64,000 nt of DNA, taken from contig CAJXUY010000002.1 in NCBI GenBank assembly GCA_913060665.1, positions 1 to 64,000 on the forward strand, read 5' to 3'. The stretch comes from an uncultured Oleiphilaceae bacterium (GTDB lineage: Bacteria; Pseudomonadota; Gammaproteobacteria; Pseudomonadales; Oleiphilaceae). Positions 1 to 64,000 of this stretch are shown here, piece by piece. Positions within the stretch are counted from its first letter, which is position 1, and each line of letters opens with the position of its first letter. Below the pieces are notes generated by a model, which saw only the letters and a list, made by a program, of their open reading frames with translations, did no database searches and had not been told where the DNA came from. Made by a program: the position numbers and the translations under genes.

Positions 1-334
1 CAACCTTACTCATGAATGAAACGCTACCACAAGGTGGGGTTTAATTACCGCTTACCAACTCTCTGACGCCCAAAGACAAAGACTGTTATCAGGAGAGTCT
101 GGATCAGTCAGATCCACTACAATCATCATTAAAAGTTCTGACCCATTAATACCTACTTAAACCCTTTAAAGAGCGCCAAGACTTTTAGAAAGGCATGCAA
201 TGGTTTAACGACCGGTTAGCCGACAGAGCATGGCTAGATGGCGATGAATAAACGTTAAGTGATGAGCGATTATGAAATCTATTCGGGAAGTTATGCAAAC
301 TTTTGGTGAAGACGACAAAGAGAAATATTATGGT
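1..334. other. Gene-poor left edge
   Basis: No intact gene is supported in this stretch. Reading frames are short and interrupted. The only protein-like signal is a short plus-strand piece around 160-275 that resembles the C-terminal half of a glutathione S-transferase but contains stop codons (listed separately). The ORF called at 272-481 lies largely antisense to the 4.5S RNA gene and is not considered real. Confidence 0.5.
195..275 (+). pseudogene. Possible GST-like gene remnant
   Basis: In one plus-strand frame the sequence reads MQWFNDRLADRAWLDGDE, then a TAA stop, then TLSDERL and another stop. An upstream in-frame segment (KPFKERQDF) ends in a stop just before it. The pattern of a short helix with 'L..RLA...WLDGDE-TLSD' resembles the region of glutathione S-transferases where the consensus is 'L..g.yLaGd..siADi'. 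If so, the tyrosine codon usually found after GDE has become TAA. This rests on only about 25 residues and could be chance. Confidence 0.2.
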
Positions 335-446
335 GGTAACTTCCGCCAGCTACACCGCGGCACACAAGTCCACTGTTTCGGCTGCTCCCTTCCGGGCCTG
401 ACCGGGTCGACAGTATATTGTTGCGTGGGAACCAACGAAAGTCACC
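335..446 (-). ncRNA. ffs: 4.5S RNA, signal recognition particle RNA
   Basis: The minus strand carries the hallmark of the bacterial small SRP RNA: GGTCAGGCCCGGAAGGGAGC followed by AGCCG, with the GGAA tetraloop and the symmetric and asymmetric internal loops that bind the Ffh M domain. Flanking conserved blocks GTTGGTTC..CGCAAC and GTGTGCCG.GGTGTAGCTGG match the E. coli 4.5S RNA order. The ends were set by an 11-bp closing stem, GGTGACTTTCG at the 5' end and CGGAAGTTACC at the 3' end, which pairs throughout with G-U wobbles. The resulting 112 nt is close to the E. coli length (114 nt). The RNA joins Ffh for co-translational targeting of membrane proteins. A T-rich tract follows the 3' end. 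It lies on the same strand as, and about 100 nt downstream of, the rlmJ-like gene. Confidence 0.93.
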
Positions 447-543
447 ATAACAGGGTCAAGCGGCTAAGCACCTATCCCTAGAAGACGCGCATAATAGCAA
501 AGGTTTTTTACTATTAAAAGCGCTGATTGACGCTATTTTGCAA

Positions 544-1395
544 TCAAGCCCATTCCACACGACTTTTTGCCTTAATTAAAACCGGCAAAGTACTGACCAT
601 TTGTGAAAGTACTGACTCTATTGTGTTTTTAATATCATGGACAGGGTTAACCACCAAAACTCGAGATATTCTAGTTTCAACCTTACCTTGTTCCTCTACC
701 GTATCAACAAACTCTATGTTACTGGTAACTAGGTCTGTTACACCTGAATCTTTCAGTATTGATATCACATAACGATCCTTTGCTAAACTGCCCGTGAAGG
801 GTAATGTTACAATCATCATGGCCTTTGGCCACTTTGCTTTGCATAGAATAATTAAATTAGCGGTATCCGTAGAATCTCCATCAATAATGTAATCAGGGTC
901 TATCAGGATAAGGCCGTCATAAAAACCTTCAGGAATATGCTTAATCACCCGATCGAACGCAGAGCCGTGATCAATATCTACCTTAACGTCTGACTGAAAA
1001 GCACTACTCAACTCACTATAGTCATCTACATTTAATTCGATGAGTGACATAGAATCTTTTGCACGCAGTAATTTACGCGCAATCATTGGAGAACCTGGGT
1101 ACTTTAACAGCGGCCCCCCGCCATTGAAGCCTTTCACAATACCCACGTACTGCTCTGTTATTTCATTTTTATTAGCACTCAATAGATCCTTTACGCCAAC
1201 CGTTGATTGATTTGGTGTTATTTCTTCACTAATATCATACAACCCTGCACCTGCATGAGCATCAATAAAATGAAAACCCTTTGTATGCTGCTTTAATTGC
1301 TCTAACGCACAGGTTAAAACCAAATGTTTATGCAGGTCAAACAAACCACCCACACTAGTCCTGCAATTACCGTACAGCTGATTCATTTTTAACAA
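544..1395 (-). CDS. RlmJ-family adenine-N6 methyltransferase, divergent
   Basis: This 283-aa protein has the RlmJ family framework. RlmJ methylates A2030 of 23S rRNA at N6. Visible motifs are the SAM-binding strand FIDAHAGAG (residues about 43-51), YPGSP.IAR.LLR..DS..L.EL (about 99-121) and LILIDPDY (about 162-169). Family members normally have DPPY as motif IV; here the second Pro is Asp. The conserved N-terminal segment (E. coli FHAGNHADVLKH) is also poorly kept, reading RTSVGGLFDLHKH. Length is normal and there is no internal stop. It may be a paralog with a different substrate or reduced activity; a canonical rlmJ could exist elsewhere. It diverges from tRNA-Ser and precedes ffs on the same strand. 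Confidence 0.75.
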   Translation of the reverse strand: MLKMNQLYGNCRTSVGGLFDLHKHLVLTCALEQLKQHTKGFHFIDAHAGAGLYDISEEITPNQSTVGVKDLLSANKNEITEQYVGIVKGFNGGGPLLKYPGSPMIARKLLRAKDSMSLIELNVDDYSELSSAFQSDVKVDIDHGSAFDRVIKHIPEGFYDGLILIDPDYIIDGDSTDTANLIILCKAKWPKAMMIVTLPFTGSLAKDRYVISILKDSGVTDLVTSNIEFVDTVEEQGKVETRISRVLVVNPVHDIKNTIESVLSQMVSTLPVLIKAKSRVEWA

Positions 1396-1549
1396 TACAC
1401 CTAGTTAGTCATTATTATTTTTGGATTATTAATAGATAGCGCCTCAACGCCGCCCCCTATTAAATATAGAGCACTTACAATGGATCCGTAGATTAGATTA
1501 CAGTCTATTGATTTTAGAATACATGTAGTATAGAGTACCGCACCTTGCT

Positions 1550-1637
<88 letters not shown>

Positions 1638-1971
1638 ATTATCTTTTAAGCAATATTGCCAACGACTCATTATCAAAAGCACACCGAATGTTTCCCCAGC
1701 TTTTATTTAGTACATTCAAAACACTATACACCCAAAACCCTGAATATTTGTCCACATACTTAATACAGCCAGTTAATAGAGGCTGAATAACATTGAAGTT
1801 GTTAGAATACTTTTACCAATGCCCGAAATGATCCTGCCTGGTTGCGTGCCGTAATCCATTAAATTAATAATTACCCTACCCAGTTTACACAAAATCATAA
1901 GCAGAATTTTTTCGACACCATACCCTGACTTTTTCCTCCCTACAGTAAACCTTAACCAAACAACTAGTTTT
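1638..1971. other. Intergenic region without a supported gene
   Basis: About 330 nt between tRNA-Ser and the end of the YqiA-like gene. The minus-strand ORF called at 1773-2006 overlaps the hydrolase gene, has no recognisable domain and is AT-rich in a way that suggests chance. No direct repeat of the tRNA 3' end was noticed here that would mark an attachment site. Confidence 0.5.
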
Positions 1972-2472
1972 CTACAAAGATAAAATCGACCGGATAAATT
2001 GATCAAACAACACTGAAACAGTTTGGATAGAACTATTCAGCCGATGATCGCCCTCTATTAGGTGAAGTGAACACTTTACATCTTTAGCAAATTTAATTGA
2101 GTGCTCCGGCGGTATTACATTATCAGACCAGCCATGAACAACGTCTAGAATAGGCGTGTTTTTCTGATAGTTCTGGCACTCATAATTCGGTATATACAGC
2201 GCAGGCGCTAAAAGAAAAACACCTTTGGCCTTAACTCGCTCAGAAACGACCTGAGAGACATACCCTCCCATACTAGAGCCTACTAGAGAAAAATCACCTT
2301 GCTCTGATTCTAGAAGCGTCAGTAGCCGCTCTACTCGCAGATCTGGGTCCATAGTATCGGTGTAGTCGATACTATCTACGACACAGCCATGCTGATTGGC
2401 AATCTCAGCGAGTGTGTTAATCTTGCTGCCCCACGGACCACTTTCTTTACCGTGTGAGAAATAAACTTTCAT
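1972..2472 (-). CDS. YqiA/YcfP-like alpha/beta hydrolase
   Basis: A 166-aa small alpha/beta-hydrolase. It opens with MKVYFSHGKESGPWGSK, the beta-1 and oxyanion region. The nucleophile elbow is GSSMGGY (Ser at about residue 67), the acid is in HGWSDNVIPPE and the catalytic His in EGDHRL. Together these form the Ser-Asp-His triad of the UPF0227/YqiA esterase group, which are cytoplasmic proteins of modest size with poorly known substrates. E. coli YqiA hydrolyses palmitoyl-CoA and short esters in vitro. No signal peptide. Start ATG at 2472. The gene stands alone, about 95 nt downstream of the sugar dehydrogenase stop and on the same strand. Confidence 0.8.
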   Translation of the reverse strand: MKVYFSHGKESGPWGSKINTLAEIANQHGCVVDSIDYTDTMDPDLRVERLLTLLESEQGDFSLVGSSMGGYVSQVVSERVKAKGVFLLAPALYIPNYECQNYQKNTPILDVVHGWSDNVIPPEHSIKFAKDVKCSLHLIEGDHRLNSSIQTVSVLFDQFIRSILSL

Positions 2473-2567
2473 CGTTTTGCCTCTATAAATGTGAGCGGTT
2501 AAACATATGCATAGAGCTCAGAAGAAGTAAGCGAAACCATTCCTTTGGCATATTACCAGATCACTCA

Positions 2568-3695
2568 TCAGCTCGAAGGAATCAAACGAATAATTTTGCC
2601 GCTATCAGTAGATAAGTAAATAAGGCCTTCTGGACTTTGCACTAGCGATCGAATACGTTCTTTCAAGCGGGTTAATAACCGCTCTTCTCCGACCGCCTCG
2701 CCAGCACTATTCAGTTTTATTTGATTAAGATGCTGTAGTTTAAGCGCCCCGGCAAACAGATCCCCTTGCCAGCTTGGAAAAGCATCTCCCGTATAAAGTA
2801 ACAAACTACCTGGCGCGATGGATGGCACATAGTATTTAACGGGTTGCTCCATGCCTTCTTTTGACGTCCCCTCGCCGACACGTAAAGGACCCCAATACTC
2901 TTTGCCATAAGAAATAATCGGCCATCCGTAGTTCTTTCCTGCGTCTATCAGGTTAAGTTCGTCGCCACCTCTTGGGCCATGTTCAATAAGCCACAGGCGT
3001 GTCTTGTTAACATCGTAACTTAAACCTTGGGGGTTTCTATGACCATAACTCCAGATTTCAGGTAGCACGTTTTTACGCCCGATAAAGGGGTTATCTTTTG
3101 GAACAGATCCATCTAAATTCAAGCGTATAACGCTGCCTGAATGAGTCGATAAGTCTTGTCCATTAGGGCGCACGCCTCGATCACCAACCGAAAAGAACAC
3201 ATGCCCATTATTATCAAATGTAATGCGACTGCCAAAGTGCCTAGTAGTGCCTGAAAAAGACGTTGTAACAAGTAGGTCATGCCAGTTATCTAAGCTAGTG
3301 CCGTTCAATTTAGCTCTAGCGAAGGCGGTTACACCGCTATCGTCTAACGGTTTACTATAGGTGAAATAAACCCAGTCTCCTTTCTTATAACCCGGTGGTA
3401 AGGCTACATCGAGTAACCCACCCTGACCTTCTGAAAAGACTGTGGGGACACCTTCAATATTACGCGTGTTCCCATCTGTTAAGTCTAATAGTTTGAGGGT
3501 ACCCTTACGCTCAGTGATGAGTATTTGATGTTCGTTTATAAACGCCATTGCCCAAGGCACGCTGAACCCACCTGCGACTAATTCCGCACGGTATTCTATA
3601 CCGTCAGAGCTACCAGTAAAGAGTATTTCACTATATGCAAAAAACGGGAGTGAAGAGATCCAAAACAAACACCCAATCGCGAATTTCCTGATCAT
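2568..3695 (-). CDS. Soluble PQQ-dependent aldose sugar dehydrogenase family (YliI/Asd-like)
   Basis: This 375-aa protein begins with a signal peptide (hydrophobic core IGCLFWISSLPFFAYS), so it is probably periplasmic. It has the six-bladed propeller signatures of the soluble glucose/aldose dehydrogenase family: VPWAMAFI near the N terminus, GGLLDVALPPGY, RHFGSRITFDNNGHVFFSVG with the presumed catalytic His, GHRNPQGLSYD and EHGPRGGDELNLI.AGKNYGWP. These proteins oxidise sugars with PQQ as cofactor and pass electrons onward. Length matches E. coli YliI (371 aa). No pqq biosynthesis gene is in the window, so cofactor supply is unknown. Its substrate cannot be read from sequence. Confidence 0.87.
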   Translation of the reverse strand: MIRKFAIGCLFWISSLPFFAYSEILFTGSSDGIEYRAELVAGGFSVPWAMAFINEHQILITERKGTLKLLDLTDGNTRNIEGVPTVFSEGQGGLLDVALPPGYKKGDWVYFTYSKPLDDSGVTAFARAKLNGTSLDNWHDLLVTTSFSGTTRHFGSRITFDNNGHVFFSVGDRGVRPNGQDLSTHSGSVIRLNLDGSVPKDNPFIGRKNVLPEIWSYGHRNPQGLSYDVNKTRLWLIEHGPRGGDELNLIDAGKNYGWPIISYGKEYWGPLRVGEGTSKEGMEQPVKYYVPSIAPGSLLLYTGDAFPSWQGDLFAGALKLQHLNQIKLNSAGEAVGEERLLTRLKERIRSLVQSPEGLIYLSTDSGKIIRLIPSS

Positions 3696-3729
3696 TTGTG
3701 CCTCCGATTTTTTAGCTCAAACTTGGCAA

Positions 3730-4119
3730 TTAGTTTAGTACTTTTTCACTGAGCCCTGTCTTCGAACTTTTCCACCCAGCATAAAACGCCAACACTATCA
3801 GCGCCTCCAACAACGCCATGCCCGCTAGCGCCGCACTAATCCCATACAGAACAATACCCATGAGTCTAAAAGTGAGCAACCCCGTAGACAAAATTGCTGA
3901 GAAATACAACGCCGCCTCAATGTAACGACGGTTCAATGAACACATGACTATCGCTGCGCCAAGTCCAACCTGCAGCCCTCCATACACTGCGAAGAATTCT
4001 GCATAACCGGTGTTTGCTGTAAAAGAAAAACCCAAAAAACCAGCTGCCAGTTCTGGTACAAAAGCACACCATCCGCCAGACAACAAGTACAACCCCCCCA
4101 CTAGCCTCAATATCATCAT
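3730..4119 (-). CDS. Small four-helix membrane protein, DUF4345-like
   Basis: A roughly 129-aa protein made almost entirely of hydrophobic helices: MMILRLVGGLYLLSGGWCAFVPELAAGFLGF, an EFFAVYGGLQVGLGAAIVMC segment, a central helix and a C-terminal ALIVLAFYAGW helix. The 'FRAVYGG...G' type motif in helix 2 resembles the DUF4345 family of unknown function. The track start is GTG at 4140; the ATG at 4119 was preferred because TTTTAGAG lies about 8 nt upstream. It is 34 nt upstream of the sugar dehydrogenase and could be co-transcribed with it. The family assignment is tentative. Confidence 0.65.
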   Translation of the reverse strand: MMILRLVGGLYLLSGGWCAFVPELAAGFLGFSFTANTGYAEFFAVYGGLQVGLGAAIVMCSLNRRYIEAALYFSAILSTGLLTFRLMGIVLYGISAALAGMALLEALIVLAFYAGWKSSKTGLSEKVLN

Positions 4120-4379
4120 GTCATATTCTCTAAAAAGCACATTAATTAATGTTGTTCAATTGCCCCCCAAAATACACTGTATATACGCCAAAAACATACC
4201 AATGGATCTTTACTTCTAATAAAAGATGATCCAAAACGCGTGTGGGTTACGTAGAACATAACTCAAGACAGAGTATTACTTAAAACCTAGTTTTACTAAA
4301 AACACAGCAATTCGTCTTTAACGATAATAACTAAACAGGTCATTCTGCAGACCAATCGATGAAAGATACGAGGTTAAAT

Positions 4380-6146
4380 GTGAGTCACTATAAAGCACCT
4401 TTAGATAATATGAATTTCTTGCTATTTGATACCCTTCAAGCAAACAAAATAGCTGAGTGTGAACGTTTCGAAGATGCCACAGAAGATCTTTTTAGAGCCA
4501 TAATGGATGAGGCTGCTAAGTTTTCTAAGCTGGTTCTACTTCCCGTTAATACACCAGGCGACAGAGAAGGCTGTCAATACGACCCCGCTACACGTTCTGT
4601 TAAGACGCCTGACGGCTTTAAAGATGCGTATCAAACCTATATGCAAGGTGGATGGAGCGGGCTTTCTGCCTCACCTGACTTTGGTGGCCAAGGGTTACCA
4701 CACCTACTGAAAATGATCGTAGATGAAATGGTGTGCTCAACTAATTTGTCATTCGGTATGTACCCAGGTCTATCTCACGGCGCTATAGATTGCCTTACCA
4801 AACATGGCAGCAAGACACTTCAGAACGCTTACTTGCCTAAGTTAATCGCAGGTGAGTGGACCGGCACAATGTGCCTCACAGAACCTCAGTGCGGAACCGA
4901 CCTTGGCCTTATTGGTACAAAGGCGAGCCCGAACGGTGACGGTTATGATATAACGGGCACTAAAATATGGATTACCGGTGGCGAGCAGGATCTCGTTGAT
5001 AACATCATTCATCTAGTATTAGCAAAACTACCCGATGCCCCGGAAGGAAGCCGTGGAATTTCACTATTTTTAGTGCCAAAGTTTCTTAAAGACGGTACAC
5101 GAAATACAGCGTTTTGTGGCGGCCTTGAACATAAAATGGGTATCAACGGATCTGCTACCTGCGTGATGAACTTTGAAGGCGCAAAAGGTTGGCTAATCGG
5201 CGAGCCTAACAAGGGCCTAAAATGCATGTTTACCATGATGAATGCCGCGAGAATAATGGTGGGTATTCAGGGGTTAGGCTTAGCTGAAACCGGTTATCAG
5301 GTATCACTCGGCTTTGCCAAAGAGAGACTACAAAGTCGTTCAATTGCGGGCGCCGAACATCCTAATGAAAAAGCAGACCCCATTATCGTTCACCCTGACG
5401 TGCGGCGCATGCTGTTGCGACAAAAAGCGATTATTGAAGGTTCAAGAGCGATGGCCTACTGGACGGGTCTGCATCTAGATTTGAGTCATGGTCATGCCGA
5501 CTCAGTTCAACGTGAGCGCTCTGACGATATCGTGCAGCTAATGACACCTATCGTTAAGTCATTCTTAACCGACGAAGGTTTCTTTTGCTGTGACCAAGCA
5601 TTGCAGTCTATGGGTGGGGCAGGATTCACTCAAGATTTGCCGGTAGAGCAATTACTAAGAGACGGAAGAATACCTCGCATATACGAGGGCACAAATGGTA
5701 TTCAAGCACTCGATTTAGTCGGCAGAAAGCTAACCATGAACAACGGAAGGCTCGCTCACACCTACCTTTCTGAAATGAACAAAATACTCGATGACGTGAG
5801 CAATGTTGGCCACCTAGCGCGTGCAAACAGCTTTATTGAAGTACTTCAAGAGGCACTGGGGGTACTCATCATAAAAACGGTGAAAGACCCGGTGGAAGCA
5901 GCTGCAGCAGCCACACCACTACTGAGAATGTTTGCCCTTACAACCCTTGCGGTACTTTGGGCTAAAATGGCAGCACAATCAGAAGCGGCAGGTACGGTTG
6001 AAAACTATAGCGAAGCATTTCTTTCAAGCAAACGTAAAACAGCGGATCATTATTTCCGTCTATTTCAACCAGAAATCGTCGCGTTAGCTGAGGAAGTTAA
6101 GTCAGGAAAAGATACCCTAATGGCCTTAACTGCAGACGAATTCTGA
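4380..6146 (+). CDS. Acyl-CoA dehydrogenase, DmdC/FadE long type
   Basis: A flavoprotein of about 588 aa that oxidises an acyl-CoA to the 2-enoyl-CoA, feeding electrons to ETF. Domain order: N-terminal helical domain, beta domain with CLTEPQCGTDLG and KIWITGGE, C-terminal helical domain with IPRIYEGTNGIQALDL (the catalytic-base Glu region), then the extra C-terminal extension (ACDH_C) that separates this class from 380-aa short-chain enzymes. The class includes DmdC (methylmercaptopropionyl-CoA) and Pseudomonas FadE-type enzymes; substrate cannot be decided. The start was moved from ATG 4359 to GTG 4380 because GAGG lies 6 nt upstream and family members open with M.hYkAPL.DM.F.L. Followed by a hairpin at 6169-6190. 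Confidence 0.9.
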   Translation: MSHYKAPLDNMNFLLFDTLQANKIAECERFEDATEDLFRAIMDEAAKFSKLVLLPVNTPGDREGCQYDPATRSVKTPDGFKDAYQTYMQGGWSGLSASPDFGGQGLPHLLKMIVDEMVCSTNLSFGMYPGLSHGAIDCLTKHGSKTLQNAYLPKLIAGEWTGTMCLTEPQCGTDLGLIGTKASPNGDGYDITGTKIWITGGEQDLVDNIIHLVLAKLPDAPEGSRGISLFLVPKFLKDGTRNTAFCGGLEHKMGINGSATCVMNFEGAKGWLIGEPNKGLKCMFTMMNAARIMVGIQGLGLAETGYQVSLGFAKERLQSRSIAGAEHPNEKADPIIVHPDVRRMLLRQKAIIEGSRAMAYWTGLHLDLSHGHADSVQRERSDDIVQLMTPIVKSFLTDEGFFCCDQALQSMGGAGFTQDLPVEQLLRDGRIPRIYEGTNGIQALDLVGRKLTMNNGRLAHTYLSEMNKILDDVSNVGHLARANSFIEVLQEALGVLIIKTVKDPVEAAAAATPLLRMFALTTLAVLWAKMAAQSEAAGTVENYSEAFLSSKRKTADHYFRLFQPEIVALAEEVKSGKDTLMALTADEF

Positions 6147-6168
6147 GGTTAGGTAAATCGGTTTAAAC

Positions 6169-6190
6169 GGTCGGGGAGTTTTTCCCGACC
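6169..6190 (+). terminator. Stem-loop after the acyl-CoA dehydrogenase
   Basis: GGTCGGG pairs with CCCGACC around an 8-nt T-rich loop. The base of the stem is followed only by TTT, so this is a weak intrinsic terminator or an mRNA-end stabiliser. Confidence 0.5.
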
Positions 6191-6210
6191 TTTACACCTA
6201 AACTGATTTG

Positions 6211-6250
6211 AACGAGGGACACGTACTATGAATAAGGGATACGTACTATG
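6211..6250 (+). repeat. Tandem 20-bp duplication spanning RBS and start codon
   Basis: Two adjacent 20-bp units, AACGAGGGACACGTACTATG and AATAAGGGATACGTACTATG, differ at three positions. Each carries a GGGA ribosome-binding sequence and an ATG. The first ATG (6228) opens a 7-codon frame, MNKGYVL, whose TGA overlaps the second ATG (6248) as ATGA. Confidence 0.85.
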
Positions 6251-6463
6251 AATAAGGTCAGTCCTAAAGCGTTACGTCAAAGCAAGTGGACAAAAGCAAA
6301 CGTGACCAATAAAGAGAAGCACTTTGTTATCACAGAGGTCGAGTTTGATGATGATCAGCGGGTGATAACGTGCGTGATTGAGGCGGTTATGAATAACAAT
6401 CAGTATTCAATCGACTGGTGTGACCTTAAGAACAAAGACGAATGGCGGATGGGGTGGCTATAA
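6248..6463 (+). CDS. TIGR02450 family Trp-rich small protein
   Basis: A 71-aa protein with the conserved layout of the TIGR02450 Trp-rich family: LRQSKWTKANVTNKEKHFVIT, then a Cys-containing strand CVIEAVMNN, then IDWCDL and a C-terminal EWRMGWL. Function is unknown; the protein is soluble. The start at 6248 follows a duplicated copy of its own RBS and start region, creating a 7-codon upstream ORF that ends in an ATGA overlap. Its stop is 1 nt from the convergent ybiT stop, so the two transcripts must overlap at their 3' ends. Confidence 0.85.
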   Translation: MNKVSPKALRQSKWTKANVTNKEKHFVITEVEFDDDQRVITCVIEAVMNNNQYSIDWCDLKNKDEWRMGWL

Positions 6464-6464
6464 C

Positions 6465-8072
6465 CTAAGCGACTTGTAGCCGTGCCTGCTCTTGGCTATC
6501 AAGGTATTCATCGTAGGTACCCTGAAAATCAATAACACCTTTATCTTTAATTTCAATCACTCGGGTCGCTAGCGAAGAGACAAACTCTCGGTCATGACTG
6601 ACAAATATCAACGTACCATCATACGCCTCTAGTGCTTGGTTGAGGGCTTCAATCGCTTCCATGTCTAAGTGGTTAGTAGGCTCATCCATAATCAATACAT
6701 TCGCATCGCTCATCATCAGCTTACCAAACAGCAGTCTATTCTTCTCTCCACCTGAACACACGTTCGCTTTCTTATTAGCATCATCAGCCGTGAACAGAAG
6801 ACGCCCTAACATGCCCCGAACCATTAGATCGTCAAACTTAGGCGTACGCCATTGTGACATCCAATCAAATAGGTTTAGATCACAGTCGAAATCATCGGTA
6901 CTATCTTGCGGACAGTAACCAATGGTTGCGTTTTCTGACCATTTAACCACACCACCATTGGCCTGCAGATCATTCATCAAGCAGCGTAAAAATGTCGTTT
7001 TTCCCACCCCGTTTTCGCCGATTACAGCAAGTTTGGCACCCGCATCTAATATTAGATCACCACCACTAAATAGAGTCTCACCATCAAAACCATGAGAAAG
7101 GTCTTCTAAAATCAACGCTTGGCGGTGTAATTTCTTTTCTTGTTTGAGGCTAATGGACGGCGTCAATCGGCTAGAGGCTTTAACCTCGTCAAGCTTGATT
7201 TTATCCAACTTTTTAGCGCGTGAGCTCGCCTGCTTTGCCTTAGATGCGTTTGCAGAAAAACGGTTCACAAAACCTTGTAGCTCATCAATTTCAGCACTTT
7301 TCTTTGCATTTTCGGTATGCAGTTGCTCTCGGATTAATGTTGAAGCCGCGATAAAGTCTTCATAGTTACCAGGATAAATACGCAATTCACCGTAATCTAT
7401 GTCGGCCATATGGGTGCATACAGAATTAAGGAAGTGGCGATCGTGAGAAATGATAATCATCGTACATTTACGCTGATTTAACACGGTCTCAAGCCACTGT
7501 ATCGTATGTATATCCAAGTTGTTGGTCGGCTCATCAAGCAACAGAATATCGGGGTTAGCAAACAATGCCTGTGCAAGCAGTACCCGCAACTTCCAACCTG
7601 GAGCCACTTGGCTCATTAAACCAAAATGAAGTGATTCCTCTATGCCCGCATGCAGCAGTATCTCACCGGCACGGCTTTCAGCCGTATAACCATCCATTTC
7701 TGCGAACTGACTTTCAAGCTCGGCGACCTTCATGCCGTCTTCTTCAGACATTTCAGGCATGCTATAAATGCGTTCACGCTCTTGCTTCACTTTCCATAGC
7801 GCTACATCACCCATGATGACGGCATCCACTACGCTATACTCTTCAAAAGCAAACTGATCTTGACTCAGCGTACCGACCTTCTGTCCAGCTGTGATGGACA
7901 CATTCCCAGAAGTAGGCGCTAAGGCCCCACTCAGAATTTTCATAAACGTTGACTTACCGCAACCGTTAGCTCCGATTAAGCCATAACGGTTGCCGTTACC
8001 AAATTTAGCGGAGATGTTTTCAAATAAAGGCTCAGCGCCAAATTGCATGGTGATATTTGCGGTAGAAATCAA
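6465..8072 (-). CDS. ybiT: ABC-F family ATPase YbiT
   Basis: A 535-aa twin-ATPase ABC-F protein with no membrane domain. The first cassette has Walker [10 protein letters not shown] (about residues 37-45), the family's non-canonical signature near [13 protein letters not shown] and Walker [13 protein letters not shown]. The linker [21 protein letters not shown] matches the ABC-F P-site interaction motif region. The second cassette has [25 protein letters not shown] and [11 protein letters not shown]. Near-identity of long stretches to E. coli YbiT (530 aa), such as PEMSEEDG and [15 protein letters not shown], separates it from EttA, Uup and YheS. ABC-F proteins act on the ribosomal E site; the YbiT role is linked to translation under stress. 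Confidence 0.95.
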
Positions 8073-8315
8073 AGATGTATTCCTGAGAGCGACGAATAAG
8101 TGAGTGAGCCAAAACTACAGCGATGACACACAGGGGGGGCACTATAAATAGTTGAGGCCTAAATGTCGAGCGAGTTGTACATTATTTACACAAAGATTCC
8201 AAAACTTAGGCTGTAAATTTTAATCATGCAATATCGCTACTTGCGCCTAGTTTTGGTTTCCACCTGAAGAAGCAATTAAATCTATATGGAAACCGCTTTT
8301 AGTGTTTGCCAACGT

Positions 8316-8471
8316 TTATTGCAGCGTCCATGGCCGACCTTCACACCGGTCAAAATTAATACAACTCGGTAAACAGCCTCTACAAGGCAATGTTCTTTCG
8401 GTTTCAACAGCGTCGGTTAGAGGCTGTGGTGCGCTATCTTTGATCTGCTGTTTTTTACGGTCATTTTGCAT
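8316..8471 (-). CDS. 51-aa Cys-rich small protein (not in ORF track)
   Basis: A short minus-strand ORF below the length cut-off of the track. It encodes 51 aa with an acidic/basic N-terminal tail and a compact C-terminal motif, PCRGCLPSCINFDRCEGRPW. The four cysteines are spaced C-x2-C-x3-C-x5-C (residues 30, 33, 37, 43), which suggests metal binding. ATG at 8469-8471 is preceded by GGGAAA about 8-13 nt upstream. It lies 50 nt downstream of the last gene of the ChrR-linked operon on the same strand, so it could be read through from that operon or have its own promoter. The plus-strand ORF at 8302-8544 is its shadow. Function unknown. Confidence 0.7.
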   Translation of the reverse strand: MQNDRKKQQIKDSAPQPLTDAVETERTLPCRGCLPSCINFDRCEGRPWTLQ

Positions 8472-8521
8472 ATTACTTATTTCCCAAACAATTGACAGTC
8501 GCTGTCGTATTAATCTCTCTA

Positions 8522-9235
8522 CTACAGATACTTATATTGAATAACAGCGACATAATTATCACTTTGAACCTTTCCATTTTTGCTCTTGGCAATATTGGTG
8601 AGCCCCTGGAAGCGCGTCAGTCGTTGCGATTCAATGTTGTAAGTTAACTCTATGGGGTCAACCAATAAGCTCAATAAGAAGTTACTGGGCTCGACTAAAT
8701 ATACGACACTGTCATTCGTTCTGCTTTTTTCTCTAACGTCAATACTGACGAGCAATGCTCGTGATATCGTCAGAAAAGCGAATGATATGTCCTTGTTCTT
8801 TAGCAAATTTTCCCAGTTTTCATAGATAAAACGATCAAAACCAGCATCCACCACCAGACCGCTTGCTTTTTCTACATCGACATTTTTAATGGTTTCAATC
8901 AATCCTGTTTTAGACGTCAGTTTTATACTCCCTACTTTGTTCTGCACGCTAATCTGCCGATCAGTTCTGTAGTCAAAAAATGTAAACGAAGGGGCAATAA
9001 GGCTTGCTTCATAGCTCACACTTTTTGAAGCAAAAACATCGCCTTTTTCATCCAGGTATTGAACGCTACTTGAGGCGTAGTTTCCTTCCTTATCAAGCGT
9101 GATAGTATGTTTTTCAAGATAAAGAAACTGTTCCGTTTCGGCATCATAAGCACGCCCTTCAAATTCAAGAATATTAGTACTATGACCAACACCTGCTAGT
9201 GACAGTAAAAAGGCAAGAGCAAGTGTTCGAATCAC
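8522..9235 (-). CDS. Exported protein of unknown function, last gene of ChrR-linked operon
   Basis: A 237-aa protein with a clear N-terminal signal peptide (MIRTLALAFLLSLAGVGHS). The mature part is rich in alternating beta-strand patterns (ILEFEGRAYDAET, VVYLVEPSNFLLSLLVDPIELTYN), suggesting a beta-barrel or lipid-binding fold in the periplasm, but no domain is recognised. Its ATG overlaps the DUF2878 stop by 4 nt, so it is the translationally coupled terminal member of the operon that starts at the photolyase. The context of membrane-lipid modification genes suggests a role in envelope lipid handling; that is inference only. Confidence 0.8.
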   Translation of the reverse strand: MIRTLALAFLLSLAGVGHSTNILEFEGRAYDAETEQFLYLEKHTITLDKEGNYASSSVQYLDEKGDVFASKSVSYEASLIAPSFTFFDYRTDRQISVQNKVGSIKLTSKTGLIETIKNVDVEKASGLVVDAGFDRFIYENWENLLKNKDISFAFLTISRALLVSIDVREKSRTNDSVVYLVEPSNFLLSLLVDPIELTYNIESQRLTRFQGLTNIAKSKNGKVQSDNYVAVIQYKYL

Positions 9236-9783
9236 AATACCTCCCTCCTCACCATAAACTTGTTATGTATTCGAGGGCTGGCAACATAGATTGCAATTAA
9301 CGCGATAACAATCCACTCGGTAGAGATAAGCCCTAACGATTGGTTTGAAAAGTCTATCACCCCGATAGCGCGCCCGGTACTATATGAAATCGGCCCTGCT
9401 ATTGCGCAGCCAACCACAAACCACGGTGCTTTCTTAACCAACCAATTCAAAGAGTGATTAACCGTCATTGCAAAGCCAAACCAAAGTATACATAGCCAAA
9501 CCGGTATGCTTCTATCGGTCAACAACAGCGCGTCACCAAAACTATATATGCCAGTCACTTTAAACAATGTATCTATGGTGATTCCGGAAAAGGCGATCAC
9601 TACGGCCAGCTTCAGTTCATGTAATCTACGTGGGCTCACCCTGTAGATATGAGCCACCATGAGTAATAATGGAATCACAGCCCAGTACCAATCACTGAAG
9701 ATGGCTAAAAACCAGCAACATTGGAACAATACGGCGTTCATCACTATGTGATGTGTTTCTTTATTTTTCATTGAAGACACCAT
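9232..9783 (-). CDS. DUF2878 integral membrane protein
   Basis: A 183-aa multi-helix membrane protein. Hydrophobic segments include VLFQCCWFLAIFSDWYWAVIPLLLMVA, LAVVIAFSGITIDTLF, PVWLCILWFGFAMTVNHSLNWLV, WFVVGCAIAGPISYSTG and EWIVIALIAIYVA. The order, a short N-terminal basic tail and the G..SY..G motif fit DUF2878, a family usually found beside CFA-synthase-like and DUF1365 genes under ChrR control. Function unknown. The ATG at 9783 lies 23 nt after the methyltransferase stop; a second in-frame ATG (9771) has a better GGTG site 6 nt upstream and is possible. Confidence 0.8.
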   Translation of the reverse strand: MVSSMKNKETHHIVMNAVLFQCCWFLAIFSDWYWAVIPLLLMVAHIYRVSPRRLHELKLAVVIAFSGITIDTLFKVTGIYSFGDALLLTDRSIPVWLCILWFGFAMTVNHSLNWLVKKAPWFVVGCAIAGPISYSTGRAIGVIDFSNQSLGLISTEWIVIALIAIYVASPRIHNKFMVRREVL

Positions 9784-9806
9784 TCACTTGTTCATAGGAC
9801 AGCCAA

Positions 9807-11069
9807 CTATTGGATTTTTTCTTTGCGGAAGTCCGGCTTTGCAAATACAAGATGTGACACGCCGATTGTGCGTTCCATAAACCCTCCTTCGCAATAGCAA
9901 AGATAGAAGAACCACATTCGAATAAAGTCTTCGCTGTAACCTTGGCTGCGAACCTTATCTAGGTTGTTTACGAGGGTTTTGTTCCAGGTTCGTAATGTTG
10001 TGGCGTAATGTTCCGCAAAATCATCAAGATGAATAAGCCGCATATCGCTTGAATTCATTGATGCGGTGTTCAATGCATTAATTGAGGGAATGCAACTGCC
10101 TGGAAAAATATACTTTTGAATAAAGTCGACATCATTCTTGGCTTTTTCATAACGCTGATCTTCTATAGTGATAGCTTGAATCAACATAGAACCATTAGGC
10201 TTTAAGAGAGAGGAACATTTCTTAAAAAATGTATCATAAAACTGCCAGCCAACGGCTTCTAACATTTCTATAGATACGAGTTTGTCGTAGGTACCTTGGA
10301 GTTTACGATAGTCTTCCATAAGCAATGTTACCTTATCATCCAAACCTGCTTCGCTAACACGCTCTTTAGCCAACAAAAACTGCTGTGCAGAAATAGTCGT
10401 CGTGGTTACTTTACAGCCATAATTTGTAGCCGCATAAATGGCAAACCCACCCCACCCTGTACCAATCTCAACCACATGATCATCAGCGCTGAGTTGTAAC
10501 TTCTCACAGATTCTTTGAAGTTTGGTTTCAGACGCTTCTTGCATCGTTGCACCCGCATGCGGAAAAATGCCAGATGAGTACATCATAGTAGGGTCTAAAA
10601 ACAACTTAAAAAAGTCATTGCCTAGATCATAATGAGAGGCAATATTTCTTCTAGAGCCTTTCTCTGTGTTTTGGTTGTGTCGGTGAAACCACTTGAGCAT
10701 CGGTTTTGAAATAGCCGCAAACCCACCTTCAATCTGGTCGAGAATATCCATATTTTTAGCCATGACTCTGATCAGCCTCGTTAAGTCTGGACTGGTCCAA
10801 TCTCCTGTCATGTAGGCCTCAGAGGCGCCGATACTGCCACCGGTTAGAATATCTGAGTAACAGTTAATGTCATGAATATGCATTTCGCTATAGAGGTCCG
10901 CGCCTGGTAATAACGCTTCTCCAAAAGAGTGTCGAACGCCCTGTTCATATAACACAATCGTGCCGGTATGAATTTTCTCGAGCTGCCGCCAAACTAATTT
11001 TCTAGCTATCTGGGACATACTGAACCGGCTAGTTTTATTATTTTCCATTGCAGCGACTGAACTGTTCAT
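9807..11069 (-). CDS. Cyclopropane-fatty-acid-synthase-like methyltransferase
   Basis: A 420-aa SAM-dependent enzyme of the CFA synthase superfamily acting on unsaturated acyl chains in phospholipids. The SAM site is VVEIGTGWGGFAIYAA (about 199-214), followed by TTTTISAQQ and LVSIEMLEAVGWQFYDTFF. E. coli Cfa uses Cys139 (YSCAYW) and His266 (EHVG) to hold a bicarbonate base; here the equivalents read YSSG (164-167) and EAVG (271-274), so both ligands are changed. That argues for a related but different methylation, as in UfaM-type enzymes of furan or methyl-branched fatty acid synthesis. The N-terminal 130 residues are the usual lipid-docking domain. 47 nt after DUF1365. Confidence 0.9.
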   Translation of the reverse strand: MNSSVAAMENNKTSRFSMSQIARKLVWRQLEKIHTGTIVLYEQGVRHSFGEALLPGADLYSEMHIHDINCYSDILTGGSIGASEAYMTGDWTSPDLTRLIRVMAKNMDILDQIEGGFAAISKPMLKWFHRHNQNTEKGSRRNIASHYDLGNDFFKLFLDPTMMYSSGIFPHAGATMQEASETKLQRICEKLQLSADDHVVEIGTGWGGFAIYAATNYGCKVTTTTISAQQFLLAKERVSEAGLDDKVTLLMEDYRKLQGTYDKLVSIEMLEAVGWQFYDTFFKKCSSLLKPNGSMLIQAITIEDQRYEKAKNDVDFIQKYIFPGSCIPSINALNTASMNSSDMRLIHLDDFAEHYATTLRTWNKTLVNNLDKVRSQGYSEDFIRMWFFYLCYCEGGFMERTIGVSHLVFAKPDFRKEKIQ

Positions 11070-11116
11070 AAAAAGCGCCTTACCCTAAGTCTTTTGTCGA
11101 ATGAATATTTTCTGGC

Positions 11117-11971
11117 TTACTCGCTATGTTTGGGATGATCGTAAAACGGATTACGTTTAACCCAGAGCCTAAAAGCCTGCCAGTAAATACCTAATATTAC
11201 TTTTACGGTAATAATTGGGTATTGGATCAGTGTTTTTGAAAGTTCTTCTTCAAAAGATTTTTTCTCGAGGTTTAACGTTGCATCAAAATGCTTTTCGACT
11301 AAGTCATTGCCGTCACCTGATATTGCTTTCATAGTGTTTTCCATATGCACCACAAGATTCTCTTTGGGTACGCCAAAAGCCCAGCGGTAATCCATATTCA
11401 TCGGGTTGAAAGGCGATACGTGAAACTTTTTAGCAAAACTGAAAATGTGCGTGTCATTCCCGCCATTTCGATAGCCCATATCAACGCGCGTTTCATCAAT
11501 AGGTAACACATAGTCATGCCGTTCAGCCCAAGGAGTGTTGGTTATCTCTGCTAGAACCGACAAAAGGTTTTCTTGGTCATCAAAACAGTAATAGAAGACC
11601 ACAGGGTTGAATACAATATTGAGGTATCGCGCATGCATCAATACTCTTACATGCGTTATATCAGGTGGGTTATGACCTTTGGAAGTGAAGTCTTCAGTAA
11701 CACGAGTAATAACCGCTTGTTTGAGGTCTGGCTCCTCTGGAGCAAAATAGTCCTCACGCATAAAGCTCACCAGATTGAACCTCTCTAGTGAGCAAAACCA
11801 TTTACTAGAAAACAGTTGTGTCAGCTCATCAAGGTCAATATAGAGCATAAACAATGGATAATTAAATGTATGAGCATTAGGTATAAAGCGCCGATGCCGA
11901 ATGTTACCCGTGTATATAGCACTTCGAATGACGTTATGGCTAATTCGGTCATTGGTAACGTTATCAGTCAC
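11117..11971 (-). CDS. DUF1365 family protein
   Basis: A 284-aa protein of the DUF1365 family. Characteristic stretches are IYTGNIRHRRFIPNAHTFNYPLFMLYIDLDEL at the N terminus, HVRVLMHARYLNIVFNPVVFYYCFD, AEITNTPWAERHDYVLP and KKFHVSPFNPMNMDYRW. Family function is unproven; it almost always sits between an FAD-dependent oxidoreductase and a CFA-synthase-like gene, as here. The ATG overlaps the stop of the FAD gene by 4 nt, so translation is coupled. It is probably soluble or peripheral; only a short C-terminal hydrophobic segment is visible. Confidence 0.9.
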   Translation of the reverse strand: MTDNVTNDRISHNVIRSAIYTGNIRHRRFIPNAHTFNYPLFMLYIDLDELTQLFSSKWFCSLERFNLVSFMREDYFAPEEPDLKQAVITRVTEDFTSKGHNPPDITHVRVLMHARYLNIVFNPVVFYYCFDDQENLLSVLAEITNTPWAERHDYVLPIDETRVDMGYRNGGNDTHIFSFAKKFHVSPFNPMNMDYRWAFGVPKENLVVHMENTMKAISGDGNDLVEKHFDATLNLEKKSFEEELSKTLIQYPIITVKVILGIYWQAFRLWVKRNPFYDHPKHSE

Positions 11972-13233
11972 AATGAAATACCAAATGCTTCAGCCACTCT
12001 TAACCCACTATTGACACCGTCTTCATGGAAACCATTAAACCAATAGGCGCCACAATAATGGGTTCGATTGTGGCCACTAATTTCTGAATGCCGCTGCTGT
12101 GCTTTTACACCATCTAGTGAAAATACAGGGTGGCTGTATTGATAACTATCGATCACTTTCGAAGGGGCAATCTCCTGAGACCGGTTTAACGTCACCAACA
12201 GTGTCTCAGGTGCATTATTAAAATTTTGCAGGATGTTCATGTTATAGGTCACCATCGCGCAGTCATTAGCTCTTTGAGGAATATGATAATTCCATGCAGC
12301 CCAGGCCAGCTTTTTCTTCGGCATTAAGCGCTGATCGGTATGGAGCACGACTTGATTCATCTGATAAGGTAACGCACCGAGTATTTCGCTCTCTTTTTCT
12401 GTCGGCTTTTCGAGCATCCTTAATGCTTGGTCACTATGACAACCGAAAACGACCTGATCAAACGGGTATTTCTCACCGGTATGGGTGGTCAGCTCCACCC
12501 CGTTGTCATCACGGCTAACAGAAACAATGGCGGTGCTTAGCTTGATGTTATCTTTATAAGGTCGGGTAATAGGATCGATGTACGATCTGGAGCCACCACT
12601 AATCACCCTCCATTGAGGCCTATCATCAACACTTAGCATGCCATGATTGTTAAAGAAACGGAGGAAGAACTTTAACGGGAACTCCATCATCACATCAACG
12701 GATGCTGACCAAATGGCGGCTCCCATTGGTACAATATAGTAGTTAACAAATCCTTCAGAGTAACCATTCTCTTTTACAAACTCACCCAAGGTTTGCTCAT
12801 CAGTCACCGTGTCATTTTTTAGCGCTTCAACTGTTTGTTTATTGAAGCGTATAATGTCATACACCATTCTGAGAAACTTAGGGTTAGCAATGTTGAGTCG
12901 TTGAGCAAACAAGCTGTTTAAACTAGTACCATTATATTCTAAACCGGTATTTTCACACCGAACACTAAAGCTCATATCCGAGGCTTCACTTTTTACATCC
13001 AGCTGACTCATCAATTCGATAAAGTTTGGATAGGTCCAATCGTTAAATACGATAAAACCTGTATTAACCGAGTAAGTGTTGCCACCCATCTCAACATCAC
13101 GTGTGTGGGTATGCCCCCCCAAATAATCATTAGCTTCAAAGAGTGTGACGTTATGCTTCTTACTCAACAAATAACCTGCTGTTAAGCCTGCGATACCTGA
13201 GCCAATTATGGCAATATTTTGTTTCTGACTCAT
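11968..13233 (-). CDS. FAD-dependent oxidoreductase (amine-oxidase-like, UfaD-like context)
   Basis: A 421-aa flavoprotein with the dinucleotide-binding motif IAIIGSGIAGLTAGYLLSKKHNVTLFEAND (about 7-36), GGHTHTRDV, a substrate-binding middle region and a C-terminal FAD-closing segment HYCGAYWFNGFHEDGVNSGLRVAEAF. The fold is that of NAD(P)-binding amine-oxidase/desaturase proteins. In ChrR-controlled clusters its partner is a CFA-like methyltransferase; in Rhodobacter sphaeroides an enzyme of this kind (UfaD) oxidises a methylated acyl chain during furan fatty acid synthesis. Assigning that reaction here is inference from context. The gene starts 4 nt after the SDR stop and overlaps DUF1365 by 4 nt. 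Confidence 0.85.
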   Translation of the reverse strand: MSQKQNIAIIGSGIAGLTAGYLLSKKHNVTLFEANDYLGGHTHTRDVEMGGNTYSVNTGFIVFNDWTYPNFIELMSQLDVKSEASDMSFSVRCENTGLEYNGTSLNSLFAQRLNIANPKFLRMVYDIIRFNKQTVEALKNDTVTDEQTLGEFVKENGYSEGFVNYYIVPMGAAIWSASVDVMMEFPLKFFLRFFNNHGMLSVDDRPQWRVISGGSRSYIDPITRPYKDNIKLSTAIVSVSRDDNGVELTTHTGEKYPFDQVVFGCHSDQALRMLEKPTEKESEILGALPYQMNQVVLHTDQRLMPKKKLAWAAWNYHIPQRANDCAMVTYNMNILQNFNNAPETLLVTLNRSQEIAPSKVIDSYQYSHPVFSLDGVKAQQRHSEISGHNRTHYCGAYWFNGFHEDGVNSGLRVAEAFGISL

Positions 13234-13237
13234 CTTT

Positions 13238-14071
13238 TTAGGGCCTTCTTATTTCTGTATGTTGATTGCTGGCAATAGCTAACTCACTCTGATGGCGAGA
13301 TGCCTTGCCGACCAACTTAAACCTGATAGCATCTGGCAGTAGCGATATAGCCTTAAGTATTCTCGTGAAACGTGTGGGAAAATGGATATCAAATTGATTT
13401 GATTTAAGACCTGAAACAATTCTCTCAGCAGCTTCATCAACCTCTACAATAAACGGCATTTCAAAGTCGTTTTTATCCGTCAATGGTGTTTTAACAAAAC
13501 CAGGGCTAATAACTCTCACATCAATGCCTTCATGCTGCACGTCTAGCTTTAAAGCCTCGACAAAGTACCTCAACGCAGCCTTCGAAGCCCCATATGCGCC
13601 TGCTCGAGGAAGCGCCTGATAGGTGACACTGCTAGACATCACCGCAAGCTGAGGGCGACACTCAGACTCAAAACTAAGAGAGGCCCTCAATAAAGGCAAT
13701 GCTGAATCAATAACATTTATTGCTCCTATAAAATTAGTATCCATGACTCTTTTTACAGCGGTTAAATCTATCTGATCTGAATCGATATACTCACAGGTAC
13801 CCGCGTTAACAATCACTTGATCGAGCCGACCCACCTTTCGGCGAATAGATTCGGTCGCTGCACTCACTGAAAACTCGTCAGTGATATCTAGAGGAAGCAC
13901 CTGAACGGTTGCATTGGCAGCATGAGCTATCGCGTCAAGCGCTGCTTCGTTGCGGGCGCTAATGAAAATAGTATCGCCATCATTATTCAATGCCCTGACC
14001 AGAGCTTCACCTATACCGGATGATGCACCTACCACCCATATAGCCCTGCTGGTTTCATTATTTGCACTCAT
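13238..14071 (-). CDS. Short-chain dehydrogenase/reductase
   Basis: A 277-aa classical SDR. It has the nucleotide-binding motif VVGASSGIGEALV near the N terminus, the NAG motif region (VIVNAGT), the catalytic Ser in VMSSSVTY and the YGASKAAL Tyr-Lys pair, then SPGFVKTPLT. The C-terminal hydrophobic RILKAISLLPDAIRFKLVGKA suggests membrane association, as in DltE-like SDRs. The start was moved from GTG 14080 to ATG 14071, which has AGGTG 6 nt upstream and gives an N terminus MSANNETSRAIW. Substrate unknown; within this operon a lipid-derived carbonyl is plausible. Spacing to neighbours is 4-16 nt. Confidence 0.88.
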   Translation of the reverse strand: MSANNETSRAIWVVGASSGIGEALVRALNNDGDTIFISARNEAALDAIAHAANATVQVLPLDITDEFSVSAATESIRRKVGRLDQVIVNAGTCEYIDSDQIDLTAVKRVMDTNFIGAINVIDSALPLLRASLSFESECRPQLAVMSSSVTYQALPRAGAYGASKAALRYFVEALKLDVQHEGIDVRVISPGFVKTPLTDKNDFEMPFIVEVDEAAERIVSGLKSNQFDIHFPTRFTRILKAISLLPDAIRFKLVGKASRHQSELAIASNQHTEIRRP

Positions 14072-14087
14072 AACCTGCACCTATTAC

Positions 14088-14579
14088 CTATTTGGCCATG
14101 TGTTTCTTAAGTTGCTTAATGACGGAGCCTAAGAGTGGAACATGCTCATATAACAACCTACCACCATCAAAGTAGTCCTTGTGAAAATAGATTTTTTCAT
14201 CGAAACGAACTTCAGTTGACCCTTCAATGGATATCTCGCGACCTCGGTTTAGCTTGCCGTGGGAGTACGTCATGGTCCACGTCAACATTGCACTGCTGCT
14301 CCCCACCCACTGATCATGAAATACAAACTCACTACTTTTTAGATTTAGATAGAGTGCATTGAAATATTCTTTCATCGCACTAACTCCTTCAACCCGGTGA
14401 AAGCTATCCTGAAACAAGACATCGCTTCGGTACACCTCATCAACGATATTACTCTGGCAATTTGTAGCATTAAGTCTCTGATAAAGGCTTTTGAATTCCT
14501 CTACGACCTTTAGTGGCCCCTCAAACTCATTCACGTCAAACAGCTGATGTGTAGTACCCAACTTTGATTTCCCTTGCAT
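14088..14579 (-). CDS. NTF2/SnoaL-like protein
   Basis: A 163-aa protein with the NTF2-like cone-fold pattern: an N-terminal helix EFKSLYQRLNATN, then YRSDVLFQDSFHRVEGVSAMKEYFNALYLNL, FVFHDQWVGSSSAMLTWTMTYSHGKLN and IEGSTEVRFDEKIYFHKDYFDGG. These correspond to 'nuclear transport factor 2 family' proteins that accompany SDR, FAD and CFA-like genes in ChrR clusters. Function unknown; a ligand pocket or lyase role is possible. The start ATG shares a base with the desaturase stop (both at 14579), so the two are translated together. Confidence 0.8.
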   Translation of the reverse strand: MQGKSKLGTTHQLFDVNEFEGPLKVVEEFKSLYQRLNATNCQSNIVDEVYRSDVLFQDSFHRVEGVSAMKEYFNALYLNLKSSEFVFHDQWVGSSSAMLTWTMTYSHGKLNRGREISIEGSTEVRFDEKIYFHKDYFDGGRLLYEHVPLLGSVIKQLKKHMAK

Positions 14580-15586
14580 TAGCCCCTCTCCCCTGCGATG
14601 TGTTGTTTAGCCGCAATCGACATTTTTTTACTGGTGCCTTCTTTTAATATACGCACGGGTACCGGATTGAGATCACTTACAACGCCGATAAAAGCCAAAA
14701 TTTTTAAAATATAGTATGAAATATCAATTTCCCACCAGTAGAAACCTTGCCTAGCTGAGACTGCAAATCTGTGATGGTTGTTATGCCAGCCCTCACCTAA
14801 CGTGAGAAACGCAAGCCATGGATTATTACGACTATGATCTTTGGTTTTAAAGCGTCTAGATCCCCACACATGACCCAGTGAGTTGATTGTAAATGTAGCG
14901 TGAAACAAAAAAGTCGTAGAAATAAAGAACCCCCAGACTAGCATTTGCCATCCATTAGTTCCGGTCTGAGGCCAATATGAGCCAATAGCTTCACCCAGCA
15001 CATAAATAAGCACGGCAAAGATAGCAGGAACCAAAATATCAAACCGGTTCAAAAAGCGAAGCTCTGGATAGCGGGCAAGGTCTTTTACAATAGAGTAGTC
15101 GGTTTTAAAACCTGCTTCTGACATAAACCAACCAACATGGCTAAACCAAAAGCCATGGGCAACTGGCGAATGAAGATCTTGCTCTTTATCTGAGTACTTA
15201 TGATGCTTACGATGGTGAGAAGCCCACCAAAGTGGACCTCTCTGGCAGGCTGAGTTACCCAAAACCGCAAAGACAAACTGCCAGCTTCTAGTTGTTTTAT
15301 AACTGCGATGAGAAAACAACCGATGATAAAAAGCAGTCACCGCAAACATTCTTAACCAAAAAAACCCTAAACAGACCAGTAGTGCTGTAGCACTCCATCC
15401 CGTCCAAATGACGCCTAAACAGGCAAGATGAACAACCAAAAAGGGCATACATCGAAGCCAATTTATTTGATGCTGTTTGGTAAAGCCTGAATCAGCAGAC
15501 CCAGTCTCAGCTTCTGAGTCGAACCACCTAACAATAGTATTAAACACTGGACGCTTTTTTGCGCCTTCTGAGTTTTGAATATTCAT
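14579..15586 (-). CDS. Acyl-CoA/fatty-acid desaturase, delta-9 type
   Basis: A 335-aa integral membrane desaturase with the three His boxes of the delta-9 acyl-CoA desaturase family: HRLFSHRSY, HHRKHHKYSD and GEGWHNNHHRF. Membrane segments lie around residues 45-90 and 190-235. It introduces a cis double bond into an acyl chain using O2 and a di-iron centre. Its product would be the unsaturated chain that the CFA-like methyltransferase further down the operon could modify. The ATG overlaps the photolyase stop by 4 nt (ATGA type). Confidence 0.93.
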   Translation of the reverse strand: MNIQNSEGAKKRPVFNTIVRWFDSEAETGSADSGFTKQHQINWLRCMPFLVVHLACLGVIWTGWSATALLVCLGFFWLRMFAVTAFYHRLFSHRSYKTTRSWQFVFAVLGNSACQRGPLWWASHHRKHHKYSDKEQDLHSPVAHGFWFSHVGWFMSEAGFKTDYSIVKDLARYPELRFLNRFDILVPAIFAVLIYVLGEAIGSYWPQTGTNGWQMLVWGFFISTTFLFHATFTINSLGHVWGSRRFKTKDHSRNNPWLAFLTLGEGWHNNHHRFAVSARQGFYWWEIDISYYILKILAFIGVVSDLNPVPVRILKEGTSKKMSIAAKQHIAGERG

Positions 15587-17031
15587 GCGAGTTGAAGCTC
15601 CTGATCACTAAACATATCAACCGTAGGTTCAGATAGCTGCCTAAACCAAAGTTTGGTCTGCGCAACCGCTGTAGCATGGTCAACGATCGGCAATACATAC
15701 CCTGCGTTGGCGGCTTGGGCTGCGCTGGGCTGATGAATAGACTTACTATCTAGCTTTGCAAGTTCAGGCACATATCGGCGAATAAAGTCACCGTTTGGGT
15801 CAAACCGCTGTGATTGCCGAGTAGGGTTAAAAATCCTGAAGTATGGAACCGCATCAACACCGGTAGACGCACTCCATTGCCATCCGCCATTGTTAGAGGC
15901 TAGGTCACCATCAACTAAGCGTTCCATGAAGTGCTGTTCACCCCAACGCCAATCAATAAACAGATGCTTTGTTAAGAACATCGCCGTTATCATTCGCAAT
16001 CGATTATGCATCCAACCCGTATCAGCCAGTTGTCGCATAGCCGCATCCACTATTGGGTAGCCCGTTTTTCCGTCGATCCAGGCTTTAAATAACGTTTTAT
16101 CTTGCTTCCAGGGAAGTCTGTCAGTATCAAGCTTGAACGGTTTAAACTTGCACAAACGAGGATATTCATCCAAAAGGTGGCGATAAAATTCGCGCCAAAT
16201 CAATTCATTGATCCACACCAAAATGCCATTTCTACCACTGTCAAAACGACCCTCGGTCAAGCTCAAGGCTGCCTGCATACATTGAGTGGTAGTTAATGCA
16301 CCTACCGCCAAATACGGAGAGATCCGACTAGTGCCTTCCACCGAAGGAAGGTCTCGTTGCAGGTCATAATGCTTAATGTGCTCCTCGATAAAACCGTTTA
16401 AGCGATCATGGGCTTCATCTTCTCCCGCAGGCCAAAACGAAGCCCACTTACTATCAACCATGACCTCATCCAAGACGCTAATATCAGTAACTAGATCAAT
16501 CTCTGACTGCGCTTTTGGCCGATTCAAAATAGGGCGAGAAACCAGTGAATGCTGCGCGATAAATTCTCGTTTGAATGCAGAATAAACTTTATAGCACTGA
16601 CCTTGCTTTGTTCTGATTTTCCCTGGTTGCACCATACAACTGTCGTGAAAAGCGTTTGCCCTCACACTTACTGACGCCAATTTGTTTTCTACCTGTTCGG
16701 CACAGCGTTTTTCATTTACTTCATATTCAGTATTAAAATATACACACCGTGCACCAACACGAGAGGCTTGCTTGCTTAGAATCTCACCATAGTCAGAATA
16801 GTCGGTGCAAGAAATCACGGTTAGCGGCACGTTAAGTTTGTTAAGTTGCTCGGCTAAGACTTTAACCTGCCGAACAATTAATGATCGCTTTGCAGGCGAT
16901 ACAAAATGATGATCCCACTGTTTCTGAGCCAACATATAGATAGCGACTACGGAGCCACGTTGCATCGCTGCATCTAATGCTGGGTTATCATGCACTCTCA
17001 AATCGCTTCTGAACCAAACAATGTTATGCAT
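15583..17031 (-). CDS. phr: Deoxyribodipyrimidine photolyase / cryptochrome family
   Basis: A 482-aa photolyase. The N-terminal antenna-binding Rossmann domain opens with IVWFRSDLRVHDNPAL. The C-terminal FAD-binding domain includes SRISPYLAVGALT, WINELIWREFYRHLL, WKQDKTLFKAWIDGKTGYPIVDAAMRQL, TGWMHNRLRMITAMFL and the conserved NNGGWQW...DAVPYFRIFNP. This is the class-I CPD photolyase pattern (PhrB-like). It repairs UV dimers with blue light. As the first gene of the operon it sits 55 nt downstream of a TGATCC-type promoter, consistent with induction by light or singlet oxygen through the divergent sigma/ChrR pair. Confidence 0.93.
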   Translation of the reverse strand: MHNIVWFRSDLRVHDNPALDAAMQRGSVVAIYMLAQKQWDHHFVSPAKRSLIVRQVKVLAEQLNKLNVPLTVISCTDYSDYGEILSKQASRVGARCVYFNTEYEVNEKRCAEQVENKLASVSVRANAFHDSCMVQPGKIRTKQGQCYKVYSAFKREFIAQHSLVSRPILNRPKAQSEIDLVTDISVLDEVMVDSKWASFWPAGEDEAHDRLNGFIEEHIKHYDLQRDLPSVEGTSRISPYLAVGALTTTQCMQAALSLTEGRFDSGRNGILVWINELIWREFYRHLLDEYPRLCKFKPFKLDTDRLPWKQDKTLFKAWIDGKTGYPIVDAAMRQLADTGWMHNRLRMITAMFLTKHLFIDWRWGEQHFMERLVDGDLASNNGGWQWSASTGVDAVPYFRIFNPTRQSQRFDPNGDFIRRYVPELAKLDSKSIHQPSAAQAANAGYVLPIVDHATAVAQTKLWFRQLSEPTVDMFSDQELQLA

Positions 17032-17085
17032 GTTTTACTCTACCCATTTGTCTTCATCTTTCTATAAATTCAGCGGAATATGGGT

Positions 17086-17115
17086 ATATTACGGCCAGAT
17101 AGCGAAAACGGATCA
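17086..17115 (-). promoter_or_regulatory. ECF-sigma (RpoE/ChrR-type) promoter for the phr operon
   Basis: On the minus strand TGATCC (17110-17115) is followed after 18 nt by TAATAT (17086-17091). The known site for Rhodobacter RpoE-ChrR has a TGATCC -35 and a TAAGA-like -10 at similar spacing, so this is the expected target of the adjacent sigma factor. It lies about 55 nt upstream of the photolyase ATG. Confidence 0.7.
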
Positions 17116-17154
17116 CCACCTGTCAGAGTTTTGCTAGCAATTAACTATCCCAAG

Positions 17155-17185
17155 TGAAACATATCGTAAAAACATGAGATAAGAA
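17155..17185 (+). promoter_or_regulatory. Possible autoregulatory promoter of the sigma gene
   Basis: TGAAAC at 17155-17160 is followed 19 nt later by TAAGAA (17180-17185). The -10 matches the TAAGA form; the -35 is weaker than TGATCC and the spacing is one nt long. It would give a leader of about 145 nt ahead of the TTG start. Confidence 0.35.
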
Positions 17186-17338
17186 CTACTATCAATTAAT
17201 AGGTATACTTTACCTTTACCATCACTAAGCAATACTTTATATTTTGCAAGGTGTTAGACATTGGCATTTATCGCTAACTCAACATCAGCATTCGCTATAT
17301 TCACAATAATAAATGCATCTTAAGGTGAGAGTGGATTT

Positions 17339-17941
17339 TTGAGCCAAGACCAACCAGACAACGCCCGGCCCTTTGACGCCCTGGTAATAAAAATTGCTCA
17401 CGACAAAGATCGTAGTGCCTTCATACAACTATTCGAACAAGCATCTCCGAGACTAAAGGCCTATGCTATGCGATGCGGTGCAACCGCAGCAGATGCTGAA
17501 GAAGTTGTTCAGGAAGCACTGTTAACGGTATGGAGAAGAGCTCATACATTCAACCCTGTCGCGGCTTCTGCCACTACCTGGCTTTATACAATTGTACGTA
17601 ACAAACGTATTGACCTGGTTCGCAAAGAACGCCCAGATCTCGTGTCATCTGATGACCTGTGGCCAGAAGCCTATACGGAAAAAGAACATTTAGAAAAAGA
17701 AATAGAAAGTGATCTAAATGTTAATATCGTGCGTACACTCTTACACGGGTTGCCAGAAACCCAGCGTCAAATAGTTTACAAAGTATATTTTGAAGGTAAA
17801 CCTCATAGCGAGATTGCCAACGAATTAGATTTGCCGCTGGGTACGATTAAGTCGCGACTGCGATTGGCAATGAAAAAGTTAGACACCTTAGCGAAAGAAC
17901 AAATGACATGGCTAATTATCATCCTTCTGACGAACTTTTAA
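17339..17941 (+). CDS. rpoE: ECF RNA polymerase sigma factor, RpoE/ChrR-partner type
   Basis: A 200-aa sigma-70 family ECF factor. Region 2 reads AADAEEVVQEALLTVWRRAHTF...ATTWLYTIVRNKRIDLVRKE; region 4 has LPETQRQIVYKVYFEGKPHSEIANELDLPLGTIKSRLRLAMKKL with the helix-turn-helix. It belongs to the ECF group paired with ChrR-like Zn anti-sigma factors that respond to singlet oxygen. The only reasonable start is TTG at 17339, with AAGGTGAGAG upstream; a GTG at 17331 is out of frame. The last 34 nt overlap the start of chrR, so expression is coupled. It would drive the divergent phr operon. Confidence 0.9.
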   Translation: MSQDQPDNARPFDALVIKIAHDKDRSAFIQLFEQASPRLKAYAMRCGATAADAEEVVQEALLTVWRRAHTFNPVAASATTWLYTIVRNKRIDLVRKERPDLVSSDDLWPEAYTEKEHLEKEIESDLNVNIVRTLLHGLPETQRQIVYKVYFEGKPHSEIANELDLPLGTIKSRLRLAMKKLDTLAKEQMTWLIIILLTNF

Positions 17942-18549
17942 TGCAGTTTGCGGCAGGCCAAATGTCCAATTCATTGGGCATTATGGTGGCCTGCCACCTT
18001 GAAAAGTGTCATATATGTAGTAGCCGTATTAGGGTTTACGAGCAACTTGGCGGTGAAATATTACAAAAAACAACACCCGTAGAAATGGGCAACGACGTAT
18101 TATCAAAACTACTTTCAAGACTAGACGAACCTGCACCACCAGTACAGCAGATGACAAAAACAATTGACCCTCGGATACCTAGACCACTAACTCGATTCGT
18201 TCCTAGTTACTTTGACCAGCTTGAATGGAAAGGGATATCTAAAAGTATACAGGAATATAAATTACCTATCTCAGATTCACAGTTTTCTGCCAAACTATAT
18301 AAAATATCTGCAGGTAAAGAGCTACCCGTGCATACCCATAAAGGTAATGAGTTTACCTTAGTAATGGATGGCAGCTTCTCTGACAAAGCCGGAGAATATA
18401 ACCAAGGTGACTTTATTCTGGCTGATACACAAACGGTACATCAGCCAAAAGCCGCAGAAAGTAGCGACTGTATTTGCTTTGCAGTACTTGATGCACCGCT
18501 TAAAATGACAGGTTTTTTCGGTAGAATGCTCAACCCATTTCTGAGTTAA
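17908..18549 (+). CDS. chrR: ChrR-type zinc anti-sigma factor with cupin domain
   Basis: A 213-aa anti-sigma factor. The N-terminal anti-sigma domain binds Zn through H5, H30, C34 and C37 (ACHLEKCHIC), the same spacing as Rhodobacter sphaeroides ChrR. The C-terminal cupin has the second metal site in VHTHKGNEFTLVMDG (H142, H144, E148) and TVHQP (H178). In the known system ChrR holds the sigma factor inactive until singlet oxygen triggers its proteolysis. The full set of eight metal ligands is present, so both domains should be functional. Overlaps the sigma gene by 34 nt. Confidence 0.93.
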   Translation: MANYHPSDELLMQFAAGQMSNSLGIMVACHLEKCHICSSRIRVYEQLGGEILQKTTPVEMGNDVLSKLLSRLDEPAPPVQQMTKTIDPRIPRPLTRFVPSYFDQLEWKGISKSIQEYKLPISDSQFSAKLYKISAGKELPVHTHKGNEFTLVMDGSFSDKAGEYNQGDFILADTQTVHQPKAAESSDCICFAVLDAPLKMTGFFGRMLNPFLS

Positions 18550-18561
18550 ACCTAGAAAGGG

Positions 18562-18580
18562 CTGCAAACATAAGTTGCAG
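18562..18580. terminator. Weak stem-loop between convergent chrR and cheR
   Basis: CTGCAA and TTGCAG pair around a 7-nt loop in the 43-nt gap between the two convergent stops. No T tract follows closely, so termination strength is doubtful. Confidence 0.3.
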
Positions 18581-18592
18581 TCTGGCGTTTAA

Positions 18593-19444
18593 CTAAATGG
18601 CTCGATAAATAATACCAGGCCTACACTGAACCATTTCAAACTTATCAGGTAGCCCATTTAACGACTCTGAAGCGCCTAATACCAAATACCCACCTTTATT
18701 CAGTACTTGATGCATACGTGAGATAATATCCAGCTTAAGTTCCGCAGAAAAATAAATCAGCACATTTCGACAAAATATCACATCAAACTTTCCGAGTATC
18801 GAATACCTATCTAACAGGTTTAATAGTCGGAAGTCTATTTGCCGCCTAAGCTCCGGTTTTATTTGCCACGACCCCGTTTTTTGCTCAGAAAAGTAAGCGT
18901 TTAAGCGTTCTTTAGATAAACCGCGACCAATTGCGAGCATTTCATACTCACCGGACTTTGCATTGCTTAATACTGTCTGGGATATATCCGTCGCAACCAC
19001 CTGAATACCGCTTTTTAGCTTACCAGGCTTTGCTCGCTTAAACTCATCCGCCACCATCGTCATCGAGTAAGGCTCTTGACCGGTCGAGCAGGCAGCCGAC
19101 CATATTCGAATGGGTTTCATCCCCGTTCTATCAGAAAACTCTGGAAGCAATATATCACTGAGTATCCGGAAAGGATGATTGTCTCTAAACCACAATGTTT
19201 CATTTGTGGTCATCGCATCAACCACCCTCTCTTTAAGCTGTCTTGATGATACTTTCTTTAGTTTTTGGACAAGTATACCAAGAGAGTCAACGCCTTCTTC
19301 CTCCATGATTTTTCTGAGCCGGCTTTTTACTAAGTACTGCTTATTATCACCGAGTAAAATCCCGCAGGCTTCTTGCAGAAAATCACGGAACTGCTGGTAT
19401 TCATCAGGCGACCCTGAATCGGTTGAATTTAAGCGCGTTACCAT
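18593..19444 (-). CDS. cheR: Chemotaxis MCP methyltransferase CheR
   Basis: A 283-aa SAM-dependent methyltransferase that methylates glutamates of chemoreceptors. It has the N-terminal helical domain (EYQQFRDFLQEACGILL), TTNETLWFRDNHPF at the domain junction, the SAM site IRIWSAACSTGQEPYSMTM and FDVIFCRNVLIYF, and a terminal LVLGASESL. The C-terminal NWETF-binding beta subdomain is of the usual short form. It follows cheV on the same strand by 43 nt; the cheV-cheR pair beside flgA-flgM-flgN is the arrangement known in Pseudomonas and relatives. Confidence 0.95.
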   Translation of the reverse strand: MVTRLNSTDSGSPDEYQQFRDFLQEACGILLGDNKQYLVKSRLRKIMEEEGVDSLGILVQKLKKVSSRQLKERVVDAMTTNETLWFRDNHPFRILSDILLPEFSDRTGMKPIRIWSAACSTGQEPYSMTMVADEFKRAKPGKLKSGIQVVATDISQTVLSNAKSGEYEMLAIGRGLSKERLNAYFSEQKTGSWQIKPELRRQIDFRLLNLLDRYSILGKFDVIFCRNVLIYFSAELKLDIISRMHQVLNKGGYLVLGASESLNGLPDKFEMVQCRPGIIYRAI

Positions 19445-19487
19445 AAACCTTTTAATCCAAGCAAAAAGTGACGTTATTTAAACTGTT

Positions 19488-20423
19488 TTACTGATGCAGC
19501 TCATCCACTACTGTCATCACCCGTTCGGCCAATTCATCAGGGCTAAACTTCGCCATAAAGTCATCCGCACCGACCTTTTCAACCATCGCTTTATTGAATA
19601 CGCCACTCAACGAGGTATGCAGCATAATATATAGTGGAGCAAGTCTTGGGTCTGCCTTACAGTTGGTCGTTAGCGTATAACCATCCATTTCGGGCATTTC
19701 AACATCAGAGATCATCAAAGCAAGGTGTTCGGTAATATTAACGCCGGCATCAGCCTGCTCTTGCAAATATGTTAACGCCTGACGCCCATCATTTTTTGTA
19801 ACGACTTCAAAACCTACCGCCTGTAAACAGTTTTGAATCTGTTTACGGGCCACAAGCGAATCATCAACTACTAACACGCGAAAACGTTGGGCTTTTTCCG
19901 TTTGTGCTTCAGTGATGATGCCTTCCGTCACGGTATCTTCAACAGGAGACACCTCGGCCAGAATTTTTTCTACATCAATGATTTCAACCAACTTATCATC
20001 AAGCTGTGTAACCGCTGTGAGGTAGTTTTCCTTACCCGCCCCTTTTGGAGGTGGGTGAATCTCCCCCCAATTAAGGTTAACAATACGCTCCACACCACCG
20101 ACCAAAAAACCCTGAGTTTTTCTGTTGTACTCGGTAATAATGACAAAACTACTATTAATCTTATCTTCTGGTATGGCAGCTTGGCCGGTCGCCATACCCA
20201 TATCCATGATGGGAATAGTACCGCCACGAATATGCGCAACACCTCTAACTACGGGGTTACGCTTCGGCATCATAGTGAGCTTTGGGCACTGCAACACCTC
20301 TTTAACCTTAAATACATTGATGCCATATACCTGTTCGCCACGCAATCGAAATAACAGCAACTCTAATCGATTCTCGCCAACCAGCTGAGTTCTCTGGTTG
20401 ACACTATCCATAACACCAGCCAT
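19488..20423 (-). CDS. cheV: Chemotaxis coupling protein CheV
   Basis: A 311-aa fusion of a CheW-like domain (about residues 15-160; LLFRLRGEQVYGINVFKVKEVL, RGGTIPIMDMGMATG) and a C-terminal receiver domain (about 180-305; FRVLVVDDSLVARKQIQNCL, phosphoacceptor in ISDVEMPEMDGYTL, conserved Thr/Ser in MLHTSLSG, Lys in MAKFSPDEL). CheV couples receptors to CheA and may buffer phosphate during adaptation. The ATG at 20423 lies about 100 nt from a sigma-28 promoter (20531-20557), which would make cheV-cheR late flagellar-class genes. Confidence 0.95.
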   Translation of the reverse strand: MAGVMDSVNQRTQLVGENRLELLLFRLRGEQVYGINVFKVKEVLQCPKLTMMPKRNPVVRGVAHIRGGTIPIMDMGMATGQAAIPEDKINSSFVIITEYNRKTQGFLVGGVERIVNLNWGEIHPPPKGAGKENYLTAVTQLDDKLVEIIDVEKILAEVSPVEDTVTEGIITEAQTEKAQRFRVLVVDDSLVARKQIQNCLQAVGFEVVTKNDGRQALTYLQEQADAGVNITEHLALMISDVEMPEMDGYTLTTNCKADPRLAPLYIMLHTSLSGVFNKAMVEKVGADDFMAKFSPDELAERVMTVVDELHQ

Positions 20424-20530
20424 AGGTGTATCCCCTGCACTTTTTCTGAATTCTAAATAAAAACGAACCGCTACTACCCGTTAATGCTGAATTATAGACT
20501 TTTCATTACGCATAACGACCACAAATTACC

Positions 20531-20557
20531 TTATCGGCACAATGTTTGCTTAATTTA
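20531..20557 (-). promoter_or_regulatory. Sigma-28 (FliA) promoter for cheV-cheR
   Basis: Minus strand: TAAA (20554-20557), 15 nt, then an exact GCCGATAA (20531-20538). This is the enteric and pseudomonad FliA consensus TAAA-N15-GCCGATAA. It occupies the same bases as the sigma-54 promoter read on the other strand. Confidence 0.75.
20534..20551 (+). promoter_or_regulatory. Sigma-54 (RpoN) promoter for flgA
   Basis: TCGGCAC-N5-TTGCTT has the invariant GG (-24) and GC (-12) with exactly 10 nt between them. Transcription would begin near 20560, which excludes the TTG start offered by the ORF track at 20546 and supports the GTG at 20594. Confidence 0.65.
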
Positions 20558-20593
20558 CAAGCAATTCCACTGGATACAACAAATGGAGCCAAT

Positions 20594-21364
20594 GTGCCTT
20601 GTTTTGACAACCATAGCGTTAATAAATACTGCTTACTTCTCATTAGCATAGGTCATATTTTAAAAGTTCGCAGAGCTATTTTAGTTCTATCGTTACTTTT
20701 CATGGCTACACCCAGCGTCGCATCGTCGTTTAGTGAGTGGGCATCCCTACAAGCAGAGCAGTTCTTAGAAGACTATAGTGAAAAAATTGCGGCGGACAAA
20801 GGTTACCGTTCTGATTATAAAATCGGCAATATCGATCCTCGACTGAACTTAACCATTTGCAAGACCCCTCTCACAATTGAGTTCCAAAGCAATCCGTTAG
20901 ACCGTAATAAAAACACCCTAAAAGTAGTCTGCAACGACCAAAAACGCTGGTCCATTTTTATCGGAGCTAAAATAGATATTTTTAACAACGTTTGGGTCGC
21001 AAGCCAAACGTTGCCAAGAGGGTATAGAGTCAAAAACTCAGATCTTGAGCGTGCTGAAATTCAAGTTAACCAGTCGCGACAAGGCTACTTTGTAAAGCCG
21101 AATAATATAGTCGGCATGCTTCTACGACGGACCATTCAAGCTGGGGATGTATTTTACCCTGGGTTACTGTTGCCACCTAAAGTTGTTGCGCGTGGCGATA
21201 CCGTTGTTATTAGCGCGCTGTCAGATACAATTTCTGTGCAGATGATCGGAACAGCGTTAAGCGACGGGAAGCTAGGGCAGCAAATATCAGTAAGAAACAA
21301 AAAGTCCGACCGAATTGTGCGAGCAACCATCGTATCGAAAGGAAAAGTTACCGTTCCTATGTAA
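20594..21364 (+). CDS. flgA: Flagellar P-ring chaperone FlgA
   Basis: A protein of about 256 aa exported to the periplasm, where it assists assembly of the FlgI P-ring. After an extended N-region there is a hydrophobic signal (AILVLSLLFMATPSVAS). The mature part holds an N-terminal domain (SEWASLQAEQFLEDY...RLNLTICKTPLTIE) and the C-terminal SAF domain (VWVASQTLPRGYRVKNSDLERAEI, GMLLRRTIQAGDVFYPGLLLPPKVVARGDTV). The start chosen is GTG at 20594, with GGAG 5 nt upstream and downstream of the predicted RpoN start site. No in-frame ATG precedes the signal sequence. First gene of flgA-flgM-flgN. Confidence 0.9.
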   Translation: MPCFDNHSVNKYCLLLISIGHILKVRRAILVLSLLFMATPSVASSFSEWASLQAEQFLEDYSEKIAADKGYRSDYKIGNIDPRLNLTICKTPLTIEFQSNPLDRNKNTLKVVCNDQKRWSIFIGAKIDIFNNVWVASQTLPRGYRVKNSDLERAEIQVNQSRQGYFVKPNNIVGMLLRRTIQAGDVFYPGLLLPPKVVARGDTVVISALSDTISVQMIGTALSDGKLGQQISVRNKKSDRIVRATIVSKGKVTVPM

Positions 21365-21467
21365 CATTAAAACCTTCTGGATAAGGAATTAAAAGTACAC
21401 CTAGCAGAAGCTATGCTAGAAACAAGGTTATTTATAATGACCCTGAAAATAAAATACCTTTTATTGT

Positions 21468-21494
21468 TAAAGTTTTTTAAAATTGGGTCGATAA
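21468..21494 (+). promoter_or_regulatory. Sigma-28 (FliA) promoter for flgM
   Basis: TAAAGTTT (21468-21475), 11 nt, then GTCGATAA (21487-21494), one mismatch from the FliA consensus TAAAGTTT-N11-GCCGATAA. It sits 35 nt upstream of the flgM ATG, giving the expected feedback loop in which FliA drives its own anti-sigma factor. Confidence 0.85.
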
Positions 21495-21529
21495 GTAAAG
21501 CAGAGTCTATAAATTAAAGGTTTACGATC

Positions 21530-21853
21530 ATGGCAATTGATATGAACGGCATCAACCCGAACCAACCGGGCGGCTCCAGAAGCCGGACGGTAGAGGCCCA
21601 AGAGCCTCGACAAAAAATTGACAGCTCAGGGTCTGAAAAGCACGAAGCGCCAAAAGAAAAGCGCGGGGAGAGCGTTAGCTTTAGCGGTAAGGCTAAAGAT
21701 TTCCAACAAATTGAAGCTAACTTAAAGGAATTGCCTGAAGTTGACTCCGATAAGGTAGCAAAAATACGCGCAGCGTTAGAAGATGGTAGTTATAACGTTT
21801 CTTCTGAAAATGTGGCTCAGAAAATGCTTGATATGGAGAAATACATTTTCTAA
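21530..21853 (+). CDS. flgM: Anti-sigma-28 factor FlgM
   Basis: A 107-aa protein with a disordered, charged N-terminal half (MAIDMNGINPNQPGGS..., many E, K, S) and the conserved C-terminal FliA-binding helices (VSFSGKAKDFQQIEANLKELPEVDSDKVAKIRAALEDGSYNVSSENVAQKML). It binds FliA until the hook is complete, then is exported through the basal body. It sits between flgA and flgN with its own sigma-28 promoter upstream and is 11 nt ahead of flgN. Confidence 0.95.
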   Translation: MAIDMNGINPNQPGGSRSRTVEAQEPRQKIDSSGSEKHEAPKEKRGESVSFSGKAKDFQQIEANLKELPEVDSDKVAKIRAALEDGSYNVSSENVAQKMLDMEKYIF

Positions 21854-21864
21854 GAGTAAAGGTT

Positions 21865-22338
21865 ATGCCACTTGCAATTGATAGACTCAAAACTCTGCTA
21901 CAAGAAGATATACAAGACCTCACCAGACTAAGTGAAATACTAAATAAAGAGCGTACAGCCCTTAAAGAGCGCTCTAACGCCTCTATTCAGGCGCTAGCCA
22001 GTGAAAAATCAACCTGCATTAAAACCATAGAGTATAGAGCCAAAGAGAAGGCTAAGTTATTCGTTGATGCCGGTCACCCAATCAAAAAGGGTGAGTTTGA
22101 AAAAATAATATCAGAAATACCAGATTCATCACTTCAATCACTCTGGCGAAAAGTTAACATTGGATTACGGTTCTGCCAGGATCAAAACACGGTTAATGGT
22201 AAAGTTGTTAGCCACTCGCTAAAGCGCGTTAATAAGCTAATGGACATTGTAAGAGGTCAGCATAACAAACCAAACTTATATGGGGCATCTGGTAAAGAGA
22301 GCTCTATTGGCGGCCTTAACTCCATAGCTAAAGCCTGA
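21865..22338 (+). CDS. flgN: Flagellar export chaperone FlgN
   Basis: A 157-aa helical protein typical of FlgN, the chaperone for the hook-filament junction proteins FlgK and FlgL. The N terminus LAIDRLKTLLQEDIQDLTRLSEILNKERTALKERSNASIQALASEKSTCIKTIEY matches the long coiled-coil helix of the family; the C-terminal part (GLRFCQDQNTVNGKVV) holds the conserved N.NG.. segment. Follows flgM by 11 nt and must share its transcript. The stop codon lies inside a hairpin (22333-22356). Confidence 0.92.
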   Translation: MPLAIDRLKTLLQEDIQDLTRLSEILNKERTALKERSNASIQALASEKSTCIKTIEYRAKEKAKLFVDAGHPIKKGEFEKIISEIPDSSLQSLWRKVNIGLRFCQDQNTVNGKVVSHSLKRVNKLMDIVRGQHNKPNLYGASGKESSIGGLNSIAKA

Positions 22339-22356
22339 TCAGGTTAAGGATCAGGC
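22333..22356 (+). terminator. Stem-loop overlapping the flgN stop codon
   Basis: GCCTGATC and GATCAGGC form an 8-bp perfect stem around an 8-nt loop. The flgN TGA is in the left arm. No T tract follows, so it may be a transcript-end stabiliser rather than an intrinsic terminator. Confidence 0.4.
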
Positions 22357-22429
22357 CCTATGGGCAACCGAAGAGGGTGGGAAATAAAATTAACGTTACA
22401 CTGCAGGTAAAAAGGCGAACAAACAACCT

Positions 22430-23164
22430 TTATCGTACCGTAATAGTTACATGCGACCCTTCAGAGAAGTTAATATCATTCATATACACACTACCAAATG
22501 ATGGACTGGTAGGTCCCGCGCCTGCTACCCGAATATTCTCTAAGCTTATCTTGTCAATATGAGTGGGCAGCGCTAACTTCATCTTTCCTGGTTCCAGTAT
22601 TTCAAAGCCTGGTTTATTACTATCGTATACAACACCTTCTACCGTTGAATCCCAGGCTAACGCGTTGGTGACGGGTATGAATACGTTGGTCAGATTCTTT
22701 AAAACCTTTACAGAGTCTGGATTTTCTTCATCATTAACCATCTGCATCAAGCCCTGAATATCTTCAGTAAGACCTTGAGCCGATACTCCCGCCAGCGAAT
22801 CATCATCAAGTGATTTTAAGCCTGATTTAGATTTAAATGCGTTAACTTGTTCGGCTGCTGTAGCATCCGTACTGGCATTACTGGCTTGAGTCGTCGCGGC
22901 GAATGCAATAGCAGGTTGTAAGGGGGTCACCACCATTGCGACAAACGCGGCGGTATAACGGTATCTCTTTTGATGCTTGAGCGTTCTTTCCAGGTCTTTC
23001 TCTGAGATCAACCCCTGACAAACAAGAACTTCACCTAGCTTTTGACCTGATGAGCGTTGAAGGGCTAGCGCACCATCTAATTGCTGCTCACTAATGTATC
23101 CGCGATTTACGAGTAATCGCCCAAGACGGGACTTGTCTAGTTGTTTTGTTTTTGTAGCTATCAT
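22430..23164 (-). CDS. MshEN-domain membrane protein, candidate c-di-GMP receptor
   Basis: A 244-aa protein of unknown function with unusual architecture. Residues 13-36 and 42-65 form two 24-residue motifs of the pattern [RK]LGxxLVxxGxIxxxxLxxxLxxQ separated by exactly five residues, which is the c-di-GMP-binding MshEN module normally found at the N terminus of MshE/PilB/GspE ATPases. There is no ATPase here. A basic stretch (KHQKRYRY) and one hydrophobic segment (about 72-90) ending in AFAA follow, so the C-terminal part is probably exported and could even be cleaved. That part begins with LDDDSLAGVSAQG (119-131), a motif type seen in exported pilus-associated proteins, and then a beta-rich region. 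The start is ATG 23164 with GAGG 8-9 nt upstream, not the TTG at 23212. It converges on flgN. Confidence 0.75.
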   Translation of the reverse strand: MIATKTKQLDKSRLGRLLVNRGYISEQQLDGALALQRSSGQKLGEVLVCQGLISEKDLERTLKHQKRYRYTAAFVAMVVTPLQPAIAFAATTQASNASTDATAAEQVNAFKSKSGLKSLDDDSLAGVSAQGLTEDIQGLMQMVNDEENPDSVKVLKNLTNVFIPVTNALAWDSTVEGVVYDSNKPGFEILEPGKMKLALPTHIDKISLENIRVAGAGPTSPSFGSVYMNDINFSEGSHVTITVR

Positions 23165-23515
23165 ATCCCCGACCTCTATTTTTATGTTTTTGAGTAAATA
23201 TTGATCCCACAAGAATAATGGTACGAATTGGATGATTTGTATACTGGATAATCTTATCGATTAGTTAAGAAATGTAAGTTCGGTTACCAGTTTGATACAG
23301 CCCCCCCATGCCCCATCAAAATAGACTAACTATCTGAATTGATTGCTGCTCACTTATCCCAAATAAGGCGCAATCTATAAAAGATCTGTTAAAATGTTTA
23401 GACGGTGCACTTTGCGAGTCTAAACGTTAAGAAAAGAACTGCATTTCAATCGGTAAATACAGTAATCTAAAGCAATCATAAACCCAAACAACAAACCAAA
23501 CTAAGGATATTTTAG
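23165..23515. other. Divergent intergenic region between the MshEN gene and ppiA
   Basis: About 350 nt holding the promoters of two divergent genes. A short hairpin, CTTATCCCAAATAAG, lies in the middle. No conserved operator or RNA gene was recognised. Confidence 0.4.
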
Positions 23516-24106
23516 ATGCGTAGCTACATGTCATTTATTAAACCAATTTTACTCTGTCTATCCCTTATATTGAGCGCCAATGCTCTCGCAGCTGCTAACA
23601 CCTCAGCAACAACTGATGTGAAAGTGCTAATCGAAACCAATTACGGAAATATTACGGTCAAACTAAACCCCGAAAAAGCACCCATCACCGTGAAGAATTT
23701 CTTATATTATGTTGAAAGTAGCTTTTACACTAAAACCATATTCCACCGTGTCATCCCAGGGTTCATGATTCAAGGCGGTGGTTTCACCAAAAGCATGGAT
23801 AAACTGCCTACCGAAGCGCCGATCAGAAACGAAGCGTCTAACGGGCTACACAATAATCGCGGTACCATTGCAATGGCTAGAACGAATAATCCACACTCGG
23901 CAACGTCTCAGTTTTTTATCAACGTCGCCAATAACAACTTCCTAGACTACAGCTCTCAAAGTATGGGCTATGCAAGCTTTGGTAAGGTAGTTGAAGGTAT
24001 GGATGTAGTCGATAAAATAGAGCACGTTAGAACAACTAAACGTAACATGCATGCCAATATTCCAGTCGACCCCATCGTCATCAAAAAAATGTCGGTCGTC
24101 AAATAG
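23516..24106 (+). CDS. ppiA: Periplasmic peptidyl-prolyl cis-trans isomerase, cyclophilin type
   Basis: A 196-aa cyclophilin with an N-terminal signal peptide (FIKPILLCLSLILSANALAA), so it acts on proline bonds of periplasmic proteins. Cyclophilin core motifs are present: VKLNPEKAPITVKNFLYYV, FYTKTIFHRVIPGFMIQGGGF, GTIAMARTNNPHSATSQFFINVANN and YASFGKVVEGMDVVDKI. Catalytic Arg (FHRVI) and the Phe/Gln pair (SQFFIN) are intact. Start ATG 23516 with AAGGA upstream. Monocistronic by spacing; the next gene, mnmC, is 58 nt downstream on the same strand. Confidence 0.93.
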   Translation: MRSYMSFIKPILLCLSLILSANALAAANTSATTDVKVLIETNYGNITVKLNPEKAPITVKNFLYYVESSFYTKTIFHRVIPGFMIQGGGFTKSMDKLPTEAPIRNEASNGLHNNRGTIAMARTNNPHSATSQFFINVANNNFLDYSSQSMGYASFGKVVEGMDVVDKIEHVRTTKRNMHANIPVDPIVIKKMSVVK

Positions 24107-24164
24107 GCAGATCACGATTCAAGCTATTAGATTAAGCGCCTTCTATCATTAAAGAGTTCCCATT

Positions 24165-26186
24165 TTGCAATTACCTGCGGTACCTACAGCCGACCTCATC
24201 TGGGATGAAGTCGGCCACCCGATTTCAAAGCAGCATAATGACGTTTATTACTCTCGTGAAAACGGTATTGAAGAGACTCAATATGTATTTCTCGACAATA
24301 ATAATATTGGCCAACGATTTCAAGAGACCGATAAACGCTCACTCTTAACCGTTGCTGAAATTGGGTTTGGCACCGGACTGAACTTTTTATGCTGTTGGCT
24401 TGAATGGCACAAAAGAAAAAAAAATAGAGGCGTCGTCCCTCTCCACTTTATCTCAGTAGAGAATGCACCTCTTCTCGCCTCTGATTTGACCAAAGCCTTA
24501 GCCAACTGGCCTTCGCTACGCCATTTGAGTGAGCAACTGGTTGAGCAATACCCACTGGCGGTAAAAGGCTGTCATCGGTTGGTGTTTGAGCAAGGTCTAG
24601 TGACACTCACGCTTTACATAGGCGATGCTGAAGAACAATTTAGTCGTGCATTGTTTCTCGCCGATGCTTGGTTTTTAGATGGGTTCGCACCTCACAAAAG
24701 CCGTGAAATGTGGAGCCGCACGTTATTCAATATAATTGGCCAACATAGCGCTAAAGACGCTACCTTTAGTACCTTCAGCATAGCAGGCGTCATAAGGCGT
24801 GGTATGCAACAGGCTGGTTTTAACGTCATCAAAGTGCCTGGGTTTGGTCGTAAAAAAGAGATGCAGGCCGGACAGTTTGCCGCGAACACTAACACGAGTA
24901 TTAATCAACAGTTAGGTTTGCCTTGGCTTAAAGGTAGCTTAGGCACCCCTCTAAACTTATCCCCTTGTAATTATGACGTAACTATCATTGGTGCCGGGCT
25001 CGCAGGTGCTACAACGGCTACAGCACTCGCGGCAAGAGGGCTTAAGGTTCTGGTCTTAGACAAGCAAGCCGAGCCAGGCGAAGGTGGCTCTGGTAACCCG
25101 CAAGGGGCACTCTATAATAAATTTTCATCCGACTTTAATGTTCAAACAGAATACGCACTCAGCAATTTACTATTTAGCCAGAGCTACTATCACCGAACTC
25201 AACAGCAGTCTGAGTCACAATTTTGGAATAACTGCGGGTTAATACAAGTGGCCTGGAACGATAAAGAAGCCAAAAAACAAGCCGATTTTTTAAGTAAAAA
25301 TAAATACCCACAAAGCCTTCTCGACCCGCTAAATGCAGCGCAAGCAACTGCCGTTTCAGGTGTACCGTTAAGTCATGGAGGGCTGTACTTTCGACGCTCT
25401 GGCTGGGTTGCTCCCAAAAAACTATGTACGGTACTACTTAATGATAATGATATCGAAACACGCTACAACACTCATATAAAAACGTTCACGCAAAATAATG
25501 ATTCACAGATTTGGTCGATAGTTGACATCCACAATCAACTGATAGCCACTAGTCGCAATATCGTTGTGTGCTCAGCATCTGATAGCAAATTATTCAAACA
25601 GCTCGGTCATCTAAAAATTAAGCCCATAAGGGGTCAAGTCTCTATTGTATGCTCAACAACTGAATACCCTTTAAAAACTGTATTGTGCGGCGAGGGTTAT
25701 ATAAGCCCAAAAGATAATAATAAGTTCTGTTTTGGCGCTACATTCGACCTTAAAAACAACCATTGTGACGAGTTAAAGGAAGACCACTCAAAAAATATAG
25801 ACCAGTTAACCCAATGGCTTCAGTCAGCAAAGCCGCTATTATCGAGCTCTCAGATTAGAACACTTGAAGGTCGAGCGTCCCAACGATGTACATCTCCAGA
25901 TTACGTACCGATCATAGGTAAAGCCCCCGATATCCAGGAACAAATCAATCGTTTCTCAAAGTTAAGAAACGATGCGAAAGCAAAATTTGACGTACCAGGT
26001 GCCTATCATGAGGGGTTATTCGTTAATATTGCTCATGGCTCAAAAGGGTTATCGTCCTGTCCACTAGCGGCAGAATTTATTGCCAGTCAAATATGTAATG
26101 AGCCTTCGCCTGTTTCAGCTGATGTCGTAAACGCTATCAGCCCTTCAAGGTTTATCATACGAGATTTGATAAGGCGTAAACTATAA
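24165..26186 (+). CDS. mnmC: Bifunctional tRNA wobble-uridine enzyme MnmC
   Basis: A 673-aa two-domain enzyme completing mnm5s2U34 in tRNAs. The N-terminal domain (about 1-250) is the SAM-dependent methyltransferase MnmC2: AEIGFGTGLNFLCCW, ADAWFLDGFAPHKSREMWS, TFSTFSIAGVIRRGMQQAGF. The C-terminal domain (about 265-673) is the FAD oxidoreductase MnmC1 that removes the carboxymethyl group: VTIIGAGLAGATTATALAARG, GEGGSGNPQGALYNKFS and the C-terminal ASQRCTSPDYVPIIG and HGSKGLSSCPLAAEFIAS. The start is TTG at 24165 with AAAGAG about 8 nt upstream. Length is normal for the fused form. Confidence 0.95.
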   Translation: MQLPAVPTADLIWDEVGHPISKQHNDVYYSRENGIEETQYVFLDNNNIGQRFQETDKRSLLTVAEIGFGTGLNFLCCWLEWHKRKKNRGVVPLHFISVENAPLLASDLTKALANWPSLRHLSEQLVEQYPLAVKGCHRLVFEQGLVTLTLYIGDAEEQFSRALFLADAWFLDGFAPHKSREMWSRTLFNIIGQHSAKDATFSTFSIAGVIRRGMQQAGFNVIKVPGFGRKKEMQAGQFAANTNTSINQQLGLPWLKGSLGTPLNLSPCNYDVTIIGAGLAGATTATALAARGLKVLVLDKQAEPGEGGSGNPQGALYNKFSSDFNVQTEYALSNLLFSQSYYHRTQQQSESQFWNNCGLIQVAWNDKEAKKQADFLSKNKYPQSLLDPLNAAQATAVSGVPLSHGGLYFRRSGWVAPKKLCTVLLNDNDIETRYNTHIKTFTQNNDSQIWSIVDIHNQLIATSRNIVVCSASDSKLFKQLGHLKIKPIRGQVSIVCSTTEYPLKTVLCGEGYISPKDNNKFCFGATFDLKNNHCDELKEDHSKNIDQLTQWLQSAKPLLSSSQIRTLEGRASQRCTSPDYVPIIGKAPDIQEQINRFSKLRNDAKAKFDVPGAYHEGLFVNIAHGSKGLSSCPLAAEFIASQICNEPSPVSADVVNAISPSRFIIRDLIRRKL

Positions 26187-26191
26187 ATGTA

Positions 26192-27064
26192 TTAACGCCC
26201 CTGCTTAATGTCAGACAACATTCCCTTTAGCTCTGCGATTTCGCCTCGTAAAGACCTTACTTCAGAGTGTAGATCGGCTTCGATATGGTTCTGCGCTTGC
26301 TGCATCGCTTCTCTGGTTTCCTTTGCTTCCTGTTCACTAAACGTTTGCATTGCATTAACAATGATCGCAATAAACAAATTCAACATGGTGAAGGTGGCTA
26401 TTAGGATAAAGGGTACGAAAAACAGCCACGCATAAGGGTGTGTCTCCATCACGGGGCGAGCGACTCCCATCGACCAACTTTCTAACGTCATAACCTGAAA
26501 CAGCGTATACAGCGAGTCCCCCAGCGTGCCGAAGAACGCAGGATGATCTACCGAAAAAAGGTTAGTTGCGATAACGGCGAACACATAGTAGATCAAGAGC
26601 AGCACCATTGCGATTGATGTCAGGCCTGGAATAGCGCCGACCAGAGCCCCGACAACACGTCTCATCGACGGTACGATTGTTAAAATCCTTAGCACCCGAA
26701 GCACACGCAAAGACCGAAGTACTGCGAACTGACCTGAAACCGGTATCAGTGCAATTGCAACCACGCAGAAGTCAAACAATGACCAGGAATCACGAAAGAA
26801 ATCGCCCCGGTAAACATAGATGCGCGCTATGATTTCCAGAACAAAGATTGCGAGTAATACCTTGTCGACTAGAAGAAGGACACCACCTATGCTCGCCATC
26901 ACAGATGCACTCGTCTCAGCTCCTAGAATAATCGCATTGATAATGATTAAAGCGAGTATAGTGTTTTGAAATACATTGGTTTCAATTACAGTACATAACT
27001 TATTCTTGAAAGAAGCACTTGAAGAGAACGGCGCTCGCTTGCTAGCTTTGGGTTGAATTTCCAT
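26192..27064 (-). CDS. Bacterial voltage-gated sodium channel (BacNav)
   Basis: A 290-aa six-helix channel subunit that would assemble as a homotetramer in the inner membrane. S4 is clear, with arginines every third residue (VLRSLRVLRVLRILTIV, R117, R120, R123, R126). The pore loop reads FQVMTLESWSMG, with the TLESWS (193-198) selectivity filter of NavAb/NachBac-type Na+ channels. S6 (FIATFTMLNLFIAIIVNAM type) is followed by a C-terminal helical neck and coiled coil (EQEAKETREAMQQAQNHIEADLHSEVRSLRGEIAELKGML). It fits a marine Na+-based physiology. Convergent with mnmC, 5 nt between stops. Stand-alone gene. Confidence 0.93.
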   Translation of the reverse strand: MEIQPKASKRAPFSSSASFKNKLCTVIETNVFQNTILALIIINAIILGAETSASVMASIGGVLLLVDKVLLAIFVLEIIARIYVYRGDFFRDSWSLFDFCVVAIALIPVSGQFAVLRSLRVLRVLRILTIVPSMRRVVGALVGAIPGLTSIAMVLLLIYYVFAVIATNLFSVDHPAFFGTLGDSLYTLFQVMTLESWSMGVARPVMETHPYAWLFFVPFILIATFTMLNLFIAIIVNAMQTFSEQEAKETREAMQQAQNHIEADLHSEVRSLRGEIAELKGMLSDIKQGR

Positions 27065-27160
27065 CGGTACTCTCTGAAGAAAAAGGCGGATTACAAACTA
27101 GTTTACAATAGAGTTATGGGGTACGTTTGCGCACCATTGAAGGCCGATAAGTATAAACAC

Positions 27161-29191
<2,031 letters not shown>

Positions 29192-29244
29192 TCATAAAGC
29201 TAGTAGTGGGGGTAAGAAGTGATTTTGTTAACAGCAGATAAATA

Positions 29245-29270
29245 AAAAGCGAAGTAAATGCTTCGCTTTT
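29245..29270 (-). terminator. Intrinsic terminator between zipA and ligA
   Basis: AAAAGCGAAG pairs with CTTCGCTTTT around a 6-nt loop; read on the minus strand the stem runs into a T-rich tail (CTTCGCTTTTTATT). It lies just after zipA and 60 nt before ligA. Confidence 0.8.
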
Positions 29271-29302
29271 ATTGCATTACGCATTCCCTAACTAAGGCTA
29301 GG

Positions 29303-30340
29303 TTAGCATTTAGCAGCTAGCTGCCGACGTTCAAAATCACGAATACGCTGACGGCAATGCTCTAAGGTTTGGGGGGTCATGTCACTTCTTCGTTCATCTT
29401 TCATTTCACCCGACAGGTTTCTAACCACACATTGAGCGGTTTCAACCATATAATCGAATGCCCTCATATTGTCGTCAGGTCCAGGAAGGCTCATGAAAAA
29501 AGAGATACCCGGTGTCGCTAAGCTATCTAACTGCTCTTTGGGGAAATAACCTGGCTCAACAGCATTTGCAACACTAAATTGAACAGGGCTATCTATGGTA
29601 TTTTCATGCCGATGAAAAATCGACATATCTCCATGCTCAACACCACAGGCTTCGAGTAATGTTTTTAACTCTTGGCCATTGAAGCCTTCCGAAGTTTTGC
29701 ACATCACATTCAGGATGATCACTTCTTGGGCTGGTTTTGGTGGAGTATCGGAAACCTTACGTTTTGACTTTGGCTTAGCTTTAGTAGGCTTAGCTTTGGA
29801 GCTAGATGCTTTAAGCCCTTCGCCAAAGGTCATTTTTGATTTTGGTTTCCTATCATCAGCACTCACCCGACCATTTGGGTTTTCGGATTTAGTCGCACGT
29901 ATCTCGCCTGTATCATTCGATATCGCATGGTCTGGCAACACATCTACAGGTTCACCTGAAACCGGAGCCTCACGAGTAACAACTCTAGCGGTAGATAGAT
30001 TTTCATCATCTAATGAAGTATTCTCAAAGCTGCTCATTTCTATCGATGGCTCAACTCTGGCCTTAGTAGCCACTACATTCGCAGGTTCAACTTCACTCAC
30101 AGTAGTCTCACTACTGTGCTTTTCTACACTAGCGCCACCCGCCAAACGAGCACCGCCGTTAGGAAGCTCAGGGTTAAAGCCTTCGTCCAGCGGGGTATTC
30201 TCAATTCCCCCCCCCATACCAAGCGATATCTCCATTGAGTCGCGCCTGGCACGCCTCATTCGACGAACCCCGTCTATTACTATTCCTGCGATCACTACAC
30301 CGCCCAAAACTACTAACCATTCTCGTAAATTCATATCCAT
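29303..30340 (-). CDS. zipA: Cell division protein ZipA
   Basis: A protein of about 345 aa tethering FtsZ to the membrane. One N-terminal transmembrane helix (MDMNLREWLVVLGGVVIAGIVIDGVRRMRRARR), then a long charged, low-complexity linker (about 40-205, rich in S, E, K and P), then the C-terminal FtsZ-binding domain (EVIILNVMCKTSEGFNGQELKTLLEACGVEHGDMSIFHRHE... FFMSLPGPDDNMRAFDYMVETAQ). The start was moved from ATG 30358 to ATG 30340, because Pseudomonas-type ZipA proteins begin MEIGLREWL and no RBS precedes the first ATG. Gene order smc-zipA-ligA is conserved in the lineage. Confidence 0.93.
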   Translation of the reverse strand: MDMNLREWLVVLGGVVIAGIVIDGVRRMRRARRDSMEISLGMGGGIENTPLDEGFNPELPNGGARLAGGASVEKHSSETTVSEVEPANVVATKARVEPSIEMSSFENTSLDDENLSTARVVTREAPVSGEPVDVLPDHAISNDTGEIRATKSENPNGRVSADDRKPKSKMTFGEGLKASSSKAKPTKAKPKSKRKVSDTPPKPAQEVIILNVMCKTSEGFNGQELKTLLEACGVEHGDMSIFHRHENTIDSPVQFSVANAVEPGYFPKEQLDSLATPGISFFMSLPGPDDNMRAFDYMVETAQCVVRNLSGEMKDERRSDMTPQTLEHCRQRIRDFERRQLAAKC

Positions 30341-30584
30341 TTTCTTACTTATAACCATGTCGATGTTTGTAGATTCGACTAATACCCAGCTAACAAAACG
30401 TTAATGCACTGCTACCGGTTATTCTTACAAACATATTAATAACGATCTCTAAACGCTAGATTAACAAAAAATTACCTTTAAAAGCTAATTGTAACGGTAG
30501 GCTGAACATTTCTGAATAGTAATTGGCAATATACCCCCACTTTTTTAACCTAAAAATGCTACTAATGGGTTATATTAGGCAAAA

Positions 30585-33500
30585 TCACACCGCAGCTAAT
30601 TTCGCAGCTTCTTCTACGTCAACAGAAACCAGCCTTGATACCCCTGGCTCATGCATCGTTACGCCCATTAGTTGATCCGCCATTTCCATCGCTATTTTAT
30701 TGTGTGTGATATAGATAAACTGTACCTGGCTCGACATTTCTCTCACCATATTGGCATAACGCGCAACGTTCGCATCATCTAGGGGGGCATCAACTTCATC
30801 TAACATACAAAAAGGTGAAGGGTTTAGCTGGAAGATTGAAAATATTAGCGCAATGGCGGTAAGCGCCTTTTCACCACCTGATAACAGGTGAATGGTTGAG
30901 TTTTTCTTACCGGGTGGTCGAGCCATTATAGAAACACCCGTTTCTAGAAGGTCGTCGCCGGTTAAATCTAGATACGCACTACCGCCGCCAAACACCTTAG
31001 GAAATAACTCTTGAAGACCATTGTTAACCTTATCATAGGTCTCTTTGAATCTAGCACGGGTCTCTCGATCGATCTTACGAATCGCAGACTCGAGTGTTTC
31101 CAATGCCTCTCTAAGGTCTGCATCTTGAGCATCTAAATAGGTTTTACGTTCACTTTGAATTTTGTACTCATCAATAGCGGCTAAATTAATCGCCCCTAAC
31201 CGCTGAACGCGACTGGCAATTTTCTCAAGCTCTTCAACCCAGGCCTTCTCTTCTGCATACTCAGGTAAAATATTTAAAACAGCCTCAAGATCAAAGCTGT
31301 CTCTTTTCAATTGTTCTTCAACTCCGGCCCGATGAATATCTAAAGCTTGCGCCTCCATTCTCTCTTGTTCTAGCTTTCCTCTAAGGTCATTAAGCTTTTG
31401 ATCAGACTCACTGCGTGCCCGCTCCTGATCTCTAATCAAAGCATCAATTCTCTCAAGTGCCGTTCTTGCGTTACTAAGTAATGTTTCTTCGCTGAGTCTA
31501 TTTTCCAGCAACTCCTCTAACCTAATCTGTAACTCCTCTACCGGGTCTGAGTTTGACTCGGTATTCTCCATCAGCATACGGTATCGTTCATTGCTACGCT
31601 CTAATTGCAATGTTAGCTTATAGATTGTCGCAGACAACGCTTCTTTTTGGTTTTCAGCAGACTGCACTTTAAGCTGGAGTTGATGAGACGTATCACGTTG
31701 ATGTCGAGCCTGTTGACGATAATTATCCAATGACGCCCGAATATCATCTCGCCGTTGTAATTGAATTTCTCGCTCATCGGCATTTTTATCCATATCGTCC
31801 ATGGCACCCTGCCAAATGATTCGAGACTCCTCTAATAGTTCCAATTCTTGCTCTTTCTGGATAGAAAGGTCTTCAATATCTTCTTTTGTACGAACCATTC
31901 TAGCCTGAATTTGCTCAAGCCTAACCTCTAAAGCGCTCAATTGAGAGATTAACAAAGATAACGATCTTTCTGCTTCTGAAACCCCTCTAGTCGCGGTTTC
32001 CAGTTTTATTTCACTGTCTTTTAGACTAGCACGCGAACGATCCAGCGCACTCTCAAGATGAGTAATAATGTCACGCTGTTCACTAACCTTCACGGAGAGT
32101 TCATCAATATCTTTTTGACGCTGCAACAAGCCGCTGGCAGCAGTATCTGTTTTACAGAGGTTAATCCAGTGGCGCCCTACCCACGTACCATCAGCTAACA
32201 CAATTGATTCATCTGGCAGTAACCTGTGACGTTGGGATATGGCATCAGGCAAACTCTCCGCGGTATAAACCTTATGAAGTATTCCGGTATAAAAGCCCCC
32301 TCCCTCTACAGATGAGGAGAGCACCTGATGTGTGAGCGTTCTTTCTACTGAACTATCGTTTTGACCGGGGTTACCAGCAACCGCGTCTTCAAATAACGAA
32401 ACAGCAACAGGAACATCTGAAGATGTTAAACCTATCATTGCCTCTAAAGCAGGGACTTGTATACCTTGAAGAAACCGCTCTAACACAACTTCGACCGCGG
32501 TATCCCATCCGTCTCTTACTTTCAACTGACGAGTGAGAGGCTTGTCAGTATTAATGCCTTGTTGCTTAAACCAATCAATCCGGTCTTGATCATCGTCCCC
32601 TAGCGCACCTTTTTGAAGTGCGACTTTTGAAGCCAACTGCCCAGACGTCTGTTGGAAGGCGTTTCGGTTTTCAGCCAATTGTTGCTCTAACTGATTAATT
32701 GACTCACGACTGTCTGCGATGGTTTCAGATGCGTCTAACCTAATTTCACGTACATCCTCAACAACCTGCTCTTTTTCAGCAATCTGCTCTTTAAGGTCAT
32801 CAAGGACAGACAGATCATGCTGACCCTGCAATTCCATCAACTCTTCTTGCAGCCGCACTGTTTTGTCCCCTAGGCGCATAAGAGACTGTTCACCCTGTTT
32901 TATTCGAGACTGTTCAACTTCAGCACGCCGACTAGCATCTGAGGATTGCTGATTAAACTGGTCCCACTCATGCTGCCAGCGCTGCATTTCATCTTCCATG
33001 CCTGCAAGCCTTTCAGACGCACCTTCAGACTGGGCATTACTCTCTTCAAGCTCTGGAATCAACGTTTCATATTCGATTACAATATCGTCAAGACGCTGTT
33101 GGTCGGTAGCAAGTTCCTCATTAAGCTCATCGACAGTCGCTGTTACCTCCTGCAATTCACGTTGCAACTGCGCCGCCCGCTCTTTTTGATGCTGCAAACT
33201 TTGTTCAACCCGCGCTATTTCAGATCCAGACTCATAATACCGCGCCTGCACCTGGTTAAACTCTTCGTTACTATCATGGTGTTCGATACGCAGTTGCTCA
33301 GACAGGGTGTCATTTGACGTACGGGTATAAAGCACCTCTTCAAGTGCTAACTCCAGAGCATTCACCTGCGTTTTTTTGTCAATAACCTTACGGTCAAAAT
33401 CACGCCATTTAAGCGCATTTAACTGAGCATTTTTAAGTCTTTCTTCTTTCTTAAGTTCAGTATATTTTTCGGCAGCCTGAGCTTGTTTATGTAGGTGAGA

Positions 33501-34115
33501 GAGCTGCCGCTCTAACTCATCGCGAATATCAGAAAGGCGGTCTAGGTTTTCCTCTGTGCGCCTCATTCGTCGTTCAGTATCACGCCGACGTTCTTTATAT
33601 TTCGAAATACCAGCCGCTTCTTCTAAAAAGACTCTCAGCTCTTCAGGCTTTGACTCAATTAGTTTAGAAATCATGCCTTGCTCGATAATCGCATAGCTTC
33701 TCGGCCCTAAACCTGTACCAAGAAACAAATCGGTAATATCCCGACGACGACATTTAGTTCCGTTCAAATAATAAAACGACTGGGCTTCCCGGGTAACCTT
33801 ACGTCTAATCGAGATTTCATTAAACTGGGCGTACTCACCTACGAGCTTGCCTTCGCTATTATCGAATACCAATTCAATAGATGCCTGCCCTACAGGCTTA
33901 CGCCCATTAGAGCCGTTAAATATAACATCCGTCATCGATTCGCCTCGCAAGTGTTTTGCAGAGCTTTCGCCCATCACCCACCTTACGGCATCAATAATAT
34001 TCGACTTGCCACAGCCGTTGGGGCCAACCACAGCCGCCAAATTAGTTGGGAAAGGCACAGTGGTCGGGTCGACAAACGATTTAAACCCTGCAAGCTTGAT
34101 CGACTTTAGTCTCAT
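30585..34115 (-). CDS. smc: Chromosome partition protein SMC
   Basis: A 1176-aa SMC ATPase for chromosome condensation and segregation, partner of ScpA and ScpB encoded at 37-38.8 kb. N-terminal head MRLKSIKLAGFKSFVDPT with Walker A VGPNGCGKSNIIDAVRWVMGE; long coiled coils (about 170-500 and 670-1000); central hinge (about 505-660, GVGGG-like glycines replaced by SSVEGGGFYTG); C-terminal signature HLLSGGEKALTAIALIFSIF and Walker B FCMLDEVDAPLDDANV. The start is ATG 34115 with AAAGG upstream, not the GTG at 34139. Downstream zipA starts about 245 nt later on the same strand. Confidence 0.97.
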   Translation of the reverse strand: MRLKSIKLAGFKSFVDPTTVPFPTNLAAVVGPNGCGKSNIIDAVRWVMGESSAKHLRGESMTDVIFNGSNGRKPVGQASIELVFDNSEGKLVGEYAQFNEISIRRKVTREAQSFYYLNGTKCRRRDITDLFLGTGLGPRSYAIIEQGMISKLIESKPEELRVFLEEAAGISKYKERRRDTERRMRRTEENLDRLSDIRDELERQLSHLHKQAQAAEKYTELKKEERLKNAQLNALKWRDFDRKVIDKKTQVNALELALEEVLYTRTSNDTLSEQLRIEHHDSNEEFNQVQARYYESGSEIARVEQSLQHQKERAAQLQRELQEVTATVDELNEELATDQQRLDDIVIEYETLIPELEESNAQSEGASERLAGMEDEMQRWQHEWDQFNQQSSDASRRAEVEQSRIKQGEQSLMRLGDKTVRLQEELMELQGQHDLSVLDDLKEQIAEKEQVVEDVREIRLDASETIADSRESINQLEQQLAENRNAFQQTSGQLASKVALQKGALGDDDQDRIDWFKQQGINTDKPLTRQLKVRDGWDTAVEVVLERFLQGIQVPALEAMIGLTSSDVPVAVSLFEDAVAGNPGQNDSSVERTLTHQVLSSSVEGGGFYTGILHKVYTAESLPDAISQRHRLLPDESIVLADGTWVGRHWINLCKTDTAASGLLQRQKDIDELSVKVSEQRDIITHLESALDRSRASLKDSEIKLETATRGVSEAERSLSLLISQLSALEVRLEQIQARMVRTKEDIEDLSIQKEQELELLEESRIIWQGAMDDMDKNADEREIQLQRRDDIRASLDNYRQQARHQRDTSHQLQLKVQSAENQKEALSATIYKLTLQLERSNERYRMLMENTESNSDPVEELQIRLEELLENRLSEETLLSNARTALERIDALIRDQERARSESDQKLNDLRGKLEQERMEAQALDIHRAGVEEQLKRDSFDLEAVLNILPEYAEEKAWVEELEKIASRVQRLGAINLAAIDEYKIQSERKTYLDAQDADLREALETLESAIRKIDRETRARFKETYDKVNNGLQELFPKVFGGGSAYLDLTGDDLLETGVSIMARPPGKKNSTIHLLSGGEKALTAIALIFSIFQLNPSPFCMLDEVDAPLDDANVARYANMVREMSSQVQFIYITHNKIAMEMADQLMGVTMHEPGVSRLVSVDVEEAAKLAAV

Positions 34116-34197
34116 CAATCTACCTTTAGTTAGCAACACATAATAATAACGACATTATTTACCGGCCACACCAATGGTTGACGCCGTTAATCATTGA

Positions 34198-34887
34198 TTA
34201 TTTCAAATACGGCGCCACTTCAGAAATTGACACCTTCAGTTCTTGCAAGACAAGAGAGCGCTGAAGCTCACCATACTCGGTGATAAATTGCTCGATACTC
34301 GCTTGATCTCGTTTTACTACCTTGGAAACCAATTTATTGAAGAACGTCCTTGTTTCATCCAGTTGCTCTTGCCTAAGTTTCATCGCCAAATAATACGTTC
34401 TACTAATAGCAGGTTTGAAATTTTCAAGCGTTTCTTCCAGATATAAATTATTAACTATCGGGTAAGTCATACTCATCAACGCAAAACTCGCTTCTATAAC
34501 TTTGTCTACCGGCTTATCGGGGGAAGAAGTAAGCTTATTGATTTTTTCAACCTCTTGGATCATTTCATCTAGTTCGCCATCCTTCCACAATATAGCCAAT
34601 GCCGTAATATGCATTGAAATAAGATTAATATAAATATCATATAGGCAGTTAATATGATGAGCAGACAGCTCTGATACAACGGCGCCTTTTCTAGGGAAAA
34701 TATTAACCAAATGCCGACGCTCCAATATCAATAACGCCTCACGTACAGAACCACGACTAACATCTAGCTCTTTAGCAACTTTTAATTCCTGAATTCTCTC
34801 TTTTGGTTTTAATTGAGCCTTTACTATCCTATGACCTATATGTTGCGCAATTTGTTCTGAAAGACTTTCCGGTGCCTGAAATCTCAT
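34198..34887 (-). CDS. GntR/FadR-type transcriptional regulator
   Basis: A 229-aa regulator. The N-terminal winged helix reads SLSEQIAQHIGHRIVKAQLKPKERIQELKVAKELDVSRGSVREALLILERRHLVNIFPRKGAVV, the GntR pattern. The C-terminal part (about 85-229) is all-helical like the FCD effector domain, but the metal-binding His/Asp residues typical of many FCD proteins are not obvious. The gene lies directly upstream of smc on the same strand, a linkage kept in Pseudomonas and relatives although no regulatory connection to smc is known. Effector and targets unknown. Confidence 0.85.
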   Translation of the reverse strand: MRFQAPESLSEQIAQHIGHRIVKAQLKPKERIQELKVAKELDVSRGSVREALLILERRHLVNIFPRKGAVVSELSAHHINCLYDIYINLISMHITALAILWKDGELDEMIQEVEKINKLTSSPDKPVDKVIEASFALMSMTYPIVNNLYLEETLENFKPAISRTYYLAMKLRQEQLDETRTFFNKLVSKVVKRDQASIEQFITEYGELQRSLVLQELKVSISEVAPYLK

Positions 34888-35156
34888 TGGGGGTATTAAC
34901 CTACACGCTTAAATTAAGGGCATTTTATCACATAGTATATTAACTACGGTGATATAATTCGCTGATTTTTTGAACGAAAAAACATATTTTAAATCGTCAT
35001 TTTTTTGCCGACCGGCAATTATAATCCGTTAACAAACACCATAACCTATTGGTTATAAAACCAAATATAACAATGGCACAGATCTCGCTTATACCTCCTA
35101 AAGTAACGATAACGAGCATTAACAGCAGTAACTTGCCGCTATTCGGGAGCGAGAAA

Positions 35157-36122
35157 ATGACCACAAACAAAAAAGCGGACACCATTGATTTTACCAAGGC
35201 ACGATTAGTATCTACCTACAATGAATTATCCAAACATTTAGCAGATAGCGATGACATAATTTCCCGCCTTACACGCCGATTACAGACGACATTAGATATC
35301 AAGCACATTATCAATATGTTTGTCGAAGAGGTTGGAAAATTAATTAGCTTCGACCAATTTGAATATAGTTGCGAAACAGCAGGTAGTTATCTCACCTCCG
35401 AAAAACGGGCAGCTCACTCCTGTAATTATAAGCTTAAGCTACAAAATGATAACTTGGGCGAGGTCAGCCTGACTCGATCAAAGAAGTTCAAAGAAGAAGA
35501 ACTTGCGATTTTAGAGCGCCTTATGGGGACATTAGTCTTCCCTCTTAAAAATGCGCTAATGTACAAGCATGCATTAGATGCATCATTACAGGATGCATTG
35601 ACGGGCTGCGGCAACAAACGAGCACTAGATGCGGCGCTCACTCAAGAAGCGGAACTTTCAAAACGCCACAATCACCCCTTATCAATCGTCACGATAGATA
35701 TCGATCACTTCAAGAATATAAATGACCAATACGGACACGCCGCAGGCGATGACATACTAAAACAGCTAGTTGAGTCCATGATTAACTCTGCCAGAAAGAG
35801 TGATTTGTGCTATAGAAGTGGCGGGGAGGAATTTATTGTTCTGCTAAACAAAACAAGTGAAGTCGGGGCTCGCATTATAGCGGAGCGGCTTAGGTTGGCC
35901 GTCAGCAAAACCCGCTTTGTTCATGGTGATAAAATAATCCCGCTGACCATAAGCCTAGGCACTGCGACGTTCAGAAATGATGAGAAGCTAGCATCACTTA
36001 TGGAAAGGTCAGACAAAGCGCTCTACAAAGCAAAAAGCAAAGGCCGAAATAAGGTTGTGTCAGCTGAATTTCAAGAGAGAAAACAAGCGACATCTGCTAG
36101 TAAAAACCAACAATCAGCATAA
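35157..36122 (+). CDS. GGDEF-domain diguanylate cyclase
   Basis: A protein of about 321 aa. The N-terminal half (to about 150) contains a helix and a GAF-like region (TLDIKHIINMFVEEVGKLISFDQFEYS...). The C-terminal GGDEF domain has DALTGCGNKRALDAAL, ITIDIDHFKNINDQYGHAAGD-type sequence, the active site SGGEEF and a C-terminal SDKALYKAKSKGRN. An RxxD inhibitory site (RKSD) lies five residues before GGEEF, so product inhibition by c-di-GMP is expected. No EAL domain. The start was moved to ATG 35157, where GGGAG lies 7 nt upstream; the track start at 35049 lacks an RBS. Divergent from the GntR gene. Confidence 0.9.
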   Translation: MTTNKKADTIDFTKARLVSTYNELSKHLADSDDIISRLTRRLQTTLDIKHIINMFVEEVGKLISFDQFEYSCETAGSYLTSEKRAAHSCNYKLKLQNDNLGEVSLTRSKKFKEEELAILERLMGTLVFPLKNALMYKHALDASLQDALTGCGNKRALDAALTQEAELSKRHNHPLSIVTIDIDHFKNINDQYGHAAGDDILKQLVESMINSARKSDLCYRSGGEEFIVLLNKTSEVGARIIAERLRLAVSKTRFVHGDKIIPLTISLGTATFRNDEKLASLMERSDKALYKAKSKGRNKVVSAEFQERKQATSASKNQQSA

Positions 36123-36153
36123 ACCACATATTAGCCTTTTATAGGGTTCGCTG

Positions 36154-36208
36154 TGCGCACCGCTTGGCTATCATTTCACCTGTAATACTGTCGGTGCGCA
36201 TGGCGCAC
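36154..36208. repeat. GTGCGC inverted repeats between convergent genes
   Basis: TGCGCACCG (36154-36162) and CGGTGCGCA (36192-36200) form a 9-bp inverted repeat with a 29-nt loop. The right arm also makes a tight alternative hairpin, GTGCGC-ATG-GCGCAC (36194-36208). It lies in the 160-nt gap between the convergent GGDEF and rluB genes and may end both transcripts. Confidence 0.6.
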
Positions 36209-36286
36209 CCTCTTGATGACTTGGATTTTCAATCTTCATTGGTAAGGCATTACTGACCTCACACCAGGTGAAGCCTGTTGATAATG

Positions 36287-37210
36287 CTATCTACTTTTTT
36301 TACGCCCACTAGAGGCCGGTTTAGCACTGCGCCTGCTATCCGTTAAGGGTTTAGCTTTCTTTTTACTTTGTCTCTTAAGCTTCTCGATATCTTTTGGGTT
36401 TTTCTTTGTAACAGGCTTGGATTTTAACCCGACCATGGCAGAGAGGTTATCTGAATCTTTTTGGCCAAGCTCTTCAAACCTCCCTACTTTCAGCCTAGAA
36501 GGCATAAACATACAACCAAACCTAACACGTTTAAGACGGCTAACTGAAACACCTTGTGATGCCCACAATCGCCTAACTTCACGATTGCGACCTTCCATAA
36601 GTACTACATGGAACCAATGATTAAGACCTGTGCCACCTGAATCGTGTATATCAGTAAATTTCGCCATTCCGTCTTCAAGCAAAACACCCTGCTTCAAACG
36701 AGCGATCATTTCATCATCAACATCGCCTTTAATACGCACTGCATATTCACGATCAACTTCATTGGATGGGTGCATCAGGCGGTTAGCTAATTCACCATCC
36801 GTGGTAAACAATAATAACCCTGATGTATTAATATCTAGTCGACCAACAATAATCCACCGCTGACCTTTGATAGGGGGTAGTCGATCAAATACAGTAGGCC
36901 GTCCCTCAGGGTCACTTCTGGTACTCACCTCCCCTTCTGGTTTATTGTAAATCAGAATTCTGCGAGCAGACATATCGCTTCGATCCAATTTAACCGGCTT
37001 ATCATCCAGCGTAATTTTATCTGCAAAAACAGCCCTATCACCTAACTTGGCAAGCACTCCATTAAGAGTGATTCGTCCTTCTTGGATCCAGGCTTCTATC
37101 TCTCTTCTTGACCCTACGCCCGCTTGAGACAATAGTTTTTGCAAACGTTCTCCCGCAAGCGAACTTGAAGAAGTGTTTGTAGATGAGGTATTCGATGTGT
37201 CAGACGTCAT
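36287..37210 (-). CDS. rluB: 23S rRNA pseudouridine synthase RluB
   Basis: A protein of about 307 aa that makes pseudouridine at position 2605 of 23S rRNA. N-terminal S4 domain (GERLQKLLSQAGVGSRREIEAWIQEGRITLNG), catalytic motif VGRLDINTSGLLLFTTDGELANRLMHPSNEVDREY with the nucleophilic Asp, and EGRNREVRRLWASQGVSVSRLKRVRFG. The C-terminal tail is a lysine-rich, presumably disordered extension. The start is ATG 37210 rather than the TTG at 37222. It follows scpB by 25 nt; scpA-scpB-rluB is a conserved gene order. Confidence 0.95.
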   Translation of the reverse strand: MTSDTSNTSSTNTSSSSLAGERLQKLLSQAGVGSRREIEAWIQEGRITLNGVLAKLGDRAVFADKITLDDKPVKLDRSDMSARRILIYNKPEGEVSTRSDPEGRPTVFDRLPPIKGQRWIIVGRLDINTSGLLLFTTDGELANRLMHPSNEVDREYAVRIKGDVDDEMIARLKQGVLLEDGMAKFTDIHDSGGTGLNHWFHVVLMEGRNREVRRLWASQGVSVSRLKRVRFGCMFMPSRLKVGRFEELGQKDSDNLSAMVGLKSKPVTKKNPKDIEKLKRQSKKKAKPLTDSRRSAKPASSGRKKSR

Positions 37211-37235
37211 TTTAACAACCAAAAGTTATGTAATA

Positions 37236-37988
37236 TTAGTGAACTAACGAGTCATCGCTGTCACTCAATTCTGTTAAATCCGGAGTATCGAGTAAATCCG
37301 AATCTGGATCTATATCAACGTTAGTACCTATGTCATTATCTGTTTCAAAATGACTTTCGGGCTCACCTAAAGGTTGAAGTTGTTGCTCCATTTCGAGGCT
37401 AATGGCTTCAAGATCCCTTATTTCAGAGAGCGGTGGTAACTGATCAAGACCTTGCAAATTAAAGTAATCAAGAAATTGGCGTGTCGTCGCATACATGGCA
37501 GGTTTTCCGGGGACATCTTTATGCCCAACTACTCTCACCCAGCTGCGCTCCAGAAGTGTTTTAATAATATTCGAACTAACAGCAACCCCTCGAATATCTT
37601 CTATGTCACCTCGCGTTATAGGTTGGCGATAAGCGATTAAAGCTAATGTTTCTAATAAAGCGCGACTATAACGTTGAGGTCTTTCTTCCCATAATTTACT
37701 CACCCATGGAGAAAACTCTTGTTTAACCTGAAACCGATACCCACTCGCGACCTTAACAAGCTCAAAACCTTTGTCTTCACAGTCTAAGGATATTTCATCA
37801 AGTGCCACACGCATTGACTTCTTTGTCGGGCGATCGCTGCCATCGAAAAGCTCAATAAGCCGATCAATATCCAGTGGCTTACCTACTGATAATAACGCTG
37901 CTTCGATAATGTTTTTAACTTTGATCCGAGACGTTTTGTTGCTATGCGCAGCCTTCTTTTGGGGCTTATCCTTGATTGTGTCACTCAT
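37236..37988 (-). CDS. scpB: Segregation and condensation protein B
   Basis: A 250-aa ScpB. It carries two winged-helix domains (KNIIEAALLSVGKPLDIDRLIELFD ... and RYSRALLETLALIAYRQPITRGDIEDIRGVAVSSNIIKTLLERSWVRVVGHKDVPGKPAMYATTRQFLDYFNLQGLDQLP). The C-terminal tail is acidic and low in complexity. ScpB dimers bridge ScpA within the SMC complex. Its start overlaps the scpA stop (37988). SMC is encoded 3 kb further on the same strand. Confidence 0.95.
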   Translation of the reverse strand: MSDTIKDKPQKKAAHSNKTSRIKVKNIIEAALLSVGKPLDIDRLIELFDGSDRPTKKSMRVALDEISLDCEDKGFELVKVASGYRFQVKQEFSPWVSKLWEERPQRYSRALLETLALIAYRQPITRGDIEDIRGVAVSSNIIKTLLERSWVRVVGHKDVPGKPAMYATTRQFLDYFNLQGLDQLPPLSEIRDLEAISLEMEQQLQPLGEPESHFETDNDIGTNVDIDPDSDLLDTPDLTELSDSDDSLVH

Positions 37989-38812
37989 TACACTCTAGCC
38001 TTAAGGTGAATAGCTCCAAATGACTCATTCTGAATTAGCTCTACCAGCTGCTCTTTAATTAGCTCCATTATAGCCAAAAACGTAACAACAACGCCCAAAC
38101 GCCCTTCTTCTGTATTAAACAATGATTCGAATGATGTAAATCGTTCGGCGGATAGCAGACTCAGTACATAGGTCATTTTTTCTCGTGTTGATAATGTCTC
38201 TTTTTGAATTTGATGGCTTTCAAACATATCTGAACGTCTCAGAACTTCACTAAACGCAAGCATCAATTCCTGTAGCGATAAATCGGGATGCATTTTTTTA
38301 TCGTCACGCGTTGGCGGAGAGATATTACTGCCGTAGGTATCACGTCCCACTCGCGGCAACTCATCCAGATCTTCCGCAGCCTGCTTAAAGCGTTCATATT
38401 GTTGCAAGCGCCTAATTAACTCAGCTCTAGGATCATCCTCGTCTTCATCCCCACCTTCGTGGCGAGGCAATAGTATACGAGACTTTATTTCGGCTAGCAT
38501 CGCAGCCATTAGCAAATACTCAGCCGCTAATTCAAATCTCATAGCCTTCATTAACGCAATATATTCCATATATTGCCGAGTGATATTACTTACATTTACA
38601 TTTAAAATATCCATATTCTGACGTCGAATCAGGTAAAGCAGTAAATCAAGAGGCCCCTCGAAGGTATCTAACATAACTTCCAGCGCATCTGGAGGTATAT
38701 AGAGGTCTTGCGGTATTTCGGTAACAGGCTTTCCATCAACGAACGCAAATATCATCTCTTGCTGGATGTGAGGAGTCTCTACCTCATTGCCTTCGTCAAT
38801 TTCTACCGTCAT
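37988..38812 (-). CDS. scpA: Segregation and condensation protein A (kleisin)
   Basis: A 274-aa kleisin joining the two SMC heads. The N-terminal domain reads LDTFEGPLDLLLYLIRRQNMDILNVNVSNITRQYMEYIALMKAMRFELAAEYLLMAAMLAEIKSRILLP, which is diagnostic. The C-terminal winged helix includes VVTFLAIMELIKEQLVELIQNESFGAIHL. The ATG is at 38812; upstream lies trpS, 67 nt away and on the same strand, so trpS-scpA-scpB-rluB could be one operon. Confidence 0.95.
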   Translation of the reverse strand: MTVEIDEGNEVETPHIQQEMIFAFVDGKPVTEIPQDLYIPPDALEVMLDTFEGPLDLLLYLIRRQNMDILNVNVSNITRQYMEYIALMKAMRFELAAEYLLMAAMLAEIKSRILLPRHEGGDEDEDDPRAELIRRLQQYERFKQAAEDLDELPRVGRDTYGSNISPPTRDDKKMHPDLSLQELMLAFSEVLRRSDMFESHQIQKETLSTREKMTYVLSLLSAERFTSFESLFNTEEGRLGVVVTFLAIMELIKEQLVELIQNESFGAIHLKARV

Positions 38813-38879
38813 TTAAAAGTCCACTATTTGTATTGAGACAATACCCTATGTATAAATCAACGCGCTAGGTATCCAAAAA

Positions 38880-40094
38880 CTAACGATATGATAGCCCCAT
38901 TGCACGCTTTACTTCATCAAGAGTCGCTTTAGCGGCATCTCGAGCTGCTTCTACCCCTTCTGCGATAATTGAACGAACAAGTTCTGGATTTTCTTCATAC
39001 TGTTTAGCCCGCTCATGTATCGGTCTTTGTTCTTCCAACACCGCGTCGATCACCGGCTTTTTACAGTCGAGACAACCAATACCTGCACTTCGACACCCTT
39101 CTTGCACCCAGGTTTTAGTTTTTTTGTCTGAATAAACTTCATGCAACTGCCAAACGGGACACTTATCAGGATCACCAGAATCCGTCAGTCTTACACGTTG
39201 CGGATCAGTTTGCATAGTCCTGATGTTCTTAACAACAGTGTCAGCATCTTCCCTTATACCGATCGTATTACCACAAGATTTAGACATTTTCTGACCGTCG
39301 AGACCAGGCATCTTTGCGGAGGGTGTAAGGATCGGTTGAGGCTCAGGTAGAATCACTTTACCACCACCTTCTATGTATCCAAATAAGCGTTCTCTATCTC
39401 CTAAGGATACTTTTTGCTGTTCTCTAATCAATGCTCGAGCCGTTTCAAGTGCGTCTTCATCACCTTGTTCAAGAAAACGCTTACGCAGTGACCGATACAC
39501 CTTTGCATTTTTCTTACCCATTTTTTTAATCGCGGATTCTGCCTGCTCTTCGAACCCGATGTCTTTACCGTATAAATGATTAAAGCGACGTGCAACCTCC
39601 CTCGTCATCTCAACATGTGAGACCTGATCTGCCCCCACAGGTACTTGACCTGCCCGGTACATTAAAATGTCGGCACTCTGAAGTAGCGGATAACCCAAGA
39701 ATCCATAAGTCGCTAAATCTTTTTCCTTTAGTCTTTCCTGCTGATCTTTATAAGTAGGAACACGTTCAAGCCAACCGAGAGGGGTCATCATGGAAAGAAG
39801 TAAATGCAACTCCGCATGCTCAGGTACTTTCGATTGAATGAACATTGTGGCTGAGCCGGGGTTAACGCCCGCCGCTAGCCAATCTATCACCATATCCCAA
39901 ACGCTTTGTTCAATGATATGAGGGTCTTCATAATGGGTCGTTAAGGCATGCCAATCCGCTACAAAAAAGAAACATTCGAAGTCGTGCTGCAATTCAACCC
40001 AGTTTTTAAGCACGCCATGGTAGTGTCCAAGGTGAAGCTTACCGGTAGGCCTCATCCCTGATAAAACGCGCTGCTGTGACTCGACGGCACTCAA
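38880..40094 (-). CDS. trpS: Tryptophanyl-tRNA synthetase, long form with Cys cluster
   Basis: A 404-aa class-I synthetase. HIGH-type motif GKLHLGHYHG near the N terminus and KMSKS in DGQKMSKSCGN. It is longer than the 330-aa E. coli type: there is an insertion (about 190-265, KKMGKKNAKVYRSLRKRF...) and a cysteine set C312-x21-C334-x6-C341-x2-C344. Thermotoga TrpS holds a 4Fe-4S cluster with C-x22-C-x6-C-x2-C at the matching place, so an iron-sulfur cluster near the anticodon-binding region is likely. The start is TTG at 40094, backed by a strong GAGGAG 6 nt upstream. Confidence 0.95.
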   Translation of the reverse strand: MSAVESQQRVLSGMRPTGKLHLGHYHGVLKNWVELQHDFECFFFVADWHALTTHYEDPHIIEQSVWDMVIDWLAAGVNPGSATMFIQSKVPEHAELHLLLSMMTPLGWLERVPTYKDQQERLKEKDLATYGFLGYPLLQSADILMYRAGQVPVGADQVSHVEMTREVARRFNHLYGKDIGFEEQAESAIKKMGKKNAKVYRSLRKRFLEQGDEDALETARALIREQQKVSLGDRERLFGYIEGGGKVILPEPQPILTPSAKMPGLDGQKMSKSCGNTIGIREDADTVVKNIRTMQTDPQRVRLTDSGDPDKCPVWQLHEVYSDKKTKTWVQEGCRSAGIGCLDCKKPVIDAVLEEQRPIHERAKQYEENPELVRSIIAEGVEAARDAAKATLDEVKRAMGLSYR

Positions 40095-40207
40095 TGGTGA
40101 CTCCTCAGAAAGGTGATATTGGTTCTTGAAACCAATTATAAACTAGAACTACGCTGACTCCACATGCTTTTCTTAGAAAGGCCGATAAATCGTTTTCTAT
40201 AAATACA

Positions 40208-40235
40208 AAAGCCGCCTCACAAAGGAGGCGGCTTT
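40208..40235 (-). terminator. Intrinsic terminator of the suc operon
   Basis: AAAGCCGCCTC pairs with GAGGCGGCTTT around a 6-nt loop; on the minus strand it ends in TTTTGTATTT. It lies 55 nt after sucD and closes the sdh-suc block. Confidence 0.9.
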
Positions 40236-40290
40236 AACCTAAACATGACCTAACGTAATAAGCAGTCTAGAGTATTATCAACGTAACGTA

Positions 40291-41163
40291 TTACCAACCC
40301 GTTACTTCAGCTAGAGCCTTACCAATATCGGCTAGACTTTTCACTGTTTTAACGCCAGCGTCTTCAAGTGCTGCAAACTTTTCGGTTGCAGTACCCTTAC
40401 CACCCGCAATAATAGCGCCGGCATGCCCCATTCTCTTTCCTGCTGGCGCTGTAACACCTGCAATATAAGAGACCACAGGCTTAGTAACATTATGCTTGAT
40501 ATATTCTGCAGCTTCTTCTTCCGCTGAACCACCAATTTCACCGATCATTACAATAGCTTCAGTTTTCGGATCGTTCTGGAATAACTTTAGAATATCGATA
40601 AAGCTAGATCCCGGAATCGGGTCGCCACCAATTCCGACACATGTAGACTGACCATAACCGTAATCAGTGGTCTGCTTAACCGCCTCATAAGTCAAGGTAC
40701 CTGAACGAGACACAATACCCACCTTACCAGGTAAATGTATATGGCCCGGCATGATACCAATCTTTGACTCTCCCGGCGTTATAACCCCTGGGCAGTTAGG
40801 CCCCACCAAACGCACACCGAGTTCATCACACTTAACTTTTGCGTCAAGCATATCAAGTGTGGGAATCCCTTCGGTTATACAAACAATCAGCTTAATTCCA
40901 CCATTTGCCGCTTCTAAAATAGAATCCTTACAAAAAGGCGCTGGAACATAAATCACGGACGCTTCTGCACCCGTTTGCTCTACCGCTTCTCTAACCGTAT
41001 TAAAAACAGGTAGCCCTAAATGAGTCTGACCGCCCTTACCTGGAGTAACACCCCCAACCATGCAAGTACCGTATTCAATAGCCTGCTCTGAGTGAAACGT
41101 ACCCTGCGCACCAGTAAAGCCCTGACAGATAACTTTGGTATTCTTGTCGATTAAAACACTCAT
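40291..41163 (-). CDS. sucD: Succinyl-CoA synthetase alpha subunit
   Basis: A 290-aa subunit. It binds CoA via the N-terminal Rossmann domain ([33 protein letters not shown]) and carries the phosphorylated histidine in [14 protein letters not shown]. Other family motifs are [21 protein letters not shown] and [10 protein letters not shown]-type [11 protein letters not shown]. With SucC it makes succinate and ATP or GTP from succinyl-CoA. Its ATG overlaps the sucC stop region at 41163. Last gene of the block. Confidence 0.97.
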
Positions 41164-42332
41164 TATGCTTGGCCCCCTGCTGCCTTAACAACTGAATCAG
41201 CGGCATGTTCCAAACTCTCAGCCGCGATAATATTTAGTCCGCTGTCTGCCAGCTTTTTGGTACCGAGTTCAGCATTATTACCTTCCAAACGCACGACAAC
41301 AGGTACCTTAACACCCACTTCTTCAACGGCTCCAATTACACCATCTGCAATCAAGTCACAACGAACAATACCACCAAAGATGTTCACTAATACCGCTTTA
41401 ACACTGGTGTCAGATAAAATAATCTTAAATGCTTCTGTCACTCGTTCTTTAGTTGCGCCGCCGCCTACGTCCAAAAAGTTAGCAGGCTCCCCGCCGCGAA
41501 GCTTCACGATATCCATAGTCCCCATCGCCAGACCCGCACCGTTAACCATGCAGCCGATGTTCCCATCGAGTGCAACATAGTTAAGTTCCCACTCTGCCGC
41601 TTCAGCTTCACGGGCATCTTCTTGAGAAGGGTCTCTCATTTCAACCAGTTTTGGCTGACGATAAAGTGCGTTTGCATCGATATTAATTTTACCGTCAAGA
41701 CAATGAAGATCATCCTCATCAGTGATCACCAATGGGTTAATCTCAAGTAATGCCAAATCGTAATCGTGGAACAATTGAGACAATCCAATAAATAGTTTAG
41801 TGAACTGCTTTACCTGCTTGCTATTAAGACCTAGTTGAAATGCCAAGTCTCTTGCTTGATATGGCTGTGCGCCTACTAACGGATCAATAATCGCTTGTAA
41901 TATTTTCTCTGGTGTTTCTTCTGCGACCTTCTCTATCTCGACACCGCCTTCAGTAGACGCCATAAAGACGACTCGACGGGTGGCACGATCGACAACCGCT
42001 CCAAGATACAATTCCTGTGCTATATCAGTACAAGACTCAACCAATATTTTAGTCACTGGCTGCCCATTAGCATCTGTTTGGTAGGTCACCAAATTCTTAC
42101 CTAACCACTGCTCAGCAAACGCTTTTATTTCTTCTTTTGAGCTAACAAGTTTAACCCCACCCGCCTTACCTCGGCCGCCGGCATGAACCTGTGCTTTAAC
42201 AACCCATTTATCGCCACCTATTTTATCGGCAGCTGCAGCAGCCTCTTCAGGGGTATCGCAAGCGTATCCAGTTGATACAGGCAAGCCATACTCAGCGAAA
42301 AGTTGCTTTGCCTGATACTCGTGTAGATTCAT
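41163..42332 (-). CDS. sucC: Succinyl-CoA synthetase beta subunit
   Basis: A 389-aa ATP-grasp subunit. N-terminal [31 protein letters not shown], nucleotide-binding [19 protein letters not shown], and C-terminal [39 protein letters not shown], with [19 protein letters not shown] near the subunit interface. It binds the nucleotide and succinate. The gene follows lpd by about 115 nt and overlaps sucD. Confidence 0.97.
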
Positions 42333-42447
42333 AGTTTTTTCCGTTTATCCAGACAGTTGTATAATGTCCACTAGTATGTGAACTATTAAGCTGCCAGTGA
42401 GGATCACTCACCGACAGTCAATCCAGCAGTGCCTTTTACAGCACTCA

Positions 42448-43896
<1,449 letters not shown>

Positions 43897-43923
43897 TTAA
43901 TTTTTAATTAACGTTAAAAATTT

Positions 43924-45162
43924 CTATACGTCGAGGATAATTCGAGCTGGGTCTTCTAGCAATTCTTTAATAGTTACCAAAAATTGAACTGCTTCCTTCC
44001 CATCTATCATCCTATGGTCATATGACAGAGCCAAGTACATCATTGGCAATATAACCACCTCGCCATTAACAGCCATTGGACGCTCTTGAATTTTATGCAT
44101 TCCAAGAATGGCCGTTTGAGGCGGGTTGATAATAGGCGTCGACAACAGCGAACCAAACACACCACCGTTTGAAATGGTGAACGTGCCGCCAGTCATATCT
44201 TCGATACCTAGCTTTCCGTCGCGAGCTTTTAGACCATAGTTACGGATACCCGCTTCGATATCAGCAAGGCCCATGCCATCAACATCTCTTAAAATCGGGA
44301 CAACCAACCCTCTATCTGAAGAGACCGCGACTCCGATATCCTGGTAACCATGATAAACAATATCATTGCCATCAATTGACGCATTAACAGCAGGAAAACG
44401 CTTAAGCGCTTCTACTGCCGCCTTAACGAAAAATGACATAAAGCCTAAGCGTGTACCGTTATGCTTCTTCTCGAATAAATCCTTGTACTGGTTACGAAGA
44501 TCCATCACAGGCTTCATGTTAACTTCATTAAATGTCGTCAACAAAGCAGCATTTTGCTGTGCACTGACAAGACGACGTGCAACACTGGCACGCAAACGAG
44601 TCATAGGAACACGTTTTTCGATACGCCCTTGCCCAGGAATGTCGAGACTAGGCATGTTTGGAGCGGGTGTTGATGACTTAGTTGCTTCAGGCTGGGGCGC
44701 TGAAGCCGCTACAGGCGCCGGTGACGCCCCCAAATAGTTCACAACATCTTCTTTCGTTACTCGCCCGCCCTTACCTGAAGCGGGGATTAAAGACGCATCC
44801 AAACTGTTTTCATCAACTAATTTACGAGCCGCCGGGCTCAATAATAACGCTTCGGCTGGTGCTGTTTGAACTGCCGGCTCAGCTGCCACCACAGGCGCTT
44901 CAGAAGCTGTAACAGTACCAGCTGCTCCATCGGCAAATATGCCAATTATTTCTCCGCTAAGAACAGTATCTCCTTCGCCTTTGGAAATACTTTCGATTAC
45001 TCCGTCTGTCGGTGCGACGACTTCTAGTACTACCTTGTCGGTTTCAATATCGACAATAAGCTCATCTCTGGCTACCTGCTCGCCTGGCTGTTTATGCCAG
45101 GTAGCAATGGTTCCGTCTGCAACTGATTCAGGGAAGGTCGGTGCTTTGATTTCGATTGCCAT
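43924..45162 (-). CDS. sucB: 2-oxoglutarate dehydrogenase E2, dihydrolipoyl succinyltransferase
   Basis: A 412-aa E2. One lipoyl domain (about 1-80) with the modified Lys in [10 protein letters not shown]; Ala/Pro linker; peripheral-subunit-binding domain ([38 protein letters not shown], about 107-144); catalytic domain (about 185-412) with [23 protein letters not shown] and the active-site [13 protein letters not shown] near the C terminus. The core of the complex between SucA and Lpd. Downstream of sucA by 33 nt. Confidence 0.97.
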
Positions 45163-45195
45163 TTGTTATCCTTTCTCTACAAATTCTTTTCTTGT

Positions 45196-48036
45196 TTATA
45201 CGTCTAATGCTTCACTGACTAGCTTATTTTGTTCTTCTACATGGACAGAAGCGTAACCGCATGCAGGAGCTGCGGACGCGGGTCTACCAGCGTAGTTAAG
45301 GTATATCTTGGGGTTAATGTCTCGCAACACTTCCCTCATATGGTGCTGACTACAATACCAAGCACCCTGATTCATTGGTTCCTCTTGACACCATACAACA
45401 TCAGCAAGCTTGGGGTAGACCGATAGCACTTCCAATAAGTCGTCAGAAGGGAAAGGGTACAACTGTTCAATTCGAACGATTGCCACTTCTTCTTTCTCTT
45501 CATTGCGACGACGCTCCAATAAGTCGTAGTACACTTTGCCGCTACACAGTACAACTCGTTTAACCTTTTTAGGGTCCTGAGCATCCACTTCTGGCAGTAC
45601 GGTATGAAAGGTACCTTCAGACAACTCTTCAATAGTAGAAACGGCTTCTTTATGCCTCAATAAACTCTTAGGCGTAATCGCAATTAACGGTTTACGTAAA
45701 GGCCTCTTCACTTGGCGTCTCAGCATGTGAAATACCTGTGAAGGTGTAGTCGGCACACAAACTTGAATATTATGCTCTGCACATAACTGCAAATAACGCT
45801 CCAACCTAGCAGATGAGTGCTCAGGCCCTTGACCTTCGTAGCCATGTGGTAACAACATGGTTAAGCCACAAAGGCGACCCCACTTATGCTCCCCGCTGGT
45901 TATAAATTGGTCAATAACAACCTGAGCTCCATTTGCAAAGTCACCGAATTGAGCCTCCCAAACAACCAAAGCTCCAGGGTTAGTGGTAGCGTAGCCATAC
46001 TCAAACCCTAGTACAGCAACCTCAGAAAGTAATGAATCATAGATTTCAATCTTAGGCTGGCCATCAGATAAATGCGCCAATGGCATGTAAACCGCACCAT
46101 CATTCTGCCCATGCAATACCGCATGTCTGTGTGAGAATGTTCCCCGACCAACATCTTGTCCGGTAATGCGAACCTCATGTCCGTCATTAAGTAAAGTGGC
46201 ATACGCCATTACCTCGGCATAACCCCAGTTGATAGGCATCGCGCCTTGGTTCATTTTATTACGATCTTCGAGAATTTTTTGAACTTGGCGCTGAACCTTA
46301 AACCCATCAGGAGTCTGGCCTAACTTTTTACCTAACCTCTCTAGGGTTTTACGATTAATGCTAGTTTTCGCTTTTGCGGTCCAGCCATGCCCTAGGTAGG
46401 GTCTCCAGTCTACATGCAACTCAAGCTTTGGATCTTTAACCAAACTTTTCACTACATGATCACCATTATCTAGCGCATCTCGATACTCATCATCAAGCTT
46501 CTTAGACTCATCAGCCGTCAAAATACCCAAGTTGATCAAGCTATCCGCATAGATATTTCGAGTGGTCTGCTGCGCTTTTATCTGTTTGTACATGACAGGT
46601 TGCGTGCCGGAAGGTTCGTCAGCTTCGTTATGCCCCCTTCTTCGGTAGCACACGAGATCAATGACCACATCTTTTTTAAACTGATGACGGTAGTCCATAG
46701 CGACTTGAGTCACAAACAAAACAGCCTCTGGATCATCTCCATTAACATGCAATATGGGAGCCTGTATCATCTTCGCCACATCGGTACAGTATTCAGTCGA
46801 CCGAGCATCTTCTTGCTTATTGGTTGTGAAACCGACCTGGTTATTAATCACAACATGAACCGTACCACCTGTGTGGTAAGCTCTGGTTTGAGACATCTGG
46901 AAGGTTTCCATCACGACACCCTGACCTGCAAATGCAGCATCACCATGCATAATGATTGGAACGACCGTTTCACCCTGGGAGTCTTCACGTCGTGACTGAC
47001 GGGCACGAACCGACCCCTCAACTACAGGCGACACAATTTCAAGGTGAGAAGGGTTAAAAGAGAGTGCCAAGTGTACTTCACCGCCTGGCGTCATAACATT
47101 TGATGAAAAGCCCTGATGATATTTAACATCACCTGAACCCATGTCATGAAGTTTTTTACCTTCAAACTCATCAAACAAGTCTTTTGGATTCTTACCTAAC
47201 GTATTCACTAATACATTCAAGCGACCACGGTGAGCCATACCAATAACAATTTCTTTGGCCCCATAACTACCCGCACGCTGAATAAGCTCATCAGTCAAAG
47301 GAATTAGACTCTCCCCTCCTTCTAACCCAAAACGCTTAGTGCCAGGATAACGAGACCCCAAATACTTTTCCAGTCCCTCAGCAGCAGTTAAACGCTCTAA
47401 TAGATGCCTTCGGGTATCTGCCTCGTATTCAGGGTGAGCCTTAACAGATTCCAGTCGTTGCTGAAACCATCGTTTGATATCAGTGTCGACGATGTGCATA
47501 TACTCGGCACCAACTGTGCCACAATATGTTTCTTCCAGACCATCAATAATATCTTTTAATGTCATGGATTCTGCGCCAAACATCAATGAGCCAGTCTGAA
47601 ACTCAATATCAAGATCAGCTTCACTTAACCCATGATAGTGAAGACCCAAGTCAGCAATGGACTCACGTTCCATAATACCTAACGGATCTAGAGAGGCGTG
47701 TTGGTGCCCCCGAAAACGATAAGCATTAATTAATTGGAGAACTTTAACTTGTTTAGTTTCGTGCTCGGAAGTGGCACTAGATGGTGTAGAGGTTTGACTG
47801 TATTGACGTTGATTTTTTGAAATATGAAGAAATTGTTCACGGATAGTTGAATGAGGAACATCACAGGAAGTGACTCCTTCTTCAGCCCTGGGAAGCTGGT
47901 CAAAATAACTCCTCCACTCTTCGGGGACCTGATTGGGGTCCGTCAAATAAGTGTCGTACAATTGCTCAACGTAAGCAAAATTCCCTCCAGCCAGATGGGA
48001 AGTTTGCCATAACTGCTCCATTATGCTTTCGTGCAT
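45196..48036 (-). CDS. sucA: 2-oxoglutarate dehydrogenase E1
   Basis: A 946-aa thiamine-diphosphate enzyme decarboxylating 2-oxoglutarate. N-terminal MHESIMEQLWQTSHLAGGNFAYVEQLYDTYL matches Pseudomonas-type starts (MQESVMQRMWNSAYLSGGN), which supports the ATG at 48036. Other signatures are the EIVIGMAHRGRLNVLVNTLGK substrate region, HGDAAFAGQGVV and YRRRGHNEADEP of the ThDP fold, and HRHAVLHGQ in the C-terminal half. First gene of sucAB-lpd-sucCD, with a 313-nt gap to sdhB containing inverted repeats. Confidence 0.97.
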   Translation of the reverse strand: MHESIMEQLWQTSHLAGGNFAYVEQLYDTYLTDPNQVPEEWRSYFDQLPRAEEGVTSCDVPHSTIREQFLHISKNQRQYSQTSTPSSATSEHETKQVKVLQLINAYRFRGHQHASLDPLGIMERESIADLGLHYHGLSEADLDIEFQTGSLMFGAESMTLKDIIDGLEETYCGTVGAEYMHIVDTDIKRWFQQRLESVKAHPEYEADTRRHLLERLTAAEGLEKYLGSRYPGTKRFGLEGGESLIPLTDELIQRAGSYGAKEIVIGMAHRGRLNVLVNTLGKNPKDLFDEFEGKKLHDMGSGDVKYHQGFSSNVMTPGGEVHLALSFNPSHLEIVSPVVEGSVRARQSRREDSQGETVVPIIMHGDAAFAGQGVVMETFQMSQTRAYHTGGTVHVVINNQVGFTTNKQEDARSTEYCTDVAKMIQAPILHVNGDDPEAVLFVTQVAMDYRHQFKKDVVIDLVCYRRRGHNEADEPSGTQPVMYKQIKAQQTTRNIYADSLINLGILTADESKKLDDEYRDALDNGDHVVKSLVKDPKLELHVDWRPYLGHGWTAKAKTSINRKTLERLGKKLGQTPDGFKVQRQVQKILEDRNKMNQGAMPINWGYAEVMAYATLLNDGHEVRITGQDVGRGTFSHRHAVLHGQNDGAVYMPLAHLSDGQPKIEIYDSLLSEVAVLGFEYGYATTNPGALVVWEAQFGDFANGAQVVIDQFITSGEHKWGRLCGLTMLLPHGYEGQGPEHSSARLERYLQLCAEHNIQVCVPTTPSQVFHMLRRQVKRPLRKPLIAITPKSLLRHKEAVSTIEELSEGTFHTVLPEVDAQDPKKVKRVVLCSGKVYYDLLERRRNEEKEEVAIVRIEQLYPFPSDDLLEVLSVYPKLADVVWCQEEPMNQGAWYCSQHHMREVLRDINPKIYLNYAGRPASAAPACGYASVHVEEQNKLVSEALDV

Positions 48037-48349
48037 GTTCTATAGCTCGCCTTGGTTAATGCCTGGGAGCTATCTGGTGGCAACCGGTTAAAAACTTACC
48101 TTTGATGACTGCTGCCCCACAGATAGCGCGGGTGTTACCCGCCAACCAGTGGTTTTTCTATTTTTCAGCAAAACTGCAACATCTGCTTTTTGAGCTTGCG
48201 TCACAGGTTCCGGATTATGTGTGTTAATACCTTGGCAAGGTATTAGCCATTAGTATCAACAACACATGGATTCATCAGTACAGTATAGACATTTTTTGGG
48301 AAACCCCTAATTACTAAAGAGTTTCCCAACAAAATAATCTATCAGCCTG
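48037..48349. other. sdhB-sucA intergenic region with three inverted repeats
   Basis: No gene is supported. Three inverted repeats are visible: GCTATCTG (48069-48076) with CAGATAGC (48120-48127); a tight GCGGGT-GTT-ACCCGC hairpin (48128-48142); and TTGGGAAAC (48296-48304) with GTTTCCCAA (48321-48329). None is followed by a T tract on the minus strand, so they look more like mRNA processing or stability elements, or an internal promoter region for sucA, than full terminators. Confidence 0.55.
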
Positions 48350-49054
48350 CTAAGTAGCACGCTGTAAAAGCATATTTCTAATGTGACCAATCGCCCTTGT
48401 TGGGTTAAGGCCCTTCGGACAAACACTTACACAGTTCATGATACCTCTGCAGCGGAAAACACTGAAAGGGTCGTCAAGATCTGCCAAACGTTGGTCTGTC
48501 GCTGTATCACGACTATCCGCCAAGAACCTGTATGCTTGTAGTAGCCCAGAAGGCCCTACAAACTTATCCGGGTTCCACCAAAATGAAGGACAAGCTGTTG
48601 AACAGCAAGCACAAAGAATACACTCATAAAGTCCGTCCAACTTCTCTCGATCTTCAGGAGTCTGAAGACGTTCAATTGCTGGAGCAGGCTTATCATTTAT
48701 CAAAAACGGCTTAATCTTTTCGTATTGCTTGTAGAACATAGACATATCTACAACCAAGTCACGAATAACCGGCAGCCCAGGAAGCGGACGTAAAACCAGC
48801 TTATTATTCTTGACAACAGCAGACAAAGGAGTGATACACGCCAAGCCGTTTTTGCCATTCATGTTAAGACCATCTGACCCACACACACCCTCTCGACATG
48901 AACGTCGATAAGCTAAAGACGTATCCTGCTCTTTCATCAAGCCCAATACGTCTAAAACCATTAGGTCCTTACCGTCAGGAATATCAACTTGAACATCCTG
49001 CATATAAGGGGTTTGATCAGTTTCTGGATTATAACGATAAATACTAACTAACAT
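48350..49054 (-). CDS. sdhB: Succinate dehydrogenase iron-sulfur subunit
   Basis: A 234-aa subunit with three Fe-S clusters: 2Fe-2S ligands in CREGVCGSDGLNMNGKNGLAC, 4Fe-4S in CILCACCSTACPSFWW, and 3Fe-4S in CRGIMNCVSVCPKGLNP. It carries electrons from SdhA to ubiquinone at the SdhCD membrane anchor. Follows sdhA by 14 nt. Confidence 0.97.
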   Translation of the reverse strand: MLVSIYRYNPETDQTPYMQDVQVDIPDGKDLMVLDVLGLMKEQDTSLAYRRSCREGVCGSDGLNMNGKNGLACITPLSAVVKNNKLVLRPLPGLPVIRDLVVDMSMFYKQYEKIKPFLINDKPAPAIERLQTPEDREKLDGLYECILCACCSTACPSFWWNPDKFVGPSGLLQAYRFLADSRDTATDQRLADLDDPFSVFRCRGIMNCVSVCPKGLNPTRAIGHIRNMLLQRAT

Positions 49055-49068
49055 TCTTCAATCCCCCC

Positions 49069-50841
49069 TTAGTAGCTACGAACTTGCGGCGCAAACGCCT
49101 CAACAGTTTTCGGTGAGAAGTTTACATCTCGCTTTCCTACACGCTTTTCAGTCGGGAAGTATATCGAATGTTTTAGCCAATTCTCATCATCACGCTCAGT
49201 AAAGTCATTTCGTGCATGAGCACCACGACTTTCCTTACGTTCTTCGGCTGATACTGCAGTTGCGTAGGCAACTTCAAACAGATTATCTAACTCCAACGCC
49301 TCGATTCGAGCAGTATTGAAGGCACCCGACTTATCTTCAAGGTGAGTGTTATTAACACGCACTCTAAGATCATCAAGCATTTTAAGCCCCTTCTGCATCG
49401 TTTCGCCGTCACGGAATACACCAAAGTACAATTGCATAGTACTTTGAAGATCATCACGAACCTGAGCAACACTTTCACCGCCGGTAGAGTTATTCAAGCG
49501 ATCAAGGCGCGCCATTGCAGCCTCAATATCAGCTTCGGTGGCCGCGTCTGTGTCAAAACCTTCTTTTAGTGACTTCTCAATTTGAATACCCGCAGCACGA
49601 CCAAACACTACCAAATCAAGCAGTGAGTTGCCACCCAAACGGTTAGCGCCATGCACTGATACACACGCAGCTTCGCCACACGCATACAAGCCATCAATTA
49701 TCTGATCTTTACCATCTGCATCTTGCGTTAATGCCTGCCCACCGATCGTAGTCGGTATGCCACCCATCATGTAATGACACGTCGGCACTACAGGTACTGG
49801 TGCCTTAACAGGGTCGACATGAGCAAATGTTTTGGAAAGCTCACAAATACCAGGAAGGCGCAAGGTAAGCGTTTCTTCACCCAAGTGATCTAACTTAAGT
49901 AATACGTGATCTTTCTTTGGTCCACAACCGCGACCAGCAAGAATTTCAAGAACCATTGAACGAGCAACAACATCACGCCCCGCCAAATCTTTAGCGTTAG
50001 GTGCGTAACGTTCCATAAAGCGCTCGCCGTCACCATTGATCAGGTAACCACCCTCTCCACGACAACCCTCTGTAACAAGAACACCGGCACCGGCGATTCC
50101 CGTCGGGTGGAACTGCCACATTTCCATATCTTGGCCAGGGAAACCAGCACGAAGTGCCATCCCCATACCATCACCCGTATTAATCAGGGCATTAGTGGTC
50201 GACTGGAAAATACGTCCGGCACCGCCAGTAGCCATTACCGTCGCTTTAGCTTTAACGTAAACCGTTTCACCTGTTTCTATGCAAATTGCAATAACACCGA
50301 CTACGTCGCCTTTTTGATTCTTTACCAAGTCAACGGCATACCACTCATTAAGGAACGTTGTTCCACCCTTAAGGTTACCCTGATATAGCGCATGCAAAAG
50401 CGCGTGACCAGTTCTATCTGCTGCGGCACAGGTTCGAGCAGCCTGACCACCTTTACCGAAGTCTTTTGATTGACCACCGAAAGGGCGCTGATAAATACGT
50501 CCTTCTTCAGTACGAGAGAAAGGCAACCCCATATGGTCTAGCTCATAAACCGCTTGAGGACCAACAGAACACATATATTCAATAGCATCTTGGTCTCCGA
50601 TATAATCAGACCCTTTGACGGTATCGTACATGTGCCAACGCCAATCATCATTTGGATCATTACTTGCGATAGCACATGTAATACCACCCTGAGCGGAAAC
50701 AGTGTGTGACCGAGTAGGAAATACTTTGGTAATACAGGCTGTTTTGATGCCTGATTCTGTCAACTGAAGCGCGGCACGCATGCCTGCACCACCGCCACCG
50801 ATTACGATGGCTTCATAAGTAAGAGTTCGAAGCTTAGACAT
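49069..50841 (-). CDS. sdhA: Succinate dehydrogenase flavoprotein subunit
   Basis: A 590-aa flavoprotein. FAD motif [21 protein letters not shown]; covalent FAD His in [12 protein letters not shown]; substrate region [21 protein letters not shown]; active-site stretch [11 protein letters not shown] and [30 protein letters not shown]. The C-terminal domain ends [17 protein letters not shown]. Oxidises succinate to fumarate as complex II. It is 3 nt after sdhD, consistent with one transcript. Confidence 0.97.
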
Positions 50842-50844
50842 TAA

Positions 50845-51192
50845 TTACAGTCCCCACAGAATTTGAACGCCCCAGACGAAATATACGAACATCACGCCAC
50901 CACAAAACCCTTGAAAAAGGAATCTAACCACTCCATTTTTCAAATAGTCAGTTGAGATGGTCCACATTCCTACCCACGCGTGAGTGCTAAGAGAAACCAA
51001 GGCCATGATGGTGAATATTTTCATACAGGTATTTGCAAACAATCCACTCCAATCTGCATACGTCAGATCAGGCGTCGCTACAAAATAACCCAATAAAAAA
51101 AGGACATATGCAGCTAAAATAACAGCCGATACCCGCTGTACCATCCAGTCATATAAACCACTTCTTCCTAAACTTGTAACACTGGCTACCAT
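50845..51192 (-). CDS. sdhD: Succinate dehydrogenase membrane anchor SdhD
   Basis: A 115-aa protein with three transmembrane helices (VSAVILAAYVLFLLGYFVA, IFTIMALVSLSTHAWVGMWTI, FLFQGFCGGVMFVYFVWGVQIL). The His in LSTHAWVGMWTISTDY is the likely heme b ligand on this subunit, and the Asp-Tyr pair downstream the ubiquinone site. The start overlaps the sdhC stop by 7 nt. Confidence 0.94.
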   Translation of the reverse strand: MVASVTSLGRSGLYDWMVQRVSAVILAAYVLFLLGYFVATPDLTYADWSGLFANTCMKIFTIMALVSLSTHAWVGMWTISTDYLKNGVVRFLFQGFCGGVMFVYFVWGVQILWGL

Positions 51193-51560
51193 ATCCAGAC
51201 TCCTGCAAGCAAAATCAATACAATTGAGACCACCAAGGTAATTTTGGCACCCAACTTACCACCCTCTAATGTTTCGCCAATGCCCACATCCATAAATAGA
51301 TGTTTGACACCTGCTACTAGGTGGTACAACAAAGCCGAGATAATCCCCCAAAGAATCAACTTGGCTAAAAAACCCTGCATAACGCCTTTGACGGCATTAA
51401 ATCCTTCTTCACCACTTAGGGACATTTCAAATGCCCACAATACGAATGCAACTCCAACAAACAGAGCTAAACCCGTAACTCGATGAATAATCGAAGTGAT
51501 GGCAGGTAGTGGAAAACTAAATTTGGACAGATCTAGGTTAACAGGTCTATTGCTATTCAC
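51186..51560 (-). CDS. sdhC: Succinate dehydrogenase cytochrome b556 subunit SdhC
   Basis: About 124 aa with three membrane helices. It starts MNSNRPVNLDLSKFSFPLPAITSIIHRVTG, the classic SdhC N terminus with the Ser/Arg of the quinone site, and has the heme His in YHLVAGVKHLFMDVG. The track start is TTG at 51617; GTG at 51560 was preferred because Pseudomonas SdhC starts MNSKRPVNLDL. The RBS before it (GAAGAAG) is closer than usual, so the start is moderately certain. First gene of sdhCDAB. Confidence 0.92.
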   Translation of the reverse strand: MNSNRPVNLDLSKFSFPLPAITSIIHRVTGLALFVGVAFVLWAFEMSLSGEEGFNAVKGVMQGFLAKLILWGIISALLYHLVAGVKHLFMDVGIGETLEGGKLGAKITLVVSIVLILLAGVWIW

Positions 51561-51760
51561 AGCTTCTTCACACTCTTTTGGGCCCACAAGGGGCGAGTTT
51601 ACAGGAGAGGTGCTCAAGGCGTTTCTTTAGGAAGGCCGCATAGCCTCTCTATGAGAACGAACTCTGGCTATTTCGGGAACGAGATTATAGAGACATGTCT
51701 TCAAAATTACAAACAACCTTACAATTTATCTACATCCCTAAACGAAACACCTCGACAACA

Positions 51761-51790
51761 ACTATAGTTACATGTCGTTCGCATTGACAA
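51761..51790 (-). promoter_or_regulatory. Predicted sigma-70 promoter of the sdh operon
   Basis: Minus strand: TTGTCA (51785-51790), 18 nt, TATAGT (51761-51766). The predicted start lies about 200 nt upstream of sdhC. The -35 hexamer overlaps that of the plus-strand promoter at 51784-51811. Confidence 0.55.
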
Positions 51791-51811
51791 ATTTTTCTCA
51801 ATCTCTATAGT
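51784..51811 (+). promoter_or_regulatory. Predicted sigma-70 promoter toward gltA
   Basis: TTGACA (51784-51789), 16 nt, TATAGT (51806-51811). The -35 is an exact consensus. It points toward gltA with a leader of about 335 nt. A 10-bp inverted repeat, ACAACTATAG and CTATAGTTGT (51758-51767, 51805-51814), encloses both promoters. Confidence 0.55.
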
Positions 51812-52104
51812 TGTCCAGCCGACATAATCACATAAATGGCAGAAAAGTACCACCAAACAACAAGTTGAGCGATTTACCAACCTAAGATCGCACCTTTTTA
51901 AGACAATACTGCAAATTAGCGCGCCAAATAAGGGCGTTAAAGCAAGTCACATCATATGCTCTTAAGCATGTGCTATGACGCGCTAAATTTTGCAGGTAAT
52001 ATATAAGGTACCTGTTTAAGGCTTGTAAAAAAGCCTGCATTAAAATTAGTAATGCATTTCTTTTTCAATGAACCGAGCCTAACAAGTAAGCACAACACCT
52101 AATT

Positions 52105-52136
52105 TTAGGTATAGCGCAAAAACTTAGGCATAGCAC
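52105..52136 (+). repeat. 13-bp direct repeats in the gltA leader
   Basis: TTAGGTATAGCGC (52105-52117) and TTAGGCATAGCAC (52124-52136) differ at two positions and are 19 nt apart, just upstream of the gltA ribosome binding site (AGGAGAG). Together with 52115-52154 this is the proximal gltA leader. Confidence 0.6.
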
Positions 52137-52154
52137 TGACCATAGGAGAGCACC

Positions 52155-53426
52155 ATGACTGATAAAAAAGCACAGTTATCGGTGGGCGATATCACTGTTG
52201 AGTTCCCTGTTTATTCGGGAACCGTAGGCCCAGATGTAATTGATGTACGCGGACTAGTAGCACAAGGCTTGTTTACTTACGACCCCGGTTTTGTATCAAC
52301 AGCCGCATGTGAGTCAAAAATTACATATATAGATGGCGAAAATGGCGTTCTTTTGCACCGCGGCTATCCAATAGAGCAACTAGCCGAAAGCTCTGACTAC
52401 CTAGAACTATGCTATCTTTTAGTTCGCGGAGAACTACCCTCAGAAGAAGAAAACAATGCATTCCGTCAGACCGTTGGCCAACATACAATGGTTCATGACC
52501 AAATGACCCACTTCTTTAACGGGTTCCGTCGCGACGCACACCCTATGGCGATCATGTGCGGTGTTGTAGGCGCATTATCTGCCTTCTACCACGACAAAGA
52601 CTTTTCAGATCAAGAGCATCGCGACATTGCAATGTTTAGACTTGTCGCAAAAATGCCTACCGTAGCAGCCATGTGTTACAAGTACACTATGGGCCAGCCC
52701 TTCATATATCCAAAGAACGAACTGAACTACGCTGAAAACTTCTTGCACATGATGTTTAGCACACCTTGCGGTGATTATGAAATTGACCCCGTGATAGCTA
52801 AAGCAATGGATCGCATCTTTATGCTTCATGCAGACCATGAGCAGAATGCATCTACCTCCACAGTTCGATTAGCCGGATCAACTGGAGCCAACCCATTTGC
52901 TTGCATTGCATCCGGTATCGCTGCACTTTGGGGACCTGCTCACGGCGGCGCAAACGAAGCCGTACTAACAATGCTTGAAGAGATTGGCGACGAAAAGCAC
53001 ATCGATGAATTCGTTGCAAGAGCAAAAGATAAAGACGACTCATTCCGCCTAATGGGCTTTGGGCATCGAGTTTATAAAAACTTCGACCCTCGCGCTAAAG
53101 TTATGCGTGAAACCTGCGATGAAGTTCTTAAGTCACTAGGCTTGGAAAATGACCCTCTTCTGAAAATCGCTAAACGTTTAGAGCAGATAGCACTTGAAGA
53201 TGAATACTTCATCAAGCGCAAACTTTATCCGAATGTTGACTTTTACTCAGGTATCATTCTTAGAGCCATTGGTATTCCGGTTTCCATGTTCACTGTAATA
53301 TTTGCAATGTCTAGAACCATCGGCTGGTTCTCTCACTGGAATGAGATGGCAAGCGAAAACTACCGCATAGGGCGCCCTCGCCAACTATACACAGGACACA
53401 GCAAGCGCGATTATCCTGCCAAGTAG
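52155..53426 (+). CDS. gltA: Citrate synthase, type II
   Basis: A 423-aa hexameric-type citrate synthase. Key motifs: [23 protein letters not shown], catalytic His regions [47 protein letters not shown] and [16 protein letters not shown], and the acid in [14 protein letters not shown]. The length and N-terminal domain are those of the NADH-sensitive gammaproteobacterial enzyme. It condenses oxaloacetate and acetyl-CoA, the entry to the TCA cycle, and diverges from sdhC. AGGAGAG lies 5-6 nt before the ATG. Confidence 0.97.
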
Positions 53427-53440
53427 ATACAAAGCTAATA

Positions 53441-53472
53441 AAAAAGGGTCGCTCATGAGCGACCCTTTTTTT
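53441..53472. terminator. Bidirectional terminator between gltA and topA
   Basis: A near-perfect palindrome, AAAAAGGGTCGCTC and GAGCGACCCTTTTT around AT, flanked by A and T tracts on both sides. It serves gltA on plus and topA on minus. Confidence 0.92.
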
Positions 53473-53558
53473 GCTATCCACTTACACACACTAAAAATAG
53501 CCTGCCAACCAACACCGGGCCTACCACCTGAAGCAGCAAGCCCTCACTCAACACCCAC

Positions 53559-56234
53559 TCAATCGCTCTTTGCAGATTTCTTAACGACCTTTTTAGCTGG
53601 TTTTTTCTTCTTGGCCTTTGTCTCTACCCACTTTGAGTTTTCATAATGGGCAGACCAGCCACTGGCCTTACCCTCCACCTCAGTCATAACATACTGCTCT
53701 TTGTTTTTACGACTATAACGAATAATGGACGGACGACCATCAGCATCCTTCACTGGCGCAGAAAACAAAAACTCATACTTAGAATCAATCTCATCCTTAT
53801 GAGGCAATATCTCAGACACCAACGGCGCCCTGGTTTCTCTATTTTTAGGAAATTTACTAGCAGCCAAAAACAAACCAGCCGCACCGTCGCGCAACACATA
53901 GGTATCCTCAACTTTTTCACACACCAATTCTGGCATCTGAACAGGATCCATCTTTGGAGGCGCAGCCTCACCACTTCTTAATAACTTACGAGTGTTTTTA
54001 CATTCATCATTAGTGCAACCAAAATACTTACCGAAACGGCCAGACTTCAACTGCATTTCTGAACCGCATTTATCGCATTCAAGTAGCGGCCCATCGTAAC
54101 CCTTAATCTTAAAAACTCCCTGCTCAACTTCATAACCAGAACAGTCTGGGTTATTACCGCAAACATGAAGCTTTCGCTGCTCATCAATCAGATAGCTATC
54201 CATCGCTGTATCACAAATACCACAGCGTTTCTTTTTGCGAAGAAGGCGAGACTCACCCTCCTCATCGTCATCCACGCTAACAACCTCATCACCCAGCACT
54301 AAATTAATGGTGCTTTTACAACGCTCCTTGGGAGGCAACGAATAACCAGAACAACCAAGAAACACTCCAGTACTCGCCGTCCTAATCTGCATATTGCGGC
54401 TACATGTCGGGCACTCTATCTCGGTCTCAGTAGGCTGATTCTCTCTCATCCCACCTTCAGAAGACTCTGCCTTCTCTAACTGTCCCGTGAATCCCTTATA
54501 GAAGTTATTAAGAACTCCCTTCCAATCCTTATCGCCATTTGCAACATCATCTAACGTCTCCTCCATATTGGCCGTAAAACTATAATCCATTAGATCATCA
54601 AACGACTCAACAAGACGCTCAATAACAATATCGCCCATTTTCTCCGCGTAAAATCGTCGATTCTGAAGCCTTACGTAGCCACGCTCCTGAATAGTAGAAA
54701 TAATTGACGCATAAGTTGAAGGCCGACCAATTCCGCGTTTTTCCAACTCCTTAACCAAACTAGCCTCAGTATATCTGGGAGAAGGTTTTGTAAAATGCCG
54801 CTTTGGATCAAGTGACTTAAGGTCGAGCACCTGCCCAACCTGCAAGTCCGGCAAAATAATATCATCATCTTTTTTACCAAAAGACGGTAATATTTTGGTG
54901 TATCCCTCAAACTTCATCACGCGCCCCTTAGTTCGCAACAGAAAGTCACCAGCCGATACAGTGATCGAAGTACTCAAATATTGCGCATCCCTCATCTGAC
55001 AAGCAACAAACTGCCGCCAAATAAGATCATAAAGTCGCTCTGCATCCTTCTCTAAACCCGAAACCTGAAACCCCATCATTTCGACATTTGAAGGCCTTAT
55101 AGCTTCGTGAGCCTCTTGAGCTCCATCCTTACTTGAATAGATACGGGGCTGATCATTAAGGTATTCACCTCCCACGCTTTTATCGATGTAAGCCCTACAA
55201 GCCTCTACAGCTTCTTTACTGAGATTTGTAGAGTCAGTCCTCATGTAGGTTATATAACCTGCCTCATAAAGCCTCTGAGCAAGCATCATTGTCTTTTTCA
55301 CACTAAAACCCAACCGAGTACTAGCAGCCTGCTGTAATGTAGAGGTAATAAATGGAGGGTTCGGCTTGGAACTTGTCGGGCGATCTTCTCGTTTCTCAAC
55401 CGAGTAAGACGCACCATTTAGAAAATCAGTATATTGCGCTGCCTCTTTTTCACTAACCGGCCGAAAGTTTTCGTTTTGGTATTTTGTCACCTGAAATCGA
55501 GTAGTCGTCTCTTTCTTTGCTAAAAGATCAGCATATATTTCCCAGAATTCTTCAGGATTAAACGCTCTTATCTCCTGCTCCCGTTCAACAATCAAGCGAA
55601 CCGCTACAGACTGAACCCTTCCAGCAGATAAACCGCGTGCTACCTTACTCCAAAGCAAAGGAGACACCATAAAACCCACAACACGATCAAGAAAACGTCT
55701 AGCCTGCTGAGCATTAACCCTTGATTGATCTAAATCACCCGGCGTTTCGAAGGCTTCCTGAATTGCTTTTTTGGTTATCTCATTAAAGACAACACGACGA
55801 TAACGAGATTCATCACCACCAATTGACTGCATCAGGTGCCACGCAATGGCCTCCCCCTCTCTATCCAAATCCGTCGCGAGATATATAGTGTCAGCCGTCT
55901 TAGCAAGTCTTTGCAACTCACTAACCACCTTCTCTTTACCAGGCAACACCTGATAATTGGCGGCCCAGTCTTTTTCTGGATTAACCCCCATTCTAGCAAT
56001 TAACTGCTCTTTGGATTTACGCTTTTTATTCAGGGCTTTTTCTTCAGGGCTCATTTTCCTGGTTTTAGCCGCTGCTTTTGCTCGTTCAGCAGGCGTAGAT
56101 GTACTTGCCGAACCGCTCGTCGGCAAGTCCCTTATGTGACCCACACTCGACTTCACGACAAACTCGGAACCGAGATACTTATTAATCGTCTTTGCTTTTG
56201 CAGGAGACTCGACTATGACCAGTGATTTACCCAT
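53559..56234 (-). CDS. topA: DNA topoisomerase I
   Basis: An 891-aa type IA topoisomerase relaxing negative supercoils. N-terminal Toprim ([21 protein letters not shown] ... [19 protein letters not shown]), catalytic Tyr in [34 protein letters not shown] of domain I, then three C-terminal Cys4 zinc ribbons ([12 protein letters not shown]...[13 protein letters not shown]...[22 protein letters not shown]) and a Lys-rich tail. An insertion of low-complexity Ala/Lys after the Toprim start (about 40-75) is seen in relatives. Convergent with gltA, sharing a terminator. Confidence 0.97.
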
Positions 56235-56474
56235 AAAATTCCGTTAACTTTATTCCGCAACTGTTTGAAAGATCGGATTAACTAAAATAGATTTGGCGAC
56301 ATATATAAGTTGTTGTAGCCGACGGGTCAAGTTATTACCAGATTTTTTTTAATATTCCTCACAGAAATAAAATGGTATTTTGACATTATAAAAATCATTA
56401 AGTTACTTAGTACTGATCAAAACATTAGACTAATATTAGGTTATAAAACTCAAAAATCCGGTAAACTAACTTAA

Positions 56475-57185
56475 ATGACAAACGCAATAATTTTTAGCCT
56501 TTTAGGCGGCCTTTTACTGCTTTCAATCATCCTTAGCTCCTTTGCATATAAGAGACAACAAGCTCTTTCACTCAAAAAAAGCAGGATAAACCAGCTTTCA
56601 CGAAGCATATCAGACTTGGAAGAAACTCTCTGCGCAATTTTAAAAATAGACCCATCTTACGATTTAGTATTAATCTTGCACCAGCAACTAATATCACTCA
56701 CTGAAAAAAAGTTACATTTAGAGCCCGGCAACCATAGAACCCAGCAACAGCTTGAGCAACACAAAGTGATTAATACTCACTATCGAAACAGCGAAAGGGA
56801 TGACACGATCAGCAAGGCGATGCAAAGCGACGAAGACATCAATCTGGCAAACTTTCAGCTATTACAGGTAACGAAATTACTTCAAAAGTTCAAACTCAGC
56901 AAAAAGCTATCCCCCGCCAAATATAGCGAGTTAACCAACCACATACACAGACTAAAACTAGACATCGAAGTTGAAAGCCATATAGCGCAAGCTGACCGCT
57001 ATTCTGAAAGCAATGACACCGTTATGACCCAATCCCACCTAAAACAAGCCAGAGAGTCACTCAGAGCCTTTCACGGCGACTTCCCAGAAAAGTCTCAACT
57101 AATTCGAACTTTATCCGAGAGAATTAAAGGCATCAATCAAACCAATAATGCCACCGCTGAAGAAGATGATGATGACAGCCCTTAA
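56475..57185 (+). CDS. Membrane-anchored helical protein of unknown function
   Basis: A 236-aa protein with one N-terminal transmembrane helix (IIFSLLGGLLLLSIILSSFAY) followed by a long, mostly helical cytoplasmic region (residues 25-225) with heptad-like leucine spacing (LILHQQLISLTEKKLHL, FQLLQVTKLLQKFKL, AKYSELTNHIHRLKLDIEVE) and a very acidic tail (EEDDDDSP). No known domain. A gene of this type lies between topA and fadA in Pseudomonas-like genomes, so it is conserved. The stretch upstream (56235-56474) is AT-rich with no other feature seen. Confidence 0.75.
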   Translation: MTNAIIFSLLGGLLLLSIILSSFAYKRQQALSLKKSRINQLSRSISDLEETLCAILKIDPSYDLVLILHQQLISLTEKKLHLEPGNHRTQQQLEQHKVINTHYRNSERDDTISKAMQSDEDINLANFQLLQVTKLLQKFKLSKKLSPAKYSELTNHIHRLKLDIEVESHIAQADRYSESNDTVMTQSHLKQARESLRAFHGDFPEKSQLIRTLSERIKGINQTNNATAEEDDDDSP

Positions 57186-57307
57186 ATTCAAGACCCAATA
57201 ACGAAAGCGACAAACAACACCGACCCTCATTAGACAAGTAAAGTACCCATCTCACGCTTTAAACACAACAATAAACCAAACATTAACGAGCACGCTAATT
57301 TACAAAC

Positions 57308-57339
57308 AAAAAAAGACCGAGCAAGCTCGGTCTTTTTTT
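57308..57339. terminator. Bidirectional terminator between the 236-aa gene and fadA
   Basis: A-tract, AAAGACCGAGC, a 2-nt spacer, GCTCGGTCTTT and a T-tract: a 15-bp perfect stem with A and T runs. It serves the plus-strand gene and minus-strand fadA, which converge here. Confidence 0.93.
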
Positions 57340-57379
57340 GTTAAGCCAGAACAGTTTACACCATCCTACTCAGCAACAC

Positions 57380-58579
<1,200 letters not shown>

Positions 58580-58586
58580 TCAGCTA

Positions 58587-60734
58587 TTAACCGAAATACT
58601 TCTTGCCAGCTTTAGCCATATCTCTCATACCTGCCGTAGGCTGGTATAGAGCACCAAGGTCTGCATACTTATCTGCCATTTCACAGAACTTATCCACACC
58701 CATAGCATCGATATAGCGAAGCGCTCCACCGCGGAATGGAGGGAAACCGATACCGAATATAAGACCCATATCAGCTTCTGCCGGAGTCTCAACAATACCG
58801 TCTTCTAAACAGCGAACAGTTTCGATACACAATGGAATCATCATACGCTCGATGATTTGCTCATCAGTAAACTCTTCTTGCTTCTCAACAACAGGCTTAA
58901 GCATCTCATAAACAGATTCATCTACAACTTTCTTCTGCTTACCCTTACGATCTAGCTCGTACTGATAAAAACCTTTGTCGGTTTTCTGACCATAACGGCC
59001 TGCATCAAACATAACGTCAATAGCAGTAGCGCTATCATACTTCATGCGATCAGGGAAACCGTCAGCCATTACATCACCAGCATGCTTACCTGTATCCATA
59101 CCTACCACATCTAGCAAGTAAGCAGGACCCATTGGCCAGCCAAACTTCTCCATGATTTTATCAACACGCTGATAGTCTGCACCATCGCGGACAAGACCGA
59201 TAAAGCCACCAAAGTATGGGAATAATACACGGTTTACCAAGAACCCTGGGCAATCGTTAACAACAACAGGGGTCTTACCCATTGCTTTAGCGTAGGCAAC
59301 AGTTGTAGCGATAGTTTCTTCACTAGTCTTTTCACCGCGGATAACTTCAACCAAAGGCATCATGTTAACAGGGTTAAAAAAGTGCATACCACAGAAGTTT
59401 TCTGGACGCTTAAGGCTTTTAGCCAATAAGTTAACAGAAATAGTCGAAGTGTTAGTAGTAAGGATCGTATCTTCGCGAACCTCCCCTTCTACTTCTGCCA
59501 ATACAATACCCTTAACTTTAGGGTTTTCAACAACCGCTTCAACGACCAAATCAACGCTCTTGAAATCACCATAGCTAAGCGCAGGTGTAATGCTGTTAAG
59601 CACGTCAGCCATCTTAGCTGCAGTCATACGCTTTTTATCTACGCGTTTAACTAGAAGTTTTTTAGCTTCATTTAAACCAAGATCGATACCCGCCTGAGCG
59701 ATATCCTTCATGATAATTGGCGTACCTTTAAGAGCGGACTGGTAAGCAACACCACCACCCATAATTCCTGCACCAAGTACTGCAGCCAGCTTAACTTCGC
59801 TAGCCTTTGGCTCAAGTTCTTTCGCCTTCTTCTTTAACTCTTGATCGTTTAAGAACAAACCGATTAATGAAGCAGAAACTGATGTTTTGGCCATTTTAGC
59901 AAAGCCTTTAGCCTCAACCTCAATCGCCTTATCACGAGACATGCCCGCATGCTTCTGCATCACTTTAATTGCTTCGACTGGTGCAGGGTAATGTGGCCCA
60001 GCTTGCCCAGCAACAAAACCTTTAGCAGTTTCGAATACCATCATGCTTTCTAATGGGTTTAACTCAAGCTTGCTGGTTTTTTCTTCGCGACGAGCCTTGT
60101 AGTCGACCTTGCCATTATTTGCCTGCTTAATTAAATCAACAGCAGCCTCAAACAATGCATCAGGTCCAACTACAGCATCAACTGCGCAGAATTTAAGCGC
60201 ATCTTCAGACTTATACTCTTTTGTACCGCAAATCCACTCAATTGCATTATCTGCACCAATTAAGCGAGACAGACGAACAGTACCACCGAACCCAGGGAAG
60301 ATACCTAACTTAACTTCTGGCAACCCAACCTTTGCTTTGGTTGACATTACACGATAGTCAGTTGAGAGACACATTTCGAAACCACCACCTAACGCAATAC
60401 CGTTGATTGCAGTGACAGAAGGAAAAGGAAGGTCTTCAATATCGCTAAATACGCTATTTGCAGCCAGGTTGCTAGCAATCAGCTCTTCTTCAGGGCCAGC
60501 AAATAACTCTGTAAATTCGGTTATATCTGCACCAACGATAAAACAGTCCTTAGAACTTGTTACTACAAGACCTTTTATACCTTTAGCGCTTTTAAGCTTA
60601 TCAGTTGCCGCACGCAGTTCTTCGATTGTAAGTCTATTAAATTTGTTAACCGACTCACCGTCTAAATCAAAGTTTAGCTGAGCTATGCTGCCTTCGATCT
60701 CTTTAACCGTGATGGCTTTACCTTCGTAAATCAT
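58587..60734 (-). CDS. fadB: Fatty-acid oxidation complex alpha subunit FadB
   Basis: A 715-aa multifunctional protein. The N-terminal enoyl-CoA hydratase/isomerase domain has [14 protein letters not shown] and [20 protein letters not shown] with the catalytic Glu/Gly; the C-terminal 3-hydroxyacyl-CoA dehydrogenase has [37 protein letters not shown] and [14 protein letters not shown]. The start was moved to the second Met (ATG 60734), which has GGAG 8 nt upstream; the first is TTG. Family proteins start [10 protein letters not shown]. Hydrates and oxidises enoyl-CoA for FadA. Confidence 0.96.
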
Positions 60735-61400
60735 CAACTGTTCTCCAAGCTATTAGTAAGCACTGGCATTCCACATCTCAGATTTCCTTTTGAGAAGTTC
60801 TGAGTGCAATTTAACCAGCATTGGATTAAACGGGCCAATTCAGCATTACGAATACTTCAGTAAATATAGCTACAAGACTGCTAATGCAATGACACCAGCA
60901 TGCAACAATAAAACGTTAATATCCGCGACTAAAACTTGGCACTCTATTCAAAATTCATACGCTCGTTTGAATCTAGAGCGCACACCATGAAAAAAAATCG
61001 ACCATTTGTCAATGATTTCTACAGATTAATACATACTAGTTGTTAACCGCTCAGAATGATAAGGTTTACTTATTTATTTTAATATCATTGTTTTTCAATA
61101 AGTTAAAGAGCCTTCATGATAATAATTGTTAAAAAACCGCGATAACGTCTACTACAATCATTTTTTAGGTGAAACATTAATTAACAAAAAAATCTTGCAA
61201 GGTTATGGCGCTTGCTTTAGCCTCGGCGATTAAGTATTTGTAAGCACTATATAAAATACTATAATAAGAAATGTTCCTGACAGAATGTCAGAATTTTCCA
61301 ATAAACCAGATTGAGTAGCGTTTACCTTAAGCCTATTTAAACGCATCGGGCTGACCAGGATCACTACCCATCATCTAAAATAATAAAACGGAGATTGTCA
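60735..61400. other. Long intergenic region upstream of fadB and the 61.4 kb gene
   Basis: About 665 nt without a supported gene. It must hold the divergent promoters of fadBA and of the exported helical protein. It is AT-rich; a small hairpin CTGACA-GAA-TGTCAG is at 61277-61291. The 66-aa ORF at 60790-60990 has no recognisable feature. No clear FadR or PsrA operator could be assigned by eye. Confidence 0.5.
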
Positions 61401-62228
61401 ATGAAGCTATTCGCCGAATACTTTACGACGACTTATCGGCATTTAGCCAACACATTATTTTCAGTCATTTTACTATCAGTATTTACGTCTGCGAGCGCAC
61501 AAGAAAACGAAGAGGCGGCCAGCCTCCTTAATGATTTCCATCAAGCGAAGATTCAGGCTTACTTTACCATCAATGCGTTCTACAATTTTAGCGCTAATGA
61601 TGGTGATAAAGCGCAACTCAGTGACGCCAATGAAGCCATAAGTGAAGTTGATAGCATTCTCAACGAACTAGAAGCATTTGAGTCAGTAGAATACATTAAT
61701 AACGATATAGGTGTTGCCACAGAGCAGTGGCAACTTTATAAGACCACATTAAACACCATTATCAACGACATTCTCGACCAGGGATACGCAGACTTACGAC
61801 TCGTGTCAGACCTTGCATTACAAGGTCAAGAGTTTGCAATGCAGCTCACCACCTCCTACGAAAAAGTAGAACGAGAGTCTGGCTATACTCCCGACAGCGT
61901 TACCTCTCAAAGCCGTAAATCAGCTGTGCTAATGGCAGTGATGATGACTAAATACTCAGCTCGATCAACATCCAATATCAGTCAAGTCTTCCAAGGCAGC
62001 TCAACCGACAAAACAATCGACGTTCTAGCCGATGATCTCGACAAACAACTGCAAACACTTTTATCGAGTAGTACAGGGGAACAGAAAAATACAATAAGCG
62101 CTGTACTAACCAAGTGGGACTTTATTAAGGGCTCATACATCAACTACAACGAGAAAAACGTTAACTACGTTGTTAACCTCTACTCAAAGCGAATTATTAA
62201 CTCACTTGAGTCCATTTCTGGACGCTAG
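61401..62228 (+). CDS. Exported helical protein of unknown function
   Basis: A 275-aa protein with a signal peptide (LANTLFSVILLSVFTSASAQ). The mature part is nearly all helix: DFHQAKIQAYFTINAFYNF, LSDANEAISEVDSILNELEAF, AMQLTTSYEKVERESGY, KYSARSTSNISQVF and AVLTKWDFIKGSYINYNEKNVNYVVNLY. Its four-helix style is like periplasmic sensor modules (PilJ- or NIT-type), but it ends without a membrane or signalling domain. The start is ATG 61401 with GGAG about 9 nt upstream, rather than TTG 61395. Followed by a 13-bp stem hairpin. Confidence 0.7.
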   Translation: MKLFAEYFTTTYRHLANTLFSVILLSVFTSASAQENEEAASLLNDFHQAKIQAYFTINAFYNFSANDGDKAQLSDANEAISEVDSILNELEAFESVEYINNDIGVATEQWQLYKTTLNTIINDILDQGYADLRLVSDLALQGQEFAMQLTTSYEKVERESGYTPDSVTSQSRKSAVLMAVMMTKYSARSTSNISQVFQGSSTDKTIDVLADDLDKQLQTLLSSSTGEQKNTISAVLTKWDFIKGSYINYNEKNVNYVVNLYSKRIINSLESISGR

Positions 62229-62240
62229 GCCCACTTGATC

Positions 62241-62274
62241 GCAATATAGAAGGGTGTACTTCCTTCTATATTGC
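62241..62274 (+). terminator. Perfect 13-bp stem-loop after the helical protein gene
   Basis: GCAATATAGAAGG pairs fully with CCTTCTATATTGC around GTGTACTT. It is close to the convergent gene at 62306 and probably protects or ends both transcripts; the T tract is short. Confidence 0.65.
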
Positions 62275-62305
62275 TTGATCCTAATTGGCCAACATCCCTT
62301 TTCAA

Positions 62306-62782
62306 TCAAGACATAGATACATTCAACTTCTCTAACACCGACTTTATTGTATCAACATCTTTTTCTTCCCCCTGCTCATTCCAGAACACCAATGCGCTAC
62401 TTGACGTTAACACAAAAAGACCACACGAATTCGGAAACGATTGAGCAGCATTCAACACCCCCTTTTTATCTATGCCTAACGGTATTGATTCTTCGACAAA
62501 AACCCAAGAGCCATCTTTACCTTTTAAAACATAAATTCCGCCCGAAAACTGTACAGCCTGATGAGAAAAATTCAAACACTCATATATCATAGAACCCAAG
62601 ACCAGATCTTCATATCTAATTAAGCGCTCCTTAAGTGATTGATCTGGCATTCGAACCTTCAACCCCTCACTCATCGCTCGCTGACGTAATCTCATCCTTA
62701 ACCTATCTCTGGTACTCGGCATCACCCAAAACACAGACCCCATTAACGAAAGTACGACTAATACGACAATCCAAGAACCCAC
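62306..62782 (-). CDS. Membrane-anchored protein of unknown function
   Basis: A 158-aa protein with an N-terminal transmembrane helix (SWIVVLVVLSLMGSVFWVM) and a basic juxtamembrane region (STRDRLRMRLRQRAM), giving a cytoplasmic C-terminal domain. That domain has strands (GIYVLKGKDGSWVFVEESIPLG, GLFVLTSSSALVFWNEQG) and a short helix, with a conserved-looking WVFVEE segment, but no named family was recognised. It lies between the 61.4 kb gene and the usp gene and diverges from usp. Confidence 0.7.
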   Translation of the reverse strand: MGSWIVVLVVLSLMGSVFWVMPSTRDRLRMRLRQRAMSEGLKVRMPDQSLKERLIRYEDLVLGSMIYECLNFSHQAVQFSGGIYVLKGKDGSWVFVEESIPLGIDKKGVLNAAQSFPNSCGLFVLTSSSALVFWNEQGEEKDVDTIKSVLEKLNVSMS

Positions 62783-62909
62783 AGCATTACCTTAATTTTA
62801 TAAATAGTTGAAGACAAACAATAATAATATAAAAGAAGTTTGCATTCTCCCCTCACCCCATTAAAGTTATAACTAATAGTCTGGATAAATCAAAATTGAG
62901 GGATAAAAA

Positions 62910-63341
62910 ATGACGGAATACAACAAGATTTTGGCCGCGATAGATCTAACTGAAGAATCTGATCAGGTTATAGAACGCGCAAGAGATCTAGCTAATTTAT
63001 ACAGCTGTGATCTTGACATCGTTCATATCATTGAACCTCTTGGTTATGCATACGGCGGAGATATTCCGATGGACCTCACCGAGGTTCAGCAACAACTAGA
63101 GGATCACGCTAAGCAACATCTTGAAAAAGCCGGCAAGAAGTATCAGATAGCACTCAGTCAGCAGCACGTAATTATCGGCAGACCCGAAACTGAGATCCAC
63201 CGGCTTTCAGAAGAAAACAATTTTGATTTAGTGGTCGCAGGGAGCCATGGCAGGCACGGAATTCAACTACTCCTAGGCTCTACCGCAAATGGTATTTTGC
63301 ATGGAGCGAAATGCGATGTTTTAGCGGTTAGAATACAGTAG
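62910..63341 (+). CDS. Universal stress protein, UspA family
   Basis: A 143-aa Usp domain protein. The nucleotide-binding motif GSHGRHGIQLLLGSTANGILHGAKCDVLAV has the G-x2-G-x9-G-[ST] pattern of ATP-binding Usps. N terminus YNKILAAIDLTEESDQVIERARDLA matches the beta-1/alpha-1 region. Cytoplasmic, usually induced in stationary or anaerobic stress. ATG 62910 with GAGGG upstream. A short inverted repeat, GTAGATAAA and TTTATCTAC (63338-63346, 63369-63377), overlaps the stop. Confidence 0.93.
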   Translation: MTEYNKILAAIDLTEESDQVIERARDLANLYSCDLDIVHIIEPLGYAYGGDIPMDLTEVQQQLEDHAKQHLEKAGKKYQIALSQQHVIIGRPETEIHRLSEENNFDLVVAGSHGRHGIQLLLGSTANGILHGAKCDVLAVRIQ

Positions 63342-63422
63342 ATAAAGATTAATATGCGATTAGACAGTTTTATCTACAAATTCTGGACACAAGTAATCGT
63401 AGAGCCTGCTAATCGCCTTTCT

Positions 63423-64000
63423 CTAACTCAACTCACCGTCGAGTACAGACTTTAGCTTCTGCATTTGGCTTTCTAGTGAAAAACTAACACTCGACGCCAT
63501 TGAAAAAAAGCTCAAGAGTGCTTTCAAGTTCGAATCACCCTCACAAACGGTATGTATTCTCTGCCACAACGCCTGATTAACCAGCTGTAGACGTTTGTTT
63601 CTATCGACCAACCCTTTCATCTCCCAATCTGGTTTGCCCTCTCCACGCATTTCAAAGTGCTGCTGAATCAGATAGATAGATACATTCCTAAGAATAAATT
63701 CATCACTGGACGCAAACGGCATATGATGCTGAGCCATTGGCTTTAGTTCAGATAAAATCGGACACTTACTAGTCGCCAATACCAACCCCATCAACGACCT
63801 TAAGCCTTCCTCTAACCCTGTATGCTTAGAGTAGTTCCTGTCAGGTGTACTCACCCTTACATCAACTTTTTGAAAAGCTGGCTGGGTTTTAAAATCTGCC
63901 ACTAGACGCTGTATATCAAGCGCTGCCGGGCAGTACTGTTCAGCCTTACTTAAAGGGCAGTTGGTGCATTGGCAATATTCAAGCCTAGCCCACTCCTCAG
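63423..64000 (-). CDS. Conserved hypothetical protein, 5' end beyond the window
   Basis: The ORF track begins at a GTG (63902), but the same frame stays open to the right edge, adding about 32 residues that include EYCQCTNCPLSKAEQYCPAALDIQRL. The real start is outside the window. The added part has a Cys cluster C-x-C-x2-C-x9-C. Downstream motifs are FQKVDVRV, a GLRSLMGLVLATSKCPILSELKPMAQHHMPFASSDEF stretch and a helical C-terminal half. It is soluble, with a conserved family style but no named function. Convergent with usp. Confidence 0.75.
   Translation of the reverse strand, partial: EEWARLEYCQCTNCPLSKAEQYCPAALDIQRLVADFKTQPAFQKVDVRVSTPDRNYSKHTGLEEGLRSLMGLVLATSKCPILSELKPMAQHHMPFASSDEFILRNVSIYLIQQHFEMRGEGKPDWEMKGLVDRNKRLQLVNQALWQRIHTVCEGDSNLKALLSFFSMASSVSFSLESQMQKLKSVLDGELS

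Follow-up and report, generated by a model that had tools for sequence, protein, structure and literature searches.

The gene at positions 22430 to 23164 of the window, by which we mean the whole stretch of 64,000 nucleotides that was analysed, encodes a protein in which a c-di-GMP-binding MshEN domain is placed directly ahead of a segment with the anatomy of a signal peptide, which is in turn followed by an exported part. The protein belongs to a conserved gene family, and its front end, the MshEN domain plus the signal-like segment, was also identified before several unrelated exported domains. The placement of MshEN before Sec-type or lipoprotein signals and unrelated exported domains appears to be a module that has not been described so far: a search of mostly open-access literature on MshEN in combination with signal peptides, lipoproteins or the periplasm found no description of an MshEN domain before an exported domain. 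We tentatively favor the reading that c-di-GMP modulates the export or release of the protein, with the receptor sitting on a signal peptide that is cleaved off. The features of the gene, its surroundings and related genes are listed in Table 1.

Table 1. Features of the MshEN gene, its neighbors in the window and genes with a related front end in other contigs and genomes
Feature	Location	Strand	Basis or remark
Whole gene, 244 aa	22430..23164	minus	ATG at 23164, stop 22430-22432; same-length orthologues in genus
MshEN c-di-GMP-binding domain, residues 13-65	22970..23128	minus	NF053729, genome search (same coordinates), structure comparison
MshEN motif 1, RLGRLLVNRGYISEQQLDGALALQ, residues 13-36	23057..23128	minus	conserved in 97 members
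Spacer RSSGQ, residues 37-41	23042..23056	minus	five residues in 97/97
MshEN motif 2, KLGEVLVCQGLISEKDLERTLKHQ, residues 42-65	22970..23041	minus	conserved in 97 members
Signal-peptide-like segment, residues 66-90	22895..22969	minus	family statistics, sequence rules
Variable linker, residues 91-113	22826..22894	minus	21% mean pairwise identity, low pLDDT
SGLKSLDDDSLAGVSAQG motif, residues 114-131	22772..22825	minus	common to DUF6160 proteins
Exported domain, residues 132-244	22433..22771	minus	helices, then beta strands
flgA, flgM, flgN, convergent with the MshEN gene	20546..22338	plus	Pfam; order kept in many relatives
Exported cyclophilin-type peptidyl-prolyl isomerase (ppi), divergent	23516..24106	plus	PF00160, E=1.9e-48; adjoins the gene in many relatives
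GGDEF gene, 12 kb from the MshEN gene	35025-36122		PF00990, E=2.5e-43
Second front-end gene of the window's own genome, 200 aa	G000:C18:65824-66129 (L040, L063:7822-8424)		LTGC lipobox, fibronectin-like exported part
MshEN front end with DUF547	L064:7531-8679	minus	E=3.8e-24; genome of same genus
MshEN front end with Beta-lactamase2-like enzyme domain	L168 (G080:C9:34586-34792)		E=2.6e-19
MshEN front end with Ig repeats	L073
Orthologue without MshEN, between mnmC and flgN	G016, L070:1165-1728		hydrophobic signal-like segment and exported domain kept

A conserved family with two intact MshEN motifs

With the NCBIfam model NF053729 (c-di-GMP_motif), the protein scored 69.6 bits, above the model's cut-off of 38 (E=1.4e-19). 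No Pfam MshEN match was obtained for it at E<=1, so an annotation based on Pfam alone would overlook the domain. Compared with the MshEN motif consensus RLGxxL(L/V/I)xxG(L/V/I/F)(L/V/I)xxxxLxxxLxxQ (PMC12943098), the two 24-residue motifs, which are separated by five residues as in MshEN, deviated only by a Y at position 11 of motif 1 and a K at position 1 of motif 2. Both residues are permitted by the relaxed motif (PMC5013675), and Y is the majority residue at its position, being present in 76 of 97 family members.

The nearest PDB chains in a sequence search were the c-di-GMP-binding domains of PilF, MshE, and PilB. In the predicted structure, the MshEN helices had pLDDT values of about 80, while the mean for the whole model was 59, and the four-helix fold of the model is superposable on the c-di-GMP-bound domains of PilF and MshE, with deviations of 1.2-1.5 A over about 55 residues. 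These matches, to 8pfa, 5htl, and 8pdk, had a Foldseek probability of 1.00 and E values of 0.04-0.1, which are weak because the match covers only 55 of the 244 residues. The model further predicted that a single helix (residues 55-89) links the MshEN domain with the signal segment, after which come a disordered linker and a terminal part rich in beta structure.

As a receptor domain, MshEN has been known for some time and occurs with many partners; reported KD values of other MshEN domains for c-di-GMP range from 14 nM to 0.5 uM (PMC5013675). The likeness to the MshE, PilB, PilF, and GspE ATPases lies in the 53-residue MshEN domain, which was 38-45% identical to the PilF and MshE domains over about 55 residues, whereas here an exported part takes the place of the ATPase and there is no MshEN_C subdomain. 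NfrB of E. coli is likewise a membrane-linked, c-di-GMP-binding MshEN protein (PMC8669469), but its MshEN domain is located C-terminally on a glycosyltransferase, whereas the domain studied here is N-terminal and precedes a signal-like segment.

The initial annotation had described 2 intact motifs with their spacer, no ATPase, a hydrophobic segment with an AFAA end and an exported part that starts with LDDDSLAGVSAQG, all of which were recovered in our analysis. In the gene family, 97 non-identical members had both 24-residue motifs and a spacer of exactly five residues. The 97 members are those that matched a regular expression; 5 further loci that failed it contained the same motifs as far as visible, with Cys or Arg at position 11 of motif 2. 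Orthologues were identified in most of the examined genomes of the window's GTDB family, and the taxa that carry them include Marinobacter, Hahella, Halospina, Tamilnaduibacter, and Oleiphilus.

The ligand-contact positions of MshEN were nearly invariant in the 97 members, and the mean pairwise identity was 62% for MshEN and 59% for the signal-like segment, compared with 21% for the linker. Within the genus, purifying selection acts on the whole length of the protein, with dN/dS values of about 0.04-0.09 that are rough, the synonymous sites being near saturation. Since the family is conserved and every part of the protein is under purifying selection, a chance origin of the motifs is excluded, as is also evident from the NF053729 match. 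We also rejected a start codon 3' of the MshEN domain: the domain shows conservation, and a start at residue 77, the one remaining Met ahead of the AxA site, would leave almost no n- or h-region. The ATG at 23164 has a GAGG upstream.

The signal-like segment and the exported part

Signal-peptide features were scored in the 97 members by sequence rules of our own. An Arg at +4 after the last MshEN Gln, a net positive charge ahead of the apolar run and a Pro at +11 after the conserved Arg were present in all members (97/97 each), and a second Pro at +14 in 90. The 20 residues after the positive stretch were charge-free in 82 of the 97, the uninterrupted apolar run was 10 or 11 residues long in 94, and an [ASTVG]xA pair was located at +17, +19 or +22 in 96. 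In the window protein, the segment is made up of KRYR, an apolar run of 11 residues, PLQP, and AFA-A, with a predicted cut after residue 89. Judged by these rules, the family has the plan of a Sec signal peptide, with a positive n-region, an apolar run of the usual length and an AxA-type site. Two other window proteins agreed by eye with a signal reading, the apolar run being 11 residues in the signal peptide of ppi and 15 in the anchor of ZipA. The 19-residue hydropathy maximum had a median of 1.64, which would be compatible with a membrane span too.

A cleavable signal peptide seems a better description of the segment than a permanent membrane span because the apolar run is short, the Pro at +11 is invariant and the AxA-type site is nearly universal, and also because paralogues have a lipobox at that place and the syntenic orthologue that lacks MshEN keeps a signal-like segment. 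On the other hand, the conservation of the segment comes close to that of MshEN itself, which is unusual for a signal that is discarded and counts against cleavage. We read this conservation as a sign of coupling to MshEN, but it also fits a permanent anchor.

Such an anchor is the basis of the inside-out transmembrane sensor proposed in the initial annotation. In this view, a stable span would hold MshEN inside and the beta domain outside the membrane, so that a c-di-GMP signal is relayed to a periplasmic partner. LapD-type inside-out c-di-GMP signaling combines a cytoplasmic receptor with a periplasmic output, and a bitopic protein would in principle resemble it, although the receptor domain differs and, if the signal here is cleaved, there would be no permanent link across the membrane. 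The high conservation of the segment, the single continuous helix predicted from MshEN through it, and the positive residues ahead of it, which favor an N-inside topology, all speak for a bitopic sensor. Evidence against it comes from the same short apolar run, invariant Pro and AxA-type site that point to cleavage, and from the lipobox of the paralogues, which would free the output from the sensor. The hydrophobic segment of that proposal is present, but its permanence is uncertain, since a cleavable signal would part sensor and output, and we consider a bitopic sensor possible but rather unlikely.

The exported domain starts with GLxxLxDxEMxxVxxQG, a motif that DUF6160 proteins also carry after their signal peptide. 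Beyond the motif, 2 helices and 6 strands were predicted with fair confidence. A structure search with this fold gave no PDB match below E=0.001, a sequence search of the PDB gave only chance-level PR10 matches and '9xfv bacteria pilus (like)' (E=0.21), and a comparison of the DUF6160 profile with solved structures found none. The exported part may at most be called a small beta protein of the periplasm or the cell surface. Membership in DUF6160 (PF19657) was rejected. The curated cut-off was not reached, with weak matches in 3 of 32 orthologues (best E=2.3e-4), and a profile comparison aligned no more than 18-21 residues at 35-42% probability. Only the short motif LxxLDDxxMxxVxGQ, directly after the signal peptide, is common to both, and the signal peptides of DUF6160 proteins are ordinary ones with no MshEN ahead of them. 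The window's genome (G000) contained 7 DUF6160 matches, on contigs C1, C2, C3, and C16 (L231-L237), and their motif resembles, by eye, a double-glycine-type leader (ELxxVxGG).

Gene neighborhoods and the probable link to PA3740

In family f1, the order cheR-cheV-flgA-flgM-flgN-[gene]-ppi-mnmC was widely kept, and ppi or mnmC still adjoined the gene where the flg genes were not adjacent. In Pseudomonas-type genomes, the gene was instead located between rpsP-rimM-trmD and xerD-dsbC-hom-thrC (the trmD-rplS / xerD-dsbC-hom-thrC region), and its direct neighbors there, as seen in L211, were genes for a thioesterase and a Na+/H+ antiporter. In yet another family, it adjoined trxB and biotin genes. 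The position near flagellar genes is thus specific to certain lineages and argues only weakly for a flagellar role. The flgA, flgM, and flgN genes and the more distant GGDEF gene were found where the initial annotation had placed them. Its suggestion that the gene replaces flgZ was rejected, since the genome keeps a YcgR/FlgZ-like protein with PilZNR (4.8e-13) and PilZ domains (G000:C1, about 295540; L243) and the Pseudomonas-type orthologue is not located beside flgAMN. In total, the genome had 14 PilZ matches, the YcgR-like protein among them. At the gathering threshold, an Rfam search of the window found no c-di-GMP riboswitch; it returned a bacterial small SRP RNA (341-437, minus strand), a tRNA (1550-1634, plus strand), and nothing else.

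The Pseudomonas-type locus matches the PAO1 gene order from PA3735 to PA3746, with the MshEN gene in the place of PA3740. Given that order, the occurrence of these proteins in Pseudomonas at the rplS / xerD-dsbC-hom-thrC locus would place the family in the PA3740 group. Based on the gene order and on a reported peptide that fits the family, the window gene is very probably an orthologue of P. aeruginosa PA3740, although it stands beside flgAMN rather than at the Pseudomonas locus.

PA3740 is reported to be a c-di-GMP-binding MshEN protein, cited with the binding motif 55LxxxLxxQ62 (PMC5013675), and its binding peptide is given in a review as LKKALKKQTNLR (PMC8789108). This peptide matches the end of motif 2 together with the start of the signal segment, the corresponding sequence in L206 being LGRALKKQNNLR; exact-peptide searches of the genomes found no carrier. 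The published work on PA3740, as the probable orthologue, supports c-di-GMP binding by the window protein. PA3740 was also listed as an MshEN gene that is upregulated in surfing cells (PMC7122816). The protein is termed a PilZ-domain protein in PMC8335546, in contrast to MshEN in PMC5013675 and PMC7122816. Because its very probable orthologue has previously been recorded as an MshEN protein that binds c-di-GMP (PMC5013675, PMC8789108, PMC7122816), the protein is not, in the strict sense, the wholly new effector type that had been suggested.

Reuse of the front end and possible control by c-di-GMP

The exported parts that follow the MshEN-signal front end comprised the family domain, DUF547, Ig repeats, Beta-lactamase2, and several short uncharacterized proteins. 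In paralogues with the same front end, a lipobox (LTGC, LVGC or LAGC) was located at the place of the AxA site, followed by low-complexity, Ig-like or fibronectin-like regions. If lipoprotein signal peptidase cuts these forms, the product would be separated from MshEN. Among the sampled genomes, the front end was concentrated in the window's order with scattered cases elsewhere in the class; a limited number of candidates was scored per genome, and counts of absence are not firm. The orthologue without MshEN (L070) fell inside the family in a phylogeny of the exported domain, where its branch was long and moderately supported.

The persistence of this homologue at the same locus in one genome would agree with MshEN being a passive leader or a c-di-GMP sink that does not affect the exported part. 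We regard this as quite improbable in view of the nearly invariant ligand contacts, the purifying selection on the domain, and its junction to signal segments before several unrelated domains. It is also improbable that MshEN serves as a docking tag, which would bind the inner-membrane platform of a T2SS or T4P, as in GspE and PilB, and bring the exported protein there, while c-di-GMP would tune the contact. The best-known MshEN domains are those of the GspE, PilB, and MshE ATPases (PMC5013675), and several such ATPases are encoded in the window's genome, but no secretion or pilus genes were located beside the gene in the relatives examined. Both ideas were rated less likely than a bitopic sensor or control of export.

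Control of export or release by c-di-GMP is our preferred reading, if a tentative one, because the MshEN domain is conserved, the segment follows the signal plan, paralogues have a lipobox, the exported parts vary, a syntenic orthologue lacks MshEN, one helix (55-89) is predicted to run from MshEN into the signal, and PA3740 is reported to bind c-di-GMP. The MshEN receptor would be made in the cytoplasm directly ahead of a Sec-type signal peptide, and its last helix would continue straight into the signal helix. Binding of c-di-GMP could then alter how the helix is presented to the membrane or the Sec machinery, or how easily it is cut, and the ligand state would thereby determine whether a small beta-domain protein is exported to, or released into, the periplasm or the cell surface. 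Once the signal is cut, the MshEN-signal fragment would remain on the cytoplasmic side. Cleavage itself, like any control that c-di-GMP exerts on export, is inferred. The finding that deletion of PA3740 did not lower biofilm in fleS or fleR mutants with raised c-di-GMP (PMC8335546) counts against this reading.

For PA3740, which binds c-di-GMP but has no assigned role, control of export would offer a concrete hypothesis. To our knowledge, c-di-GMP control of secretion acts on machines (ATPases, synthases) or on the proteolysis of a surface protein. If a receptor is fused to the signal sequence, the messenger would act on individual exported proteins and may control whether or when they leave the cell. 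A broader version, in which MshEN ahead of Sec or lipoprotein signals is a general device by which c-di-GMP, acting either on translocation or on cleavage, directly gates how many unrelated proteins are exported, appears doubtful to us; it would cover this beta-domain family, the DUF547 proteins, the Ig-like lipoproteins, and the beta-lactamase-like proteins. As a separate observation, the NCBIfam model 'invert_tail' touched 2 of the lipobox paralogues, with scores below its cut-off.
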